Below, piece after piece: positions 1 through 64,000 of a stretch of 64,000 bases of DNA (positions are counted from its first letter, which is position 1; every line of letters starts with the position of its first letter). Location: assembly GCF_006715865.1 (NCBI RefSeq), contig NZ_VFOA01000001.1, positions 1,054,001-1,118,000 of the forward strand, in the 5' to 3' direction. The notes under the pieces were generated by a model. The model did no database searches. It was not told the origin of the DNA and saw only the letters and a program-made list of their open reading frames with translations. Origin of the DNA: Cellulomonas sp. SLBN-39. Lineage in GTDB: Bacteria > Actinomycetota > Actinomycetes > Actinomycetales > Cellulomonadaceae. The position numbers and the translations under genes are program-made.

Positions 1-2
1 TC

Positions 3-794
3 GGGGCGCCGGGACCGCTCGGCGGCACGGTCCACCTCGACCGGGTGGTCGTGCGGGACGGCCTCTACGGCGTCCGCACCGTCGCGCACGAGGACGGGTC
101 CGCCACGACGGTGGACGTCGACCGCTCGACGTTCTCCCTGGTCACCGCCCCGCTCTGGATCGACGGCGGCGTGCTGGAGCTGCGGCGCTCGACGCTGCGC
201 GACAACGGCTCCGCGATCGCCCTCCAGGGCGGTCGGGCGACGATCACGCGGTCGGTGCTGCGCTCCAACGACGGCGCCGTGAACGTCAGCGAGGGCGGCT
301 CGGCAGTCGTCCGATCCACCGCCTTCCTCGGCAACGCCGCCGCCGTCGAGACGTGGTCGGGCGGGTCCGCCGACGTGCGCAGGTCGGAGATCCGGGACAG
401 CACGACCGCGGTCCGGCTCAACGCGGGATCCGGGTCGACGGTCGTCACGGACGTCTCGATCACCGGCGGCAGCCGCGGGATCCAGGCCGAGGGCGGGACG
501 CTCGTCGTCGAGCGCGTGCACCTTGCCGACCACACGGACGAGTCCGTGGTCCTCTTCGCTCCCCCGGCCGGGCAGGTGGCGTCGGCGCGGATCGTGAGGA
601 GCACGTTCCACGACGGCGGTGACGGCGTCGTCTCGGCCTGGGGCGCCGGCCTGAGCCTTGGCGGCAGCACCGCGACCGGGAACGCCGGCTGGGGCGTCCA
701 CGCGCCCGGGGCCGTCGACCTCGGGGGCAACGCCGCCGGGGGCAACGGCCGCGAGCCGCAGTGCGTCGGGGTCGTCTGCGCCGCAGCGCCCTGA
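3..794 (+). CDS. Right-handed parallel beta-helix protein, C-terminal part
   Basis: The frame is open to the left window edge, so this is the 3' part of a longer gene; the first complete codon is at 3 and the TGA stop is at 792-794. The visible 263 residues are short repeats of about 22-24 residues in which a glycine/serine turn is followed by alternating beta residues (for example ATITRSVLRSNDGAV and ADVRRSEIRDSTTAV). This is the pattern of the pectate-lyase-like or NosD beta-helix fold. The end, with NGREPQC and VVC, resembles the closing coil of actinobacterial beta-helix proteins. These are usually secreted carbohydrate-active or surface proteins, but no catalytic motif is visible, so the substrate is unknown. 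Confidence 0.75.
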   Translation, partial: GAPGPLGGTVHLDRVVVRDGLYGVRTVAHEDGSATTVDVDRSTFSLVTAPLWIDGGVLELRRSTLRDNGSAIALQGGRATITRSVLRSNDGAVNVSEGGSAVVRSTAFLGNAAAVETWSGGSADVRRSEIRDSTTAVRLNAGSGSTVVTDVSITGGSRGIQAEGGTLVVERVHLADHTDESVVLFAPPAGQVASARIVRSTFHDGGDGVVSAWGAGLSLGGSTATGNAGWGVHAPGAVDLGGNAAGGNGREPQCVGVVCAAAP

Positions 795-796
795 CG

Positions 797-831
797 GCCC
801 GCCGCTGCCCGCCACCCGGCCGCCGGCGGGC
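797..831. terminator. GC hairpin between convergent genes
   Basis: GCCCGCCG at 797-804 pairs with CGGCGGGC at 824-831, two bases after the beta-helix stop and 11 bases before the end of the convergent membrane-protein gene. There is no T-tract. It could terminate transcription from both sides. Confidence 0.4.
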
Positions 832-842
832 TGCGCCGGACG

Positions 843-1244
843 TCAGGGGCGGCGGCAGGCCCGCTCGGCCGCGCCCCGACGGCGCAGGAGCCCGACGCCG
901 ACGACCGCCAGCGCGGCGAGCGCCATGGTCACCTGCTGCGGGGCGGCCGCGAGGAGGCCTGCGGCACCGACGACGCTCAGCCCGGACGCCGCGTCGCACG
1001 GGCCGCAGCCGAGCACGTCGGCGGCGCGCTGCCCGCGCGCGGGCACGTACCCGGCGAGCAGCACGGCACCGGCCACGGCCGTCAGCGCCACCACGACCGC
1101 CCACGCCGCGCCGGGCACGGGCAGTCCACCGCCCGCGGCCACCAGCAGCACGAGCAGCACGGGGACCAGCACGGCCCCGACCACGACCCGCCGGGGCGAC
1201 GGCGCCCGCCGGGCCGCGCGTGCCGGTGGTGCGAGGACGTCCAC
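843..1244 (-). CDS. Small membrane protein linked to thioredoxin
   Basis: 133 residues from a GTG start lying two bases after the trxA stop, so it is translationally linked to trxA. The sequence shows three to four hydrophobic segments (near residues 19-37, 42-60 and 85-122), with a GCGPC motif before the last pair. The CxPC-like motif and the thioredoxin neighbour suggest a membrane protein of redox or sulfur metabolism, perhaps receiving electrons from the thioredoxin. That role is inference; I do not recognise the family. The C-terminus is arginine-rich. A longer start would run into trxA and lack any ribosome site. Confidence 0.6.
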   Translation of the reverse strand: MDVLAPPARAARRAPSPRRVVVGAVLVPVLLVLLVAAGGGLPVPGAAWAVVVALTAVAGAVLLAGYVPARGQRAADVLGCGPCDAASGLSVVGAAGLLAAAPQQVTMALAALAVVGVGLLRRRGAAERACRRP

Positions 1245-1246
1245 CG

Positions 1247-1615
1247 TCAGCGCGCGGCCGTCTCGGCGGCGACCTGGCGCCGCACCTCGTCCATGTCGAG
1301 CGCGCGGGCCTGCTGCACGAGGTCCTCGAGCGCGGACGCCGGCAGCGCGCCGGGCTGCGAGAACAGCGGGATGCCGTCGCGGAAGATCATGAGGGTCGGG
1401 ATCGACGAGATGCCGGCCGCTCCGGCGAGGGCCTGCTCCGCCTCGGTGTCGACCTTGGCGAACACCACGTCGGGGTGCGCCTGCGACGCAGCCTCGAAGA
1501 CGGGCGCGAACATGCGGCACGGGCCGCACCAGGACGCCCACCAGTCGACGAGGACGATGCCGTCCTGCTGCACGGTGGCTGTGAAGGTCTCGGACGTGAG
1601 CTCGACGGTGGACAT
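1247..1615 (-). CDS. trxA: Thioredoxin
   Basis: 122 residues. It has the canonical active site WCGPC (Cys30 and Cys33) after the WWAS strand, and the cis-proline loop SIPTLMIF. The family is a cytosolic disulfide reductase recharged by NADPH-thioredoxin reductase. The ATG is preceded by AGGAGG. The C-terminus is about 12 residues longer than the minimal fold and helical. It is followed at once by a membrane-protein gene and preceded by a perfect palindrome (1641-1666), so it is probably regulated and not the housekeeping copy. In other actinobacteria, trxA genes of this kind sit with CsoR-family regulators and rhodaneses (recalled context). Confidence 0.93.
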   Translation of the reverse strand: MSTVELTSETFTATVQQDGIVLVDWWASWCGPCRMFAPVFEAASQAHPDVVFAKVDTEAEQALAGAAGISSIPTLMIFRDGIPLFSQPGALPASALEDLVQQARALDMDEVRRQVAAETAAR

Positions 1616-1640
1616 GGCCCCTCCTGGTGGTCGACGACGA

Positions 1641-1666
1641 CGAGCATACCCCCCCGGGTATGCTCG
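1641..1666. promoter_or_regulatory. CsoR/CstR-like operator upstream of trxA
   Basis: A perfect inverted repeat with 11-base arms CGAGCATACCC and GGGTATGCTCG around CCCC. Its core, ATACCC-N4-GGGTAT, resembles operators of the CsoR/RcnR/CstR family, which sense copper or persulfide. It ends 26 bases before the trxA ATG, a normal operator position. It also lies 43 bases past the end of the ybaK-like gene, so a terminator role is possible. Confidence 0.5.
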
Positions 1667-1708
1667 CGTCGGGTGACGCTGCTGGCACCGCCCGCGCCGG
1701 GGCGCCCG

Positions 1709-2182
1709 TCAGGGCAGTCGCGAGACCGTCACCCAACCCGGGTCGCCGGTCACGTGCGCGAGCTCGTCGCACGTCAGCTCGATGGCCGACGCCGCGTCGC
1801 CGCACGCCGGGAAGACGCTCGCGAACCGCCGCAGCGACGTGTCGAGCCGCACCGTCGCGGACGGCGGGTTGCCGAACGGGCACACCCCGCCGGGGGCGTG
1901 CCCGGTGAGCTCCTCGACCTCGTCGCCGCCGAGCATCCGGGCCTTGACGCCGAACGCCGCCCGGAACGCCGCGTTGTCGACCCGCGCGTCGCCGGCGACC
2001 ACGACGAGCAGGGCGGTCCCGGGCTCCGGACCGCGGAAGCTCAGGGTCTTGGCGATGCGCGCCGGCTCGACGCCCAGCGCCTGCGCCGCCAGCTCGACCG
2101 TCGCGCTCGACCGCTCCGTCACGATCACGTCGTCGGCGCGGCCGAAGCGCGCCAGGTGGGCCCGGGCGAGGTCGATGGACAC
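1709..2182 (-). CDS. YbaK/EbsC-type aminoacyl-tRNA deacylase
   Basis: 157 residues spanning one YbaK/ProX domain. Conserved landmarks are Lys45 in IAKTLSF, matching the catalytic lysine of the family, the GG-x-VCPFGNP loop, and the DTSLRRFASVFPACG strand. Family members hydrolyse mischarged tRNA, typically Cys-tRNA(Pro), after the prolyl-tRNA synthetase. Substrate class cannot be told from the sequence alone. The GTG start has no Shine-Dalgarno but a TAGGGT hexamer six bases upstream, so the message is probably leaderless. It stands alone between the conservon and trxA. Confidence 0.85.
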   Translation of the reverse strand: MSIDLARAHLARFGRADDVIVTERSSATVELAAQALGVEPARIAKTLSFRGPEPGTALLVVVAGDARVDNAAFRAAFGVKARMLGGDEVEELTGHAPGGVCPFGNPPSATVRLDTSLRRFASVFPACGDAASAIELTCDELAHVTGDPGWVTVSRLP

Positions 2183-2194
2183 GGGGCGACCCTA
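2183..2194 (-). promoter_or_regulatory. Leaderless -10 element of the ybaK-like gene
   Basis: TAGGGT (2194-2189) lies six bases before the GTG at 2182 and there is no ribosome site. Confidence 0.55.
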
Positions 2195-2237
2195 GACGAC
2201 GAGCACCGGGTCGCCGCGGCACGCCCGTGGACGCGCC

Positions 2238-2270
2238 GACGGCCGCCTCCCGGGCGGGGAGGCGGCCGTC
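2238..2270 (-). terminator. Terminator of the conservon operon
   Basis: A perfect 13-bp stem (GACGGCCGCCTCC with GGAGGCGGCCGTC) and 7-base loop, starting 16 bases after the stop of the GTPase gene. No U-tract, as usual in this genome. Confidence 0.7.
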
Positions 2271-2286
2271 GTGGCGGAGCAGGAGG

Positions 2287-2898
2287 TCAGCGCGAGCGCA
2301 GACGCTCCATGGCGAGCTGCACGAGCGCGATGAGCGCCTGCTTGGTCGCCGCACGCGAACGCGCGTCCGTGTAGAGCACCGGCACGTGGGCGGGGATCGC
2401 GAGCGCCTCGCGCACGTCCTCGAGCTGGTGCTTGGCGATGCCGTCGAAGCAGTTCACGCCGACGACGAACGGGATGCCGCGCGACTCGAAGTAGTCGACG
2501 GCCGGGAAGCACTGGTCCAGACGGTCCGTGTCGACCAGGACGACGGCGCCGATCGCACCGCGCACCAGGTCGTCCCACATGAAGAGGAACCGGTCCTGGC
2601 CGGGCGTGCCGAACAGGTACAGCCACAGCTGGCCCGGCAGCGCGATGCGGCCGAAGTCCATCGCGACCGTGGTCGTGTTCTTGCGCTCGGTCTGGCCACC
2701 GGCGTCGTCGACGCCGACCGAGTGCTCGGTCATCGCGGCCTCGGTGTTCATGGGCTCGATGTCGGAGATCGACCCGATGAAGGTCGTCTTGCCGACGGCG
2801 AAGCCACCGGCGACGACGATCTTGACGACTGTGGGGGCAACTGCGCCGGCGTTCCCCGCCGGAGCGGCGACGGCGGCGTCAGAGGGCGGAAATGCCAT
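2287..2898 (-). CDS. Small Ras-like GTP-binding protein (CvnD type)
   Basis: 203 residues from the ATG at 2898, chosen over a GTG nine bases upstream because GGAGAG sits eight bases before the ATG. It has a P-loop GGFAVGKTT, switch II with FGTPGQDRF, and the VGVNCFDG strand of the NKxD region, here without the standard Asn-Lys-x-Asp. Proteins of this type are the GTPase of actinobacterial conservons (CvnD) and relatives of MglA. They associate with the roadblock and DUF742 proteins to relay a signal from the membrane kinase. The start overlaps the DUF742 gene by 20 bases. Confidence 0.9.
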   Translation of the reverse strand: MAFPPSDAAVAAPAGNAGAVAPTVVKIVVAGGFAVGKTTFIGSISDIEPMNTEAAMTEHSVGVDDAGGQTERKNTTTVAMDFGRIALPGQLWLYLFGTPGQDRFLFMWDDLVRGAIGAVVLVDTDRLDQCFPAVDYFESRGIPFVVGVNCFDGIAKHQLEDVREALAIPAHVPVLYTDARSRAATKQALIALVQLAMERLRSR

Positions 2899-3256
2899 TG
2901 AGAACACTCTCCAGCACGCTCAGGGACAGGGCGGGGGACTCACCGGTGTTGACCTCGACCGGCTGTGAGGTGTGCACGCGCACGTAGTTGGCGTCGGTGA
3001 GGTCGGACACGAGGATCCGTACCACACCGATCGGCAGGTGCAGCAGCGCACTGAGCTCGGCCACGGAGATGTAGCCGGCGGAGGCGTGCTGGATGATGGC
3101 CCGCTTCTCGGGCGGGAGGCCGGTACCCGCCACGGCGCCCGGCATGACCTCGACCAGTGCCTCCAGGGGCAGGTCGGACCGTGCAGAACGCACGCGGCCG
3201 CCGGTCACGGCGTAGGGCCGGACCGTGCGGGCCTCGTACTCGATGTGCTCGCTCAT
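2879..3256 (-). CDS. DUF742 protein (CvnC type)
   Basis: 125 residues covering a whole DUF742 domain. It has the VRPYAVTGGRVR motif near the N-terminus and the winged-helix-like LLHLPIGVVRILVSDL near the middle. It is the third component of conservon operons. The fold suggests a winged helix, but DNA binding is not established for the family. It lies 16 bases after the roadblock gene and overlaps the GTPase gene, so the three small proteins are probably made together. Confidence 0.92.
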   Translation of the reverse strand: MSEHIEYEARTVRPYAVTGGRVRSARSDLPLEALVEVMPGAVAGTGLPPEKRAIIQHASAGYISVAELSALLHLPIGVVRILVSDLTDANYVRVHTSQPVEVNTGESPALSLSVLESVLNGISAL

Positions 3257-3272
3257 GTGCGAGGACCTGGCC

Positions 3273-3722
3273 TCAGGCCACCGGGGCGCGCGTGGCGCCG
3301 TCGACAGGGAGCTGGCCGCGCATCTCGGAGATGAGCTGCGGGGTCAGGGTGGCCTCGGTCCGCGAGACGAGCATCGCCATCTCGTAGCCGATGAGGCCGA
3401 CGTCGCAGCTGGAGTCCGCCACGACGGCGAGGACGGAGCCGTTCGAGACGCTCATGGTGAAGAGGAACAAGTTGTCCATCTCCACGATCGCCTGGCGCAC
3501 CTCCCCCGCACGGAGCTGGCGCGCAGCGCCACGGGTCAGGCTCGACATCCCGGACACGATGGCCCCGAGCGTGTCGCCGCTGGTGCGGTCGAGCTGCTCG
3601 GACATGGCCATGAGCAGACCGTCGGCCGACACCACGAGCGTGTGGCGAGTGCCGGGCACGGTCCGGACGAAGTTGTCCAGGAGCCAGCCGAAGTTGGCTG
3701 CCTCGGTGCTGAGCGCGGTCAC
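3273..3722 (-). CDS. Roadblock/LC7 domain protein (CvnB type)
   Basis: 149 residues. The roadblock/LC7 fold is visible from FGWLLDNFVRTVPGTRHTLVVSADGLLMA to the SVLAVVADSSCDVGLIGYEMAMLV strand and helix. These proteins dimerise and act as partners or activators of Ras-like GTPases; in conservons they sit between the kinase and the GTPase. The gene lies 88 bases downstream of the kinase gene and 16 bases upstream of the DUF742 gene. Confidence 0.93.
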   Translation of the reverse strand: MTALSTEAANFGWLLDNFVRTVPGTRHTLVVSADGLLMAMSEQLDRTSGDTLGAIVSGMSSLTRGAARQLRAGEVRQAIVEMDNLFLFTMSVSNGSVLAVVADSSCDVGLIGYEMAMLVSRTEATLTPQLISEMRGQLPVDGATRAPVA

Positions 3723-3810
3723 ACTTCCTCCTTCATGGTGCAGTCAGGGCCGACTGCGGGCTGGGACACCCCGGCGGTGCGGACACCGTCGGGAACGGGG
3801 TTGGCGAGGG

Positions 3811-6800
3811 TCACGACGGGCCACCTTCCTGGCCGTTGGTCGCCGCGCGGCGTCCGCGCGACGTTCCGGACTGGAAGCTCGAGAGCCGCGAACGCAGCTG
3901 CTCGGCATCACGCTCGACCGGCTGCTCCTCGGAGAGGGGCGGTGCGGCCGGGACGGCGCTGGGAACACGCCGGGTCAACTGCTCCGCGCTGCCGCCGAGG
4001 GCGCTCGGCCGGTAGGCCGAGAGCTGGCTGAGCTCGGAGAGAGCCTGCTCCTGGATGTCCGACCGCAGCGCCAGCATGGCCGCCACCTCGTCGTCCAGGG
4101 TGCCGATGCGCGGGGCGACCGACGGCTGCGGGGCGACCGCCTGCGGGGCGGAGGCCGGCTGTCGCGGCCCCGACCACTCGGGCGGGCTCCACGAGCCGGC
4201 GCTCGCCGGCGCGGGCGTGGCCGCCGGGGGCGACCAGGTCGGCGCGCCCCAGGAGCGCTCGGCCGGGGCCGGCTCCGGGGTCGTCGGGGCGGACCAGGCA
4301 GGGCTGTCCGTGACCGCGGGTGTCGGGTCGGAGTACGGCGTGCCGTCCTCCTTGCGCCGCGTGAACATCTGGCCCCATCGTCCCCGCTTCGGGGAGTCGT
4401 CACCAGCGGACTCGCCGGTCGGGGCCCACGCGGGCGGCTCGCCCGTGGTGGACGTGACCGCGTCGGCGGCCTCGACGGGCGTGAACATCTGCGTCGGCTG
4501 CTCGACCGGCGCCGGCGACCAGGCCGGGGCGGCCTGCTGCGGAGCGGGCTGCGACCAGGCGGGTGCTGCCGCGGGGGCCGGGGTCGGCGCCCACGCGGGG
4601 GCGGCGGCCTCGGGCTGCGGGGCAGCAGGCTGCTCGGGGGCCCACGCCGGGGCGGCGGGCTGCTCGGGCGCCCACGCCGGGGCGGCGGGCTGCTCGTCGG
4701 CCTGCCAGACCGGCGCCTGCCACTGCTCGGCCGGGGCCGGCTGCTCGGCGACGGGCTGCTCGGGCGCCCAGCCCTGGCCCTCGTAGGCGGGGGCGGCGGG
4801 CTCCGCGTAGCCGTTGTGCGCCGGCTCGGCCGCGTAGCCGTTGTGCACCGGCTCGGCCGCGTAGCCGTTGTGCGCCGGCTCGTGGTGGGCGGGCTGCGCA
4901 CCGGCAGCGGGGTCCGGGACGACCGGCATCGAGCCGGTGTGCCACGACCGGGCCTCGTCGAGCGAGTGCTCGAAGGGCACGTACGGCGCCGTGTAGCTGA
5001 CCACGGGCTGCTCGGACGTGGCGGCCCAGCCGGAGTAGCCGCTGTACGCGGTGAACGTCGGCGCGGGCGTGTCCTGGGCGGGGGCCGCAGGCTCGTCGGA
5101 CCACGACGGGGCCCAGGTCTGCTCGGCGGGCTGCTCGGACCACGACTGCGCGGGGACGGGCTGCGGGGCCCAGGTCTCCTCGTCCGTCTCCGGCTCGGCG
5201 GGCTGCGCCGGCGCCTGCTGCCAGGACTGCGCGGCGGGCTCCTGCTGCTCCCACGACGGGGTCTCGGCGGGCTGGTCCCACGAGGGGGTCGCGGCGGGCT
5301 GGTCCCACGAGGACGTCTCGGCCTGCTGCTCCCACGCGGGGGCGGCGGGCTGCTCCCAGGACGGGGCCGGGGCGTGCTGCGGCTCCGCGGCGGGCGCGTC
5401 GGCGTACGTCGGACCCCAGGCCTGGGCGGCCGGCTCGGCCGGCTGCTCCCACTGCTGCGGCGCGGGCGCCGCGGGCTCGGCCGGGGCGGACGCCGCGGGC
5501 TCGCGCCACGAAGGCACGGGCCACCCGTTGGACTGCGGCTCCTCGTCGGGGACGAGGCCGGGGACGGACATCGACGTGCCGGTCTCGGCCTGGGTGCCTG
5601 CACGCCCACGGAAGCCGGAGAACAGCCCCGCACGCGCGGCCGGGTCGGCTGGGGGCGCGACCTTCGGCGCCTCGGGCTCGGGCTCGGCGGCCCAGGCGGG
5701 CGTCGCCGACCGGGTCCGGCTCGGCAGACCGGTGGCGGTCTGCCGCACGACCTGCGCGGGCGACCACTCGCCGGTGTCCACGCCGAGGTCGGGCGACAGG
5801 TTGGTGGCCTGGGCCTCGGGCAGGACGATGTTGTCCTCGTCGAACGTCTTGCGCGACCGCGACGGGAGCGCCGCACCGCCCTGCGTCGGCGCGGGGCCGA
5901 CCGGCTGACGGGTGGGCTGCTCGGGGACGGCGGGCGAGAAGCCCGTGTCGTCGCCACGACGGCGGCGCGGCAGGCCCAGCTGGGTCTCGCCGTCGGTCAG
6001 GGCGCCCAGGTCGACCTCGCGCACCTCGGGGGCCTCGACGGCGCCGTAGGGCGTCTGGACGGCGGGCGTCACGGCCGAGGGGGCCGGCGACGTCGGCGCG
6101 AGCTGGTTGACCTCGTTGGCCGAGAACAGCGTGCTCGGGAAGCGGACGACCGCCTCCGTGCCCGTGCCGCCGGCGCGCTTGCGGAGGGTGACCTCCGCGC
6201 CGAGGCGCTGGGCGAGGCGGCCGACCACGAAGAGGCCGAGGCGCTGGGCGCCCAGGGCGTCCGAGGCGGAGACCGACGCGATCTTGTGGTTCGCCGCCTC
6301 GATCTCGTTGTCGGCCATGCCGAGGCCCTGGTCGGCGATCGTGACCACGACGCTGCCGCCGGTCACGCCGGTGGAGACGACGACGGGCGTCTCGGGCTCC
6401 GAGAAGACCGTGGCGTTCTCGAGGATCTCGGCCAGCAGGTGCGCCGCGGACAGCGCGTTGAAGCCGAGCATGTGCGGGTCGACCTGCAGGTCGAGCTCGA
6501 CGCGGTCGTACTGCTCGATCTCGGAGGAGGCGGTACGGATGACGTCCGAGAGCGGCATGGCGTCGCGCAGACGACGACCGGAGTCGATGCCGGCGAGCAC
6601 CAGGAGGGACTCGGCGTTACGACGCATCCGGGTCGCGAGGTGGTCGAGGCGGAAGAGGTTCGCCAGCGTGCCGGGGTCCTCCTCGGCGCGCTCGAGGGAG
6701 TCGATGAACGACAGCTGCCGGTTCAGGAGGACCTGGTCGCGGCGGGCGACGTTGACGAACATCTCGGCGATGGAGCCACGCAGCGCGGCCTGCTCCTGGG

Positions 6801-7977
6801 CGACCTGGATGGTCGTGGCGTTCACGGAGTTGAAGGCCTGGGCCAGCCGGCCGACCTCGTCCTGCGAGCGGACGGGGATCTGCGGGAGCTGGATGTCCGG
6901 GCCCTCGCCGGGGACGGCGACCTGCTCGACCAGGCGGGGCAGCTGCTCGCGCACCTCGCCGGCGGCGCTGGTGAGGCGGCGCAGCGGGACGACGATCGAG
7001 CGGCCGACGCTGGTGGCCAGGACGAAGGACAGGATCGCGGCGGCGAGGGCGATGAGGACGGTGAAGACCGTCTGCTCCTGGGCGGCGGACTCGATGTCCG
7101 CGGCCTCGGTGTTGGCGGCCTCGTTCACGCCGGTGCTGACGGCCCGCAGGGCGTCGAGCTGGTTGACCGTCTCCGACGTCCACGTCTCGGACTGGATGTT
7201 GGTCGAGATCGCGGCCTGGTTGCCCTGGGAGAAGATCTGCCGGGCCGAGCGCAGGGTCGGCGTCGGGTAGTCGCTGCCGACCGCGAGGTCGGGGACCCCG
7301 AGGGTCTCGACGGCCACCTGCGCCTCGCCGCGCGCCAGCTCGGTCTGCGTGGACTGGTTGGTGAACGTACGGGCCAGGGCGGGGCTCGAGGCCACGGCAC
7401 CCTTGAGCTCGACACCGGTGACGTACTCGTTGATGATCGCGTCGACCAGCTGGTTCAGGGTCAGCGTCGCCGTGACGTGCGCGGCCAGGTCGCGGTCCTC
7501 GAGGGCGTTCGCGAGGGACTGGAGCGAGGCCTGCTGCAGGTTGACGATCTGCTGGAAGCCGTTCTTGATGACCGCGCGCTGCGAGTTGTCGTCGACGCGG
7601 GTGCGGACCGTGGGCAGCGCCTCCTGGTAGGCCTTCTGGGCCTCCTGGAAGTCCGCGACCACGTTGTCCGGGAACTGGTCCAGGTCGATCTCCGCGGTCA
7701 CTGCCGCGGCGTCGTCCAGGGCCGCGTCCGTCACCTCGCGGGCGTCGGTCACAGCCGCCTCGTCCGCGTAGGTGAGCGAGAGCGTGCGCTCCTGCTGGAA
7801 GGCGTCCGTGAGGGGCGCCAGGGCCTCGATGGCCCGGATGACCTGGTGGCTCGCTCGTGCGTACTGGAGGTTCTGCCACGCGGTGAGGGAGATGTAGCCA
7901 CCCATCCCGAAGACGACCAGCATGGGCACGGCGAGGACCGCCAAGACCTTGGCGCGGATGCCGAGCCGTCGCAGCAT
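3811..7977 (-). CDS. Conservon sensor kinase with long Ala/Pro/Trp tail (CvnA type)
   Basis: 1388 residues from the ATG at 7977, which follows an AAGGA ribosome site; upstream in-frame codons lack one. Order: transmembrane helix (about 11-32), extracytoplasmic nitrate-sensor-like helical domain (about 40-300), second membrane helix (about 309-331), HAMP, then a histidine-kinase ATPase domain with the N-box LLAEILENATVF and G1 box ADQGLGM (about 520-640). About 700 residues of low-complexity tail rich in Ala, Pro, Trp, Gln and Glu follow, ending in a short conserved-looking AAMLALRSDIQEQALSELSQL helix. No classical phospho-acceptor H-box is obvious. It is the first gene of a kinase-roadblock-DUF742-GTPase operon. 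The tail is far longer than usual. Confidence 0.9.
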   Translation of the reverse strand: MLRRLGIRAKVLAVLAVPMLVVFGMGGYISLTAWQNLQYARASHQVIRAIEALAPLTDAFQQERTLSLTYADEAAVTDAREVTDAALDDAAAVTAEIDLDQFPDNVVADFQEAQKAYQEALPTVRTRVDDNSQRAVIKNGFQQIVNLQQASLQSLANALEDRDLAAHVTATLTLNQLVDAIINEYVTGVELKGAVASSPALARTFTNQSTQTELARGEAQVAVETLGVPDLAVGSDYPTPTLRSARQIFSQGNQAAISTNIQSETWTSETVNQLDALRAVSTGVNEAANTEAADIESAAQEQTVFTVLIALAAAILSFVLATSVGRSIVVPLRRLTSAAGEVREQLPRLVEQVAVPGEGPDIQLPQIPVRSQDEVGRLAQAFNSVNATTIQVAQEQAALRGSIAEMFVNVARRDQVLLNRQLSFIDSLERAEEDPGTLANLFRLDHLATRMRRNAESLLVLAGIDSGRRLRDAMPLSDVIRTASSEIEQYDRVELDLQVDPHMLGFNALSAAHLLAEILENATVFSEPETPVVVSTGVTGGSVVVTIADQGLGMADNEIEAANHKIASVSASDALGAQRLGLFVVGRLAQRLGAEVTLRKRAGGTGTEAVVRFPSTLFSANEVNQLAPTSPAPSAVTPAVQTPYGAVEAPEVREVDLGALTDGETQLGLPRRRRGDDTGFSPAVPEQPTRQPVGPAPTQGGAALPSRSRKTFDEDNIVLPEAQATNLSPDLGVDTGEWSPAQVVRQTATGLPSRTRSATPAWAAEPEPEAPKVAPPADPAARAGLFSGFRGRAGTQAETGTSMSVPGLVPDEEPQSNGWPVPSWREPAASAPAEPAAPAPQQWEQPAEPAAQAWGPTYADAPAAEPQHAPAPSWEQPAAPAWEQQAETSSWDQPAATPSWDQPAETPSWEQQEPAAQSWQQAPAQPAEPETDEETWAPQPVPAQSWSEQPAEQTWAPSWSDEPAAPAQDTPAPTFTAYSGYSGWAATSEQPVVSYTAPYVPFEHSLDEARSWHTGSMPVVPDPAAGAQPAHHEPAHNGYAAEPVHNGYAAEPAHNGYAEPAAPAYEGQGWAPEQPVAEQPAPAEQWQAPVWQADEQPAAPAWAPEQPAAPAWAPEQPAAPQPEAAAPAWAPTPAPAAAPAWSQPAPQQAAPAWSPAPVEQPTQMFTPVEAADAVTSTTGEPPAWAPTGESAGDDSPKRGRWGQMFTRRKEDGTPYSDPTPAVTDSPAWSAPTTPEPAPAERSWGAPTWSPPAATPAPASAGSWSPPEWSGPRQPASAPQAVAPQPSVAPRIGTLDDEVAAMLALRSDIQEQALSELSQLSAYRPSALGGSAEQLTRRVPSAVPAAPPLSEEQPVERDAEQLRSRLSSFQSGTSRGRRAATNGQEGGPS
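4628..4707. repeat. 30-bp tandem repeat in the kinase tail
   Basis: A 30-base unit starts at 4628, 4658 and 4688 and encodes the ten-residue repeat EQPAAPAWAP. Similar degenerate units coding Trp-x-Gln-Pro-Ala blocks continue to about 5420. Confidence 0.8.
4807..4881. repeat. 27-bp tandem repeat in the kinase tail
   Basis: A 27-base unit starts at 4807, 4834 and 4861 and encodes a nine-residue HNGYAAEPA-type repeat. It lies within the coding sequence. Confidence 0.85.
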
Positions 7978-8173
7978 GTCAGTCCTTTCGTTCCGCCCGA
8001 CCGCGGACGTGTGATGCGGTTGCCGTCCGCGTCCGACGCGTGAGCCACACCGGTGGTGACTCCCGTCTGGCGTCTCATCGGTTCCTGGACGGCGGACCAT
8101 TAGCCCGCGGCAGAGTTTGCCACGGACGTCACCCGATCCGATACGGGACGAACTGTCCTTCTCGTCCAGTTCT

Positions 8174-8195
8174 GCACCTGCGTCTTCGCAGGTGC
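8174..8195. promoter_or_regulatory. Inverted repeat between divergent genes
   Basis: GCACCTGCG and CGCAGGTGC flank TCTT in the 256-base space between the conservon kinase and the oxidoreductase. It lies 26 bases before the TAGCGT promoter of the oxidoreductase, so it could be an operator. Its binding factor is unknown. Confidence 0.35.
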
Positions 8196-8220
8196 GCGCG
8201 ACGGACCCCCGCGCGGCGAC

Positions 8221-8233
8221 TAGCGTCGTGCGG
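8221..8233 (+). promoter_or_regulatory. Leaderless -10 element of the quinone oxidoreductase gene
   Basis: TAGCGT at 8221-8226 is followed seven bases later by the GTG at 8234. No ribosome site is present. Confidence 0.5.
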
Positions 8234-9214
8234 GTGCGTGCCGTCGTCGTGACCGGTCCCGGAGGCCCCGAGCAGCTGCGCGTCGCGGACGTGCCCGACC
8301 CGGTCGTCGGCCGCGGCGACCTCCTGCTGGACGTCGTCGCCGCCGGCGTGAACCGCGCGGACCTGCTGCAACGCGCAGGACACTACCCCCCTCCGCCCGG
8401 CGCCCCGGCGTGGCCGGGCCTGGAGGCGTCCGGGGTCGTCGTCGAGGTCGGCGACGACGTCGACGGCTGGCGCGTGGGCGACCGCGCGGCCGTGCTGCTG
8501 GCCGGCGGCGGGTACGCGACCCGCGTGGCCGTGCCGGCGGCCCTCGCGCTGCGGCTCCCGCCCGACGCGGGGCTGCCGCTGGTGGACGCCGCCGCGCTGC
8601 CGGAGGCCCTGGCCACCTTCTGGTCCAACGCGCGCGCGGCCCGCCTGGCCCCGGGCGAGACGCTCCTCGTGCACGGCGGGTCCGGGGGCGTGGGCACGGT
8701 CGCCGTGCAGCTGGCCCGGACGCTGGGCGTGCGGGTGCTGGCGACCGCGGGCGGCCCGCAGCGGTGCGCCGCCGTGCGGGCGCTCGGGGCCGACGTCGTC
8801 GTCGACCACCGCGCGCGACGCGTGCGCGAGGACGTGCTCGCCGCGACGGACGGGCGCGGCGTCGACGTGGTGCTCGACGTCCTGGGCGCCGGTGCGCTCG
8901 GGGAGAACGTGCGGATGCTCGCCGAGGGCGGGCGGCTCGTCGTCATCGGGCTGCAGCAGGGCCGCCGCGGCGAGCTGGACCTGCCCGCGCTGATGTCGCG
9001 CCGCGGGTCGGTGCTCGCCACCACGCTGCGGGACCGCCCCGCCGCGCAGAAGGCAGCGATCATGGCCGAGGTGCGGGAGCAGGCGTGGCCCGCGGTGCTC
9101 GACGGCCGGGTGCGCCCGGTCGTGCACGACCGCCTGCCGCTGGCACGGGCCGCCGACGCGCACCGGCTGCTGGAGGGCGGCGGCGTGCTCGGCAAGCTCC
9201 TGCTGACGGCCTGA
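8234..9214 (+). CDS. NAD(P)H:quinone oxidoreductase, PIG3/zeta-crystallin type
   Basis: 326 residues of the medium-chain dehydrogenase fold without catalytic zinc ligands. Landmarks are MRAVVVTGPGGPEQL at the start, VNRADLLQRAGHYPPPPG, the nucleotide-binding VHGGSGGVGTVAVQLA, and the LVVIGLQQG strand. The pattern fits PIG3-type NADPH quinone reductases, which reduce quinones in the cytosol. The GTG at 8234 is chosen because it gives the family's MRAVVV start and suits the TAGCGT promoter; a GTG at 8228 would add two residues. It is transcribed alone, divergent from the conservon. Confidence 0.88.
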   Translation: MRAVVVTGPGGPEQLRVADVPDPVVGRGDLLLDVVAAGVNRADLLQRAGHYPPPPGAPAWPGLEASGVVVEVGDDVDGWRVGDRAAVLLAGGGYATRVAVPAALALRLPPDAGLPLVDAAALPEALATFWSNARAARLAPGETLLVHGGSGGVGTVAVQLARTLGVRVLATAGGPQRCAAVRALGADVVVDHRARRVREDVLAATDGRGVDVVLDVLGAGALGENVRMLAEGGRLVVIGLQQGRRGELDLPALMSRRGSVLATTLRDRPAAQKAAIMAEVREQAWPAVLDGRVRPVVHDRLPLARAADAHRLLEGGGVLGKLLLTA

Positions 9215-9264
9215 CGACCTGACGACCTGACGCGGCCGGCGTCCTGCCGGTCGCGCCCGCGGCC

Positions 9265-10497
9265 TCAGCCGAGCAGACCCGCGGCGAGGGCCGGGGCGAT
9301 CACGGGCGTCAGCGGCAGCCGCGGCACGAGCGTGGCCTGCACCGCGTGGTAGAGGTCGGCCTTCCCGGCCCAGACGGTGCGCGACACCGTGTTGTCGGTG
9401 CCGAGCTCGTGCCACCACGAGCCGCCGTCACGGTCGAGCAGGTGCTCGCCGACGTACTCCCACCAGTCGGTGTAGAGGTCGTCGAACCGGGCCTCGCCCG
9501 TCGCGGCGTGCAGCGTGGCCGCGGCGGCGACGGCCTCGGCGGCCACCCAGTGCATGCGCTCGCGCACGACGGGCCGGCCCTGCCAGTCCACCGTGTAGAC
9601 GAAGCCGGGGGCGCCGTCGACGTCCCAGCCCTCGCGGACGCCGGCGTCGAACAGGCCGACCGCGTCGTCGAGCATCCAGGCGGGCGGCTCGTCGCCGCGG
9701 GCGGCGAGCGCGGCGCGGGCGTGCAGGGTCAGGCGCGCCCACTCGAACCAGTGGCCGATCGTCGCGCCGTAGGGACGGAAGGGGTGCGCGGGGACGTCCG
9801 CGTTGTACTCCAGGTCCGCGGTCCACGTGGCGTCGAAGTGCTCGGGCAGGCGCCACGCGTTGCCGGCGGCGAACCCGTGCACCACGCGCGTGAGGATCCG
9901 CACGGCCCGGTCGAGCCACCGGCGGTCGCCGGTGACGTCGGCGGCGGCGAGGTACGCCTCGACCGTGTGCATGTTGGCGTTGACGCCGCGGTACGGGTCG
10001 AGGGTGGTGAACGTGCGGTCCCACTGCTCGACGACCATGCCCGCCTCGTCGTCCCAGAACCGCAGCTCCTGCACCGCCAGCGCGGCGTCCAGCAGCTCGC
10101 GCGCACCGGGGCGCCCGGCGGCGGCGGCGCTGGACGAGGCGAGGACGACGAAAGCGTGCGGGTAGGCGGCCTTGTCGGTGTCGCGCGGGGTGCCGTCGCG
10201 CTCGACCTCGGCGTACCAGCCGCCGTGCTCCGCGTCGCGGAACAGCCCGGCGAGCGCCGCGACGCCGTGGTCGACGAGGGCCGCGGACCCCGGCCGGCCG
10301 GCGAGGTGGGCGAGCGCGTACACGTGCGTCATGCGGCACGTGATCCACAGCTCGACGGGTCCGACCTCGGGCTCCCCCGTCTCGGACAGCCGCGCGAACC
10401 CGCCGCCGGGGAGCCGCGACGCGCGGCCGAACTCCCACAGCCGGTCGGACTCGGCCTCGAGCCAACGAAGGTGCGCCGGTGTGCTCAGCCACGCCAT
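9265..10497 (-). CDS. AGE-family epimerase/isomerase
   Basis: 410 residues matching the (alpha/alpha)6-barrel N-acylglucosamine 2-epimerase superfamily. Markers include RLPGGGFARLSETGEPE, the ITCRMTHVYALAH helix with an Arg-Met-x-His, NANMHTVEAYLAA, and HWFEWARLTLHAR with conserved His, Glu and Trp. These enzymes isomerise or epimerise free sugars such as mannose/fructose, cellobiose, or sulfoquinovose. Substrate cannot be assigned here. The ATG follows a TAGGGT promoter by six bases. It is probably cytosolic, monocistronic, and part of carbohydrate use. Confidence 0.88.
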   Translation of the reverse strand: MAWLSTPAHLRWLEAESDRLWEFGRASRLPGGGFARLSETGEPEVGPVELWITCRMTHVYALAHLAGRPGSAALVDHGVAALAGLFRDAEHGGWYAEVERDGTPRDTDKAAYPHAFVVLASSSAAAAGRPGARELLDAALAVQELRFWDDEAGMVVEQWDRTFTTLDPYRGVNANMHTVEAYLAAADVTGDRRWLDRAVRILTRVVHGFAAGNAWRLPEHFDATWTADLEYNADVPAHPFRPYGATIGHWFEWARLTLHARAALAARGDEPPAWMLDDAVGLFDAGVREGWDVDGAPGFVYTVDWQGRPVVRERMHWVAAEAVAAAATLHAATGEARFDDLYTDWWEYVGEHLLDRDGGSWWHELGTDNTVSRTVWAGKADLYHAVQATLVPRLPLTPVIAPALAAGLLG

Positions 10498-10509
10498 GGC
10501 GCCACCCTA
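10498..10509 (-). promoter_or_regulatory. Leaderless -10 element of the epimerase gene
   Basis: TAGGGT (10509-10504), six bases, then the ATG at 10497. Confidence 0.55.
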
Positions 10510-10596
10510 GTCCCGCCGCGGCGGGCGCGGCGGGACCTGCGGACGACGCGGCCGGTCGCTCACCCGTGCGGGCCTGCGGCCCGGCGGCGAGCGGGG

Positions 10597-10602
10597 CACA
10601 AT
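10597..10602 (+). promoter_or_regulatory. Putative -10 element of bpa
   Basis: CACAAT sits six bases before the GTG at 10609; there is no ribosome site, which suggests a leaderless message. Confidence 0.4.
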
Positions 10603-10608
10603 GCCCGC

Positions 10609-11208
10609 GTGGACGAGACCGCGCACCCGGACGACGACCGGCACGACGGAGCGGCGCACGCGCCCGGCCTGCACGAGCCCGGCGTGGTGGTCGTCCCCGC
10701 CGGGGACGGCGCGGCGCAGGAGCCGGCCGCCGCGCGCGACGAGGACGTCGCGTCGATGGTCGAGCAGCCCGCCAAGGTGATGCGGATCGGCACGATGATC
10801 AAGCAGCTGCTCGAGGAGGTGCGCAGCGCACCGCTGGACGACGCCGCGCGCGTGCGGCTGGCGGAGATCCACGCGCGGTCGCTGCGCGAGCTGGAGGACG
10901 GCCTGTCCCCCGAGCTCGTGGCCGAGCTGCACCGCATCGCGCTGCCGTTCTCGCAGGAGGCGAGCCCGTCGGACGCGGAGCTGCGGGTCGCGCAGGCGCA
11001 GCTCGTCGGCTGGCTGGAGGGGCTGTTCCACGGGATCCAGACGGCGCTGGTGGCGCAGCAGATGGCTGCGCAGGCGCAGCTGACGCAGATGCGGCGCGCG
11101 CTGCCGCCGGGTCACCTGCCCGACGGTCACGGCGTGCCGGGCATGCCGGGGCGGCACCAGGGCGAGGCCCCGGACGACCTGCGCCCGTCGACCGGCCAGT
11201 ACCTCTAG
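10609..11208 (+). CDS. bpa: Bacterial proteasome activator Bpa (PafE)
   Basis: 199 residues. The helical core RIGTMIKQLLEEVRSAPLD through SDAELRVAQAQLVGWLEGLF and GIQTALVAQQM matches Bpa/PafE, formerly DUF2587. The protein ends in GQYL, the C-terminal motif that docks into the 20S proteasome and opens its gate. Bpa forms a dodecameric ring that allows ATP-independent degradation of unfolded proteins. The first 55 residues are acidic and His-rich (HPDDDRHDGAAHAPGLHEPG) and probably disordered. The GTG start is supported by the CACAAT element. It implies that the genome also encodes a 20S proteasome. Confidence 0.95.
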   Translation: MDETAHPDDDRHDGAAHAPGLHEPGVVVVPAGDGAAQEPAAARDEDVASMVEQPAKVMRIGTMIKQLLEEVRSAPLDDAARVRLAEIHARSLRELEDGLSPELVAELHRIALPFSQEASPSDAELRVAQAQLVGWLEGLFHGIQTALVAQQMAAQAQLTQMRRALPPGHLPDGHGVPGMPGRHQGEAPDDLRPSTGQYL

Positions 11209-11235
11209 CCGCTCCGCCGCCCGGCCGCGACGCGG

Positions 11236-12129
11236 TCAGGGCGTGCCGGGCGGGGGCAGCACGTCGGGTGCGTCGTCGGGCCCGGTGCCCGCGCCCGCCG
11301 AGGTGCCCGCGGCCAGGGCGATCGCGCCCGAGACGAGCACCAGGCCGACGACCTCGATGCCGTGCGGCCACTGCTGCAGCGCGAGCGCGCCGACCACCGC
11401 GGCGGTGGCGGGCAGCAGCGCCAGCAGCACCGCGAACGTGGCGGCGCTGACGCGGCGCAGCACGACCTGCTCCAGCGCGTACGGCACGACCGACGAGCAG
11501 ACGGCGATGGCGACCACGAGCAGCGCGAGCCGCACGTCCTGCAGGACGGGTGCGGCACCCCCGGCGAGGAACGGGGCGAAGACGACCGCGCCCACGGTCA
11601 TCGCGACGGCCAGCCCGCTGGCGCCCGGGGCGCCGGACCGCGCGACGCGGCGGCCCAGCAGGATGTACCCGGCCCAGCACAGCGCCGAGACGCCGATGGC
11701 GACGAGCCCGACGACGGCGCCGGGGCCCGTGTCGAGGCTGACCCCGGCGAGCAGCACGACGCCGACGGCGGCGACGGCGATCGCGACGCGGTCGCGCCAG
11801 CCGCGGCCGGTGACGGCGGCGACGGCCACGGGCCCGGCGAACTCCAGCGCGACGGCGGTGCCGAGCGGCAGGTGCTCGATCGCGACGTAGAACGCCACGT
11901 TCATCGTCGCGAGCACGACGCCGAAGCCGGCGGTGACGGCGAGGTGGCGGCGGTCGCGCAGCGCGGGCACCCGCCAGGGCCGCAGCCAGGCGACGAGGAC
12001 GAGCGCGGACACCGCGATCCGCAGCCACGCGACGGTCGCCGCGGGCAGGGCCGCGAACAGGCCGACGGCCAGCGCCGCCCCGACGTACTGCGTCAGCCCG
12101 GACAGGACGAACAGCAGCGGGGCGGGCAC
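11236..12129 (-). CDS. EamA-family (DMT) transporter
   Basis: 297 residues with about ten hydrophobic helices in two homologous halves, as in EamA/RhaT exporters. The first repeat carries VAWLRIAVSALVLVAWLRP and VAFYVAIEHLPLGTAVALEFAGPV; the second ends with LEQVVLRRVSAATFAVLLALLPATAAVVG. Family members export amino acids, metabolites or nucleotide precursors; the substrate here is unknown. The C-terminal 25 residues are an Ala/Gly/Pro tail. The GTG is preceded by TAGCCT at six bases. The gene converges on bpa with a 27-base gap. Confidence 0.9.
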   Translation of the reverse strand: MPAPLLFVLSGLTQYVGAALAVGLFAALPAATVAWLRIAVSALVLVAWLRPWRVPALRDRRHLAVTAGFGVVLATMNVAFYVAIEHLPLGTAVALEFAGPVAVAAVTGRGWRDRVAIAVAAVGVVLLAGVSLDTGPGAVVGLVAIGVSALCWAGYILLGRRVARSGAPGASGLAVAMTVGAVVFAPFLAGGAAPVLQDVRLALLVVAIAVCSSVVPYALEQVVLRRVSAATFAVLLALLPATAAVVGALALQQWPHGIEVVGLVLVSGAIALAAGTSAGAGTGPDDAPDVLPPPGTP

Positions 12130-12141
12130 CGGCCCAGGCTA
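12130..12141 (-). promoter_or_regulatory. Leaderless -10 element of the EamA gene
   Basis: TAGCCT (12141-12136), six bases, then the GTG at 12129. Confidence 0.55.
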
Positions 12142-12223
12142 GGGGCTGCCCTCGTCCCGTGCGTGCAGCCGGGCGGCCCGCGCGCCGCCGGGGGTGGGGC
12201 CCCCTCGACCCCGCCCCCGGCGA

Positions 12224-12262
12224 CGCGCGCCCGCCCGGGGCTCCGGGCCGGGCGGGCGCGCG
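12224..12262 (-). terminator. Terminator of the sugar ABC operon
   Basis: A perfect 15-bp stem (CGCGCGCCCGCCCGG with its complement) and nine-base loop, starting three bases after the stop of the last permease gene. No U-tract. Confidence 0.75.
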
Positions 12263-12265
12263 GGC

Positions 12266-13186
12266 TCAGCCCTTGACGGACCCTGCGAGCAGGCCGCGCA
12301 CGAAGTAGCGCTGCAGGGCGAGGAACACGACGAGCGGCACCACGAGGGCGATGAAGGCCCCGGAGCTGAGCAGGTGCCACTCGGTGCCACGGGTGCCGGC
12401 GAGCTCGGCGACGCGCACCGTCAGCGGGGCCACGTTCTGGCTGTTGCCGAAGGTCAGGCCGACGAGCAGGTCGTTCCACACCCACAGGAACTGGAAGATC
12501 CCGAACGAGGCGATGGCGGGCACCAGGAGCGGGAACATCACGGAGAAGAAGATCCGGACGTGCCCGGCACCGTCGACCCGTGCAGCCTCGACGAGCGAGG
12601 CGGGGATGTCCTTCATGAAGTTGTGCAGCAGGAAGATCGCCAGCGGCAGCGCGAAGATCGAGTGCGACAGCCACACGGTCCAGAACGTGCCGTCGATGCC
12701 GAGGCTGACGTAGGTGCGCAGCAGCGGGATGAGCGTGACCTGGATCGGCACGATCTGCAGCGTGAACACGGCGATGAACAGCAGGCCCCGTCCCCGGAAC
12801 GGGATCCACGCGAACGCGTAGGCCGCGAGCAGGGCGATCGAGATGGGGATGACCACGGCGGGCAGCGTGATGACGATGCTGTTGATGAAGTACGTCGAGA
12901 ACGCCGTCGACGAGCCGTTGAGCACGGTGTCGTAGTTGTCGAGCGTGACGTTCGGGTCGGCGAACCACGTCCACCACCCGGACCCGACGATGTCGGCCTC
13001 GGGGCGGAACGAGGTGATGAGGAGCCCGAAGGTCGGGATCGTCCACAGGACGGCGATGACGATGGCGGCGAAGGACGCCCAGGGCGAGCTGATCTTGCCC
13101 TGGGCGGCGATCGCGCGGCGCTCGAGGCGGCTGATCCGGCGCTTCCCGCCCGTCTCGACGGTCGGCTCGGTGCTGACGGCGCTCAT
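12266..13186 (-). CDS. Carbohydrate ABC transporter permease (MalG/AglG-like)
   Basis: 306 residues with six membrane helices. The EAA loop that contacts the ATPase reads EAARVDGAGHVRIFFSVMFP, and the C-terminus YFVRGLLAGSVKG is the classic MalG-type ending. The first 45 residues are a cytosolic basic extension. The ATG overlaps the stop of the MalF-type gene by four bases (ATGA), so the two permeases are coupled. No ATPase gene follows, so the importer probably borrows a shared MsiK-like ATPase encoded elsewhere, as is usual in actinobacteria. Confidence 0.93.
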   Translation of the reverse strand: MSAVSTEPTVETGGKRRISRLERRAIAAQGKISSPWASFAAIVIAVLWTIPTFGLLITSFRPEADIVGSGWWTWFADPNVTLDNYDTVLNGSSTAFSTYFINSIVITLPAVVIPISIALLAAYAFAWIPFRGRGLLFIAVFTLQIVPIQVTLIPLLRTYVSLGIDGTFWTVWLSHSIFALPLAIFLLHNFMKDIPASLVEAARVDGAGHVRIFFSVMFPLLVPAIASFGIFQFLWVWNDLLVGLTFGNSQNVAPLTVRVAELAGTRGTEWHLLSSGAFIALVVPLVVFLALQRYFVRGLLAGSVKG

Positions 13187-14211
13187 CGGATCTCCTCCGC
13201 CCGGCGCAGCTGGCGCACGTTGTACGCGACGATCGGGATGACGAGCACGAAGAGGATGACCGCCAGCGCGGCCCCCATGCCCGTGTTCCGCTGCACGAAG
13301 CTCTGCCGGTAGAACTCGTTGGCGACCACGGACGTCTCGAAGTTGCCGCCGGTCATGGTGCGGACGATGTCGAAGACCTTGAGCGTGCCCATCGCGATGG
13401 TCGTGACGACCACCACGAGCGCGGGCCGGATGCTCGGCACGGTGATGAACCGGAACATCCGCAGCCCGCCGAGGCCGTCGAGCCGCGCGGCCTCGACGAT
13501 GTCGTCGGGGATCGCCTTGATGGCGGCCGAGAGCACGGTCATCGCGAACCCGGCCTGGATCCAGATCATGACGACGATGAGGAAGAACGAGTTCAGCGGC
13601 GGGCTGAGCAGGAACTGCTGCGGCTCCAGCCCCAGCCACACGAGCAGCTGGTTCATCAGGCCGATCTGCGCGGGCTGGAACTCCGCGGGGACGTTCTCCA
13701 GCACCGGCCGGTACTCGTACACGAAGCGCCAGATGATCGACGCGCCGACCATCGAGATGGCCATGGGCAGGAAGACGAGCGTCTTGGCGAACTTCTCGAA
13801 CCGGGTGCGGTCGACGAGCACGGCGTACACGAGCCCGATGAACGTGGCCACGATCGGCACGACCACGACCCACACGGCCGTGTTGCGCAGCACGATCTGG
13901 AACTCGTTCTGGGTGAACGCCTGGACGTAGTTGTCCGCGCCGACGAAGTTCTGCCCGTTGCGGTCGTAGAACGAGGCCCGGATCGTGTCGATCGCGGGCC
14001 ACACGAGTCCGAACAGGATCATCGCGACGGTCGGCAGCAGGAACGCCGCGGCCACCGCCCAGGACGGCAGACGCTTGGCGCGCTCGACGAGGAGCAGGAC
14101 CAGGCCCATGACGACCACGAACAGCGCGATCGCCACGATCATGAGGAAGAACTTCTCGCCCGGCGTCCGGGCGGTGAGCAGGAAGTCGGGCAGGACGGCG
14201 AGCCGTTCCAC
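13183..14211 (-). CDS. Carbohydrate ABC transporter permease (MalF/AglF-like)
   Basis: 342 residues with about seven or eight membrane helices. The EAA loop is EAARLDGLGGLRMFRFITVPS. The helix PMAISMVGASIIWRFVYEYRP and the NTGMGAALAVILFVLVIPIV end are typical of alpha-glucoside importers such as AglF. It forms the channel together with the downstream permease. It lies about 175 bases after the binding-protein gene; a hairpin (14319-14349) in that gap may reduce its expression relative to the binding protein. Confidence 0.92.
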   Translation of the reverse strand: MERLAVLPDFLLTARTPGEKFFLMIVAIALFVVVMGLVLLLVERAKRLPSWAVAAAFLLPTVAMILFGLVWPAIDTIRASFYDRNGQNFVGADNYVQAFTQNEFQIVLRNTAVWVVVVPIVATFIGLVYAVLVDRTRFEKFAKTLVFLPMAISMVGASIIWRFVYEYRPVLENVPAEFQPAQIGLMNQLLVWLGLEPQQFLLSPPLNSFFLIVVMIWIQAGFAMTVLSAAIKAIPDDIVEAARLDGLGGLRMFRFITVPSIRPALVVVVTTIAMGTLKVFDIVRTMTGGNFETSVVANEFYRQSFVQRNTGMGAALAVILFVLVIPIVAYNVRQLRRAEEIR

Positions 14212-14318
14212 GGCACCCTCCGGTGGTGGTGCGCCGGCGACGGTGCCGGCGAGGGGCTGACAGTGCGGGTCCGAACGTGCAGGTCACCTCGGTCGCGACG
14301 TGCTCCGAGAGTACGCGC

Positions 14319-14349
14319 GGGGGCCCGCCCGGCAACCGGACGGGCCCCC
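14319..14349 (-). terminator. Intra-operon hairpin after the sugar-binding protein gene
   Basis: A 14-bp stem with one mismatch (GGGGGCCCGCCCGG against CCGGACGGGCCCCC) and a three-base loop lies between the binding-protein and MalF-type genes. Such hairpins commonly cause partial termination or 3'-end protection, giving an excess of binding protein. Confidence 0.55.
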
Positions 14350-14386
14350 TGCGTCGTGGCGGCGGGTCAGGCCGTCACGGGCGCGC

Positions 14387-15769
14387 TCACGGCCACGCGG
14401 CCTCGATGGAGTCGAGGACGGCGTCGTCGGACTTGTCGTTCGCGATCCAGGCCGTCATCTCCGTCCAGAACGCACCGGCGCCGACGGCGGCGGGCATGAG
14501 GTCGGATGCGTCGAACCGGAACTCCTGCTCGGTGTCGGCCAGCAGCTCGGCGGAGAGCTGGTCGATCTCCGACGTCAGGTTGGCCGGGTCGAGACCGCTG
14601 TTCGCGGACACCCAGCCGCCGCTCGGGGTGGCGATCGCCTTGGCGTTGCTCCACTCCGGGCTGGTCAGGTACGCCTGGAACGCGGCGACCTCGGGACGGT
14701 CGGCGAACGCGGCGACGAACTCGCCGCCACCGAGCAGCGGGCGCGTGTCGGCGTCCGGGCCCGGCAGGTAGAACGCGAACACGTCGCCGTCGGACGAGAC
14801 GTCGGTGCCCTCGGGCCAGTTGGCCGCGTAGAACGACGCCTGGCGGTGCATGAAGCACAGCCCGTTGGTGAGGATGGGCAGGCCGCCGTCCTGGAACGTG
14901 GTCGACGCGATGGAGGACACGTCGCCGAGCCCGCCGTTCACGTACTCGTCGTTCTTGAGGATGGAGCCGACCTCACCGAGCGCGTCGGCGATCTGCGGGT
15001 CGTTGAAGGGGATCTCGTGGTTGATCCACTGGTCGTAGACGTCGCCGCCGGCGGTCCGCAGGACGAGGTCCTCGAGCCAGTCGGTGGCGGGCCAGCCGGT
15101 CGCGTCGCCCGAGCCGATGCCCGCGCACCAGGGCTTCTTGCCCTCGGCGGAGTGGTCGGCGACGATCTGGTCGGACAGCGCGATGAGCTCGTCCCAGGTG
15201 GTCGGGACCTCGTAGCCGTTCTCCTCGAACACCGCCGGCGAGTACCAGACGAACGACTTCACGTTGGCGCCGAGCGGGGCGCCGTAGAACGTCCCGTCGA
15301 CCGTGCCGTACCCCTTCCAGGACGCGGCGTAGAACTCGTCGACGTTGGCCTCGGCGGCCTCCGAGACGGGCGCGACCGCGTCGGGGAAGTCCCCGACGAT
15401 GGTCTGCAGCAGGCCCGGCTGCGGGATGTAGGCGATGTCCGGGGGGTTGCCGGCCTCGAGGCGCACCAGCAGCTGCGCCTCGAACTCCTTGGACCCCTCG
15501 TAGGCGACGGTCGCCCCGGTGCACTCCTCGAACGGCTTGTACGAGTCGATGTGCGGCTGGTCCTCGGGCGCGACGATCGAGGTGTAGACCGAGACCGTGG
15601 TGCCGGACAGGTCGCCGTACTGCTCGAAGGCGGCGCAGTCGGTGTCTCCCCCGGCCGCCGTGTCGTCGTCGCCGGGCGTGTCGCCACCCGAGCATGCGGT
15701 GATCAGCAGGCCCAGGCCGGCGACGGATGCCACCAGGGCCGTCCCGCGCCTGCGGGTGATGCGGTTCAT
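14387..15769 (-). CDS. Sugar ABC transporter substrate-binding lipoprotein (AglE-like)
   Basis: 460 residues. The ATG at 15769 follows GGAGG; upstream in-frame ATGs lack a ribosome site and would spoil the signal peptide. The N-terminus is basic (NRITRRRG), then hydrophobic, with the lipobox LLITAC, so the protein is a lipid-anchored extracytoplasmic receptor. The mature part starts with a Gly/Asp-rich linker and has the type-I sugar-binder pattern (VYTSIVAPEDQPHIDSYKPF, NPPDIAYIPQPGLL, VPTTWDELIALSDQI). The resemblance is to alpha-glucoside binding proteins; the ligand is not proven. It is first in a binding-protein/permease/permease operon. Confidence 0.93.
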   Translation of the reverse strand: MNRITRRRGTALVASVAGLGLLITACSGGDTPGDDDTAAGGDTDCAAFEQYGDLSGTTVSVYTSIVAPEDQPHIDSYKPFEECTGATVAYEGSKEFEAQLLVRLEAGNPPDIAYIPQPGLLQTIVGDFPDAVAPVSEAAEANVDEFYAASWKGYGTVDGTFYGAPLGANVKSFVWYSPAVFEENGYEVPTTWDELIALSDQIVADHSAEGKKPWCAGIGSGDATGWPATDWLEDLVLRTAGGDVYDQWINHEIPFNDPQIADALGEVGSILKNDEYVNGGLGDVSSIASTTFQDGGLPILTNGLCFMHRQASFYAANWPEGTDVSSDGDVFAFYLPGPDADTRPLLGGGEFVAAFADRPEVAAFQAYLTSPEWSNAKAIATPSGGWVSANSGLDPANLTSEIDQLSAELLADTEQEFRFDASDLMPAAVGAGAFWTEMTAWIANDKSDDAVLDSIEAAWP

Positions 15770-16091
15770 GTGTCCTCCACGTCGTCGTGGTGCCATGTGG
15801 TGCCGTGCGAGCGCTGCCGCCGGCGGCGCCACTGTCGATGCAACTGTCTTTCCGCAAGGCCTGCAAGGCCAGACAGCCGTTCTGCGGTCACGAACTGGTC
15901 ACATCTGGGCACCCGGGTGCAGAAGGCGCTTTCCGTGCGCGGTCACAGGCACCGAGATGACGTCAGGTCAGGTCAGAGGGTGAAAACCCGTCCCGAGTCA
16001 TGGCACGGGCGGGCGCCCGCAGCAGCGCCGGCGGGGCGCTCCCCCGCGGGTCGGCACGGCGTGCTCGTGGTGCCGCTGCTGCGCCGGGCGG
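15770..16091. other. Intergenic region upstream of the sugar importer
   Basis: 322 bases between the importer and the HAD phosphatase gene. It contains a 9-base direct repeat (CGCAAGGCC then TGCAAGGCC, 15852-15869) flanked by CTGTCT and AGACAG (15844 and 15871). It also holds two GTCAC units 11 bases apart (15887 and 15898) and a third at 15942, and a LacI-like near-palindrome GAAGGCGCTTTC at 15922-15933. These are candidate sugar-responsive control sites for the leftward operon. No gene and no convincing -35/-10 pair is seen. Confidence 0.4.
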
Positions 16092-16889
16092 TCAGCGCAG
16101 GACGCGGTGCAGGATCTCGAGCGCACCGTCGTCGTCGATGGTGCCGGTGACCTCGTCCGCCACGGCACGCACCTTCTCGCTCGCGTGCCCCATCGCCACC
16201 CCGCACGCCGCCCAGCGCAGCATCTCCAGGTCGTTGTCGCCGTCGCCGACCGCGAGGGTCTCGAACGGCTCGACGCCCAGCTCGCGCCGCACCTCCTCCA
16301 GCGCGGACGCCTTGGACACCCCGCCCGGGGTCAGGTCCAGCCAGGCGCTCCACCCGACGGCGTACGACACCTCGTGCAGCCCGACGCGCTCGACCAGGTC
16401 GTGGAACTCCTCGGGCGTGCTGCCCGGCGCGCGGATGACCACCCGGGTCGCCGGGGCGGCCGTGAGCTGCTCGAACGGCACGAGGGTGTGCTCGCCGCTG
16501 ATCTCCCCCTCGGGGAACGGCGCCGAGATCAGGAACCCGCGGCCGACGTCCTCGACGGCGAACAGCGCGTCGGGCAGCTCCAGCGCGATGGTCCGCAGCG
16601 CCGGGCCCGGGTCGAACGTCACGGCCCGCTCGACGACGTACCCGTCCGGGTGCTCGACGTCCAGGCGGGCGACGACCGCCCCGTTCGAGCACACCACGGG
16701 CCCGGTGGTCAGGCCCAGGTCGCGCGCGACCTCGGTGGCCGAGTGCGCCGACCGGCCCGTCGCGAGCACCACGTGCACACCCGCCTCGACCAGCGCAGTC
16801 ACGGCGGCACGGACCTCGGGCGAGATGACGCCCGCGTGGCTCATCAGCGTGCCGTCGACGTCGAGCGCGACGAGGCGGGTGCGGCTCAT
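16092..16889 (-). CDS. HAD-superfamily phosphatase, Cof type
   Basis: 265 residues. Motif I is ALDVDGTL with nucleophile Asp10 and Asp12, motif II lies in VVLATGRS, and motif III/IV is [12 protein letters not shown] near the C-terminus. The C2 cap between them marks a Cof/YidA-like sugar-phosphate phosphatase. The substrate is unknown. Its ATG overlaps the serS stop by four bases (ATGA), so it is translated with seryl-tRNA synthetase. That pairing recurs in actinobacteria. Confidence 0.9.
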
Positions 16890-18172
16890 CGTCCGACCAC
16901 CGGCTCGAGCACCTCGAGGCCCCCGAGGTACGGGCGCAGCCCCTCGGGCACCCGCACCGACCCGTCGGCCTGCTGGTGGTTCTCGAGGATCGCGACGATC
17001 CAGCGGGTCGTGGCGAGCGTGCCGTTGAGCGTGGCGACCGTGCGGGTGCCGTCCTCGGTGCGCTCGCGCACCCCCAGCCGGCGGGCCTGGAAGGTCGTGC
17101 AGTTGGAGGTCGACGTGACCTCCATCCAGCGCTGCTGGCTGGGCAGCCACGCCTCGCAGTCGAACTTGCGCGCCGCGCTCGAGCCCAGGTCGCCGGCCGC
17201 CACGTCGATCACGCGGTACGGCAGGTCGACGAGGGCGAGCATCTCCTTCTCGAAGTCGAGGATGCGCCGGTGCTCGGCCGCCGCGTCCTCGGGCCGCGTC
17301 CACACGAACGCCTCGACCTTGTGGAACTGGTGCACGCGGATGATCCCGCGGGTGTCCTTGCCGTACGAGCCGGCCTCGCGCCGGTAGCAGGCGCTCCAGC
17401 CCGCGTACCGCAGCGGACCGTCGGCCAGGTCGAGGATCTCCCCGCCGTGGAAGCCCGCGAGCGCGACCTCGCTGGTGCCGACGAGGTACAGGTCGTCGGC
17501 CTCCAGGCGGTACACCTCGTCGGCGTGCGCGCCGAGGAACCCGGTGCCGGCCATGACCTCGGGCTTGACCAGCGTCGGGGTGATGGTCGGCGAGAACCCG
17601 TGCCGCATGGCCAGGTCCATCGCGGCGTTGAGCAGCGCGAGCTCGAGGCGGGCGCCGATGCCGGTGAGGAAGTAGAAGCGGGCGCCGGAGACCTTCGCGC
17701 CGCGCTCGGTGTCGATGGCACGCAGGCCCTCGCCGAGGTCGAGGTGGTCCTTGACGACGAAGTCCGGGCCGTACTCGGCGGCGAGGTCGCGCGGGGTGCC
17801 GACGTGCTCCAGGACGACGAAGTCCTTCTCGCCGCCGGCCGGCACGCCGTCCTCGACGACGTTGCCGATGCGACGGGCCAGCTCGGTGGCGCGCTCCTCG
17901 GCGGCGTCCGCGTCGGCCTGGAGGGCCTTGACCCGCTCGGCCAGCGCCTTGGTGTGCGCGAGCAGCGCCTGCTTCTCCTCGCCCTGCGCGCGGGCGACGA
18001 GCTTGCCGTGGGACTTCTGCTCGGCCCGCAGCGACTCGAACTCCGTCAGCGCGGAGCGCCGGCGCGCGTCGGCGTCGAGCACCTCGTCGACGAGGTGCGG
18101 GGACTCGCCGCGGGCCACCTGGCTGGCGCGCACGACGTCGGGGTCCTCCCGCAGGAGCCGCAGATCGATCAC
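16886..18172 (-). CDS. serS: Seryl-tRNA synthetase
   Basis: 428 residues, the normal length. The N-terminal coiled-coil arm that binds tRNA-Ser covers about residues 25-105. The class II core follows, with motif 2 [23 protein letters not shown], the serine site [12 protein letters not shown] and motif 3 near [18 protein letters not shown]. It charges tRNA-Ser with serine in the cytosol. The GTG has no ribosome site but a TAGGGT hexamer six bases upstream, so this essential gene is probably read from a leaderless message. Confidence 0.98.
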
Positions 18173-18184
18173 CCCCCGACCCTA
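18173..18184 (-). promoter_or_regulatory. Leaderless -10 element of serS
   Basis: TAGGGT (18184-18179), six bases, then the GTG at 18172. Confidence 0.6.
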
Positions 18185-18280
18185 CCGACCTCGACCGGGC
18201 CGCACCGCCCGCGCACGCCGTGGCCGGGCGTCGCGGGCGGGCCCGTCGCGCGCCGACCTGCGGCGACGGTGCCCCGGGGG

Positions 18281-18286
18281 TACGTT
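18281..18286 (+). promoter_or_regulatory. Leaderless -10 element of the lipid kinase gene
   Basis: TACGTT ends six bases before the ATG at 18293. Confidence 0.5.
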
Positions 18287-18292
18287 CACGCC

Positions 18293-19444
18293 ATGTCGTG
18301 GGTCGAGTGGGTCGCTGTCCTCGCCGGCGTCCTGGCGCTCGCCGCGCTCGGCCTGGGTCTGTGGGTGTACCGCCAGCAGCTGTCGCTGCTCGCGCGCCTG
18401 CACCCGGGCCACGCGCGCACCGAGGAGCCTGAGGCGCCCGCGGAGCGGGAGGGTGAGCGGCGTCTGGTGGCGTTCGTGGCGAACCCGTCGAAGCCCGACG
18501 TGGCCGCCCTGCGCTCCGCCGTCTACAAGGCCGCGTCGGAGCGGTACCTGCCCGAGCCGATGTGGCTCGAGACCACCGTGGAGGACCCGGGCGTCGGGCA
18601 GGCGCGGCAGGCCGTCGCGGCGGGGGCGGACATCGTCGTGGCGGTCGGTGGCGACGGGACGGTGCGGGCGGTCGCCGAGGCGCTGGCCGGCACGGGCGTG
18701 CCGATGGGCCTCATGCCGCTCGGTACGGGCAACCTGCTGGCCCGCAACCTCGACATCCCCCTGAACGACCCCATCGCCGCGATGCACCTGGCGATCGACG
18801 GGGTCGACAAGCCGATCGACGTCGGCTGGCTGCGGGTGCTGCGGTGGGAGTCGCAGATGGACGACGACGTGGCCGAGGCCGCGGACGACCTGCCCGCCGA
18901 CACCGACGCGCCGCGCGACCACATCTTCCTCGTCATCGCCGGGCTGGGCTTCGACGCCGCGATGGTCGCGGACGCCGACGAGCAGCTCAAGGCCAAGGTC
19001 GGCTGGATCGCCTACTTCGTCGCCGGTGTGCGGCACCTGCACGGGCGGCGCCTCAAGGTGCGCCTGCGCCTGGACGACCAGCCCACCCAGACGGTGCGCG
19101 TGCGGTCGCTGCTGGTGGGCAACTGCGGGCGCCTGCCGGGCGGCATCACGCTGCTGCCCGACGCGGTGCTCGACGACGGCGTCCTCGACATCGCGGCCAT
19201 CGACACCCGCGGCGGGATCGCGGGCTGGGCGCAGCTCTTCGGCGAGGTCGTGCTCCAGGGTGTCGGGGTGCGCAACGAGCTGCCGAACAAGATCGGCCGC
19301 ATCGACCACGCCCGCGCGCGGAACGTGCGGATCGCCGTGCCGGGCGGCGAGCACGTGCAGGTCGACGGCGACATCGTCGGCCGCGCCACCGCGATCAGCG
19401 CCCGCGTCGACCCGGGCGCCCTCGTCATGCGCGTCGCGGGCTGA
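18293..19444 (+). CDS. Diacylglycerol kinase-family lipid kinase
   Basis: 383 residues. It has one N-terminal membrane helix (about 5-25), then the DAGK catalytic domain with VGGDGT (119-123) and PLGTGNLLARN (142 onward), and a C-terminal YegS-like beta domain ending in a DGD-containing strand (HVQVDGDIVG). These kinases phosphorylate diacylglycerol or related lipids using ATP; in actinobacteria they can also act on phosphatidylinositol-mannoside or lipoteichoic-acid intermediates. The N-terminal anchor and an acidic insertion after WLRVLRWESQ are less usual. It overlaps the convergent MFS gene by 20 bases. Confidence 0.9.
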   Translation: MSWVEWVAVLAGVLALAALGLGLWVYRQQLSLLARLHPGHARTEEPEAPAEREGERRLVAFVANPSKPDVAALRSAVYKAASERYLPEPMWLETTVEDPGVGQARQAVAAGADIVVAVGGDGTVRAVAEALAGTGVPMGLMPLGTGNLLARNLDIPLNDPIAAMHLAIDGVDKPIDVGWLRVLRWESQMDDDVAEAADDLPADTDAPRDHIFLVIAGLGFDAAMVADADEQLKAKVGWIAYFVAGVRHLHGRRLKVRLRLDDQPTQTVRVRSLLVGNCGRLPGGITLLPDAVLDDGVLDIAAIDTRGGIAGWAQLFGEVVLQGVGVRNELPNKIGRIDHARARNVRIAVPGGEHVQVDGDIVGRATAISARVDPGALVMRVAG

Positions 19445-20768
19445 CCTCGGGCACCTGCTCGACCACGGGCGGGGCGACCGCGGCCCCGACCAGCACGAGG
19501 ACGCCCGCGAGCGCGAGGAGCGCCGCGACGGGGACCACCGGGCCGGCCGCGTCCTGCAGGGGCGGCAGGTAGAACGGGTAGAGCGACGGCAGGACGATCG
19601 ACATGCTGTACGCCGTGCCGTACCCGCTGGAGCGCACGCCGGGCGGGAACTGCTCGACGAGCCAGGCGCCGACCGGCCCGTACACGGACACGGTGACGAC
19701 CTGCAGCGCGACGACCGCGAGGACGAGCCCGGCCCCCGTCGCCGGGCCGAGGGCGGCGAGGTAGGCGGCGGGGGCGAGCACCGCGGACGCGGCCCCGAAC
19801 CCGAGGAAGAACCGGCGCCGCCCGACGCGCGTGGACAGGTGCCCGCAGGCGAGCATCGTGACGGCGGACGCGGCCGTGCCGGCGAGCATCACGGCGGTCA
19901 CGTGCACGGCGTCGAGCTCGCGGACGGCCCCGAGCTGGGCGGTGAGCACCGCGACGGCCATCGCGGTGAACAGCCAGAGGCCGGTCATCATGACGAACAG
20001 ACGGCGCAGCCGGTGCCGCTGCGCGCCGACGAGCACCTCGGCGAGCGGTCCCCGGGCTGCGGTCCCGGGCGCCGCGTCGACGGCGGCCGGCACGGGCCCG
20101 GGGGCGGGCGCGTCCTGCACGTGCCGGGAGTAGTGGACGAGCGCGACGAGGGCCAGCCCGGCGCCGACGACGAACGGCACCCGCCACCCCCACGCGGCGT
20201 ACCCGTCCTCGCCGAGCACGGCGAGCAGCCCGAGCACCAGCACGGCGATGGTCGCGTTGGCGGCGGGCGACATCGCCATGATCGCGCCGCTGACCAGGCC
20301 GCGCCGCGAGGGTGCGGTCCACTCGATCGCCAACGGCACCCCCGCGGTGTACCCGCCGCCCACGAAGAACCCGCACACCACGCGCAGCGCGACGACCACC
20401 GCGAGCGTGGCCGTCGGCCCGAGCAGCGCCGCGGGGACGACCGCCACCAGCAGCGTCGCGACCGCGAGACCGGCCAGGCTGGTGCGCGCGACCACGGTCC
20501 GCCCCGCCCGGTCGGCCCACGACCCGAGCACCGCCGCACCCACCGGCCGGGCCAGCAGCGTCGCGACCAGCACGAGGCCCGCGTGCGCGACCGCGTCGCC
20601 CGGGCCGTAGAGCGTCGCGGTCACCGGCGCGAGCGCGATGACCGGCAGGAAGATGTCGAACTGGTCGACGTAGTTGCCGAGGACCCCGCCCCGCACGGCG
20701 GCACGCGCAGGGTCGGGGACGGCACCCGGCTGGGCGGGTGCGGACACGGCAGGACGTGGCTGAGGCAT
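19425..20768 (-). CDS. MFS transporter under a TPP riboswitch
   Basis: 447 residues with twelve predicted helices. It has the metabolite:H+ symporter pattern: GNYVDQFDIFLPVIA in helix 1, SWADRAGRTVVARTS in the 2-3 loop and EWTAPSRRGLVSG. The ATG at 20768 lies four bases after GGGAG, which is part of the conserved 3' end of the upstream riboswitch. The riboswitch makes thiamine, a thiamine precursor (pyrimidine or thiazole) or a related metabolite the likely substrate; this is inference, because most family members carry carboxylates or osmolytes. No thiamine-biosynthesis gene is adjacent. Confidence 0.92.
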   Translation of the reverse strand: MPQPRPAVSAPAQPGAVPDPARAAVRGGVLGNYVDQFDIFLPVIALAPVTATLYGPGDAVAHAGLVLVATLLARPVGAAVLGSWADRAGRTVVARTSLAGLAVATLLVAVVPAALLGPTATLAVVVALRVVCGFFVGGGYTAGVPLAIEWTAPSRRGLVSGAIMAMSPAANATIAVLVLGLLAVLGEDGYAAWGWRVPFVVGAGLALVALVHYSRHVQDAPAPGPVPAAVDAAPGTAARGPLAEVLVGAQRHRLRRLFVMMTGLWLFTAMAVAVLTAQLGAVRELDAVHVTAVMLAGTAASAVTMLACGHLSTRVGRRRFFLGFGAASAVLAPAAYLAALGPATGAGLVLAVVALQVVTVSVYGPVGAWLVEQFPPGVRSSGYGTAYSMSIVLPSLYPFYLPPLQDAAGPVVPVAALLALAGVLVLVGAAVAPPVVEQVPEVSPRRA

Positions 20769-20772
20769 GGTG

Positions 20773-20857
20773 CTCCCTACGCCGGCATGACCCGGACAGG
20801 TTCGACGGTCGACGGCCCCGAGCCGTCCTCTCAGCCCGCTGGTGCGGGCTCCCGTGC
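20773..20857 (-). promoter_or_regulatory. TPP (thiamine pyrophosphate) riboswitch
   Basis: Read on the minus strand, the leader has the conserved THI-box blocks in order: CACGGGAG, GGGCTGAGAGGACGG, then GAACCTGTCCGGGTCATG and CCGGCGTAGGGAG, with a variable stem GGACGGCTCGGGGCCGTC between them. The final GGGAG is both the closing part of the aptamer and the ribosome site of the MFS gene. Ligand binding would therefore hide the Shine-Dalgarno and block translation, as in other TPP switches of the sequestration type. No separate terminator hairpin is present. Confidence 0.93.
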
Positions 20858-20872
20858 AACGAAGACCCCGGC

Positions 20873-20878
20873 ACGCTA
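20873..20878 (-). promoter_or_regulatory. -10 element upstream of the TPP riboswitch
   Basis: TAGCGT on the minus strand lies 15 bases before the aptamer, placing the transcript start just upstream of the riboswitch. Confidence 0.5.
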
Positions 20879-20971
20879 GCGCACACCGCCTACCGGCTGC
20901 CCTGTTCTCGGGCTCGGATCTCCCCCGCAGGTGGGTGGTGCACGCATACCCGGGCCCCCGACGATCGAGTC

Positions 20972-22357
20972 GTGAGCACACCCCTCCTCGCCCCGCCGCC
21001 CGAGCCCGCTGCTGCCCCGCGAGGCGCGCTCGCCGCGCGCCTGCTGGCGCCAGACCGTCGGCCGGCGGCACTCGCCCTCGTCGTCGCGACGTCGCTGGCC
21101 GTCGTCGTGGTCGTCGAGACCGCGCGGACGTCCGTCGTCGACCCGTACCGGCGGATCACGACTGTCGACGGGGAGGTCGCCGTCTGGGGGAGTGCGCCGT
21201 CGTGGGTCGACCCGGTGCGGGACGCTGCCCCGTGGCTGAGCGATGCCCTGCCCGTCCTGGCGTGGCTCGGTGCGCTCAGCGTCGTGGCAGGCCTGTTCAT
21301 CGCCGTACGCGACCCGGTTCCCGCGGTGGTGCTGGCAGCCTTGCCCGTGGTGCTCTGCACCCTCCTGGCGGGGACTTTCCTGCTCTCCTGGTGGTGGGGC
21401 CTCGCGGGTGTCGCCGTGGTGACGGCCGTCCGGCGTCTGCGGTCCGCGGTGCCCACGTACGTGCTGGCTGTCGGGGCCGTCGCGGCGTTCAACGCTGAGC
21501 CGTCGATGGCGATCCTCACGAGCGGTGGCCCCGTGCACGCGACCGGAGGCCCCGCCGGGTGGTGGACCGTCGTCGGATTCGCCGCGTACCTCGGCGCGGC
21601 CGTCACCGTCGCCGCCGCCCTGGGCGCCGCCCTGCGGTACGGCGCCGCGACGGCGTGGGCGCGCGCGGTGGGACGACGGGCCGAGCTGGACCGGTCCGTC
21701 ACGGCCGAGCGGTCCCGCCTGGCGCGGGACCTGCACGACGTGGTCGCCCACCACATGTCGCTCGCGGCCGTGCGCGCGGAGAGCGCCCCCTTCGTCCACC
21801 CCGACCTCGACGGGCGGGCCACGGACGTGCTCCGCTCCGTCGCCTCCGACGCCCGTAGCGCCCTGGCCGAGCTGCGGCAGGTGATCGCCGTGCTGGAGCG
21901 GGCGCAGGATGCACCGGCAGCGCCGCAGGCCGGGGTCGCCGACGTGGACGCGCTCGTCGATGCTGCCCGGACGGCCGGTCAGGACGTCGTCATGATCGGC
22001 CGCTGGGACGGCGTCCCCGCGACGACGGGGTACGTGTTGTACCGCGTGGTGCAGGAAGCGCTGAGCAACGCACGACGGCATGCCCCGGGGTCGTCCGTAG
22101 CCGTCATCGCGACTTCGCGCGACGGCGGGGTGGGAGTCGTCGTCGAGAACGCCGCGAACCATCCCGCCGACGAGCCCGGCACTGGACTCATAGGCATGCG
22201 CGAACGGGTCGCTGCGCTGGGTGGGACCGTCACCGCGGGCGCGGTCGACGGTGCCTTCCGGCTGGTCGTCGACCTGCCGACGGGTGACTGTTCAGACGCC
22301 ATCCTCGCTGCAGACGGAGCGGCTGGGCGACGCCTGCCCACTGGAGGCCAGGAGTGA
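20972..22357 (+). CDS. Two-component sensor histidine kinase (NarL-partner type)
   Basis: 461 residues from the GTG at 20972. The N-terminal half has about five to six membrane helices with little outside them. Then comes a HisKA_3 domain with ERSRLARDLHDVVAHHMS (phospho-acceptor His255), and an ATPase domain with N-box YRVVQEALSNARRHA and G2 box GTGLIGMRERVAALGG. The kinase is typical of actinobacterial membrane-stress or antibiotic sensors (DesK/LiaS style); the signal is unknown. Its stop overlaps the regulator GTG by four bases. The aa 145-185 loop predicts little extracellular sensing domain. Confidence 0.9.
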   Translation: MSTPLLAPPPEPAAAPRGALAARLLAPDRRPAALALVVATSLAVVVVVETARTSVVDPYRRITTVDGEVAVWGSAPSWVDPVRDAAPWLSDALPVLAWLGALSVVAGLFIAVRDPVPAVVLAALPVVLCTLLAGTFLLSWWWGLAGVAVVTAVRRLRSAVPTYVLAVGAVAAFNAEPSMAILTSGGPVHATGGPAGWWTVVGFAAYLGAAVTVAAALGAALRYGAATAWARAVGRRAELDRSVTAERSRLARDLHDVVAHHMSLAAVRAESAPFVHPDLDGRATDVLRSVASDARSALAELRQVIAVLERAQDAPAAPQAGVADVDALVDAARTAGQDVVMIGRWDGVPATTGYVLYRVVQEALSNARRHAPGSSVAVIATSRDGGVGVVVENAANHPADEPGTGLIGMRERVAALGGTVTAGAVDGAFRLVVDLPTGDCSDAILAADGAAGRRLPTGGQE

Positions 22358-23025
22358 CAGTGCTCGCCGGCACCGCGTCACCTGTCACCCGCGTCGTGGT
22401 GGCCGACGACCAGGACGTCGTCCGGGAAGGGATCGCGGCGATGCTCGACGCGTCGCCCGACCTTGAGGTGGTCGGCACGGCCGCGGACGGCCGCGCGGCA
22501 GTCGACCTGGTGGCCCGCACCCGTCCCGACCTCGCCCTGCTCGACGTCCGGATGCCTGTCATGGACGGTATCTCCGCCACAGGGCTGATCGTCGCCGCCC
22601 ACCCGACGATTCGGGTCCTCGTGCTCACCACGTACGACCTCGACGAGTACGTCGACCGGGCGCTCGCGGCGGGCGCCGGAGGCTTCGTGCTCAAGGACTC
22701 ACCGGTGGGCGACCTCGTCGACGCGGTCAGGCTCGTCGCGGGCGGCGCCATGCTGCTCGGCCCACGCGTGAACCGGCGTGCCGTCGCAGGGCCGGACCGG
22801 CAGGCGTGGAAAGCGCTGGTGGAGACCCTGACGCCACGGGAGCGGGACGTGCTCGACGGCCTCATGCGGGGCCTGTCGAACACGGAGATCGCCGCTGAGC
22901 TCGTCGTGGCGGAGGAGACGGTCAAGTCCCATGTCTCGGAGGTGCTGCGCAAGACGGGGTGCCGCGACCGTGTCCAGGTCGTCGTCGCCGCCTATCGCGG
23001 CCAGGTGCCGACGACGGCACGTTGA
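22354..23025 (+). CDS. NarL/LuxR-family response regulator
   Basis: 223 residues. The receiver domain has acidic Asp18-Asp19 in VVVADDQD, phospho-acceptor Asp64 in ALLDVRMPVMDG, Thr in VLTTYD and Lys in VLKDSP. A LuxR-type helix-turn-helix covers about 158-205 (LTPRERDVLDGLMRGLSNTE onward). It is translationally coupled to the sensor kinase through GTGA, so the two form a cognate pair. No obvious target gene lies next to them; the pheA gene converges 13 bases downstream. Confidence 0.95.
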   Translation: MTVLAGTASPVTRVVVADDQDVVREGIAAMLDASPDLEVVGTAADGRAAVDLVARTRPDLALLDVRMPVMDGISATGLIVAAHPTIRVLVLTTYDLDEYVDRALAAGAGGFVLKDSPVGDLVDAVRLVAGGAMLLGPRVNRRAVAGPDRQAWKALVETLTPRERDVLDGLMRGLSNTEIAAELVVAEETVKSHVSEVLRKTGCRDRVQVVVAAYRGQVPTTAR

Positions 23026-23038
23026 TGCCGCCCGTCGC

Positions 23039-24004
23039 TCAGGTCGCCTCGCCGGTGCGGACGCGGCGGAGCCAGTCGCGGGCGGCGACGAAGTCCTCGT
23101 CGGCGGTGCCCAGGTGCACGGTCGGGGCGACGGCGTCGGCGCGCGGGTAGGAGCCGAGGAACCGGACGTAGGGGCAGCGGCGGCGCAGGCCCATGATCGC
23201 CTCGCCCATGCGCTCGTCGGTGATGTGGCCCTCGGCGTCGATGGAGAACGAGTAGCGGCCGAGGGCGTCGCCGATGGGGCGGGACTCGATGCGGGACAGG
23301 TTGACGCCGCGCGCGGCGAACTGCTCGAGCATGGCCAGCAGGGCGCCGGCCTCGTTGTCGGGCAGGTGCACCACGAGCGTCGTCTTGTCGGTGCCCGTGG
23401 GGGCCGGGACCTCGCCGGGGGGGCCGACGACGACGAAGCGGGTCTGCGCGGACGGGTTGTCCGCGACGTGCTCGGCGAGGGGCACCAGGCCGTACGTGTG
23501 CACGGCCGCGGGCGGCACGAGGGCGGCGTCGAAGGCCAGCGACGCGGCGGCGTCCGGGCCGCCGGCGGCGAGGGTGTCGGCGAGCATCGCGGCCGGGGCG
23601 GTGTTGCTGGTCGCGGGCACGTGGACCGCGCCCGGCAGGGTCGCGGCCAGCCAGCGGCGGCACTGCACCCAGGCGTGCGGGTGGGCGCTGACCCGGCGGA
23701 CGTCCGCGAGGGCCGTGCCGGGGGCCGCGACGAGCGTGAACTGCACCGGCACGAGCATCTCGCGCAGCAGCACCAGGGGGTTGCCGGTCGCGAGGGCGTC
23801 CAGGGTGGCGGTGACGCCGCCCTCGGCGGTCGACTCGATCGCGACGACGGCACGGTCGGCGTCGCCGGAGCGCACGGCGGCGAGCGCGGAGCCGACGTCG
23901 GTCTGCGGCAGGTAGTGCGCGTCCTCGGGGGCGGCGACCTGGCGCAGCGCCTCCTCGGTGAAGGTGCCCGCGGGCCCCAGGTACGCGTAGCGCAGCACCG
24001 GCAC
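23039..24004 (-). CDS. pheA: Prephenate dehydratase
   Basis: 321 residues. The catalytic domain starts RYAYLGPAGTFTEEAL and contains AIESTAEGGVTATLD and the catalytic NPSAQTRFVVV motif (Thr-Arg-Phe). A C-terminal ACT domain with GVNLSRIESRP gives phenylalanine feedback. The enzyme turns prephenate into phenylpyruvate in phenylalanine synthesis. It is monofunctional, with no chorismate mutase. The GTG at 24004 is preceded by GGAGGGGAGG. A longer open frame on this strand runs upstream, but it is only the shadow of the neighbouring plus-strand gene. Confidence 0.96.
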   Translation of the reverse strand: MPVLRYAYLGPAGTFTEEALRQVAAPEDAHYLPQTDVGSALAAVRSGDADRAVVAIESTAEGGVTATLDALATGNPLVLLREMLVPVQFTLVAAPGTALADVRRVSAHPHAWVQCRRWLAATLPGAVHVPATSNTAPAAMLADTLAAGGPDAAASLAFDAALVPPAAVHTYGLVPLAEHVADNPSAQTRFVVVGPPGEVPAPTGTDKTTLVVHLPDNEAGALLAMLEQFAARGVNLSRIESRPIGDALGRYSFSIDAEGHITDERMGEAIMGLRRRCPYVRFLGSYPRADAVAPTVHLGTADEDFVAARDWLRRVRTGEAT

Positions 24005-24136
24005 GGCGTCCTCCCCTCCGTCGTCGCCCCCGCGCGGGGCGGGGTTCGGCGGCCGACGGCCGGAGGTGCTGTGCAGAGCCCGTGAGGGCTCGGCGGCACC
24101 GGTCCGCGCGGCCCCGACGAGCGTAGTGCCCGCACG

Positions 24137-24142
24137 TAGGCT
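24137..24142 (+). promoter_or_regulatory. Leaderless -10 element of the phosphatase-like membrane protein
   Basis: TAGGCT, six bases, then the GTG at 24149. Confidence 0.55.
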
Positions 24143-24148
24143 GGGCCG

Positions 24149-26512
24149 GTGCCCCGATCCCTGCGCGCGCTGAGCGCTGCCCTGCTCGCCGCGTCGGCCG
24201 CGCTGACCGCGACGCTCGGGCTCGTCACCGCCCCCGCCGCGTCCGCCGCGACGCGCGACGAGGAGGCCGGCGCGCCGGGGCCGGTCGTGCTCGTCGGCGT
24301 CGCCGGGCTGCGGTGGGACGACGTGGGTTCGTTGACGACGCCCGCGCTGTGGGAGCTCGCGCACGACGGCGCGGTGGGTGCGGTGGCGGCGCGGTCGGTC
24401 ACGACGCGGTCGTGCCCGGCCGACGGGTGGCTCGCCGTCTCGGCGGGCAACCGGGCGTCGGACCTGCCCGCCGACGACGGCACGTGCCGGGCGCTGCGCG
24501 AGCCCGGCGAGTCCGGCCAGGTGCCCGGGTGGGACGACTACCTGACGTCCGCCGCCGGGCAGTCGTACGGTGCCGAGCCGGGGCTGCTCGGCGACGTGCT
24601 CGCGGAGGCGGGCGCCACGGCGCTGGGCATCGGTCCCGGCGCGGCGATCGCGCTCGCCGGGTCGGACGGCGTCCCGGTCGGGGACCACCTGCGCTCCCCC
24701 TCGACCCCGACGCAGCTGCGCCAGGCCGTGCGCGACGCCGAGGCCGACCTCGTCGTCGTCGACGCAGGGCAGATCCGCGACCCCGGGCACGCGACCGCAC
24801 CGCGCGCCTCGGCACCCGAGCCCGACCCGTCCGACGACGCCGACGGAGCGACCGGCGGGGACCTGCTGGGCGGGGGCCTGACCGACGACGAGTCGCTGCC
24901 CGGCTCGGAGTCCATCGTCGAGCCGACGCGGGCGCAGCAGGCCGTGACGATCGACCAGGACGTCGACGCGGTGCTGTCCGCCCTGCGCGGCGAGAACGCC
25001 ACCGTGCTGCTGGTCTCGCTCGCCGACTCGGGGCGGGTCGCGCTGCAGCTCGCCGCGTTCACCGGCCCGCGGGCCGAGGGCGACCCGTACGCGTCCGCGC
25101 TGCTCACGTCGGGATCGACCCGCCAGGCCGGCGTCGTGCAGACCGTCGACGTGACGCCCACGCTGCTGGCGCTGCTCGGCGTCGACGCCCCCGCGCTGCC
25201 GGGTGCGGAGATCCGTCCGACCGCAGGCCCGGCGACGGGCGGCGCGCGCATGGCCGAGCTCGTCGACATCCAGGAGCAGGCGTCCGCGATCACCCGGGTC
25301 TCGGGGGGCTTCTCCGCCCAGCTGGTGCTCGCGCAGGCCGCGCTGTTCGTGGCCGCGGCGATCGCGCTGACCCGGCGCGGCCGCGGCGACCGCCGCCCGC
25401 TCAGCGCGGTGCTGCGGGTGCTGAAGGTCGCGGCGCTCGCGCTCGGCAGCGCACCGGTCGCCTCGTTCCTCGCCGGCCTCGTGCCGTGGTGGCGGGCGGA
25501 CCGGCCCGCCCAGGCGTTCTGGGCGACGGTGCTGGCCTTCACCGCCGCCATCACCGTGCTCGCCCTGGCCGGTCCGTGGCGGCGGCACGTGCTCGGGCCC
25601 GCGGGCGTCGTCGCCGGGGTGACGGTCGTCGTCCTCGTGCTCGACGCGTTCACCGGATCGCACCTGGTGGTCGACTCGCCGATGGGTGCGCACCGCATCA
25701 TGGCCGCCCGGTTCTACGGCATGAGCAACCAGGCGTTCGCGCTGATCACCGCCGCGGGCGTGCTGTTCGCGGTGGTCGTGGCGGACATGCTGCTGCGTGC
25801 CGGGCGCCGGCGGGCCGCGCTGGCGTCGGTCGTGGCGATCGGCCTGGTGCTCGTCGTCGCCGACGGCGCACCGCAGTTCGGTGCGGACTTCGGCGGGCCG
25901 CCCGCGATCCTCGTGGCGTTCGCGATGCTCGCGGTCGCCGTCAGCGGGCGGCGCGTCTCGTGGCGGGTCGTGCTCGCCGTCGGTGCGATCAGCGTCGCCG
26001 TGGTGCTCGGGTTCGCGGTGCTCGACTGGCTGCGCCCGCCCGCGGACCGCACCCACCTGGGCCGCTTCTTCGCCACCGTGCTCGACGGCGGCCTGTGGGA
26101 CGTGGTGTGGCGCAAGATCTCCGCCAACCTGCGGATCCTCACGTCGTGGCGGTACCTGCTGCTCGTCGTCACGGGTGTGGCGCTGACGTGGCTGGTGCTG
26201 GCCGGCCCGCGGGCGCGCGGCGGTCGGCTGCTCGGCGACGGCTCACCGCTGGCCGGGCTCCAGCGCGCCTACCCGCTGCTGCGGGCCGCGGTCGCCGCGA
26301 CGGGCGTGGCGCTCACCGTGGGCTTCCTCATCAACGACTCCGGGATCGTCGTGCCGGCCACCGGCATCGCCGTCGCCGTGCCGTGCCTGGTCGCCGCCGC
26401 CGCGCAGTGGCGGCGCGAGGACCCGGACGGGCTCAACGACCCGGGCGACGCTCCCCCGGTGCCAGGCTCTGCCGCACAGCCCCCGCCGCAGCCCGTGCCC
26501 GACGCGCGTTGA
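24149..26512 (+). CDS. Membrane protein with alkaline-phosphatase-like extracellular domain
   Basis: 787 residues. A signal peptide (about 1-34, ending APAASAAT) leads to an extracytoplasmic domain of about 370 residues. That domain ends with QTVDVTPTLLALLGVDAP, the hallmark C-terminal strand of the alkaline-phosphatase/sulfatase superfamily. About ten membrane helices follow. The usual metal-binding Asp-Ser/Thr centre after the first strand is replaced by GVAGLRWDDVG, so activity is uncertain. It resembles uncharacterised actinobacterial membrane proteins often found with glycosyltransferases. It overlaps the convergent GT2 gene by 80 bases. A role in cell-envelope polymer handling is inference. 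Confidence 0.75.
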   Translation: MPRSLRALSAALLAASAALTATLGLVTAPAASAATRDEEAGAPGPVVLVGVAGLRWDDVGSLTTPALWELAHDGAVGAVAARSVTTRSCPADGWLAVSAGNRASDLPADDGTCRALREPGESGQVPGWDDYLTSAAGQSYGAEPGLLGDVLAEAGATALGIGPGAAIALAGSDGVPVGDHLRSPSTPTQLRQAVRDAEADLVVVDAGQIRDPGHATAPRASAPEPDPSDDADGATGGDLLGGGLTDDESLPGSESIVEPTRAQQAVTIDQDVDAVLSALRGENATVLLVSLADSGRVALQLAAFTGPRAEGDPYASALLTSGSTRQAGVVQTVDVTPTLLALLGVDAPALPGAEIRPTAGPATGGARMAELVDIQEQASAITRVSGGFSAQLVLAQAALFVAAAIALTRRGRGDRRPLSAVLRVLKVAALALGSAPVASFLAGLVPWWRADRPAQAFWATVLAFTAAITVLALAGPWRRHVLGPAGVVAGVTVVVLVLDAFTGSHLVVDSPMGAHRIMAARFYGMSNQAFALITAAGVLFAVVVADMLLRAGRRRAALASVVAIGLVLVVADGAPQFGADFGGPPAILVAFAMLAVAVSGRRVSWRVVLAVGAISVAVVLGFAVLDWLRPPADRTHLGRFFATVLDGGLWDVVWRKISANLRILTSWRYLLLVVTGVALTWLVLAGPRARGGRLLGDGSPLAGLQRAYPLLRAAVAATGVALTVGFLINDSGIVVPATGIAVAVPCLVAAAAQWRREDPDGLNDPGDAPPVPGSAAQPPPQPVPDAR

Positions 26513-27263
26513 CCGCGATCTGCACGTCGCGGTACTGCGCGGCACGGTGCAGCTGGCCCTTGAGGTCGCTGCCGGACGGCCGGTGCTTGAGCTCGCACGG
26601 CACCTCCAGCACCCGGAAGCCCTGACGCAGCAGGTCGATCGTCATGCCGACCTCGACACCCCAGCCGTGCGCCAGCGGCGTCGCGGCCTCGAACGCCTCC
26701 CGCGTCAGGCAGCGCATGCCCGACAGCGGCTGCACGGGCGTCCAGCCGGTCATCGAGACGATGGCCCGCCGGGCCGCGCCGACGACCAGCCCGCGGCCAC
26801 CGGCACCGGGCTGCGGCGGGAGCGTCGCGATGGTGATGTCCGCCAGCCCCTCGAGCACCGGCGGCACCAGCGGTGCGGTGTTCACGGCCGTCTCGGCGAG
26901 GTCGCCGTCGATGAACAGCAGCGTGCGCGGCGGGCGCTCGGGCGCGTCCCGCATCGCCACGACGGCCGCGCCGGTCTCCATCGCCGCGGCCTTGCCCCGG
27001 TTGTGCGAGTGCCGCACCACCACGGCACCGGCCTCGCGGGCGACGTGCTGGGTGTTGTCCTCGGACCCGTCGTCGACGACGAGCACGAGGTCGACCGACG
27101 GGATGGCCCGTGCCGAGCGGACCGTCGCCGCGATCCGGCGGGACTCGTCCTTGGCGGGGATGATCACCGCGACCCTGCGGCGCTGCCGCCCGCGTGCGGC
27201 GGTCCGCGCAGGCTCGACCGTCCCGGCGGCCTCGTCGGCCGTGCTGCTGCCCTGGCGCGTCAC
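26433..27263 (-). CDS. Family 2 glycosyltransferase
   Basis: 276 residues with a GT-A fold: VAVIIPAKDESRRIAATVRS, LVVDDGSEDNT, HNRGKAAAMETG, and the metal-binding LLFIDGDLAETAVN (DxD). The layout recalls dolichyl-phosphate-hexose synthases and glucosyl-3-phosphoglycerate synthase, but no membrane helix is present. The donor is a nucleotide sugar; the acceptor is unknown. The first 25 residues are a disordered polar leader. The GTG is preceded by TAGGGT at six bases. Its 3' end overlaps that of the phosphatase-like membrane protein by 80 bases. Confidence 0.9.
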   Translation of the reverse strand: MTRQGSSTADEAAGTVEPARTAARGRQRRRVAVIIPAKDESRRIAATVRSARAIPSVDLVLVVDDGSEDNTQHVAREAGAVVVRHSHNRGKAAAMETGAAVVAMRDAPERPPRTLLFIDGDLAETAVNTAPLVPPVLEGLADITIATLPPQPGAGGRGLVVGAARRAIVSMTGWTPVQPLSGMRCLTREAFEAATPLAHGWGVEVGMTIDLLRQGFRVLEVPCELKHRPSGSDLKGQLHRAAQYRDVQIAVNARRARAAAGAVRQSLAPGERRPGR

Positions 27264-27269
27264 GGCTCC

Positions 27270-27275
27270 ACCCTA
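27270..27275 (-). promoter_or_regulatory. Leaderless -10 element of the GT2 gene
   Basis: TAGGGT (27275-27270), six bases, then the GTG at 27263. Confidence 0.55.
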
Positions 27276-27299
27276 ACGATGCTGCAGGCCCGGGCGCGC

Positions 27300-27344
27300 G
27301 TCGGCCCGCCCCGCGGCGCCGGTGGGCGCCCGGGGCGGGCCGAC
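27300..27344 (-). terminator. Terminator of the DUF5926 gene
   Basis: A perfect 14-bp stem (GTCGGCCCGCCCCG with CGGGGCGGGCCGAC) with an inner GGCGCC stem, starting seven bases after the gene's stop. Confidence 0.7.
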
Positions 27345-27351
27345 GTCACGA

Positions 27352-28173
27352 TCAGCGCAGCGTGACCTGGCGGGCGACGAGACCGGCGCGGGCGCGGCGG
27401 GCGTTGGCGTCGAGCGGTGCGGTGTCCGCCATGGCGGCGGCGAGCGCCGGCGCGAACTGGGCGAGAGGGCCCTCGACGTCCTCGGCCTCGGAGCCGCGCG
27501 CCAGCTCCCACACCGGCACGACGATGCCGGCGGCACGGAAGTACCCGATGAACTTGGCGCCGTCGAAGCCGGACTCGCGGCGGCCGTGCAGGCGCGCGAG
27601 ACCGTCGAGCACGACCTGCTCGTCCTCGCCCTGCGCCCAGCGCACGTACTCGCGCGCGCCCATGCGGCACCAGTAGGCCGAGCCCACGGCGGCGAGGCGG
27701 CGCGTGTCGATGATGCCGGCGTCGGCCTCCTCGATGGCCGCGCCGAGCTCCGGCGTCACCTCGGTGGACGGGTCGAGCCAGTACGCGAACGACTCCTGGA
27801 CGGTGACCTCGAACGACACGTCGAGGTCGAGGACGTCCTGCAGGCGGGGCCCGGGGGTCGGCAGGCCGGTGTGCTCGATCGCGGTGCCCGGCTCGGCGTC
27901 GAGCGCCAGGAGCAGCGCGGTCGCGACGTCGCGGCTGGCGTCGCCCGAGCTCGTGCCGGTCTGCAGCGCGACGAGCACGGTGCCGTCGGCGCGGTGCAGG
28001 GCGGGCCAGCCGTTGGGCAGGACGGTCGTCACGACGACGTCGCGGGAGCCGTGCTCGGCGGTCGTGCGGGCGGTCGCCGTCGCAGCCGGGACGAGCTCGC
28101 GCAGCGCGACCCAGTCGGGCTCACCGGGCAGGCCCTCGAAGGGACGGAGGACGAAGAGGTCGTGAGCAGCCAC
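27352..28173 (-). CDS. DUF5926 family protein
   Basis: 273 residues. The order LRPFEGLPGEPDWVALRELVPAATA, LPNGWPAL, LQTGTSSGDASRDVA, GPRLQDVLDLD, and the end RRARAGLVARQVTLR match actinobacterial DUF5926 proteins, whose function is unknown. Many homologues begin with a SEC-C zinc motif (GxxPCPCGSG) that is absent here; the reading frame starts directly in the DUF domain after a TAGCCT-GTG leaderless start. No catalytic residues are known. Confidence 0.85.
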   Translation of the reverse strand: MAAHDLFVLRPFEGLPGEPDWVALRELVPAATATARTTAEHGSRDVVVTTVLPNGWPALHRADGTVLVALQTGTSSGDASRDVATALLLALDAEPGTAIEHTGLPTPGPRLQDVLDLDVSFEVTVQESFAYWLDPSTEVTPELGAAIEEADAGIIDTRRLAAVGSAYWCRMGAREYVRWAQGEDEQVVLDGLARLHGRRESGFDGAKFIGYFRAAGIVVPVWELARGSEAEDVEGPLAQFAPALAAAMADTAPLDANARRARAGLVARQVTLR

Positions 28174-28179
28174 GGCCCC

Positions 28180-28185
28180 AGGCTA
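28180..28185 (-). promoter_or_regulatory. Leaderless -10 element of the DUF5926 gene
   Basis: TAGCCT (28185-28180), six bases, then the GTG at 28173. Confidence 0.55.
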
Positions 28186-28217
28186 CCGACCCGATCCGCA
28201 CCCACCACCCGCTCCCC

Positions 28218-28408
28218 ACCCCGTCATCCCTGGCGCCCCGACCGACCCCCACCTCCGCCGACCCCGTCATCCCTCGCACCACCGGCACCGGCCGCACCAT
28301 CGACGACGGGGTCGGCGGGGGCAGGGTGGCGAGCGCACGACCCCCAGCGCACGCCGACACCGTCTTCTGTGGCGCCACGACAGTTCGAGGCACCGCAGAT
28401 GACGGGGT
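28218..28408. repeat. Intergenic repeat family with consensus ACCCCGTCATCYSYGGYGCC
   Basis: Direct copies at 28218-28237 and 28261-28280 differ at two or three positions. A further diverged copy at 28357-28376 (ACACCGTCTTCTGTGGCGCC) faces an inverted copy at 28389-28408 (GGCACCGCAGATGACGGGGT), 16 of 20 bases matching, around a 12-base loop. A partial inverted copy GACGACGGGGTC lies at 28302-28313. The 433-base gap between the DUF5926 and lipid-kinase genes contains no gene. Confidence 0.65.
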
Positions 28409-28545
28409 CGGTGGGAGGGCGGGGCCGGGCGGGTGGGGCGGTCGTGGGCACCGGGTGGGCACAGGTGGGGCAGAGGGTGGGCCCAGGTGGGGCGGGGAGG
28501 ATCGGGGCGCCGCCGGACGGGGGTGGGCAGCCGGGGCCGGGTGGC
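28409..28545 (+). other. G-rich tract upstream of the second lipid kinase
   Basis: The plus strand has more than a dozen runs of three to five guanines separated by short spacers. It is strongly strand-asymmetric, unlike the rest of the window. It lies in the likely leader of the lipid-kinase gene and could form G-quadruplexes. Confidence 0.5.
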
Positions 28546-28606
28546 CCATCATGTGCACGCGACGGCCGACGCCGGCCCCGTCGCCCGACACCCGCAGGAG
28601 GACCCG

Positions 28607-29587
28607 ATGACCGCCGCCGCCCGGCGCACCGTCGACGCACCGGGCCCGACCGCGCCGGTCGGGCCGGCCGTCGTCGTGGTCAACGCGCGCTCGCGCCGCG
28701 GGGCCGCGCTGCACCACCGGGTGGCGCCGGCGCTCGAACGTCGTGGGGTCGAGGTCAGCGCCGTGCACGTGGTGCACGACCCGGGTGCCGAGCTGCCCGA
28801 GCTGCTCCCCCGCGTGCTGGCCGACACCCCGCCGCTGCTCGTCGTGGGCTCGGGCGACGGGACGCTGGCCGCCGTCGTCGACCACCTCGCGGGCCGGTCG
28901 ACGGTGCTGGGCTACCTGCCGCTGGGCACCACCAACAACACCGGTCGCAGCCTGGGGCTGCCGCTGCGGCTGGACGCGGCCCTCGACGTGATCGCGCACG
29001 GGCGCACGGTGCCGGTCGACCTGGCGCGGGCCGGCGACGACTGGTTCGCGAACCTCGTCAGCGTCGGGCTGTCGTCGGAGGTCGCGGGGCGCACCCCGCA
29101 CCTGCTCAAGCGGCACCTGGGTCGCACCGCGTACGCGGTCACCGCGGCCCGGGCCCTGCTCACGCACCAGCCGTTCGAGGCGCAGATCACCGCGGACGAC
29201 CGCACGTGGACCGTGCGCACGCACCAGCTCAACGTGGCGAACGGGCGCGTGCACGCCGGCACCCCGATCGCCGTCGACGCGGGCATCGACGACCGGCTCC
29301 TCGTGGCGTACGCGCTGGGGGGCGCCGGGCGGGCGTCGGTGGTCAGCGCCGCAGCGCTGCACGCGTCGACGCCGTGGCGGCCGATGCACCACAAGCGGTT
29401 CGTCACCGGCGCGACCGTGCACGTCGTGACGGACCGCACCCTGCGCCTCGACGTCGACGGCGAGCTCACGGACGTGGTCGGCCCGGACCACCCGCTGGTC
29501 GTGCGCGTCGACGCGGGCGCGATGCAGGTGCGCGTGCCCCACGGCTTCGTCCGCCGCGACCCCCTGGCCCGCGAGCGCACTCCCTGA
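28607..29587 (+). CDS. Diacylglycerol kinase-family lipid kinase, second copy
   Basis: 326 residues. The DAGK core is variant: VVGSGDGT (81-86) in place of GGDGT and LPLGTTNNTGRS (105 onward) in place of GTGNDFAR. The C-terminal beta domain ends with RLDVDGELTD and a short tail. There is no membrane anchor. The variant motifs resemble YegS/Rv2252-like lipid kinases with altered phosphate-binding loops. The ATG has a strong GCAGGAGG site. It is a paralogue of the kinase at 18293-19444, with low similarity outside the motifs. Confidence 0.88.
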   Translation: MTAAARRTVDAPGPTAPVGPAVVVVNARSRRGAALHHRVAPALERRGVEVSAVHVVHDPGAELPELLPRVLADTPPLLVVGSGDGTLAAVVDHLAGRSTVLGYLPLGTTNNTGRSLGLPLRLDAALDVIAHGRTVPVDLARAGDDWFANLVSVGLSSEVAGRTPHLLKRHLGRTAYAVTAARALLTHQPFEAQITADDRTWTVRTHQLNVANGRVHAGTPIAVDAGIDDRLLVAYALGGAGRASVVSAAALHASTPWRPMHHKRFVTGATVHVVTDRTLRLDVDGELTDVVGPDHPLVVRVDAGAMQVRVPHGFVRRDPLARERTP

Positions 29588-29592
29588 CGGCT

Positions 29593-29618
29593 CGGGTGTA
29601 CGCTTTCACGTACACCCG
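29593..29618. promoter_or_regulatory. Operator of the YefM/YoeB pair
   Basis: A perfect inverted repeat CGGGTGTACG and CGTACACCCG around six bases, ending nine bases before the antitoxin ATG and just before its ribosome site. The TGTAC half-sites recall the TGTACA core bound by YefM antitoxins, so autoregulation is likely. Confidence 0.65.
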
Positions 29619-29627
29619 GGAGGTGCC

Positions 29628-29879
29628 ATGAAGACCATGTCGTTCTCGCAGTCGCGCGCGCGGTACGCGCAGACGCTCGACTCCGTCGTCGACGACCGCG
29701 AGGAGGTCGTCATCACCCGGGCGGGGCACGAGCCCGTCGTCATCGTCTCCCTCGCCGACTACCAGTCGTTGAAGGAGACCGCCTACCTCCTCCAGAACCC
29801 CGCGAACGCCCGACGGCTGCTCCGCTCGATCGAGCGCCTCGAGGCAGGCGGGGGCACCGTGCACGAGCTCACGGAGTGA
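29628..29879 (+). CDS. Antitoxin, Phd/YefM family
   Basis: 83 residues: KTMSFSQSRARYAQTLDSVVDD, then the conserved VVITRAGHEPVVIVSLADYQSLKET strand-helix of Phd/YefM DNA-binding antitoxins, then a C-terminal tail that would wrap the toxin. It binds its operator through the N-terminal half and neutralises the ribonuclease encoded seven bases downstream. GGGAGG precedes the ATG. Confidence 0.93.
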   Translation: MKTMSFSQSRARYAQTLDSVVDDREEVVITRAGHEPVVIVSLADYQSLKETAYLLQNPANARRLLRSIERLEAGGGTVHELTE

Positions 29880-29886
29880 CGTCGGC

Positions 29887-30162
29887 GTGAAGTTCGTCTT
29901 CGACGGGTCCGCCTGGGACGACTACGTCCACTGGCAGACCGAGGACCGGCGCGTCCTCAAGCGCATCAACCAGCTCCTGCGCGACATCGCCCGGGGCGCG
30001 GTCGACGGCACACCGCACGAGGGCATCGGCAAGCCCGAGGCCCTCAAGCACGGGCTGCACGGGTACTGGTCGCGGCGCATCACGGACGAGCACCGCCTCG
30101 TCTACAAGGTCGTCGGCGACGAGCTGCGCGTGGCCGCCTGCCGGTTTCACTACGAGGACTGA
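29887..30162 (+). CDS. Toxin, YoeB/Txe family mRNA interferase
   Basis: 91 residues. The RelE-fold markers are [24 protein letters not shown], the GKPEALKH loop with Glu, [17 protein letters not shown] with the catalytic-region Arg, and the C-terminal FHYED with His and Tyr, as in YoeB. The family cleaves mRNA at the ribosomal A site. The residues look intact, so the toxin is probably active. It follows the antitoxin by seven bases and forms a complete type II module. Confidence 0.93.
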
Positions 30163-30215
30163 GGCGCGGCACGGACGACGCGCGCGAACGGGTGCGCGCA
30201 GGGCCCCGGGTGGGC

Positions 30216-30221
30216 GAGGAT
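30216..30221 (+). promoter_or_regulatory. Putative -10 element of pgm
   Basis: GAGGAT, one base off TAGGAT, ends six bases before the ATG at 30228. There is no clear ribosome site. Confidence 0.35.
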
Positions 30222-30227
30222 CGAGCC

Positions 30228-31913
<1,686 letters not shown>

Positions 31914-31920
31914 CGTGCAC

Positions 31921-31950
31921 CGGCGGCGGCACCCGAGGGTGCCGCCGCCG
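31921..31950 (+). terminator. Terminator downstream of pgm
   Basis: A perfect 14-bp GC stem (CGGCGGCGGCACCC with GGGTGCCGCCGCCG) seven bases after the pgm stop, between convergent pgm and ugd. Confidence 0.7.
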
Positions 31951-32056
31951 GGCCGGTCTCCCGCCGGCTGGCCCCCCTGCCCGGGAACGGCACCACCTGC
32001 GGGAGGACGTCGGCGCCCGGACCCTCACGGGTCCGGGCGCCGTCCACGGGTGTGCG

Positions 32057-33427
32057 TCAGGCCGCCAGGCGGCCCAGCCCCGTGAACTGCCACCCCGCCG
32101 AACGCCAGCGGTCGACGGGGAGCTTGCCGCGCGCGTCGATCACGCGCGGGACCTGGGTGAGCGCGGCGAGACGCTCGGGGTCGGCCTGCACGAACTCGTC
32201 CCACTCGGTCAGGACGAGCACGACGTCGGCACCCTCGACGGCCTCCTCGGCGCTCGTCGCGTACGCGAGCGTCGGGAACAGGCGCCGGGCGGTGTCGCCG
32301 GCCTCGGGGTCGAAGACCGTGACCTGGGCGCCGCGCAGGTGCAGGGCGGCCGCGACGTTCAGCGCCGGCGAGTCGCGCACGTCGTCCGTGAGCGGCTTGA
32401 ACGCCGCCCCGAGGACGCCCACGCGCTTGTTCAGCACCGAGCCCTCGCACGCCTCGAGGGTCATGTCGACGACCCGCTCGCGCTGGCCCATGTTGATCTC
32501 GTCGACCTGCTGCAGCAGGCCCGACGCACGGTAGGCGCCGAGCTCGTTGGCGCGGTGCATGAGCGCCCGGATGTCCTTGGGCAGGCACCCGCCGCCGAAG
32601 CCGAGGCCCGCGTCGAGGAACTGCCGGCCGATGCGCTTGTCGTGGCCGAGCGCGTCGGCGAGCACCGTGACGTCGGCCCCGGCGGCCTCGCACACCCCGG
32701 CGATCGCGTTGATGAACGAGATCTTGGTGGCGAGGAACGCGTTGGCGCTGACCTTGACGAGCTCGGCCGTGGGCAGGTCCGTGACGACGACGGGCGTGCC
32801 CTCGGCGATGGGGCCGGCGTAGACGCGCCGCAGCACGCGCTCGGCCCGCTCGGACGCGCCGCCCAGGACGATGCGGTCCGGGTGCAGCGTGTCCTCGACG
32901 GCCTTGCCCTCGCGCAGGAACTCCGGGTTCCAGATGAGCTCGACGTCCAGGCCCGCGGGCGCCTGGTCGGCGACGAGGCCGCGCAGCCGGGCGGCGGTGC
33001 CGACCGGGACGGTCGACTTGCCGACGATCACGGCGTCCTTGGTGAGGTGGCGCGCGATCGCGGTGGTCGCGGCCTCGACGAAGCGCAGGTCGGCGGCGTG
33101 CGACGTGCGCTGCTGCGGGGTGCCGACGCACACGAAGTGCACGTCGCCCTGCGCGACCGCGGACGCCACGTCCGTGGTGAAGCGCAGGCGGCCCGTGGCG
33201 AGGTTCTTCTCCAGCAGGGTGTCGAGCCCGGGCTCGAAGAACGGCACCTTGCCGGCCTGCAGGGCCTCGACCTTGTGCGGGTCGGTGTCGACGCCGGTGA
33301 CGTCGAAGCCGAGCTCGGCCATGGCGACCGCGTGGGTGGCGCCGAGGTAGCCGGTGCCGAGGACGGTGATCCGCGGCTGCTCGGTGGTCTCGGCGGCCGG
33401 GGTGGTGCGGGAGGTCTTGGTGCTCAT
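32057..33427 (-). CDS. ugd: UDP-glucose 6-dehydrogenase
   Basis: 456 residues. A Rossmann NAD site ITVLGTGYLGATHAVAMA, the VCVGTP strand, FINAIAGVCEAAGAD and the catalytic cysteine in GFGGGCLPKDI (Cys281) identify it. It oxidises UDP-glucose twice to UDP-glucuronate. The N-terminus has 17 extra polar residues. The ATG follows GGAG that overlaps the GH26 stop, so it is the third gene of the GT2-GH26-ugd operon and makes the likely uronate donor for the encoded polysaccharide. Confidence 0.96.
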   Translation of the reverse strand: MSTKTSRTTPAAETTEQPRITVLGTGYLGATHAVAMAELGFDVTGVDTDPHKVEALQAGKVPFFEPGLDTLLEKNLATGRLRFTTDVASAVAQGDVHFVCVGTPQQRTSHAADLRFVEAATTAIARHLTKDAVIVGKSTVPVGTAARLRGLVADQAPAGLDVELIWNPEFLREGKAVEDTLHPDRIVLGGASERAERVLRRVYAGPIAEGTPVVVTDLPTAELVKVSANAFLATKISFINAIAGVCEAAGADVTVLADALGHDKRIGRQFLDAGLGFGGGCLPKDIRALMHRANELGAYRASGLLQQVDEINMGQRERVVDMTLEACEGSVLNKRVGVLGAAFKPLTDDVRDSPALNVAAALHLRGAQVTVFDPEAGDTARRLFPTLAYATSAEEAVEGADVVLVLTEWDEFVQADPERLAALTQVPRVIDARGKLPVDRWRSAGWQFTGLGRLAA

Positions 33428-33438
33428 CGTCGGTCTCC

Positions 33439-35409
33439 TCAGGGTGCGGTGGTGGCGAGGGGCGCGGGCGTCACGGCGCTCGCGTCGTCCGGCTCGGTGG
33501 CGGGCTCCGGCGTCGGTGCGGACGTCGGCTCCGGGGCCAGCTCGTCCGTGGGCGTCGGTCCCGGCGTCGCGGGGACGGTCGCCCCCGGCGTGGCCGGTTC
33601 GGGCTCCGGGGTCGGGCCGGACGGAGCCGGCGCGGGCGTGGTGGGCGCGGGCGTGGTGGGCTCGGGCGTGGTGGGCTCGGGCGTGGTGGGCTCGGGCGTG
33701 GTGGGCTCGGTGGTCGGCGCCGCGAGCGTCGCCATCACCGTGCCCGTGACGAACCCGGCGGCCGGGTTCGCGATGCCCGCCCTGAACGCCGCGAGCGAGT
33801 CGGCGCGGGACGTGATGCGCCAGTCGTTCGTGGTCCGCTCGCCCTGCACGTAGGACGTGACCGCGTGGTGGAAGTACGCGACCCCGATGATGTCGGCGTT
33901 CCTGGGCTCCGCCAGGGACGTGAACATCGACTCGAACCACTGCGGCTTCTTGCCGCTGATCTCCGTCGCCCCGACCTCCGCGAGCAGGATGGGCTTGTCG
34001 GTGAAGGAGCGCAGCTGGTCCAGCGTGCGGTCGAACGTGTAGTCGAACGTCGGCGGCTGGTTCTTGTCGAACGGCGGCCGGTAGTAGCCCGACAGGCCGA
34101 CCCAGTCGACGTACTCGTCCCCGGGGTAGAGGCTGCGCGTGTACTCGACGGGCTTGTTGACCGCGGGGAGCCGGTTGACGATGTTCGGGGCCCAGACCCA
34201 GATCACGTACGCGTTGGCGCCCTCGGCCTCGAAGATGTCGTGCACGTGGCGCCACATCTTCACGTAGTCGCCGCGGTTGTTGCCGTTGACGGGCGCACCG
34301 TCGCTGGTCTGCTCGGACCACGGGTACCAGCCGCTGTTCATCTCGTGGTTGAGACGGATCGCCACGGGGAGCTTGAGCTTCGCGACGTCCCGGGCGTACT
34401 TGCGCAGGTACGCGTCGTGGTCGCCCTCGATGATCCGCGGCAGCGAGTACTCGGGCTCGTCGACGACGTCGTTCTCGGCGAGCATCGGGCGCGACTCCCA
34501 CGTGAGCAGGGGCAGGTCGCCCTGCGCCCACGAGCGGGTGACGGCGTCGGCCCGGAAGTCCGAGTCCCAGCCCTGGAAGTAGCCGGCCATGTTCGGCGAG
34601 ACGCCGACCTTCGTCGCCACGTCGTTGTACTCCGACCAGTTGAACGGCGACTGGAGCGTGTACAGCCCGAAGTAGCGCTGGTCGGGCGCGAGCAGCTCGG
34701 ACAGGCGCGGTGCGGTGGGCTTCGGCGGGTTCTTCGCCGCGTCCCGCTCCTTGCGCAGCGCGTCGGCCTGGGCCTTCTGCCGCGCCGCCTCCTCCTTGGC
34801 CTTCTGCTCCCGGGCGTAGGCGGCCCGCAGGCGCGCCTCCTCGTCGGCCCTCTGCGCGGCCAGCGCGTCGCGCGACGCCCGGGCCGCGGCCGCCTGCTGC
34901 TGCGCGAGCTGCTCGCGGACCTGCGCCCCCTCGGCGCGCCCGAGCGCGTCGGCGGCGGCACGCTCGGCCGCGGCCTTGGCCCGGCCGCGCTGGGCGGCGG
35001 CGGCACGCTCGGCGGCCGCCTTCTGCCGGCCCTCCTCCGCGGCCTTCTCGCGCTCCGCCGCGGCCTTCTCCTTGCCGCGCTTCTCGGCGGCGGCCTTCTC
35101 CGCCGCCGCCTTCTCGGCGCCGCTGGCCTGGCCCTCGGCCCGCTCGCGCGCGGCCTTCTCCTGCCAGGACTCGATGTCGGAGATCTGGGCGTCACGGTCC
35201 TCGAGGATCGCGCGCAGGTCCGCGTTCTCCTGCGCGAGCTGCGCCTCGGCCTCGGTCATCGTGGCGCCCGGCCCGGCGGACCGCGGCGACATCCAGACCA
35301 GGCCCGTGACCAGGCCCAGCGCCACGGCGACCACGAGGGCACCCAGGCGGGCGGCGAAGCCCAGGCGCCCGGTCATCGTCCACCAGTGCGTCACGCGGCG
35401 CTCAGACAT
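33439..35409 (-). CDS. Membrane-anchored coiled-coil GH26 hydrolase
   Basis: 656 residues. Layout: cytosolic start, membrane helix (about 19-40), a long Ala/Lys/Glu coiled coil (about 50-230), a GH26-type barrel (about 240-560), and a Thr-Pro-rich tail (565-656). Catalytic glutamates are visible as Glu356 in RLNHEMNSGWYPW (acid/base) and Glu478 in ILLAEVGATE (nucleophile). GH26 enzymes cut beta-1,4-mannan, beta-1,3-xylan or related polymers. The start overlaps the synthase stop by eight bases. This is an extracellular hydrolase held at the membrane on a rigid stalk. A partner role in synthase-dependent export is inferred. Confidence 0.88.
   Translation of the reverse strand: MSERRVTHWWTMTGRLGFAARLGALVVAVALGLVTGLVWMSPRSAGPGATMTEAEAQLAQENADLRAILEDRDAQISDIESWQEKAARERAEGQASGAEKAAAEKAAAEKRGKEKAAAEREKAAEEGRQKAAAERAAAAQRGRAKAAAERAAADALGRAEGAQVREQLAQQQAAAARASRDALAAQRADEEARLRAAYAREQKAKEEAARQKAQADALRKERDAAKNPPKPTAPRLSELLAPDQRYFGLYTLQSPFNWSEYNDVATKVGVSPNMAGYFQGWDSDFRADAVTRSWAQGDLPLLTWESRPMLAENDVVDEPEYSLPRIIEGDHDAYLRKYARDVAKLKLPVAIRLNHEMNSGWYPWSEQTSDGAPVNGNNRGDYVKMWRHVHDIFEAEGANAYVIWVWAPNIVNRLPAVNKPVEYTRSLYPGDEYVDWVGLSGYYRPPFDKNQPPTFDYTFDRTLDQLRSFTDKPILLAEVGATEISGKKPQWFESMFTSLAEPRNADIIGVAYFHHAVTSYVQGERTTNDWRITSRADSLAAFRAGIANPAAGFVTGTVMATLAAPTTEPTTPEPTTPEPTTPEPTTPAPTTPAPAPSGPTPEPEPATPGATVPATPGPTPTDELAPEPTSAPTPEPATEPDDASAVTPAPLATTAP
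33634..33708. repeat. 15-bp tandem repeat coding the Thr-Pro tail
   Basis: Five copies of GGGCGTGGTGGGCTC start at 33634 and recur every 15 bases, coding TTPEP repeats of the GH26 C-terminus. Confidence 0.85.
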
Positions 35410-36943
35410 ACACCACCGCCATTGCTGCGAACATCGCGAGACCGATCAGGTAGGGCACGAGGACCTGGAGGTTGCGCCGCGGCCGCGCGGGCACCGGCTC
35501 CTCCACCTCGGTGCGGGTACGGGTGCGGGTGCGCAGCGCGAGCCGCGCGTCGGTGTCGAGCTCGTCGTCGGGGCGGCGCGCACCTCCGACGGCGGGCGTG
35601 CCGTGCGGGGGCGTGCGGTCCACGAGGTCGCGGGGCGCGTGCGGGTCGACCGCCTCGAGCTCGGCGATGAGGTCGCCGTTGCCGGCGTCGTCCTTGCTGC
35701 CCACGTACGCCCCGGCACGGGTGCCCCATCCGGCGACGTGCGCCATGCGGAAGAAGCCCAGCAGGCGGATCGGCATGAGGAACAGCGTCGAGACGATGAT
35801 GAAGACCGGCAGCCGGAAGAAGTCCGAGGGCTTCTCCTGCAGGTGCCGGATCTGCCGGATCGCCATGGACAGCACCGACGAGACGACCATGAGCCCGACG
35901 ACCCAGGCGATGCCCTGCACGCCCGTCGTCGTCTCGAGGATCGCCTGGTAGAGGTTGATCCCCGTGCCGGAGACGGCGCGGTAGACCCAGCCGGCGATCG
36001 TCCCGAACAGCAGGAACGGCAGGACGATGTCGGTGAGGAAGAAGATCGCCAGCACCGGCGCGTGCCCGATCATCCAGGGCAGCATGCGCAGGGTGTTGTA
36101 CTGGCTCCCGCGCGACCAGCGCAGCTGCTGCTTGAAGAGCTTCTTCACCTGCAGCGGCGCGTCGGTGTAGACGAGGCTCGAGTACTGGTAGACGGTCTTG
36201 TAGCCGGCCTTCAGCGTGAGGTTCGTCAGCGTCCGGTCGTCGGAGACCTCGAGGAACACCCCGAGGAACTTCTCCGTCATGAACGCGTCCATGACCTGCA
36301 CGAGGATGCGCCGCCGGAAGGCGATGGTGCGGCCCGGCAGGCAGCCGACCTGACCGAGGTACGACTGCGCGGGCATCGAGTACAGCGCGCGGGTGTTCTC
36401 CAGCCAGTCCGCCCAGCGGGTGATCCACGAGCGCTCGGGCTCGAGGATCCGCTGCCGGGTGGTGACGCCGCCGACGTTGGGGTCGGCGAACGGCTTGACC
36501 AGCTCCGGCAGCGTGCCGTCGGTCCAGACCGTGTCGGAGTCGACGAGCACGGTGATCTCGCCGCGCGACATCTGCGTGCCGATCTTCACGGCGTTGCGCT
36601 TGCCGGGGATCGGGGTGTGGACGCGCTGGACGAGACCGCCGAACTCGTCGCACACGGCCTCGAGCCCGGGGTTCGGTGCGCCGTTGATGACGACGATGAC
36701 CTCGTCGGGCTCCTGGTCGACGATCCGCTGGAGGACGTCGCGGAACAGGTCGAGCGGCTCGTCGACGACGGGGATGACCACGCTCGTCGAGACGTCGTAG
36801 GGGGCCGTCGCCGGGCGGTACCGCCGCGACAGGACGACCTTGAGGATCCACAGCGCCCACACGAGGCCCGAGAACACCGCGAACAGGTAGATCTCGCTCT
36901 GGCCCTCGAACATGTGACGCAGTTGGAGGATGAAGATGAACAT
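35402..36943 (-). CDS. Processive GT2 polysaccharide synthase, hyaluronan-synthase-like
   Basis: 513 residues from the ATG at 36943 after GAGGAG. A membrane helix (about 18-38) precedes the GT-A domain with VVIPVVDEP, the DSDT metal site (135-137), GCLPGRTIAFRR, SDDRTLTN (catalytic base region, 234-236) and QQLRW (272-276, the QxxRW of processive enzymes). Four to five further helices and a hydrophilic C-terminal segment ending in one more helix follow. The SDDRxLTN-to-QxxRW layout matches hyaluronan, NodC and type 3 capsule synthases. Such enzymes polymerise and export in one protein. With ugd alongside, a uronate-containing polymer is likely; the exact product is unknown. Confidence 0.9.
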   Translation of the reverse strand: MFIFILQLRHMFEGQSEIYLFAVFSGLVWALWILKVVLSRRYRPATAPYDVSTSVVIPVVDEPLDLFRDVLQRIVDQEPDEVIVVINGAPNPGLEAVCDEFGGLVQRVHTPIPGKRNAVKIGTQMSRGEITVLVDSDTVWTDGTLPELVKPFADPNVGGVTTRQRILEPERSWITRWADWLENTRALYSMPAQSYLGQVGCLPGRTIAFRRRILVQVMDAFMTEKFLGVFLEVSDDRTLTNLTLKAGYKTVYQYSSLVYTDAPLQVKKLFKQQLRWSRGSQYNTLRMLPWMIGHAPVLAIFFLTDIVLPFLLFGTIAGWVYRAVSGTGINLYQAILETTTGVQGIAWVVGLMVVSSVLSMAIRQIRHLQEKPSDFFRLPVFIIVSTLFLMPIRLLGFFRMAHVAGWGTRAGAYVGSKDDAGNGDLIAELEAVDPHAPRDLVDRTPPHGTPAVGGARRPDDELDTDARLALRTRTRTRTEVEEPVPARPRRNLQVLVPYLIGLAMFAAMAVVYV

Positions 36944-37133
36944 GGCGCTCCTCGCGCTCGCCGGGCAGGGGAGTACTGATCGACGCCGTCGGCGATGCAG
37001 CGGGAGACGCAGCGGGATGCCTCGGCAGCCGGCGTCGGTGGAGGCCCGCACGGGCCCCGGTCCCCCGACCGGTCTGACGCCTGCGGCGACGCGCCCGGCT
37101 GGTGCACCGGGCGCGCGTCGCGGCCATCCCCCC

Positions 37134-37173
37134 GGTGCCGCTGGGTGCGGCACCCCTCGGTCGGGGTGCACCC
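37134..37173 (-). promoter_or_regulatory. Mutually exclusive hairpins in the synthase leader
   Basis: Three overlapping perfect stems are possible: GGTGCCGC (37134-37141) with GCGGCACC (37147-37154); GGGTGC (37143-37148) with GCACCC (37068 positions later in the same element, 37168-37173); and GCACCCC (37150-37156) with GGGGTGC (37163-37169). They cannot all form together, which suggests an attenuator-like leader RNA. Confidence 0.35.
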
Positions 37174-37177
37174 ACCA

Positions 37178-37193
37178 TGACTTGCCTGAGTCA
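37178..37193. promoter_or_regulatory. TGACT-N6-AGTCA inverted repeat
   Basis: A perfect five-base inverted repeat at 37178-37182 and 37189-37193 in the AT-richer part of the leader. It is a possible operator for the polysaccharide operon; the factor is unknown. Confidence 0.3.
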
Positions 37194-37367
37194 CTGATGT
37201 AAAGCCCGCCATGAGAACTCTGCGTGAACGCTCCGTCCGGTTTGCGGGCCCCCCAAAACAGGACATCTACGACGACGCCGCTGGTCAGAGGGCCGCCAGA
37301 ACGGACGATTCGTGTGAACGACGTGTTTCGTGACACCATCCACGATGTGGGCAGAACGGGCGTCCAA

Positions 37368-37428
37368 GTCACAATCCATTGAGGCGCTCGTCACACCGCA
37401 TATCGGACACTTGTCACAGAGCCTGTGA
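37368..37428. promoter_or_regulatory. Three in-phase GTCACA direct repeats
   Basis: GTCACA occurs at 37368, 37390 and 37413, spaced 22 and 23 bases, two helical turns each. The third is followed by TGTGA, forming TCACA-N5-TGTGA (37414-37428). The spacing places the sites on one DNA face, as for a cooperatively binding response regulator; GTCAC repeats resemble MtrA boxes. They lie between the two divergent genes. Confidence 0.4.
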
Positions 37429-37485
37429 GGAAGCCGACCCCGACCGGGGTCGGCGACCGGGTCGGCGCGGTGCGAGAGTGGGCCC

Positions 37486-38712
37486 GTGCTCCAGCCCTAT
37501 CGGGACGTCCTCGCGCGCCCCGGCGCGCTCGCGTTCTCCGCCACCGGTGCGGTCGCGCGGATGCCCATGTCGATGGTCGGCATCGGGATCGTCCTCCTCG
37601 TCGCCGCGCTCTACGACTCCTACGCCATGGCCGGTCGGGTCTCCGCGGCCTTCGTCGTCGCGCAGGCCGTCTGCTCCCCGCAGATCGGGCGGCTCGTCGA
37701 CCGGTTCGGGCAGGCCCGGGTCATGCGCCCCGCGCTCGTCGCGTCCGCCGCCGGCATCGTCGGGCTCGTGACCGCCGCGCTGACCGGCGCCCCCGAGGCG
37801 GTCCTCTACGTGCCCGCCGTCGTCGCCGGCGCCACCATCGGCTCGTTCGGCTCCCTCGTGCGGGCCCGCTGGAGCGCGCTGCTCGGCGCCGACCCCCGCC
37901 GCGTGCACACCGCGTTCTCGCTGGAGTCGGCGCTCGACGAGCTCGTGTTCGTCGTCGGCCCCGTGCTGGCGACCGTGCTGGCCACCGGCGTGCACCCCGC
38001 CGCCGGCCTGGCCGTGCCCGTGGCGGCCATGCTCGTCGGCGGTCTGGCGTTCCTCGGCCAGCGCGGCACCGAGCCGCCGCCCGCGCCCGCGCACGAGCCG
38101 CGCGCCCGCGGCACCGTGCTGCGGCACCCCGCGATGGTCGTGCTCGTCGTCGCGTTCGTCGCGATGGGCGCCATCTTCGGGGCCACCGACGTGTCCACCG
38201 TCGCGTTCGCCGAGGAGGCCGGCGCCCCCGGCCTGGCCGGCGTCGTCCTCGCCGTCTTCGCCCTCGGGTCCCTGATCTCCGGGCTGCTGTACGGCGCCCG
38301 CCACTGGGTCGCCCCGCTCCCCCGCCGGTTCGTCCTCGGCATGGTCGCCCTCGCCGTCGGCGTCGGGGCGTTCGTGCTGGCCCAGTCCCTCGCCGTGCTG
38401 GCCGCGGTGATGTTCGTGGTCGGGTTCGCCATCGCCCCGTCGCTGATCAACGGCAACGCGCTCGTGCAGGACATCGTGCCGCCCGGGCGGCTCACCGAGG
38501 GCCTGACGTGGGTCGGCACCGGGCTGGGCGTCGGCGTCTCGATCGGCTCGTCCGTGGCGGGCGCGCGGATCGACGCCGCCGGTGCGCACGCCGGGTTCCT
38601 CGTCGTCGTCGCCGCGGGCGCCCTCGCCCTGGTCACGACCCTGGCCGCGTGGCCGACGCTGCACCGCACGTCGGTCGCCGCACCGGCCGACGCCGTGCCC
38701 GGGACGCCCTAG
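37486..38712 (+). CDS. MFS transporter
   Basis: 408 residues with about twelve helices. The signature loop QIGRLVDRFGQARVM between helices 2 and 3 and the central loop after FLGQRGTEPPPAPAHEPRARG place it in the major facilitator superfamily, close to small-molecule efflux proteins. The substrate is unknown. The GTG has no ribosome site; GAGAGT six bases upstream may be its -10. It is divergent from the polysaccharide synthase. Confidence 0.9.
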   Translation: MLQPYRDVLARPGALAFSATGAVARMPMSMVGIGIVLLVAALYDSYAMAGRVSAAFVVAQAVCSPQIGRLVDRFGQARVMRPALVASAAGIVGLVTAALTGAPEAVLYVPAVVAGATIGSFGSLVRARWSALLGADPRRVHTAFSLESALDELVFVVGPVLATVLATGVHPAAGLAVPVAAMLVGGLAFLGQRGTEPPPAPAHEPRARGTVLRHPAMVVLVVAFVAMGAIFGATDVSTVAFAEEAGAPGLAGVVLAVFALGSLISGLLYGARHWVAPLPRRFVLGMVALAVGVGAFVLAQSLAVLAAVMFVVGFAIAPSLINGNALVQDIVPPGRLTEGLTWVGTGLGVGVSIGSSVAGARIDAAGAHAGFLVVVAAGALALVTTLAAWPTLHRTSVAAPADAVPGTP

Positions 38713-38715
38713 CCT
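38710..38715 (+). promoter_or_regulatory. Leaderless -10 element overlapping the MFS stop
   Basis: TAGCCT shares its TAG with the MFS stop codon and lies seven bases before the GTG of the kinase gene at 38723, giving that gene its own leaderless promoter. Confidence 0.5.
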
Positions 38716-38722
38716 GGCGGCC

Positions 38723-39760
38723 GTGAGCACCGTCGCCACCGACCCCGGCACCGTCGACCCCCGCACCGTCGACCGGCTGCGTCGCGTCCTCGCGCCGCTG
38801 GGCACGCTCGAGCACGCGGAGCGCCTCACCGGCGGGACGTTCGCGACCACCTACCGCGCCCGCCTCGCCGACGGCACGCGCGTCGTGGTCAAGACCGCCC
38901 CCACCGACGCCACCCGGCTCATGACCTACGAGCACGACCTCGTCCGGACCGAGGCCCGCGTGTACGCGCTGGCCGCCGGGCACCCCGGGGTGCGCACCCC
39001 CGCGCTGCTGGCCACCGACCTGACCCGGACGGTGCTGCCGGGCGACGTCGTGGTCGCCGCGCACCTGCCCGGCGTGCCCTGGGCCGAGGCCGACCTCCCG
39101 CCCGACGACGCCCGCACCGCTCGGCTGCGTCGCGAGCTCGGCGCCGTGATGGCCCACCTGCACGCGGTCGACGGGCCCGCGTTCGGGTACCTCGGCGCCG
39201 TCGAGGCCGCCGGCGGCCCCGCCGACCCACCCGGCACGCGGCTGCACGGGCGCACCTGGCCGGAGGCGTTCGGGCGCGTCGTCGGGGCGATCCTCGCCGA
39301 CGCGCGGGCGTGGGACGTGACCGTGCCCGCGGACGCGGTGCGGGCCGCCCTCGCCGCGCACCACGACGCGCTCGCCGCCGTCACGCGCCCGGTCCTCGTG
39401 CACGGCGACCTGTGGCCCGGCAACGTGTTCGTCGACCCCGCCACGGGGGCGCTCACCGGCGTGATCGACGCCGAGCGCGCCCTGTGGGCCGACCCGCTGC
39501 TCGAGCTCGTCGGCGCCGACCCGTGGACCCTCGGCCCGCCGTCGGCCGACGTGCTGGCCGGGTACGCGGGCGTCGCGCCGCTCGACACGACGAGCGACGC
39601 CGCGCGCACCCGGATGCTGCTGTACCGCCTCCACACCGCCCTCGTGCTGCGCGTGGAGGGCGCCCCGCGGGGCTACGCGCCCGAGGCCGTCGCGTGGTGC
39701 CGCCGCACGGCCGAGCGGACGTGGGCGTGGGCGTTCGACGAGCTGGCCGCGCTGCGCTGA
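38723..39760 (+). CDS. Aminoglycoside phosphotransferase/fructosamine-kinase-like protein
   Basis: 345 residues with the protein-kinase-like APH fold: GGTFATTYRARL and VVVKTAP (ATP-binding Lys), the catalytic VLVHGDLWPGNVF and the metal-binding GVIDAERALWADP. Members phosphorylate small hydroxyl substrates such as aminoglycosides, choline, homoserine or ketosamines. Sequence alone does not choose between them, and a resistance role should not be assumed. It starts 10 bases after the MFS stop but seems to have its own promoter. Confidence 0.85.
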   Translation: MSTVATDPGTVDPRTVDRLRRVLAPLGTLEHAERLTGGTFATTYRARLADGTRVVVKTAPTDATRLMTYEHDLVRTEARVYALAAGHPGVRTPALLATDLTRTVLPGDVVVAAHLPGVPWAEADLPPDDARTARLRRELGAVMAHLHAVDGPAFGYLGAVEAAGGPADPPGTRLHGRTWPEAFGRVVGAILADARAWDVTVPADAVRAALAAHHDALAAVTRPVLVHGDLWPGNVFVDPATGALTGVIDAERALWADPLLELVGADPWTLGPPSADVLAGYAGVAPLDTTSDAARTRMLLYRLHTALVLRVEGAPRGYAPEAVAWCRRTAERTWAWAFDELAALR

Positions 39761-39790
39761 GCCGCGGTCCGGCGCGTCCGGCCCGACCCG

Positions 39791-40090
39791 TCAGATCCGG
39801 GCCGCGGGGTCCGCGTCGGCCGGGTCCGCCGGCCGCTGCCAGGTGGTGGACGTCCCGTCCGTGAACCGTGCCCTCGCCGCGGCGACGGCCTTGTCCTTGA
39901 GCGCGACGCCCTGCGTGCGCGCGACCTGCGACGCCTTCTCCTCCGCGTCCCTGACGTAGCCCTGCACGCGCGGGTCGGCCCACACGTCCGCGGCCCAGCC
40001 CTTGACGCGCGCGAGCTGCTCGCGCCCCGCGGGCGTGCCCAGCAGGTAGCCGACACCGGCGCCGACGACGAACGCTGCCTTGCCCTTCAT
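39791..40090 (-). CDS. YtxH-like small protein
   Basis: 99 residues from the ATG at 40090, preceded by GGAGG. A glycine-rich hydrophobic N-terminus (KGKAAFVVGAGVGYLLG, TPAGREQLARVKGWAADVW) matches the YtxH-like pattern: a short membrane segment followed by an amphipathic helix and a polar C-terminal half. The function of these stress-associated proteins is unknown. Confidence 0.75.
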   Translation of the reverse strand: MKGKAAFVVGAGVGYLLGTPAGREQLARVKGWAADVWADPRVQGYVRDAEEKASQVARTQGVALKDKAVAAARARFTDGTSTTWQRPADPADADPAARI

Positions 40091-40285
40091 GGGACCTCCG
40101 GGTGTGCTCGTGACCGCACGACCGGGACCGGACGTGCGGAGGGGGTGGGGCGGCGCACCGTGCTCGACGCCGCCGCAGGCACCGAGCGTAGGCGCGCCCG
40201 GACGTGTCCGCACGGGCACGCGGCGTAGGTTCGACGCGGGCCGGCGGGCACCCGACCGGCCGGGAGCACCGGGAGGGAGGCACCC

Positions 40286-42010
40286 ATGGAGCTGCTGGTG
40301 GCCGGGGTTCTGGCCGTGCTCGCGACCGTCGCCGTCACGTCCTTCGCGCCGCGGGTGGGCGTGGCCGCACCGCTGCTGCTCCTGCTGCTCGGCACGGCCG
40401 TGAGCTTCCTGCCGTTCGTCCCGGCCGTCGAGGTGGACCCGGAGATCGTGCTCGGGGTGGTCCTGCCGCCGCTGCTGTACTCGTCGGCCGCGACGATCCC
40501 CACCATGGAGCTGCGCCGCGACCTGCGGACGGTCTCGGCCTTCTCCGTCCTGCTCGTGGTGACCTCCGCGCTGGCCGTCGGGTTCGTGCTCGACGCCGTG
40601 GTCCCCGGCATCGGGCTGGCCACCGGGATCGCGATCGGTGCGGTCGTCTCGCCCACCGACGCCGTCGCCACGTCCGTCGTGCGCAAGGCCGGGGTCTCGC
40701 CGCGGATCGTGACCGTGCTCGAGGGCGAGTCGCTGCTCAACGACGCGTCGGCCCTCGTGCTCCTGCGTTCAGCCGTCGTCGCGACCGCCGGGACCGTCGG
40801 CCTGCTGGAGGTCGGCGGGGACTTCCTCTTCGCCGTCGCCGCGGCCGTGGCCGTGGGCTACGTGGTCGGGCGCCTGCACGTCTGGGCGCGCGCGCACATC
40901 ACCCAGACCACCTCGACCGTCGCGATCTCGTTCGTCGTGCCCTTCGTCGCGTACCTGCCCGCGGAGCACCTCGGGGCGTCGGGGCTGGTCGCGGCCGTGA
41001 CCGCGGGCCTGGTGACGGGCCGCGCGGCGCACACCGCCCTGAGCGCGCAGGACCGCGTGACCGAGCGCGCCGTCTGGCGCACCCTCGAGCTGCTGCTCGA
41101 GAGCGCGGTGTTCCTGCTCATGGGCGTGCAGCTCTTCGGCCTCGTGGAGGACGTGCGCGACGCCCACGGCAGCCTGTGGGTGGCCCTCGGGTACGGGGTG
41201 CTGACCGCGACGATCGTCGTCGTCGTGCGGTCGCTCTTCGTGGGGGCGTCGGTCTGGGAGCTCGCCCGACGCGCCCGGCGCATCCCCGAGATGCGCGACT
41301 GGCTCACGCAGGCCCAGGAGCGGCTCGACGCCGGCGACGTGCCCGTGGTGCCGGGCGGGCGCCCCCGGGCGGGCGCGAGCCCCAGCCCTGAGCGCGTCGA
41401 GGCCGTCGGGCGCCGCGTGCGGCGGCGGCTCGCCGACATCGACTACCTCACGGCCGAGGCGTTCGGGCCGCGGGAGGCCGCGCTGCTCGTGTGGGCCGGC
41501 ATGCGCGGCGCCGTGACGCTCGCCGCCGCGCAGTCGCTGCCGTCGGACACCCCGCAGCGCTCCCTGCTGGTGCTGGTCGCCTTCGTCGTCGCGGCGGGGA
41601 CGCTGCTCGTGCAGGGCGCCACGCTGCCGTGGCTCGTGCGTCGCCTCGGGCTCGGCGCCCGGGCCGACGACGACGCCGCCGCCCTGGTCGCGCTGCGCGC
41701 CGAGGTCCGCGACGCCGCGCTCGCCCACCTGCAGGACCCCGCCCTGGTCCGCCCCGACGGTCGCCCGTACGACACGGGCGTGCTCGACCGCGCCCGGGCC
41801 GGGCTGGCCGCGGTCGACGCCGCCATGGACGACGAGGACGCCGCGCCGGTCCGCGCGCAGGTCCACCAGCTGATGGTCGAGCTCGTGCAGGCCCAGCGTG
41901 CCGAGCTGCTGCGCCTGCGGGACCGCGGGGTGCACTCGTCCGCGGCCCTCGACCGGGCGCTGGACGAGGTCGACGCCGTGCAGATCGGCCTGGAGATGCG
42001 CGGTCCGTGA
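40286..42010 (+). CDS. Na+/H+ antiporter, CPA1 family
   Basis: 574 residues. Twelve or so helices carry VVSPTDAVATSVV (122-128, ion-binding Asp) and LEGESLLNDASALVL (147-154), both diagnostic of CPA1 exchangers, plus MRGAVTLAAA near helix 11. A long cytosolic loop rich in Arg and Pro (about 325-395) and a C-terminal helical cytosolic domain of about 120 residues follow. It should exchange cytosolic sodium or potassium for protons. The ATG has GGGAGGGAGG eight bases upstream. TAGGTT at 40226-40231 is a possible -10 giving a leader of about 50 bases. Confidence 0.94.
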   Translation: MELLVAGVLAVLATVAVTSFAPRVGVAAPLLLLLLGTAVSFLPFVPAVEVDPEIVLGVVLPPLLYSSAATIPTMELRRDLRTVSAFSVLLVVTSALAVGFVLDAVVPGIGLATGIAIGAVVSPTDAVATSVVRKAGVSPRIVTVLEGESLLNDASALVLLRSAVVATAGTVGLLEVGGDFLFAVAAAVAVGYVVGRLHVWARAHITQTTSTVAISFVVPFVAYLPAEHLGASGLVAAVTAGLVTGRAAHTALSAQDRVTERAVWRTLELLLESAVFLLMGVQLFGLVEDVRDAHGSLWVALGYGVLTATIVVVVRSLFVGASVWELARRARRIPEMRDWLTQAQERLDAGDVPVVPGGRPRAGASPSPERVEAVGRRVRRRLADIDYLTAEAFGPREAALLVWAGMRGAVTLAAAQSLPSDTPQRSLLVLVAFVVAAGTLLVQGATLPWLVRRLGLGARADDDAAALVALRAEVRDAALAHLQDPALVRPDGRPYDTGVLDRARAGLAAVDAAMDDEDAAPVRAQVHQLMVELVQAQRAELLRLRDRGVHSSAALDRALDEVDAVQIGLEMRGP

Positions 42011-42042
42011 CGTGCCGCGGCCCGGAGGTGGGCGCGCGTCGG

Positions 42043-42048
42043 TAGCGT
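42043..42048 (+). promoter_or_regulatory. Putative -10 element of the acetyltransferase gene
   Basis: TAGCGT lies eight bases before the ATG at 42057 and no ribosome site is seen. Confidence 0.4.
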
Positions 42049-42056
42049 CACCGCCC

Positions 42057-42638
42057 ATGGCCGACTACTTCGCGGGCGACCCGCGCACGAACCACGAGCG
42101 GATGCTCGCCGGCGACCTCTACGTGGCGGACGACCCGGCGATCGAGGCGGCGTTCCAGCGGGCCCTGCGCCTGTCGGACGCGTACCACCGGGCGTTCCTC
42201 GCCGACCCGGCCGCGGCGCGCCCGCTGCTCGTCGAGCTGCTCGGCGAGGTCGGCGACGACGTCGTGGTCCGCCCGCCGCTGCGCGTCGACTACGGCTCGC
42301 GCATCCGCATCGGGGCGCGCACGTTCGTCAACTTCCACCTCACGGCCCTCGACGTCGCGGACATCACCATCGGCGCGGACTGCCAGATCGGCCCGAACGT
42401 GCAGCTGCTGACCCCGACGCACCCGGTCGACCCGCAGCCGCGGCGCGACAAGCTCGAGGCGGCCCAGCCCATCACCCTCGGCGACAACGTGTGGCTCGGC
42501 GGCGGCGTGATCGTGTGCCCGGGCGTCACCATCGGTGACAACACGGTCGTCGGCGCCGGGTCGGTGGTCGTGCGCGACCTGCCGGCGAACGTCGTCGCGG
42601 TGGGCAACCCCGCGCGCGTCGTCCGCGAGAGCATCTGA
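42057..42638 (+). CDS. Sugar O-acetyltransferase, maltose/galactoside type
   Basis: 193 residues. An N-terminal Mac domain (NHERMLAGDLYVADDPAI) leads to hexapeptide repeats of a left-handed beta helix (IRIGARTFVNFHLTALDVADITIGAD, ITLGDNVWLGGGVIVCPGVTIGDNTVVGAGSVV). The catalytic His is His122 in LLTPTHPVD. The enzyme transfers acetyl from acetyl-CoA to sugar hydroxyls in the cytosol, like Maa and LacA. It lies eight bases upstream of the next gene, so they may form an operon. Confidence 0.93.
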   Translation: MADYFAGDPRTNHERMLAGDLYVADDPAIEAAFQRALRLSDAYHRAFLADPAAARPLLVELLGEVGDDVVVRPPLRVDYGSRIRIGARTFVNFHLTALDVADITIGADCQIGPNVQLLTPTHPVDPQPRRDKLEAAQPITLGDNVWLGGGVIVCPGVTIGDNTVVGAGSVVVRDLPANVVAVGNPARVVRESI

Positions 42639-42646
42639 GCCGCGCC

Positions 42647-43996
42647 GTGGACGGCGACCCGCGGGCCGACGCGACCGAGGTGATGGCCCGGTGGCGGCGC
42701 GTCGAGCGGCGCACCGCGCACGACCCGGGCTCGGGGCTGCGGCTGCCCGATGTCACCGACGCGACGCGCGCGGACGCCGACGTGCTCGCCGCGGCGGGGC
42801 ACCCCCACGACGCCGTCCACCGGTACACCCACGACGGCGCGCTCGCCGCGCTGCGGGACGCGGGACGCACCTGGGACCTGCCGGGCGCCGCGGCCGCGTG
42901 GACGGCCGGGCTGTGGTCGGCGCCGTGGACGTGGCGCAGCGCGCTGACCGGCCACCTGCTCGCGACGACGCTGCCCGGGCACGCGTACGACCCGTACCCG
43001 TCCGGCAGCCCGTGCCGGGTGTGCGGCGCCGCCGCGGAGGGCGCCCTGGCCGCGACCGCCGAGCACGTGCTGCGCCTGGGCGGGGGTGCGCCGATCGACG
43101 GGGCCGTGCCCGAGCACGCCCTGGCCCTGGCCGGCCTCGCCGACCTGCCCCGGCCCGAGCCCACCGAGCACGACCGGTGGACGCTGCGCGCGGTCCTCAC
43201 CGTGCTGCGCGCCCTGCCGCCCGGCACCCGGTACGCCGCGGCCCGCACGGCACTGACACGCGCCCGGCTGCTCGACACGTCGGCGCCGCACGCCTACGGG
43301 GCGGTGCTCGAGGAGCTCGCGCTGGTCGGCGCGGTCGCCCCGACGGCGCACCCCGGCCTGGCCGTGCGCTGGTCCGACTACGCCGAGCGCGACCGGCGGC
43401 CGAGCGTGCGCGTCGAGGTGCAGGCGCCGCTGGCCTGGTGGTCGTCCTCCGACGGGCTGCGCGAGGACGTGCTGGAGCACGTCTTCACGGGGTTCGCCAC
43501 GGGCGACGTGGACCTCGACGGCCCGCGCCCGACGCCCGAGCCGGCACGCGGCGCGACCGTCGTCGGTGCGCTGCCCGCCCGGCTGCGGGCCCTGGACCGG
43601 ACGGGGCGCACCACCGCCGTCCCGCGGTCCGTCGGCGACGGGCCGCCCGCCGTGGGCGACGTGTGGGCCGTGCGGGTCCCGGGCGACCGGTGGGTCACGT
43701 GCCGGGTGGCCGCCACCGACGTCGCGGGCGGGCGGCCCTACGCGCAGGTCGAGATGCTCGCCGGCGTGCACGACGCGTTCCCCGCGGCGGCGGACGTCGA
43801 CCTGCGCGCGCAGCCGCGCCGCGACGGGCGCTGGCACGCGTGGGTGCACTCCCTCGACCGCACCCCGCACGTGCGGCGGATCGCGCAGGGCACGGCTGCC
43901 CCGGCGTCGCCGCTCCCGCCCGCGACGGGCGCCGAGCGGCACCCCGCCAAGGCCCTGGCCCACCTCGCGGGCTGGTGCTGGCCCGAGCTCGTCTGA
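42647..43996 (+). CDS. Protein of unknown function with a CxxC site
   Basis: 449 residues, not recognised. The GTG start lies eight bases after the acetyltransferase stop. The composition is soluble and Ala/Arg/Asp-rich, with a single SPCRVCGAA motif near residue 125 that could bind zinc or be redox active, and a tryptophan-rich segment just before it (WTAGLWSAPWTWRSALTG). The latter half contains a GDVWAVRVPGDRWVTCRVAATDV domain that looks like a small beta barrel. No catalytic motif stands out. The frame has clean coding bias over its full length, so it is probably real. Confidence 0.65.
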   Translation: MDGDPRADATEVMARWRRVERRTAHDPGSGLRLPDVTDATRADADVLAAAGHPHDAVHRYTHDGALAALRDAGRTWDLPGAAAAWTAGLWSAPWTWRSALTGHLLATTLPGHAYDPYPSGSPCRVCGAAAEGALAATAEHVLRLGGGAPIDGAVPEHALALAGLADLPRPEPTEHDRWTLRAVLTVLRALPPGTRYAAARTALTRARLLDTSAPHAYGAVLEELALVGAVAPTAHPGLAVRWSDYAERDRRPSVRVEVQAPLAWWSSSDGLREDVLEHVFTGFATGDVDLDGPRPTPEPARGATVVGALPARLRALDRTGRTTAVPRSVGDGPPAVGDVWAVRVPGDRWVTCRVAATDVAGGRPYAQVEMLAGVHDAFPAAADVDLRAQPRRDGRWHAWVHSLDRTPHVRRIAQGTAAPASPLPPATGAERHPAKALAHLAGWCWPELV

Positions 43997-44015
43997 CACC
44001 CGGCCCGACGGCAGG

Positions 44016-44435
44016 TCAGGAGTCGGGCTCGAGCTCGCACCACACGCGACGGCCCGGCACGCCGACGCGCTCGACGCCCCACACGTCCGCGCGGCGCAGA
44101 GCCCGCAGCGCCCGCGGCGAGGGCAGCACCCGGCTCGCCGGGTCCTCGACCGTCAGTCGGACGGTCCCGCCGTGGACGTCGAGACCCACGTACAGCACCG
44201 ACCCCGCCCGCGCACCCCCGGCGGCGTCGCGCAGCAGCACCACGGCGAGCAGGCGCAGCCGCAGCAGCGCCGCGGGCGGGGCACCCAGCAGCCGGGCGCG
44301 GGCCACGACCCAGCGCCGGGCGTGCACCACGCCCCACGCGTCGGCGGTCACCGCCAGGGTGCCCGCGCGGTCGGGGTGCAGCTGGTGCACCACGGCGTCC
44401 CGCTGCGGGGCAGGGATCTGCAGGCTCGTGCTCAC
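44016..44435 (-). CDS. Degenerate anti-sigma-factor-like ATPase-fold protein
   Basis: 139 residues, GTG start after GAGGAGG. The order of ARRWVVARARLLG, a Leu-rich helix, SVLYVGLDVHGGTVRLTVEDP and WGVERVGVPGRRVWCELEP follows the short HATPase_c domain of RsbW-type regulators of actinobacteria. The N-box helix reads LLRDAAGGARAG in place of the ExxxNA type and the Gly-rich G1/G2 loops are missing, so ATP binding is doubtful. It may be a binding-only partner-switch protein. The family assignment is tentative. Confidence 0.5.
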   Translation of the reverse strand: MSTSLQIPAPQRDAVVHQLHPDRAGTLAVTADAWGVVHARRWVVARARLLGAPPAALLRLRLLAVVLLRDAAGGARAGSVLYVGLDVHGGTVRLTVEDPASRVLPSPRALRALRRADVWGVERVGVPGRRVWCELEPDS

Positions 44436-44515
44436 GGTGGCCTCCTCGGCGTCGACGACGGCCCCAGCGTGGCCGGGCGCCGCGGCGACGTCGTCGTCCG
44501 CACGGCGCGAGGTCC

Positions 44516-44533
44516 CTGCTGCGGACGCAGCAG
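44516..44533. promoter_or_regulatory. Inverted repeat between divergent genes
   Basis: CTGCTGCG and CGCAGCAG flank two bases. GGTCCCTGCTGCGG around the left arm recurs as GATCCCTGCTGCGA at 44595-44608, 13 bases before the MMPL start. These are a candidate operator pair in the 185-base divergent space. Confidence 0.35.
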
Positions 44534-44620
44534 GCAGGTCGCTGCGTCCGGCCGACGACGCGGCACCCCCCGCCGACGGAGCCTGGTCGCGGTCGATCCC
44601 TGCTGCGAAAGGTCCCTGCC

Positions 44621-46792
44621 ATGTCCGCTCTCGCCCGTTGGTGCCACCAGCACCGCCGGCTCGTCCTCGCCGGGTGGGTCCTCGCGATCCTCGGCCTCGC
44701 CGCCGCCACCCTGAGCCTCGGTGCGTCCTTCCGGACCGCGCAGACGCTGCCGGACTCCGACTCCGCCCGCGCGTACGCGCTCCTCGAGGAGGCCGGCGCC
44801 TCCTCGTCCACCACCGACGGCACCGTCGTGTGGCGCTCCACCGGTCCGGTCGACGCCCCGGGTGTCCAGGACGAGATCGCCACGCTGCTCGCGCAGGTCG
44901 CGGCGGTCCCGGGCGTGGAGTCGGTCACCTCGCCCTACGCGCCCGAGGGCGCCGCGCAGGTGAACGCCGTCGAGCGCACCGCGTTCGCGACCGTCGCCGT
45001 CACCGACGACGTGGACGTGCAGCAGGTGCGCGACGTCGTCGAGGCCGCGGCACCCGCCGACCTCGACGTCGCCGTCGGCGGGCAGGGGTTCAGCGAGCTG
45101 CCCGAGCCGTCGCACGGCACCGAGGTGATCGGGCTGCTCGCGGCCCTCGTGATCCTGCTGCTCGTGCTGCGCTCCGGCTGGGCCGCGACCCTGCCCGTCC
45201 TCACCGGCGTCGTCGGGGTCGTCGCGTCGCTGCTCGTCGTGACGCTCGCGTCCCACGTGGTCGACCTCGACTCGACGTCGCTGACCATGGCCGCCCTGGT
45301 CGGCCTGGGCGTCGGCATCGACTACGCCCTGTTCATCGTGAACCGGCACCGCAAGGCGCTGCTGGCCGGTGCGGACGTCGAGGAGGCCGTGGCCCAGGCC
45401 GTCACGACGTCGGGCCGGGCCGTCGTCTTCGCCGGCCTCACCGTGGTGGTGGCGCTGCTGGGCATGGCCGTCGTCGGCCTCGGCGTGCTCACCGGCATGG
45501 GCCAGGCCGCCGCCGTGACGGTCGCCTTCACCGTGGCCGCCGCGGTCACCCTGCTGCCCGCGCTGCTGGGCGTGCTCGGCCACCGGGTGCTCTCGCGCCG
45601 GCAGCGGGCCGCGCTCGCCGCCGGCGAGGTCGCCACCGACCACCGCCCCGGGCGCACGCCCGTCTCCGCCCGCTGGGCCGTCGCCCTGCAGCGGGCCCCG
45701 CGCCGCGTCGTGGCCGGTGCCCTCGTGCTGCTCGTCGCGCTCGCCGTGCCCGCCCTGTCGCTGCGGGTCGGGGACCCCGACGCGTCGAGCGACCCGGTCG
45801 GGTCGCCGAGCCGCACCTACGCCGACCTCATGACCCCCGCCTTCGGGGCCGGCGTCGACGCACCGCTCGTGCTGGCCGCCCGGACGCCCGACGCGGCGTC
45901 CGCCCGGGCGTTCGAGGCGCTCGTCGCGCAGGTCGCCGAGGAGCCGGGCGTCGCCGCCGTCCGGGCCGCCCCCGTGCAGGACGGTCAGACGGTCGCCGTG
46001 GCCGGCGTCGTCCCCACGACGAGCGCGCAGACCGTCGAGACGGAGGACCTGGTGCTCGCCCTGCGCGACGACCTCGTGCCCGCCGCCGCTGCGGGCACGG
46101 CGCTCGAGGTCCACGTCGGCGGGGCGGCCGCCACCAGCCACGACCTGTCGGCCGCCCTGATGGGCCGCCTCCCCCTGTACCTCGGCCTGGTGGCCCTGCT
46201 CGGGTTCGTGCTGCTGGCCGTCGCGTTCCGCAGCGTCCTGGTGCCGCTGGTGGGCGCCGTGACGAACCTCGTGACGCTGGCGGTGGGCCTCGGCGCCGTG
46301 ACCGCGATCTACCAGTGGGGCTGGGGCAGCGAGCTGCTCGGCGTGGGGTCCGCGGCACCGGTGATGTACATCGTCCCGGTCATCGTCGTCGGCGTGATGT
46401 TCGGGCTGTCGATGGACTACCAGGTCTTCCTCGTCTCACGGATGCACGAGGAGTGGGTGCGCACCCGCGACCACGCCCGCGCCGTGCGGGTCGGCGTGGC
46501 CGAGACGGGCCGGGTCGTCGCGGCGGCCGCCGCGATCATGCTCAGCGTCTTCGCGTCCTTCGGCCTGACGCCCGAGCGGATCGTGTCGTCGATCGGGATG
46601 GGGCTCGCGATCGCGGTGCTGGTCGACGCGTTCGTGGTGCGGATGGCGCTCGTGCCGGCCCTCATGCACCTCCTGGGCCGCGCCACCTGGTGGTACCCGC
46701 GGTGGGCGGACCGCATCACGCCGCACCTGTCCGTCGAGGGCCCCGCCCCGACGCCGACGGTCCCGACCGCCGTCCCGGTCCCCGCACCCTGA
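44621..46792 (+). CDS. MMPL-family RND transporter
   Basis: 723 residues with twelve helices in two halves, each with a large extracytoplasmic loop. The proton-relay motifs are GLGVGIDYALFIVNRHRKA in the first half and GVMFGLSMDYQVFLVSRMHEEW in the second. The MMPL family exports lipids, siderophores or drugs by proton antiport. It resembles the single-gene MMPL exporters of high-GC actinobacteria with no dedicated lipid-synthesis neighbour, so a drug-type or lipid substrate cannot be told apart. It begins 12 bases after a short repeat. Confidence 0.92.
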   Translation: MSALARWCHQHRRLVLAGWVLAILGLAAATLSLGASFRTAQTLPDSDSARAYALLEEAGASSSTTDGTVVWRSTGPVDAPGVQDEIATLLAQVAAVPGVESVTSPYAPEGAAQVNAVERTAFATVAVTDDVDVQQVRDVVEAAAPADLDVAVGGQGFSELPEPSHGTEVIGLLAALVILLLVLRSGWAATLPVLTGVVGVVASLLVVTLASHVVDLDSTSLTMAALVGLGVGIDYALFIVNRHRKALLAGADVEEAVAQAVTTSGRAVVFAGLTVVVALLGMAVVGLGVLTGMGQAAAVTVAFTVAAAVTLLPALLGVLGHRVLSRRQRAALAAGEVATDHRPGRTPVSARWAVALQRAPRRVVAGALVLLVALAVPALSLRVGDPDASSDPVGSPSRTYADLMTPAFGAGVDAPLVLAARTPDAASARAFEALVAQVAEEPGVAAVRAAPVQDGQTVAVAGVVPTTSAQTVETEDLVLALRDDLVPAAAAGTALEVHVGGAAATSHDLSAALMGRLPLYLGLVALLGFVLLAVAFRSVLVPLVGAVTNLVTLAVGLGAVTAIYQWGWGSELLGVGSAAPVMYIVPVIVVGVMFGLSMDYQVFLVSRMHEEWVRTRDHARAVRVGVAETGRVVAAAAAIMLSVFASFGLTPERIVSSIGMGLAIAVLVDAFVVRMALVPALMHLLGRATWWYPRWADRITPHLSVEGPAPTPTVPTAVPVPAP

Positions 46793-46806
46793 CCGCTGCC
46801 CGCGGG

Positions 46807-46845
46807 CAGGTGCCGTCCGCCGCGACCCGTGGCGGACGGCACCTG
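46807..46845. terminator. Bidirectional terminator
   Basis: A perfect 15-bp stem (CAGGTGCCGTCCGCC with its complement) and nine-base loop between the convergent MMPL and sigma-GH128 genes. Confidence 0.75.
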
Positions 46846-46877
46846 TCCTCCGGCCGGGGGGAGGGGTCGGCGCGGGG

Positions 46878-48785
46878 TCAGCCGGCGGCGCGGTAGGCCC
46901 GGCCCGCCTGCGTCGGCGTCGAGGCGTCCGTGTACAGGCCGTACGCGGCCGAGTCGCCGACCGCGGGGAGCCCGAACCACGCGTACCGCTCCACGTGGGC
47001 GCGCTGCTCGAACCCGGCCGTCGTGCCCTCGACGAACGTCGCGAGCTGGTCGCCCGTCGGGTACGCCGGGCCGCCGGCGAAGTCGATCAGCCCGTACTCG
47101 GTGACCCACACCGGCAGCCCGTAGCGGGCGTGCACCGCGTCGACGTACGCGAGCAGCTGGTCGACGGCCGCGGGCGAGAAGTCCGAGCCGTACCAGTGCA
47201 GCGTCACGAAGTCGACGCGCAGCCCCTGCTCCTGCGCACCCGACATGAACCGGTCGAGCCAGCCGCCGGGCGTGTCGGCGCCCCACGCGACCGCCGGGCT
47301 GCCCAGCCGCAGGCCGGTCGCCTCCAGGCGCGGCCACGCCTCCAGCGCCTCCTCGACGCTCATCGCCGACTGCTCGCCGAGGTCGGGCTCGTTGAAGCCC
47401 AGCAGCACGTCGCCCTCCGCGGCCGCCTGCGCGAGCGTCGCGTCCGTGACGTGGTCGCGGCCCCAGATCATCGGCACGAACTCCACGCCCTCGGGCGCGG
47501 GCATGGTGTCGTCCGTCGGCGACCAGTTGTAGAACCAGCCGGCGCCGACGTCCTGCAGCGCGCCCGCGACGCCGTCCCACTGCCACGTCGCGACGCCCTT
47601 CTTCGCCGACGCAGCCGCGGCCACGACCGGGGCGGGCGCGGGCGTCGGGGACGGGTCCGGGGTGGGGGTGGGCGTCGGCTCCGGCGTCGGGGACGGGGTG
47701 GGCGTCGGCGTCGGCGTGGCGACGACGGACGTCGAGGTCCGGCGGGGGGTGGGCGAGGCCGTCGGGCGTGGCGTCGGCGTGGACGACGCCACCGCCTGCG
47801 GCGGACGATCCTGCCCGCGCTGCACCGCCACCGCGGCACCTCCACCGGTGACCAGGGCCGCCGCGAGCACGGCCACCAGGGTCTTCTTGCCGATCGCGAG
47901 GCCCGCCGCGGTCGCGACGCCGGGCGCGGACGACGACGCGCCCACCGTGGCGGAGGACGCGGCACCGGGGGACGCCGCACCCGTCGACGCCGCTGCGCCC
48001 GCCCCGGCGAGGTGCGCCCCGGCCGCGCCGAGCGCCTGCGGCCACGGCACCAGGGCGAGCCCGCCGAGCAGCCGCTCGGCCGCGACGAGGCCCGTGCCGG
48101 CGTCCGCGCAGCCGGCGCACCCGCGCACGTGACGGGCCACCCGCTTGCGCCACAGCGCGTCCGGCCGGCCGTCCCACCCGGCCGTCACCTCCTCCAGGCC
48201 CGGGCACCGCGGCGAGGCGGCGAGCGCCCGCACCACCGTGCGCGCCTGGTCGAGCCGGCCCTTCATGCGCTGCACGCGCACCGCCGTGTGCGCGCGGGAC
48301 GCGCCCGTCGCGCGCACGACCTCGTCGCGCGTCAGGTGCCCCGAGGCCTCGAGCCACCACAGCGACAGCAGCTCGCGGTTCTCCTCGTCGAGCCACCGCG
48401 TGGCCTGCGCGACCTCGCGCCGCTGCCCCGTCAGCTCCAGACGGGCGATGGTCACGTCGGCGAAGTCGGCGCCGGGGTCGCCGGGCTCCTCGGCCGGCAG
48501 CCCGCGGGGCGCGGTCGCCTGCGCCCGCGAGCGCTCGCGCACCTGGCGCACCGTGATCGCGGCGAGCCACGACCGGTACGCCGCCGGGTCGCGCAGCTCG
48601 CCGATGCCGCGCAGCACCCGCAGCATCGTGTCCTGCACGACGTCGTCGACGTCGGCGTGCCCGCGCAGCGCCCGCCCGACGATCGAGTAGACGAGCGGGA
48701 GGCTGCCGGCCACGAGCCGGTCGACGGCGTCGGGGTCGCCGGCACGGGCTGCCAGCACCGTCGCGGTGTCGGTCGAGAACGCCAT
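46878..48785 (-). CDS. ECF sigma factor fused to zinc finger, membrane helix and GH128 domain
   Basis: 635 residues; ATG at 48785 after GGAGG. Domains in order: sigma-70 region 2 (about 22-90, with HADVDDVVQDTMLRVLRG and SWLAAITVRQVRERSRA); region 4 (about 118-185, LTRDEVVRATGASRAHTAVR); an anti-sigma zinc-finger motif RHVRGCAGC (His219, Cys223, Cys226); an Ala/Ser linker; a membrane helix (about 301-322) after the basic GKK; a Thr-Pro linker (335-390); and a GH128 catalytic domain with Glu466 in GFNEPDL and Glu563 in WVTEYGL. GH128 enzymes hydrolyse beta-1,3-glucan. The sigma part would be cytosolic and the glucanase extracellular, so one chain could sense glucan and control transcription. 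Confidence 0.9.
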   Translation of the reverse strand: MAFSTDTATVLAARAGDPDAVDRLVAGSLPLVYSIVGRALRGHADVDDVVQDTMLRVLRGIGELRDPAAYRSWLAAITVRQVRERSRAQATAPRGLPAEEPGDPGADFADVTIARLELTGQRREVAQATRWLDEENRELLSLWWLEASGHLTRDEVVRATGASRAHTAVRVQRMKGRLDQARTVVRALAASPRCPGLEEVTAGWDGRPDALWRKRVARHVRGCAGCADAGTGLVAAERLLGGLALVPWPQALGAAGAHLAGAGAAASTGAASPGAASSATVGASSSAPGVATAAGLAIGKKTLVAVLAAALVTGGGAAVAVQRGQDRPPQAVASSTPTPRPTASPTPRRTSTSVVATPTPTPTPSPTPEPTPTPTPDPSPTPAPAPVVAAAASAKKGVATWQWDGVAGALQDVGAGWFYNWSPTDDTMPAPEGVEFVPMIWGRDHVTDATLAQAAAEGDVLLGFNEPDLGEQSAMSVEEALEAWPRLEATGLRLGSPAVAWGADTPGGWLDRFMSGAQEQGLRVDFVTLHWYGSDFSPAAVDQLLAYVDAVHARYGLPVWVTEYGLIDFAGGPAYPTGDQLATFVEGTTAGFEQRAHVERYAWFGLPAVGDSAAYGLYTDASTPTQAGRAYRAAG

Positions 48786-48873
48786 GGGATCGGACCTCCT
48801 GCGTGGGCGTCGAGGATCGCACGGGCCGCCGCGCACGACGGCCACGCACCAGGAGACGGCCGGGGAGCGCGCG

Positions 48874-48900
48874 GATAACCAGAACGTGGCGACCGGTTCT
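48874..48900 (-). promoter_or_regulatory. ECF-like promoter of the sigma-GH128 gene
   Basis: On the minus strand AGAACC (48900-48895), 15 bases, then GTTATC (48879-48874), resembling the GGAAC/GTT architecture of ECF promoters. AGAAC-N10-GTTCT also forms an inverted repeat here. It ends about 90 bases before the ATG and overlaps the GH43 stop. It could mean autoregulation. Confidence 0.4.
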
Positions 48901-50383
48901 ACGCGGGGTCCGGCTCCGCGTGCCCCACGTGCTCGAACGCCAGGACGGCGAGCTCGCCACGCTCGCGCACCAGGCCGACGGTCCTGCCCGTGAACCCGCC
49001 GGCCACCTCCGTCGACAGGTACCGCCCGTCGAGGGTGCCCAGCACGACCCGACCCTCGGGTCCGTCGACGGCGGCGACGACCTCGTCGGGCCCGTGCTCG
49101 CGGCTGTGGACGGGTGCCGGTGAGGGGTGCACGTCGATCTCGAGGACCGTGGCCGGGGTGTGCGGGGCCTCGCCGAGGACCGCCGTGACCGACCCGATCC
49201 GGGCGACCGCCCGCACCCGGCCGCCGTCGACCTCGAGCGTCAGCGCGTGCCGCGGGTCGATCCGCAGCTCGAGCCCGCCGACGCCCGCCGACGCGTCGAC
49301 GCGGGCCCGGGTGGTGGTCGCGGTGCGCTCCTGCCGCACGCCGACGAACGTGCGCGGCCCCCGCCCGGCGAGGACCCAGCGGCCGTCGGCCCGGTGCAGC
49401 ACGTCGGCGGGGAACACGCCCGCACCGACCCAGGACGGCCCGGGACCGTCGGCGTCCAGCCCCACCACGACCCGCGGCACTGCGGCCGGCTGCACGGGCG
49501 TCGTCGGGTGCGGCCACCCGTCGACCCACGCGACGTCGACCGCGAACGTCTCGCGCCCCAGGACGTGCCAGCCCGGGAACGACCCGGCCGGCCGCACGCC
49601 GAGGAAGACCATCGCCCACGTGCCGTCGGGACGGCGCACCAGGTCGGCGTGCCCGGTGCTCTGCACGGGGCTCGCGGTGCCGCGGGCGGTGAGCACGGGG
49701 TTGCCGGCCCACCCCTCGTAGGGGCCGTCGGGCGCGTCGGAGCGGGCGACCACGACCGCGTGCCCCTGGGCGGTGCCGCCCTCGGCGGCCAGCAGGTACC
49801 AGCGGCCGTCGACCCGGTGCAGGTGCGGCCCCTCGACGTCCTTCCCGCCGGCGCCGGACCACAGCAGGCGCGGCTCGGTCAGCAGCCGGCCGGTCGCGGG
49901 GTCGAGCACGGCCTGACGGATGCCCGCGTCGGACCAGGTGAGGTAGCAGGTGCCGTCGTCGTCCCAGGCGAGGTCCGGGTCGATGCCGCCGGCCCCGGGG
50001 ATCCGCACGGGCGCGGACCACGGGCCGGCGGCGTCGTCGGCCGTGACGAGCAGGTGGCCGGGACCGTCGGAGACGTTCGTGGTGACGAGCCAGAACCGGC
50101 CGTCGTGGTGGCGCAGGGTGGGGGCGTAGATCCCGCCGGAGGGGCCCACGCCGTCCAGCCGCAGCTGCTCCGGGCGCGTCAGCGCGTGCCCGACGGGCTC
50201 CCACGTCACGAGGTCCCCCGACCGGAAGAGCGGGACGCCGGGCGCGTGCTCGAAGCTGGAGCACGCGAGGACGAAGGTGCTGCCGACCCGGCAGACCGTC
50301 GGGTCGGGGTGGTACCCGGCCAGCAGCGGCCGCACCGGCAGCCGCGTGGCGGGGAGGACGTCGGACCGGGGCTGCGCTGCCAT
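48899..50383 (-). CDS. GH43-family glycosidase with C-terminal beta-sandwich
   Basis: 494 residues. The five-bladed propeller opens with LLAGYHPDPTVCRVGSTFVLACSSF (catalytic base Asp), then has GGIDPDLAWDDDGTCYLTWSD (pKa modulator Asp) and KDVEGPHLHRVDGRWYLL (acid Glu). The last 190 residues form the extra beta-sandwich of xylosidase/arabinofuranosidase types (YxWVGAGVFPADVLHRADGRW). No signal peptide, so it should act inside the cell on imported oligosaccharides. The likely role is cutting xylose or arabinose from short chains. It is divergent from a DppABC-type importer and precedes the sigma-GH128 gene by 113 bases. Confidence 0.9.
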   Translation of the reverse strand: MAAQPRSDVLPATRLPVRPLLAGYHPDPTVCRVGSTFVLACSSFEHAPGVPLFRSGDLVTWEPVGHALTRPEQLRLDGVGPSGGIYAPTLRHHDGRFWLVTTNVSDGPGHLLVTADDAAGPWSAPVRIPGAGGIDPDLAWDDDGTCYLTWSDAGIRQAVLDPATGRLLTEPRLLWSGAGGKDVEGPHLHRVDGRWYLLAAEGGTAQGHAVVVARSDAPDGPYEGWAGNPVLTARGTASPVQSTGHADLVRRPDGTWAMVFLGVRPAGSFPGWHVLGRETFAVDVAWVDGWPHPTTPVQPAAVPRVVVGLDADGPGPSWVGAGVFPADVLHRADGRWVLAGRGPRTFVGVRQERTATTTRARVDASAGVGGLELRIDPRHALTLEVDGGRVRAVARIGSVTAVLGEAPHTPATVLEIDVHPSPAPVHSREHGPDEVVAAVDGPEGRVVLGTLDGRYLSTEVAGGFTGRTVGLVRERGELAVLAFEHVGHAEPDPA

Positions 50384-50762
50384 GCGCCGAGCATGCCACC
50401 GGGTGTCCGGCCGCGGTGCCGGCTCCCCTTCTCCGGGTCGCTCGGACGGCCGCGCGGGGTCGCTCTCCGGGCCGCACGAACCACCCGGACGGCGCCTCGC
50501 GCACCGGCTGACGGTCGGGTACCTTGCCGCGTCCGGCCCCCGTGTGAGGAGCCGCACAGCGTGTGTAACGAGACCGGTCCTCAGGTTTCGGGCCTGTTAA
50601 GTGTCCGTCCCGAATCGGTAACTCCGGCCGGTCGCGGCGAAATCGCAGCCATAGTCTCTGGCGGTCCACATCGCGGATCCCGCCGCACCGGCCCCTGAGA
50701 CGGGGCGGGTGCGCGTCCGACGGCGGCACACCCCCTCGTGCCGCCTCGCACCGGAGGTACAC
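50384..50762. other. Intergenic region between GH43 and the ABC importer
   Basis: 379 bases, no gene. It contains a CRP-like site (50543), two GTAAC units (50565 and 50618), a possible -10 TAGTCT at 50653-50658, and a hairpin GGCGGCAC/GTGCCGCC (50722-50745) just before the binding-protein ribosome site. GAGACCGGTCC at 50570 shares ACCGGTC with the ECF-like promoter at 48895, followed by GTTA, but the spacing is longer. Confidence 0.45.
50543..50558. promoter_or_regulatory. CRP/GlxR-like site
   Basis: TGTGA-GGAGCC-GCACA is one base off the TGTGA-N6-TCACA consensus. It lies about 95-110 bases before the likely TAGTCT -10 of the importer operon, plausible for carbon control. Confidence 0.35.
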
Positions 50763-52394
50763 ATGAAGTTCGCGCGCTCCGCCCGGCTGACAGCCCTCGG
50801 GCTCGCCGGCGCCCTCGCCCTCGCCGCGTGCGCGTCGGGGACCGACGCCGCCACGGAGGACGAGGCGACCACCGGCCCCAGCACCGGGATCGTCACGGTC
50901 AGCAACGGCGAGCCCCAGAACCCGCTGATCCCGACGATGACGAACGAGACCTACGGCTCGTCCGTCGTCCAGAGCCTCTTCGCCGGCCTCGTGTACTACG
51001 ACGCCGACGGCGCCATGCACAACGAGGTCGCCGAGTCGATCAGCTCCGAGGACAACATCACCTGGACGATCACGATCGCCGACGGCTGGACGTTCTCCGA
51101 CGGCACCGCCGTCACGGCGGACAGCTTCGCCCGCGCCTGGGACTACGGGGCCGCGCTGGACAACGCGCAGAACCTCTCGTACTTCTTCGAGCCCATCAAG
51201 GGCTTCTCCTACGACGCGAACACCTCCCTCATCGAGGCCGGCGGCCTGACGGTGCAGGACGAGAGCACCCTCGTCGTCACGCTGAACCAGCCCGAGTCGG
51301 ACTTCCCGCTGCGCCTGGGCTACTCCGCCTTCTTCCCGCTGCCCGAGTCCTTCTTCGAGGACCCGGCCGCGTTCGGCGAGGCCCCCGTCGGCAACGGCCC
51401 GTACGTGCTCGAGTCGTGGGAGCACGACGCGGTCATCACGCTCGCGCCCAACCCGGAGTACGCCGGCAGCCGCGTGCCGCAGAACGGCGGCGTCGAGCTC
51501 CTCGCCTACACCGACGAGGACTCCGCGTACAACGACCTGCTCGGCGGCCAGCTCGACGTCATCAAGAACGTGCCCGCCTCGGCGTTCGCCACGTTCGAGA
51601 GCGAGCTCGACGGCCGGTCGGCGAACCAGCCGGCCGCGGTCATCCAGACCCTGACGGTGCCCGAGTGGCTGCCCGAGTTCCAGGGCGAGGCCGGCCTCCT
51701 GCGCCGCGAGGCGATCTCGCACGCGATCAACCGCCTCGAGATCACCGCGACGATCTTCGCCGGCTCGCGGACCCCCGCGACCGACTACACGTCGCCGGTC
51801 ATCGACGGCTGGAACGAGGAGATCACGGGCAACGACGTGCTCCAGTTCGACGCGGACAAGGCCGCCGAGCTGTGGGCGCAGGCCGAGGAGATCTCCCCGG
51901 TCGGCGGCGACTACAAGCTCCAGATCGCGTCCAACGCCGACTCGGACCACCAGACCTGGATCGACGCGGTCTGCAACGGCATCCGCACCAACCTGGAGAT
52001 CGAGTGCGAGTTCTTCCCGTACCCGACCTTCGACGAGTTCCTCGACGCCCGTGACTCCGGCACCGTCCCCGGCCTGTTCCGGTCGGGCTGGCAGGCGGAC
52101 TACCCCGCGATGAGCAACTTCCTCGGCCCGATCTACGGCACCGGGGCCGGCTCGAACGACGGCCAGTGGTCGAACGCCGCGTTCGACGAGACCCTCAAGG
52201 CCGCCGCGGGCGCGCCGTCGCAGGCCGAGGCCGTCGCGCTGTACATGGACGCCGAGACGATCCTCTTCGAGAACCTCCCGGGCATCCCGCTGTGGTACAA
52301 CAACGCCACCGGCGGCTGGGCGGACACGGTCGACAACGTGCAGTTCGGGTGGGACTCCGACCCGATCCTGTACTCGATCACCAAGTCCGAGTGA
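50763..52394 (+). CDS. ABC transporter substrate-binding lipoprotein, DppA/OppA (SBP_bac_5) family
   Basis: 543 residues. Signal peptide with lipobox LALAAC, a short acidic linker, then the family 5 pattern: VSNGEPQNPLIPTMTNETYG, VVQSLFAGLVYYDADG, WTFSDGTAVTADSFARAWDY, and the C-terminal PGIPLWYNNATGGW. The ATG is preceded by GGAGG. It is a membrane-anchored receptor for peptides or, as in some family members, for oligosaccharides such as cello- or xylo-oligomers. The neighbouring GH43 enzyme makes the sugar option worth testing. It heads the four-gene importer operon. Confidence 0.93.
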   Translation: MKFARSARLTALGLAGALALAACASGTDAATEDEATTGPSTGIVTVSNGEPQNPLIPTMTNETYGSSVVQSLFAGLVYYDADGAMHNEVAESISSEDNITWTITIADGWTFSDGTAVTADSFARAWDYGAALDNAQNLSYFFEPIKGFSYDANTSLIEAGGLTVQDESTLVVTLNQPESDFPLRLGYSAFFPLPESFFEDPAAFGEAPVGNGPYVLESWEHDAVITLAPNPEYAGSRVPQNGGVELLAYTDEDSAYNDLLGGQLDVIKNVPASAFATFESELDGRSANQPAAVIQTLTVPEWLPEFQGEAGLLRREAISHAINRLEITATIFAGSRTPATDYTSPVIDGWNEEITGNDVLQFDADKAAELWAQAEEISPVGGDYKLQIASNADSDHQTWIDAVCNGIRTNLEIECEFFPYPTFDEFLDARDSGTVPGLFRSGWQADYPAMSNFLGPIYGTGAGSNDGQWSNAAFDETLKAAAGAPSQAEAVALYMDAETILFENLPGIPLWYNNATGGWADTVDNVQFGWDSDPILYSITKSE

Positions 52395-52400
52395 CCTTCA

Positions 52401-52441
52401 CCGCCGGTGGGCGGGGCCGACGAGGCCCCGCCCACCGGCGG
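52401..52441 (+). terminator. Intra-operon hairpin after the binding-protein gene
   Basis: A perfect 18-bp stem and five-base loop starts six bases after the binding-protein stop, while the permease genes follow 128 bases later on the same strand. It probably protects the upstream message or terminates partially. Confidence 0.65.
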
Positions 52442-52568
52442 ACGCACGACGGCACGGGCGCGGGCGGGAACCCTCCACACGGGGACCCGCCCGCACCCGC
52501 GTCCGCGGCAGCGCCACCTGCACGCTCGCCGCAGCACCCGGACTGGACGACGAAAGCGACACCCTGGC

Positions 52569-53495
52569 ATGCGTTGGTACATCGGCCGCAGACTCCTGCA
52601 GGTCATCCCGGTCTTCCTCGGAGCGACGCTCCTGCTCTACGCGCTCGTGTTCCTGCGCCCCGGCGACCCCGTGGCCGCGCTGGGCGGCGAGCGCGGCCTC
52701 CCCGAGGCGGTGCAGGAGCAGATCCGCGCCGAGTTCCACCTCGACGAGCCGTTCCTCGTGCAGTACCTGCTCTACCTCAAGGGCATCTTCACCCTCGACT
52801 TCGGGGTGACGTTCAGCGGGCGCGAGGTGGCCGAGGTCATCGCGCAGGCCCTGCCCGTGACGTTCCAGCTCGCGCTGATGGCGCTCGTCATCGAGGCCGT
52901 CTTCGGGATCGGGTTCGGCCTCTGGGCCGGCCTGCGCAAGGGCGGGTTCTTCGACTCGACCGTGCTGGTGCTCAGCCTCCTCGTGATCGCCGTGCCGACG
53001 TTCGTCATCGGCTTCGTCATGCAGATCGTCGTGGGCGTCAACCTCGGGTGGCTGCCCATCACCGCGGGCCGCGACCCCGACGTCGTCAGCCTGCTCATGC
53101 CGGCCATGGTGCTGGCGGCGACGTCGTTCGCGTACGTGCTGCGGCTGACCCGCACGTCCGTGCAGGAGAACCTGTCCGCCGACTTCGTGCGGACCGCCCG
53201 CGCCAAGGGGCTCTCGCGGTCCCAGGTCACGAGCCGCCACGTGCTGCGCAACTCGCTCATCCCCGTCGTGACGTTCCTCGGCGCCGACATCGGCGCACTC
53301 ATGGGCGGTGCGATCGTGACCGAGGGCATCTTCAACATCCGCGGCGTCGGCGGCACGCTCTACGAGGCGATCACCCGCGGCGAGAACGCGACCGTCGTCT
53401 CCCTGACCACCGTGCTCGTGCTCGTGTACATCGCGGCCAACCTGCTGGTCGACCTGCTGTACGCCGCGCTGGACCCGAGGATCCGATATGCCTGA
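52569..53495 (+). CDS. ABC transporter permease, DppB type
   Basis: 308 residues, six membrane helices. Landmarks are RRLLQVIPVFLGATLLLYALVF at the start, the HLDEPFLVQYLLYLKG motif, and the C-terminal LLYAALDPRIRY. The EAA-like loop reads ADFVRTARAKGLSRSQVTSRH. It pairs with the following DppC-type permease to form the channel. The gene overlaps its partner by eight bases. The ATG is not preceded by a strong ribosome site. Confidence 0.94.
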   Translation: MRWYIGRRLLQVIPVFLGATLLLYALVFLRPGDPVAALGGERGLPEAVQEQIRAEFHLDEPFLVQYLLYLKGIFTLDFGVTFSGREVAEVIAQALPVTFQLALMALVIEAVFGIGFGLWAGLRKGGFFDSTVLVLSLLVIAVPTFVIGFVMQIVVGVNLGWLPITAGRDPDVVSLLMPAMVLAATSFAYVLRLTRTSVQENLSADFVRTARAKGLSRSQVTSRHVLRNSLIPVVTFLGADIGALMGGAIVTEGIFNIRGVGGTLYEAITRGENATVVSLTTVLVLVYIAANLLVDLLYAALDPRIRYA

Positions 53496-54447
53496 GACCC
53501 CCCGCCCCCGCACCACCCCGCTGCCCGGGCAGGAGCACTACGCCCGCCCGGCCGAGCGCGACCTCGGCGCGGTCGACGCGCTGACCACGACCGCCGCCCC
53601 GTCGGGGTTCTGGTCCGACGCCTGGCACGACGTGCGCCGCAAGCCCCTCTTCTGGGTCTCCGCCACGCTCATCCTGCTGGTCCTGCTCGTCGCGTCGTTC
53701 CCCACCCTGTTCAGCGCGATCGACCCGCGCACGTGCTCCCTGGCGGACGCCCTGGGGGCGCCGCGCGGGGGCCACCCGTTCGGCTTCGACCGGCAGGGCT
53801 GCGACATCTACTCCCGCACGGTCCACGGCGCGCGCGCGTCCGTGACCGTCGGCGTCCTCACCACCGCGATCGTCGTGGTGGTCGGCACGCTCCTCGGTGC
53901 GGTCGCCGGCTACGTCGGCGGCTGGGCCGACACCCTGCTGTCGCGCCTGACCGACATCTTCTTCGCCATCCCGCTGGTCCTCGCGGCCATCGTCATCATG
54001 AGCCTGTCGACGCAGCGCACGGCGCTGACCGTCGCGATCGTGCTCGCGTCGTTCGGCTGGACGTCGATCGCCCGGATCGCGCGCGGCACCGTCATGTCGG
54101 TGAAGAACAACGAGTTCGTGACCGCCGCCCGCTCGCTGGGCATGGGGCGGACCGCGATCCTCTTCCGGCACGTGCTGCCGAACGCCGCCGCGCCGATCAT
54201 CGTCTACGCGACCGTCGCCCTGGGCACCTTCATCGTCGCGGAGGCCACGCTGAGCTTCCTGGGGATCGGGCTGCCGCCGTCGACCGTCTCGTGGGGCGGC
54301 GACATCTCGCAGGGGCAGGTCGCGATCCGCACCAACCCGGAGATCCTCCTGTTCCCCGCCGGCGCGCTCGCCCTGACAGTGCTCGGCTTCATCATGATGG
54401 GCGACGTCGTGCGCGACGCCCTCGACCCGAAGGCACGCACCCGATGA
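53488..54447 (+). CDS. ABC transporter permease, DppC type
   Basis: 319 residues. The N-terminal 45 residues are a Pro/Thr-rich cytosolic leader, followed by six helices. The motif HPFGFDRQGCDIYSRTVHGAR and the EAA loop NEFVTAARSLGMGRTAILFRH are typical of DppC/OppC. The end VVRDALDPKARTR is characteristic. It overlaps the upstream permease by eight bases and the ATPase start by four (ATGA). Confidence 0.94.
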   Translation: MPETPRPRTTPLPGQEHYARPAERDLGAVDALTTTAAPSGFWSDAWHDVRRKPLFWVSATLILLVLLVASFPTLFSAIDPRTCSLADALGAPRGGHPFGFDRQGCDIYSRTVHGARASVTVGVLTTAIVVVVGTLLGAVAGYVGGWADTLLSRLTDIFFAIPLVLAAIVIMSLSTQRTALTVAIVLASFGWTSIARIARGTVMSVKNNEFVTAARSLGMGRTAILFRHVLPNAAAPIIVYATVALGTFIVAEATLSFLGIGLPPSTVSWGGDISQGQVAIRTNPEILLFPAGALALTVLGFIMMGDVVRDALDPKARTR

Positions 54448-56150
54448 GCGCCACCGCCCCCCGCCACCCCGGTCAGCCCGAGCCGCTGCTCGAGATCCGT
54501 GGGCTCGAGGTGTCGTTCAGCACCGCCGCCGGACCCGTGCACGCCGTCCGCGGCGCGGACCTCACGGTGTACCCGGGCCAGTCGGTCGCGATCGTCGGCG
54601 AGTCCGGCTCCGGAAAGTCGACGACCGCGCACGCGATCATCGACCTGCTGCCCGGCACCGGGAAGGTCACCGGCGGCTCGATCCGGTTCGCCGGGCGCGA
54701 GCTCGTCGGCCTGCCCCGCACCGAGGTCGAGGCGCTGCGCGGTGCGCAGATCGGCCTCGTCCCGCAGGACCCGATGTCCAACCTCAACCCCGTGTGGCGC
54801 GTCGGCACGCAGGTCGAGGAGGCGCTGCGCGCCAACGGGTTCCGCGGCGGCCGCGCCGACCGGCAGCGCCGGGTCGCCGAGCTGCTCACCGAGGCGGGCC
54901 TGCCGGACGCGGAGCGTCGCGCGAAGCAGTACCCGCACGAGTTCTCCGGCGGTATGCGTCAGCGGGCGCTCATCGCGATCGGCCTGGCGTCTCGCCCGCA
55001 GCTGCTCGTCGCCGACGAGCCGACGTCCGCCCTGGACGTCACCGTGCAGCGGCAGATCCTGGACCACCTCGACACGCTCACGCAGGAGCTCGGTACGGCC
55101 GTCCTCTTCATCACCCACGACCTGGGCCTCGCCGCCGAGCGCGCCGAGCACGTCGTGGTGATGTACCGCGGGCAGGTCGTCGAGTCCGGCCCGGCCCGGC
55201 AGATCCTCACCGAGCCGCAGCACCCGTACACGCGTCGGCTCATCGCGTCCGCGCCGTCGCTGGCGTCGCGGCGCATCCAGGTCGCGCACGAGCACGGCCG
55301 GACGGCTGACGAGCTCCTGGCCCGCCACGGGGGCTCGGGGGCGGCCGGCGGCGGCGACATCATCGTGGCGAAGGACCTGACGAAGGTCTTCACGATGCGG
55401 GGCCGGGGCGCCAAGGACCTCACCGCGGTGGACAACGTGAGCTTCACGCTCGGCAAGGGCCGCACGCTGGCCCTCGTCGGGGAGTCCGGGTCGGGCAAGT
55501 CCACCGCGGCGAACATGGTGCTCGGGCTGCTGGAGCCGACGTCGGGCTCCGTCACGTTCGACGGCGTCGACATCGCCCGCACCGGCCGGCGCGACCAGCT
55601 GGCCCTGCGCCGGCGCATCCAGCCGGTGTTCCAGAACCCGTACGGGTCGCTGGACCCGCAGTACTCGATCTTCCGCACCCTGACCGAGCCGCTGCGCGTG
55701 CACCGCGTGGGCACGCCCCGGTCGCGGGAGAAGCGCGTGCGCCAGCTGCTCGACATGGTGGCGCTGCCGCACAGCACGATGCGGCGGTTCCCCAACGAGC
55801 TGTCCGGCGGGCAGCGCCAGCGCGTGGCCATCGCGCGGGCGCTGGCGCTGCAGCCCGAGGTCGTGGTGCTCGACGAGGCCGTCTCCGCCCTCGACGTGCT
55901 CGTGCAGGCGCAGATCCTCGACCTGCTCGCCGACCTGCAGCGCGACCTCGGTCTCGCGTACCTGTTCATCACGCACGACCTCGCGGTGGTGCGGCAGATC
56001 GCCGACGCGGTCGTCGTGATGCGCGACGGCAAGGTCGTCGAGCACGCGTCGACCGACGAGGTGTTCGACCACCCGCGCGAGCAGTACACGCGCGACCTGC
56101 TCTCCGCCATCCCCGGCGCGAGCCTGACGGTCCCGACGCCCGGGGCCTGA
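54444..56150 (+). CDS. Fused double ABC ATPase (DppD-DppF type)
   Basis: 568 residues containing two full nucleotide-binding domains. Each has a Walker A GESGSGKST, a signature (FSGGMRQRA and LSGGQRQRV), a Walker B LLVADEPTSALD and VVVLDEAVSALD, and a His switch ITHDLGLA/ITHDLAVV. The second Walker B ends in DEAVSALD rather than DEPTSALD. The two halves correspond to DppD and DppF and energise the importer as an intramolecular pair. The linker (about 275-300) is Gly/Ala-rich. Confidence 0.95.
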   Translation: MSATAPRHPGQPEPLLEIRGLEVSFSTAAGPVHAVRGADLTVYPGQSVAIVGESGSGKSTTAHAIIDLLPGTGKVTGGSIRFAGRELVGLPRTEVEALRGAQIGLVPQDPMSNLNPVWRVGTQVEEALRANGFRGGRADRQRRVAELLTEAGLPDAERRAKQYPHEFSGGMRQRALIAIGLASRPQLLVADEPTSALDVTVQRQILDHLDTLTQELGTAVLFITHDLGLAAERAEHVVVMYRGQVVESGPARQILTEPQHPYTRRLIASAPSLASRRIQVAHEHGRTADELLARHGGSGAAGGGDIIVAKDLTKVFTMRGRGAKDLTAVDNVSFTLGKGRTLALVGESGSGKSTAANMVLGLLEPTSGSVTFDGVDIARTGRRDQLALRRRIQPVFQNPYGSLDPQYSIFRTLTEPLRVHRVGTPRSREKRVRQLLDMVALPHSTMRRFPNELSGGQRQRVAIARALALQPEVVVLDEAVSALDVLVQAQILDLLADLQRDLGLAYLFITHDLAVVRQIADAVVVMRDGKVVEHASTDEVFDHPREQYTRDLLSAIPGASLTVPTPGA

Positions 56151-56162
56151 CCGCCCGACGTC

Positions 56163-56200
56163 GGACGCCCGGCCCCTCCACCCGGAGGGGCCGGGCGTCC
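56163..56200 (+). terminator. Terminator of the DppABC-type operon
   Basis: A perfect 17-bp stem (GGACGCCCGGCCCCTCC with its complement) and four-base loop 12 bases after the ATPase stop. Confidence 0.8.
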
Positions 56201-56252
56201 GTCGTCCGGTGCACGAGAGCCCGGCACCGGGAGGGCGCCGGGCGCAGTGCCG

Positions 56253-56915
56253 TCAGAACAGCCGGTCCCCGAGGTCGCCGAGCAGGGCGACCACGGAGCG
56301 CGCCTCGTCGCGGGGGTCGACGGCCTCGCCGGCTGCCACCGCCAGCGCCCCGCGGTGCAGCAGCGCCGCAGCCAGGGTGGCGACCGCCGCCGCGGTGGCC
56401 GGTCGTCGCTCGGCCGGCACCCCGAGCGACGCGAGCTTGAGCTCGATGAGCCCCCGGACCTCGGCCTCGAGGGGCGCCAGGCGCTGAGCCTGCCCCAGCA
56501 GGAGCTCCGGGGAGGCGGCGACGGCCCGCAGGCGGGCGGACCGGACCTCGGGCTCGCCGTCGACGTCGGGGAGGCCGACGACCCCCAGGACACCGGTGAG
56601 CAGGCGGGCCTGCGGGTCGGCCAGCCACTCCCGAGCCGCCTGCTCGTCGACCGAGGGGACGGCCGAGCCGAGGATCGCGTCCTCCTTGGTGGCGAAGTGG
56701 TGGAAGAACGTCCGCTCGCTCACGCCCGCCGCAGCGCAGATGCGCGCGACGGTCACCGCCGGGAGGCCGTGCTCCTCGACCAGGAGCACCGCGGCCCGCT
56801 CGACCCGGGCCGCTGTGGCCGCGCCGCGGGCGTTGCGCCGCGGGGGTCGCGCGCGCCGGGTGCCACCCGGGGGGGTCGTCGGCACGTCGTCGGTCTGCGT
56901 CGGTCCGTGCGTCAC
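56253..56915 (-). CDS. TetR-family regulator
   Basis: 220 residues from the GTG at 56915, preceded by GAGGGG; a start 18 codons upstream would overlap the permease gene and lack support. The helix-turn-helix TVARICAAAGVSERTFFHHF with KEDAIL is clear (about 53-85), followed by a helical ligand-binding domain. The first 35 residues are a Pro/Arg-rich leader. It is the third gene of its own operon, after the ABC ATPase and permease, and is the natural candidate to bind the palindrome at 58921-58945 and repress the operon. Confidence 0.92.
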   Translation of the reverse strand: MTHGPTQTDDVPTTPPGGTRRARPPRRNARGAATAARVERAAVLLVEEHGLPAVTVARICAAAGVSERTFFHHFATKEDAILGSAVPSVDEQAAREWLADPQARLLTGVLGVVGLPDVDGEPEVRSARLRAVAASPELLLGQAQRLAPLEAEVRGLIELKLASLGVPAERRPATAAAVATLAAALLHRGALAVAAGEAVDPRDEARSVVALLGDLGDRLF

Positions 56916-56925
56916 TCGCCGCCCC

Positions 56926-58209
56926 TCATTCGTAGCGCAGCGCGGTGATGGGGTCCTGCCGCGCAGCACGTCTGGCGGGGAGCGTACCGGCGAGCAGCGC
57001 GATCACGACGATGAGCGCGAGGACGCCGAGGATGCCGCCGGGCTCGAACCGCAGCAGCGTCAGGCCGGCCAGGTCGGCCAGCGGACCCGCGGCGAGGGCG
57101 CCGCTGACGGCGCTCCCGACGAGCACGGCGAGGCCCACGCCCAGCGCCGCGCCGAGCAGCCCGATGAGCCCGGCCTCCAGCGTGAAGAGCGCGAAGATGC
57201 GTCGTGGCGCCATGCCGAGCGCCTTCATCAGGCCGATCTCGCGCGTGCGCTCCTGCACGCTCATGAGCAGCGTGTTGACGATCCCGAAGCCCGCCGCGAG
57301 AAGCGCGACCATCGCGAACGCGTCCAGGACCCCGGTGATGCCGGCGATCACGGTGGTGATGAGCCCCAGCTGGTCCTCGACGGTCTGACCCTGCAGGCCG
57401 AGGTCCGCCACGCGCTGCTTGACGACGTCGACGTCCTGCGCCGTGCCGTCGAGACGGGCCGTGGCCGCCACGTACCGGCCGGGCGAGCCGACGCCCGCGT
57501 CCTGCAGGGCCGCGAGCTCGTCGAGCAGGTCGGCGCCGACCGCTGCGCCGGAGCTGAGCAGCCCGGGGCGCGAGACCCCGACGACGACGGCGTCGACCGC
57601 GTGCTGCACGCCCGTGAGGTCGGTGAGCGTGAGGGTGACGGTCTCGCCGAGGGCCGACGTCGCGTCGCCGAGCCCGAGGGGGGTGACGTAGTCCGCGGGC
57701 AGGACGATGCCGTCGGTGACTCCCGCGTCCGCCAGCTGCCTGCCGGCCTCGAGGTCGGCGCGGGCCACGGCCCCGGTCGGGGAGAGCGTCAGCACGTACC
57801 GCTCGGAGGTGGGGGTGCTGACGTGGTCGAGGGCGACGCCGCGCACGGGCCGGACGTCGCGCAGCCCGTCCACCTCCTCGAGCTGGGCGATGCTCGCGTC
57901 GGTGAGCAGGTCGGCGCTGCCCGCCCCCGGGAGGCCGGACGAGCCGGACGCCGTGGCCGTGGACCGCGTGGGGTCGTGCAGGGCGGGCCCGTCGCCCGCC
58001 TCGGCGGCGGCCGCGGTGACGACGAGGACGTCCTCGGCACCGAGCGTCTCCACCTGGCGGGTCACGTAGTCCGTGACGCCCGCGCCGACGGCGGTCGTCA
58101 GGGACAGCGTGAAGGCCCCGACGACGAGGGCGAGGACCGTGAGCGTCGTCCGCAGGCGCGCACGGCGCACGTTCCGCCACGCCGTGCGGGCGAGGTCGGC
58201 GGCCCTCAT
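56926..58209 (-). CDS. FtsX/MacB-type ABC transporter permease
   Basis: 427 residues. One N-terminal helix after TAWRNVRRARLRTTLTVLALVVGAF, a large extracytoplasmic domain (about 50-290), and three C-terminal helices with GIVNTLLMSVQERTREIGLMKALGM and the ending LPARRAARQDPITALRYE, as in MacB-type permeases. Such systems act as mechanotransmission pumps for peptides, lipoproteins or toxic compounds. ATG overlaps the ATPase stop by four bases. Confidence 0.93.
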   Translation of the reverse strand: MRAADLARTAWRNVRRARLRTTLTVLALVVGAFTLSLTTAVGAGVTDYVTRQVETLGAEDVLVVTAAAAEAGDGPALHDPTRSTATASGSSGLPGAGSADLLTDASIAQLEEVDGLRDVRPVRGVALDHVSTPTSERYVLTLSPTGAVARADLEAGRQLADAGVTDGIVLPADYVTPLGLGDATSALGETVTLTLTDLTGVQHAVDAVVVGVSRPGLLSSGAAVGADLLDELAALQDAGVGSPGRYVAATARLDGTAQDVDVVKQRVADLGLQGQTVEDQLGLITTVIAGITGVLDAFAMVALLAAGFGIVNTLLMSVQERTREIGLMKALGMAPRRIFALFTLEAGLIGLLGAALGVGLAVLVGSAVSGALAAGPLADLAGLTLLRFEPGGILGVLALIVVIALLAGTLPARRAARQDPITALRYE

Positions 58210-58904
58210 GCGGCCACCGCCGTCACCAGACGACCGTCCTGCACGTGCAGCCGCCGGTCGCACCGGGCGGCGAGCTCCTCGTCGTGGGTGACGAGGACGA
58301 CCGTGATCCCGTCCCGGTGGAGCTCGAAGAGCTCGTCCGCGACCTGCGCACCCGTGGCCGAGTCGAGGTTCCCGGTGGGCTCGTCCGCGAAGACCACGGA
58401 GGGCTGCCCGACGAGCGCACGGCTGAGCACGACGCGCTGCTTCTGCCCGCCGGACAGGTCGGTGGCCCGGTTGGCCGCCTTGTCCGCGAGGCCGAACCGT
58501 TCGAGCAGCTCCATCCCCCGCCGGCGACGCCGGGCCGCCGGGACCCCGGCGATCGTCAGGGGCAGCACGACGTTGTCGAGCACGGACTCCGCGGGGTTGA
58601 GGAAGAACTGCTGGAACACGAAGCCGAAGCGCTCGTTGCGCAGGCGCTGCACGTCCGTGGCGCGCAGGGCCCGGGTCGGCGCGCCGTCGACGAGCAGCTC
58701 TCCCTCGTCCGGGCTGTCGAGCAGGGCGAGCAGGTGCATGAGCGTGGACTTGCCGGAGCCGGACTTGCCGACCACGGCGACGGACTCCCCGGCGTCGACG
58801 CGCATGGACACGTCGTCGAGGGCGTGGAACCGGCCGGGGCCCGAGCCGTACCACCGGTGGACGTGCCGGGCTTCGAGGACGGGTGGCGATGCTGGAGCAG
58901 ACAT
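58206..58904 (-). CDS. MacB/LolD-type ABC ATPase
   Basis: 232 residues. Walker A GKSGSGKST, FGFVFQQFFLNP Q-loop, signature LSGGQKQRV, Walker B VVFADEPTGNLD and H-loop VLVTHDEELA match MacB/LolD ATPases. The ATG at 58904 is chosen for the family start; an ATG at 58922 is possible but falls in the palindrome. It energises the permease made from the overlapping gene. Confidence 0.93.
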   Translation of the reverse strand: MSAPASPPVLEARHVHRWYGSGPGRFHALDDVSMRVDAGESVAVVGKSGSGKSTLMHLLALLDSPDEGELLVDGAPTRALRATDVQRLRNERFGFVFQQFFLNPAESVLDNVVLPLTIAGVPAARRRRRGMELLERFGLADKAANRATDLSGGQKQRVVLSRALVGQPSVVFADEPTGNLDSATGAQVADELFELHRDGITVVLVTHDEELAARCDRRLHVQDGRLVTAVAA

Positions 58905-58920
58905 GGCAGCCAGTGTCCTC

Positions 58921-58945
58921 ATTAATTGCAGCAACTGCAATGAAT
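58921..58945. promoter_or_regulatory. TetR operator candidate
   Basis: An inverted repeat with 11-base arms (ATTAATTGCAG and CTGCAATGAAT, one mismatch) around CAA, very AT-rich for this genome. It lies 17 bases upstream of the ATPase start at the head of the ATPase-permease-TetR operon, so it probably binds that TetR protein. Confidence 0.65.
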
Positions 58946-58972
58946 GAGGAGGGTGAGAAACGGGGGTTGCCC

Positions 58973-59002
58973 TGACACCACAATGGTGTCAGAGTGGTGT
59001 CA
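58973..59002. promoter_or_regulatory. Operator of the ribbon-helix-helix operon
   Basis: A perfect palindrome TGACACCA-CAA-TGGTGTCA (58973-58991) followed by a third half-site TGGTGTCA at 58995-59002 that reaches the A of the ATG. It overlaps the presumed -10 (CAGAGT, 58990-58995), so a bound repressor would block a leaderless start. Autoregulation by the encoded RHH protein is inferred. Confidence 0.6.
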
Positions 59003-59529
59003 TGGACCTCACGCGCTACGTCGACGACCTGCAGCACCGCCTGGCCACCGCGGCCGACGCCGGCGGCGACGACGCCCGTGAGCTCGCGCTGCGCCTGACG
59101 GCACCGCTCGACGCCGCCGTGCGCCTCGTCCTGCTCGACGCGCTCTCGGCCGCGGCCGGAGAGATCTCCGCCGAGCTCGCCCCCGGGTCGGTCGACGTGC
59201 GGCTGCGCGCCGGCGAGCCCGAGTTCGTCGTCGCGCCCGGGCCCCGCCCCGTCGCCGGCACACCGTCGCCGGGCCCCGTGCCGAGCCCGACGCCTCCGGC
59301 GGTCGCCCCCGCCCTCGACGCCGACGGCGCCACGACCCGCACCACGCTCCGCCTGCCCGACCACCTCAAGACCCAGGTCGAGACCGCCGCCGCCCACGAG
59401 GGCGTCTCGGTCAACACGTGGCTCGTGCGCGCCGTCGCGGCGGCGCTCGAGCAGTCGTCCGGCCCCGCGGCGACCCGGCCCGGCGCACCGCAGCGCAGCA
59501 CGAACCACGTCACCGGCTGGGTGCGCTGA
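59002..59529 (+). CDS. Ribbon-helix-helix (HicB/Arc-like) DNA-binding protein
   Basis: 175 residues. The C-terminal 45 residues (TRTTLRLPDHLKTQVETAAA and HEGVSVNTWLVRAVAAALEQ) form a ribbon-helix-helix domain, the fold of small autoregulated repressors. An N-terminal helical domain of about 75 residues and a Pro-rich linker precede it. It starts at the ATG that overlaps an operator half-site and has no ribosome site. It heads the operon with a DUF4097 protein and an ABC exporter, and probably controls them. Confidence 0.85.
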   Translation: MDLTRYVDDLQHRLATAADAGGDDARELALRLTAPLDAAVRLVLLDALSAAAGEISAELAPGSVDVRLRAGEPEFVVAPGPRPVAGTPSPGPVPSPTPPAVAPALDADGATTRTTLRLPDHLKTQVETAAAHEGVSVNTWLVRAVAAALEQSSGPAATRPGAPQRSTNHVTGWVR

Positions 59530-59603
59530 CCGCGCGCACCGCAGCACACCGCCGCCGCACCGGCGGACCCCACCGCACGTCCCGCCCACGCCCTGGAGCC
59601 GTC

Positions 59604-60446
59604 ATGCCCACGTTCCCCGCCCCCGCCCCCCTGCCCGTCGTCGTCGACGTGCCCTTCGGCAACCTGCACGTGGTCGCCGGCGAGCGCGACGACGTCGTCG
59701 TCACCGTCCTGCCTGCCGACCCGAGGAAGGCCGGCTCGGTGCGCGCCGCGCAGGAGACGCGCGTCGAGCACGACGGTCGCACGGTCAGCATCGTCTACCC
59801 CTCGCCGTGGAAGCAGTACGTGCTGCCGTTCGCCGCAGGTGGCGCGGTCGTGACCGTCGAGGTCCCCACCGGGTCCGACCTGCGCGGCAAGGCCGGCTCG
59901 CTGCACGCCGAGGGACGGTTCGGGTCCGTCGGGCTCACCCTCAACGGCGGCGACGCCCGCGTCGAGGAGGCCGCCGACGTCACGCTCAAGGTCACGGCCG
60001 GCTCGGTCGTGCTGGGCCGCGTCACCGGCGCGCTGGACGTGCGGGCGAGCGCGGGGTCGGTGCGGGTCGCCGAGGTGGCGGGCGAGGGCACGATCCGCGC
60101 CGCCAACGGCACCGTCACCGTCGGCACCGTCACCGGCGCGCTGACGGTGGCCGGGGCGCACGCCGACGTCTCCGTCGACCGGCTCGAGGGCACCCTCGTC
60201 GCGAAGGCCGCGCACGCCGGGATCGGCGTCGGCGCGGTCGCGTCCGGCAGCGCCACGCTCACCACGTCGTACGGGTCCATCGACGTCGGCGTCCCCGAGG
60301 GCACCGCCGCGTGGCTCGACGCGTCGTCCGAGCACGGCACCGTGCGCAACCAGCTCCTGCCCACCGAGGGGCCCGTCGAGGACGAGGCCACGGCCGAGAT
60401 CCGTGCCAGCACCGGCTACGGCAACGTCGTGGTCCGCCGCCCCTGA
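59604..60446 (+). CDS. DUF4097 beta-strand repeat protein
   Basis: 280 residues made of repeated short strands with the alternating pattern typical of DUF4097 ([49 protein letters not shown]). This predicts a right-handed beta-solenoid. No signal peptide or membrane helix is visible, so it seems cytosolic. Function is unknown; in other bacteria DUF4097 proteins accompany membrane and sigma-regulator genes. It is the second gene of the RHH operon. Confidence 0.85.
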
Positions 60447-60537
60447 CCTGCACGGCCCCCGCCCGGGGGCGTCCCGCACCGGCACCGTCGCGCCCGCCCG
60501 GCGCCGCCCGAGCACCACCACCGAGAGGAGCTCCGCC

Positions 60538-61328
<791 letters not shown>

Positions 61329-61329
<1 letters not shown>

Positions 61330-62153
61330 TGACCACGCTGACGACCGCCCCGACCGCCGGCGCCCGGCCGCTGGCCGACACCCTGACGATGCTGCGGCGC
61401 AACCTGCTGCGCGCGGTGCGCTACCCCGGGCTGACCGGGTTCACCGTCGGGGTGCCGATCGCCCTGCTGCTGCTGTTCGTCTTCGTGTTCGGCGGCGCGT
61501 TCGGCGCCGGCGTCGCACCGGGCGTCACCCCCGGCGCGGACGGGCGGGCCGCGTACCTCGACTACATCACCCCCGCGATCCTGCTGTTCGCGGTCGTCGG
61601 GGCCGCGCAGAGCGTGGCCATCACCGCCGCCATGGACGCCACCAGCGGGATCATGGCGCGCTTCAAGACCATGGCGATCTCGCCGGGCTCCGTGCTCGGC
61701 GGACCCGTGCTCGGCACCGCCGTGCAGGGGCTCGTCGCCTCGGTGCTGGTGCTCGGCGTGGCGGTCGCGCTCGGGTTCCGGCCCACGCCCACGCCGCTCG
61801 GCTGGGTCGGGCTGGTCGCCCTGACGCTCGTGCTCACCGCCGCGCTGAGCTGGCTCTGCGTCGCGCTGGGCCTGGCCGCCCCGTCGGTCGAGACCGCGTC
61901 GAACACGCCCATGCTGCTGACGGCGCTGCCGTTCCTCGGCAGCGGCTTCGTGCCGGTCGAGACCATGCCGACGGGCGTGCGGTGGTTCGCCGAGCACCAG
62001 CCGTTCACGCCGATCATCGAGACCGTCCGGGCGCTGCTCGCCGGCACGACGCCGGGCGCGTCGACCGCCGTGCAGGCCGTGGTGTGGACCGTCGTCATCG
62101 GGGTGCTCGGCCACGCCTGGTCGCGCGCGCTGTACCGCCGCGAGCGCCGCTGA
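61329..62153 (+). CDS. ABC-2 exporter permease, DrrB type
   Basis: 274 residues with six membrane helices of the ABC-2 type. LRRNLLRAVRYPGLTGFTVGVPIALLLLFVFVFGGAF begins it and the motif LTALPFLGSGFVPVETMP with FAEHQPFTPIIETVRALL matches daunorubicin-resistance (DrrB) permeases. Start codon overlaps the ATPase stop by one base (TGATG), so the two are coupled. The substrate is unknown. Confidence 0.93.
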
Positions 62154-62164
62154 CGCAGCGCCCG

Positions 62165-63544
62165 CTACGGCGTCTGCTCCGGCTCCGGCGCGACCTCGGG
62201 CACCGGCGCCGGGGCCGGGGCGCCCTTCACGCCGGCCGCGGCGGCGGACACGCGGGCCGTCAGGGTCTCCAGCGGGCCCCGGCCGACCAGCACGGCCCAG
62301 ACGCTCGCGGCCAGGGCCAGCGCCCCGGCCATGAGCAGCCAGTACAGGTTCGGGCGCTGGGCCACGGCCGTCTCGCCGAGCGTGGCCACGAGCACGACGT
62401 GCAGCGAGTACGCGGTCAGCGGCATCGAGCCCAGCGCCGCGACGGGCAGGAGCACCCAGCGCAGCGGACGCCCGACGAGCAGGCACAGACCCAGCACCGC
62501 GAGCGCGAACCCGGCCGACCCGACGACCTCGGGCGTGCCGCCGCTGTGCGGGGACACGGACAGGGCCTGGGTCGCGGCCGACGCGAGGAGGGCGGGCACG
62601 TCCGGTCCGGCGTCCTCGCCCTCGTCGTCGAGCGAACCCTCGTCGACCAGGCCGTCGTCCGTCATGGCGCCCGGCGGGTAGCAGGAGACCCACTCGTCCT
62701 CCCAGACGTCGCAGTCGAGGCCGGTGAGGTCGACGTCCTCGCCGGGCACCGTCGTCGAGGTGGAGGACGAGGACCAGGAGGAGGAGGACGAGGACGACGA
62801 GCCGCCACCGGTCACGCCGGAGGCGAGGGATCCGGCGCCGAACCCGACGACCGCGAGGACCACCCCGACGCCGACGAGGCCGGCCGCGACGCGCGACGAC
62901 CGCAGGTCGAGCCGGCCGACGGCCATGCCGAGCATCATGAGCGCGAGCCACACGGTGGCGGGGTAGACGCCCATGAGGACGAGGTCGGTGCCGGGCCCGG
63001 AGCCGAGGGCCACGGACTGCACCAGCGCGAGCGTCACGGGCCCGAGCAGCGCGAGGCCCGCGGCGACGAGCAGCAGGCGCCGCTGCGACCAGCGGACGAG
63101 CGGGATCGCGGCGACGAACAGCACGCCGTAGAGGGTGAGGATCACCGCGACGGGGCCGGAGACGAGCTCGACGAGGAGGCCGATGACGAAGATCGCGGCT
63201 CCGCGGCCGAGGAGCTGGAGCCGGACGGTGCGGACGCGGTCGGCGTCGGCGTCGCGCACGCCGCGGGTGAGCAGGGCCAGCGAGACGCCCGCGACGACGG
63301 CGAACAGCAGCGAGGAGCGTCCGTGCACGACGCCGCCCCAGGTGCTCGGGTCGGACCAGACCAGCTCGGGCACGTCGCCGACGTGCGCGCCGATCATGCC
63401 GATGACCGCGAGGCCGCGGGCGACGTCGAGGCCGACGACGCGCGGCGGGCGGCCGAAGCCCACGAGGCGGTCGCGCACGCCGTCGCGACGACGGTGCACG
63501 GGCGGGACGGCGGCGGTCGGCAGGCCGGGCGCGAGGGCTGTCAC
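62165..63544 (-). CDS. DUF418-like membrane protein with a Ser-rich extracytoplasmic loop
   Basis: 459 residues with about ten to eleven membrane helices. VVGLDVARGLAVIGMIGAHVG in the first helix, the SSLLFAVVAGVSLALL helix, and PLTAYSLHVVL near the end match DUF418/HGSNAT-type membrane acyltransferase-like proteins. A low-complexity loop of consecutive serines leads to an acidic, Cys-containing extracytoplasmic segment (GLDCDVWEDEWVSCYPPG) that may carry a disulfide. The C-terminal tail is Ala/Pro-rich. Start at GTG 63544 is suited to the TAGCGT element. Function is unknown. Confidence 0.75.
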   Translation of the reverse strand: MTALAPGLPTAAVPPVHRRRDGVRDRLVGFGRPPRVVGLDVARGLAVIGMIGAHVGDVPELVWSDPSTWGGVVHGRSSLLFAVVAGVSLALLTRGVRDADADRVRTVRLQLLGRGAAIFVIGLLVELVSGPVAVILTLYGVLFVAAIPLVRWSQRRLLLVAAGLALLGPVTLALVQSVALGSGPGTDLVLMGVYPATVWLALMMLGMAVGRLDLRSSRVAAGLVGVGVVLAVVGFGAGSLASGVTGGGSSSSSSSSWSSSSTSTTVPGEDVDLTGLDCDVWEDEWVSCYPPGAMTDDGLVDEGSLDDEGEDAGPDVPALLASAATQALSVSPHSGGTPEVVGSAGFALAVLGLCLLVGRPLRWVLLPVAALGSMPLTAYSLHVVLVATLGETAVAQRPNLYWLLMAGALALAASVWAVLVGRGPLETLTARVSAAAAGVKGAPAPAPVPEVAPEPEQTP

Positions 63545-63551
63545 GTGCGGG

Positions 63552-63557
63552 ACGCTA
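63552..63557 (-). promoter_or_regulatory. Leaderless -10 element of the DUF418-like gene
   Basis: TAGCGT (63557-63552), seven bases, then the GTG at 63544. Confidence 0.5.
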
Positions 63558-63596
63558 GCGGCACGGGGCCGGCCGCCACCTCGCCCACCAGGAGGA

Positions 63597-63626
63597 GTGG
63601 TCGTCCACCCCCGGGTGGACGACCAC
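63597..63626 (-). terminator. Terminator of the SDR gene
   Basis: A perfect 14-bp stem (GTGGTCGTCCACCC with GGGTGGACGACCAC) around two bases, starting four bases after the SDR stop. Confidence 0.7.
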
Positions 63627-63630
63627 GGCG

Positions 63631-64000
63631 TCACCCTCCTGCCCGGCGGGCGAGGGTGCCCATGAGCCGGACGACGGCACGCCGGGGCAGGAACCGGGCG
63701 GCGTGGGCGAGCGGGGCGCCGTTGGTGATGACCGAGGGGCGGCGTGCGCCCTTGTCGAGGGTGGCGAGGGCCTTGGCCACCACGTCCTGCGGGAGGATGC
63801 GCCGGGTGCCGAAGTCGGCGGACTGGCTGCCGGCGACGTCGAAGAACTCGGTCTTCATCGCCCCGGGGGCGATCGCCAGGACGCGCAGCCCCGTGCCGCG
63901 CGCCTCTTCCCAGAGCGACTCCGTCAGGCTCAGGACGAAGGCCTTCGACGCGCCGTAGGTGCTGAGGTACGGGGTCGGGACGAACCCGAGCAGGCTGGCG
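63631..64000 (-). CDS. Short-chain dehydrogenase/reductase, C-terminal part
   Basis: The frame is open to the right edge, so the N-terminus with the NAD(P) site is missing. The visible 122 residues contain the catalytic YGASK (Tyr-x-x-x-Lys) after FVPTPYLST, the helix FVLSLTESLWEEARG, and the RVLAIAPGAMKTEFFD strand of the SDR fold, followed by a family-like helical end with PRRAVVRLMG. The substrate is unknown. It is transcribed toward the DUF418-like gene and ended by the 63597-63626 hairpin. Confidence 0.9.
   Translation of the reverse strand, partial: ASLLGFVPTPYLSTYGASKAFVLSLTESLWEEARGTGLRVLAIAPGAMKTEFFDVAGSQSADFGTRRILPQDVVAKALATLDKGARRPSVITNGAPLAHAARFLPRRAVVRLMGTLARRAGG

Follow-up and report, generated by a model that had tools for sequence, protein, structure and literature searches.

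The general architecture of a single-chain ECF sigma factor with a membrane-anchored, carbohydrate-related extension is already in print for the actinobacterial groups ECF52 and ECF53 (PMC8999054, PMC10766802, PMC5826349). Proteolytic release of the sigma part has been proposed for these groups, which include SCO4117 of Streptomyces coelicolor in ECF52 (PMC5826349, PMC8999054), and some single-chain members have predicted glycosyl hydrolase domains that await experimental validation (PMC10766802). A comparable fusion is IutY (ECF243) of Pseudomonas putida, in which a sigma factor is joined to an anti-sigma part and released by proteolysis; IutY answers the siderophore aerobactin, and the passages that treat it describe no enzyme domain (PMC8999054). 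Another relevant system, SigI6/RsgI6 of Clostridium thermocellum, has a glycoside-hydrolase ectodomain (GH10) as sensor, an autoregulated sigma factor and targets that include sensor-like enzymes (PMC4711584). The RsgI6-GH10 domain is described as very weakly active, yet able to bind (PMC4711584).

Here we describe a single-chain sigma factor with a GH128 glucanase domain, encoded in a 64,000-nucleotide stretch of the Cellulomonas sp. SLBN-39 genome (the window). The protein has each feature listed for ECF52/ECF53, namely a zinc finger, one to two membrane helices, a Pro-rich linker and a carbohydrate-related domain, a likeness by feature list rather than by placement in a sigma clade (PMC8999054, PMC5826349). 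It differs from SCO4117, for which the available passages give a smart00776 carbohydrate module, a pfam13490 finger, a role in development and secondary metabolism, and a proposed motif, CSGYN-17-SRHA, that is unlike the one reported below. It likewise shares with IutY the proposed mode of release, and it differs from SigI6/RsgI6, which consists of two proteins with a SigI-type sigma factor and an autocleaving periplasmic domain, and for which the text at hand names no zinc finger (PMC12203970). A sequence-only reading of the window had proposed a one-protein glucan sensor, mentioning surveys of ECF groups with related extensions but aware of no characterised sigma–GH128 sensor. The architecture in general is known; the predicted promoter and its candidate targets are new. 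A literature search on sigma factors together with GH128 found a single paper, a consortium study; among the matches listed for the boxes described below with ECF terms, none was on point, and the boxes may have appeared in print elsewhere.

A sigma factor and a GH128 domain in one frame

The features of the locus are collected in Table 1. The 635 codons run from the ATG at 48785 to the stop at 46878–46880 with zero internal stops, as the sequence-only reading had maintained. Of the three findings that this reading had named as counting against it, two concern the fusion itself: a sequencing error joining two genes and the lack of such a fusion in relatives. Neither holds. A scan of genome contigs, with the best 80 of 294 relatives retained, gave 79 loci, and at 66 of them both halves lie in a single open frame. 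The fusion is therefore genuine, and a chance or frameshift origin is ruled out. Together with the window, these loci make 67 fusions. Among the 13 other loci, the frame is broken in two, L080 and L052, the latter with a stretch of N, and two more (L055, L059) are cut by contig ends in the same Actinotalea genome; the rest are GH128 genes standing alone (six: L067, L072–L076) and three Streptomyces sigma genes with a different C-terminal domain (L077–L079).

Table 1. Coordinates of the sigma–GH128 gene, its parts and its upstream surroundings in the window
Feature	Position	Strand	Basis
Whole gene: ECF sigma, zinc finger, TM, Pro/Thr linker, GH128; 635 aa	46878..48785	-	frame reading, Pfam, homologue loci
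GH128 subgroup-I domain, residues 396–635 (E466 at 47388–47390, E563 at 47097–47099)	46881..47600	-	Pfam and structure match
Pro/Thr/Ser-rich linker, residues 322–394	47604..47822	-	sequence composition
Membrane helix, residues 303–321	47823..47879	-	hydropathy
Zinc-finger (ZAS-like) ligands C194, H219, C223, C226	48108..48206	-	invariant in 67/67
Sigma region 4, about residues 116–185	48231..48440	-	TIGR02937 (residues 19–180) and AlphaFold2 helices
Sigma region 2, residues 26–90	48516..48710	-	Pfam PF04542 and structure match
Shine-Dalgarno AGGAGG	48795..48800	-	read from sequence
Predicted autoregulatory ECF promoter GTTATC-N16-GTCTCC, 66 nt before ATG	48852..48879	-	motif in upstream regions
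Upstream neighbour, GH43 enzyme	48899..50557	-	PF04616

The N-terminal part is an ECF sigma factor by several measures. Pfam matched Sigma70_r2 (5.5e-11), TIGR02937 (sigma70-ECF) scored 49.7 bits against a cut-off of 42.9, and the modelled region 2 superimposed on that of E. coli sigmaE bound to a -10 element (4lup) with a TMt of 0.84 and an rmsd of 1.7. For region 4, Pfam returned no Sigma70_r4 match in the whole protein at E up to 1; the assignment is made because of the TIGR02937 match and the helices predicted by AlphaFold2. In the AlphaFold2 models, based on alignments of 47 rows (full length) and 49 rows (sigma and zinc part), the sigma, zinc-module and GH128 parts were confident and the middle disordered. 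The divergence of region 4 could be taken to mean that the sigma domain is vestigial and the protein nothing but a tethered enzyme. We regard this as very improbable, since the sigma regions are conserved like the glucanase domain (mean identity to the window residue 0.73 and 0.66, respectively, compared with 0.28–0.36 for residues 231–395), and since the ECF-like promoter is conserved and the genes linked to it recur.

The zinc-finger ligand pattern of ZAS anti-sigma factors is H/C...HxxxCxxC. The corresponding spacing in our protein is C194-x24-H219-x3-C223-x2-C226, and all four ligands, among them those of the HxxxCxxC motif pointed out from the sequence, are invariant in the 67 fusions. 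Family-level scores are weak: Pfam found no zinc finger in the whole protein, zf-HC2 matched the isolated segment at E 0.055 and was matched in 2 of 33 family members, and a comparison with PDB sequences gave zero matches up to E 10. The membrane helix reaches 2.27 on the Kyte-Doolittle scale and is not drawn by the AlphaFold2 model; 64 of the 67 fusions reach 1.6, and in 65 the N side of the helix is the more positively charged. This agrees with the proposed topology, with the sigma domain inside and the glucanase outside.

The outer domain was matched by Pfam as Glyco_hydro_cc (residues 414–631, 1.4e-48), and in both fold and sequence its nearest match is GH128 subgroup I. The model superimposes on the endo-beta-1,3-glucanase AmGH128_I (6uaq; solved chain of 263 residues, the glucanase domain alone, unlike the sigma-fused domain here) with a TMt of 0.95, an rmsd of 1.3 and 56% identity. 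E563 aligns with the residue mutated in 6ufl and 6uas (E199 of AmGH128_I), and the NEP motif together with the title of 6uat leads us to infer that E466 is the partner of E102. E466 and E563 are the two glutamates that the sequence-only reading had pointed to, and N465, E466, H530, Y532 and E563 show no variation across the 67 fusions.

These residues bear on how the domain might work. As suggested for RsgI6-GH10, it could be a lectin-like receptor in which catalysis is irrelevant, and entries for GH128 subgroup VII structures are indeed titled oligosaccharide-binding proteins. However, invariant active-site residues argue that catalysis matters, unlike in RsgI6-GH10, and the nearest match is to the endo-acting subgroup I. 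We therefore consider a binding-only sensor possible, though a good deal less probable than one that also cuts.

The surroundings of the gene are variable. Fixed partner genes are ruled out, as the scanned neighbours differ between L002 (MFS and amino-acid permease), L004 (DeoR, acetyltransferase and GGDEF), L027 (GGDEF-EAL, RibD and dehydrogenase) and L054 (beta-helix). Neighbour clusters common to up to 37 loci, mostly actinoplanete, are expected from common descent. In the window, the GH43 neighbour is not a predicted target, because it does not lie downstream of the motif. Divergent from the GH43 gene is a gene for a family 5 extracellular solute-binding protein (50709–52394), which perhaps heads an ABC transporter operon.

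A predicted promoter and the genes behind it

Upstream regions of the sigma–GH128 genes have in common a predicted promoter, GTTATC-N16/17-GTCTCC, which is new here. The strict motif precedes 45 of the 67 fusion genes, with a spacer of 16 in 35 and 17 in 10, and a relaxed form precedes 66, being missing at L069. Among 13,400 dinucleotide shuffles, the strict motif occurred once and the relaxed one 23 times, a test that is partly circular because the motif was read off the same upstream regions; the genome-wide and target tests are less so. Standalone GH128 genes (six loci, approximate starts) do not have it.

The genome-wide search covered 66 genomes (16 + 50): those of 64 fusion loci, out of 66, and of two Streptomyces with a CAP-type sigma gene. 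It yielded 106 strict matches (23 + 83), compared with 6 (2 + 4) for the reversed pattern. Sigma genes accounted for 46 of the matches (13 + 33; two of them CAP-type), leaving 60 others, and a first downstream frame was called at 58 of these, with two sites lacking a called frame. A few gene families recur behind the motif: GH16 genes at 18 of the 60 sites (Pfam-confirmed in L103, L115, L127 and L183), a BTAD/AfsR-like regulator at 17, DUF1996 genes at 7 (Pfam in L128), and at one site, next to the sigma gene of Nonomuraea, an F5/8-GH128 enzyme (L187). Many of these genomes are close relatives, so the counts are of non-independent events. As a background, 1005 rough gene calls near sigma genes contained one GH16 gene, seven BTAD-like genes and six DUF1996 genes, all six beside a sigma gene. 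Another 11 sites precede singletons, including a CAP gene (L111) in the genome of the CAP-type L077 and a rhomboid protease gene (L121); nine have no obvious glucan link, for example a lantibiotic dehydratase, a phosphotransferase and a tRNA-editing domain. Four strict sites (L137, L140, L154, L162) were rejected as targets, since each coincides with, or closely follows, the 3′ end of a gene on the other strand that by eye is dehydrogenase-like. Unrelated-looking strict sites thus number at least 4 of 60, and L105 looks similar by eye.

In most cases the BTAD gene is the first of an operon, with a GH2 enzyme in 13 of the 17 regions (L208–L210, L213–L226) and a binding protein in 14. The order found in actinoplanetes (regulator, binding protein, GH2, ABC ATPase, permease) is complete in 12 of the 17; as for exceptions, L214 has zero partners in an intact region, and L217 and L226 are cut by contig ends. 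The GH2 enzyme resembles a solved beta-D-galactofuranosidase 2 (1.8e-215 for L209), and the nearest NCBIfam model for the binding protein, far under its cut-off, is galactofuranose-binding YtfQ. Based on these similarities, we predict that the operon is of a galactofuranose type. In published work, a Streptomyces galactofuranosidase freed galactose from Aspergillus galactomannan, and the same source places galactofuranose also in bacteria, trypanosomatids and nematodes (PMC4560423).

The motif and the linked genes vary together in one group. In 11 genomes, ten of them Pseudonocardiaceae and the other recorded under the name Nocardia, the sigma promoter ends in ATCTCC. This variant had 19 matches in those genomes and none for the control; 11 were at sigma genes and eight elsewhere, six of the eight at DUF1996 genes. 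The remaining five genomes have DUF1996 56–88 bp behind the sigma gene on the same strand, so that DUF1996 is tied to the sigma gene by promoter or operon in 11 of 11, several of which are near twins. The GTCTCC form had no match in any of the ten Lentzea-group genomes tried. A divergent DUF1996 gene with a relaxed motif is also present in Sphaerisporangium (L047).

Several further observations were made at these sites. In Actinoplanes sp. TFC3, a rhomboid protease gene (PF01694; L121:786-1418) starts 82 bp behind a strict site and, as a single case, is a possible candidate for a release protease. In Winogradskya humida, a GH46 chitosanase with an F5/8 domain (L211:4442-5671) is convergent to a motif-bearing GH16 gene. 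Both GH16 loci that were examined have a second, related gene (L212:3933-5009 and L211:7036-8031) just upstream of the motif, and in L212 this gene is a GH16 with CBM5/12.

This sigma factor is linked to the motif only through association, and both the sigma gene and the glucanases might be controlled together by some other regulator. The palindrome GGTTCCGGAACC lies between both boxes at 10 of the 18 GH16 sites (L115, L127, L143, L151, L157, L163, L168, L172, L179, L185), which suggests a second regulator there. Nonetheless, the boxes are 16–17 apart, as in ECF promoters, the motif is common to GH128- and CAP-type sigma genes and absent from five AbfB-type ones, and the -10 box and the targets covary in the Lentzea group, where the GTCTCC form is missing. 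A different regulator as owner of the motif accordingly seems improbable to us, and we infer that the sigma factor itself reads GTTATC-N16/17-GTCTCC.

How many genes it would serve in the window's own lineage is a separate question. In this 4.15-Mb genome, GTTATCN{15,18}GTCTC occurs once, at the sigma–GH128 gene, with none for the reversed control; allowing one mismatch with N16 adds two sites, one of which precedes a frame that is transposase-like by eye. The single GH16 gene of the genome (L207) is without the motif. Of four other Micrococcales genomes searched, three (G001–G003) have the sigma site only and the fourth (G048) has zero strict sites. The regulon here may thus be the gene itself, and the protein might be mainly a membrane-anchored glucanase that raises its own synthesis, with which the fully conserved active site is also compatible. 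On the other hand, similar sigma factors in other families have predicted regulons of several genes, and weaker sites may have been missed by a search that went beyond the strict motif only as far as N16 with one mismatch. On balance, we think it less likely than not that the sigma domain serves only its own gene in this lineage. For the one-protein glucan sensor proposed from the sequence, the topology and the beta-1,3-glucan connection are supported by the subgroup-I fold, the conserved active site and the motif before GH16 and GH128 genes of relatives. Its own genome offers a single strict site, that of the gene itself.

Sister proteins with other outer domains

The same sigma, zinc and membrane chassis is found with other ectodomains. 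Pfam detected a CAP domain in L077, L081 and L091 and AbfB in L079, L086, L093 and L095, L089 being AbfB-type by eye; L085 has a GH99-like domain and L088 a beta-helix. The AbfB-type sisters are comparable to RsgI5, which carries CBM42 (PMC4711584). One of them, L095 (G000:C1:1599756-1600460), is a paralogue in the window's own genome, a single-chain sigma factor 55% identical, with AbfB (PF05270) as outer domain and no promoter motif. Matching plasmid records numbered 32, of which 13 were examined. The domain types clustered in a rapidly built tree of 82 sigma parts, with five changes compared with a possible minimum of four, although support is weak at many of its deep forks and long branches come together.

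The relaxed motif precedes 6 of the 14 sisters with other domains and none of the five AbfB-type genes. Ten CAP-type ectodomains match the CAP neighbours. A CAP gene lies within the fetched flank at three of the ten CAP-type loci, with the motif at all three (strict at L082 and L084, relaxed at L087); three further CAP-type genes (L083, L090, L091) have the relaxed motif. A general rule that the neighbour mirrors the ectodomain was rejected, as it was seen at just 4 of 83 loci within fetched flanks, and it is claimed for motif-bearing cases only. These patterns raise the possibility, about which we are still somewhat more doubtful than convinced, of an actinobacterial sigma family with swappable outer domains (GH128, CAP, AbfB, GH99-like, beta-helix) in which the outer domain is similar to the products that the sigma factor turns on, at least for GH128 and CAP. 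The GH128 branch would then be a fungal-wall detector that answers an encounter with beta-1,3-glucan by turning on secreted glucanases, the use of galactofuranose and DUF1996 proteins.

A proposed membrane-held response to beta-1,3-glucan

The reading that we favour, and consider probable, is that of an autoregulated, membrane-held one-protein response regulator for beta-1,3-glucan. The zinc-finger (anti-sigma-like) module and the helix that follow the sigma domain in the same chain would tether it to the membrane. Outside, the GH128 domain would bind, and probably cut, beta-1,3-glucan. This event might be signalled through the single helix and lead to cleavage at or near the membrane, probably regulated, that frees sigma from the zinc module. 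Such proteolytic release is put forward by analogy with IutY and the ECF52/53 model (PMC8999054) and with RsgI (PMC12203970). Freed sigma would direct RNA polymerase to GTTATC-N16/17-(C)GTCTCC, with its own gene as the first target and hence positive feedback. Further targets, predicted for actinoplanetes and their relatives, may be secreted enzymes of GH16 and GH128, DUF1996 proteins and the galactofuranose-type operon. This combination suggests fungal walls as the source of the ligand, a suggestion weakened by the occurrence of galactofuranose outside fungi.

One branch of the single-chain ECF sigma factors thereby gains a concrete predicted promoter, a list of candidate targets and a likely ligand class, so that reporter assays can put the sensor model to a direct test. 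Should the fungal-wall interpretation prove right, the protein would show one way in which bacteria detect fungi in soil, and its single gene would offer a glucan biosensor whose sensing domains can be swapped. On the wider reading of exchangeable outer domains, the bacterium would recognise the fungus by means of a functional enzyme of the same type as those it is about to secrete.
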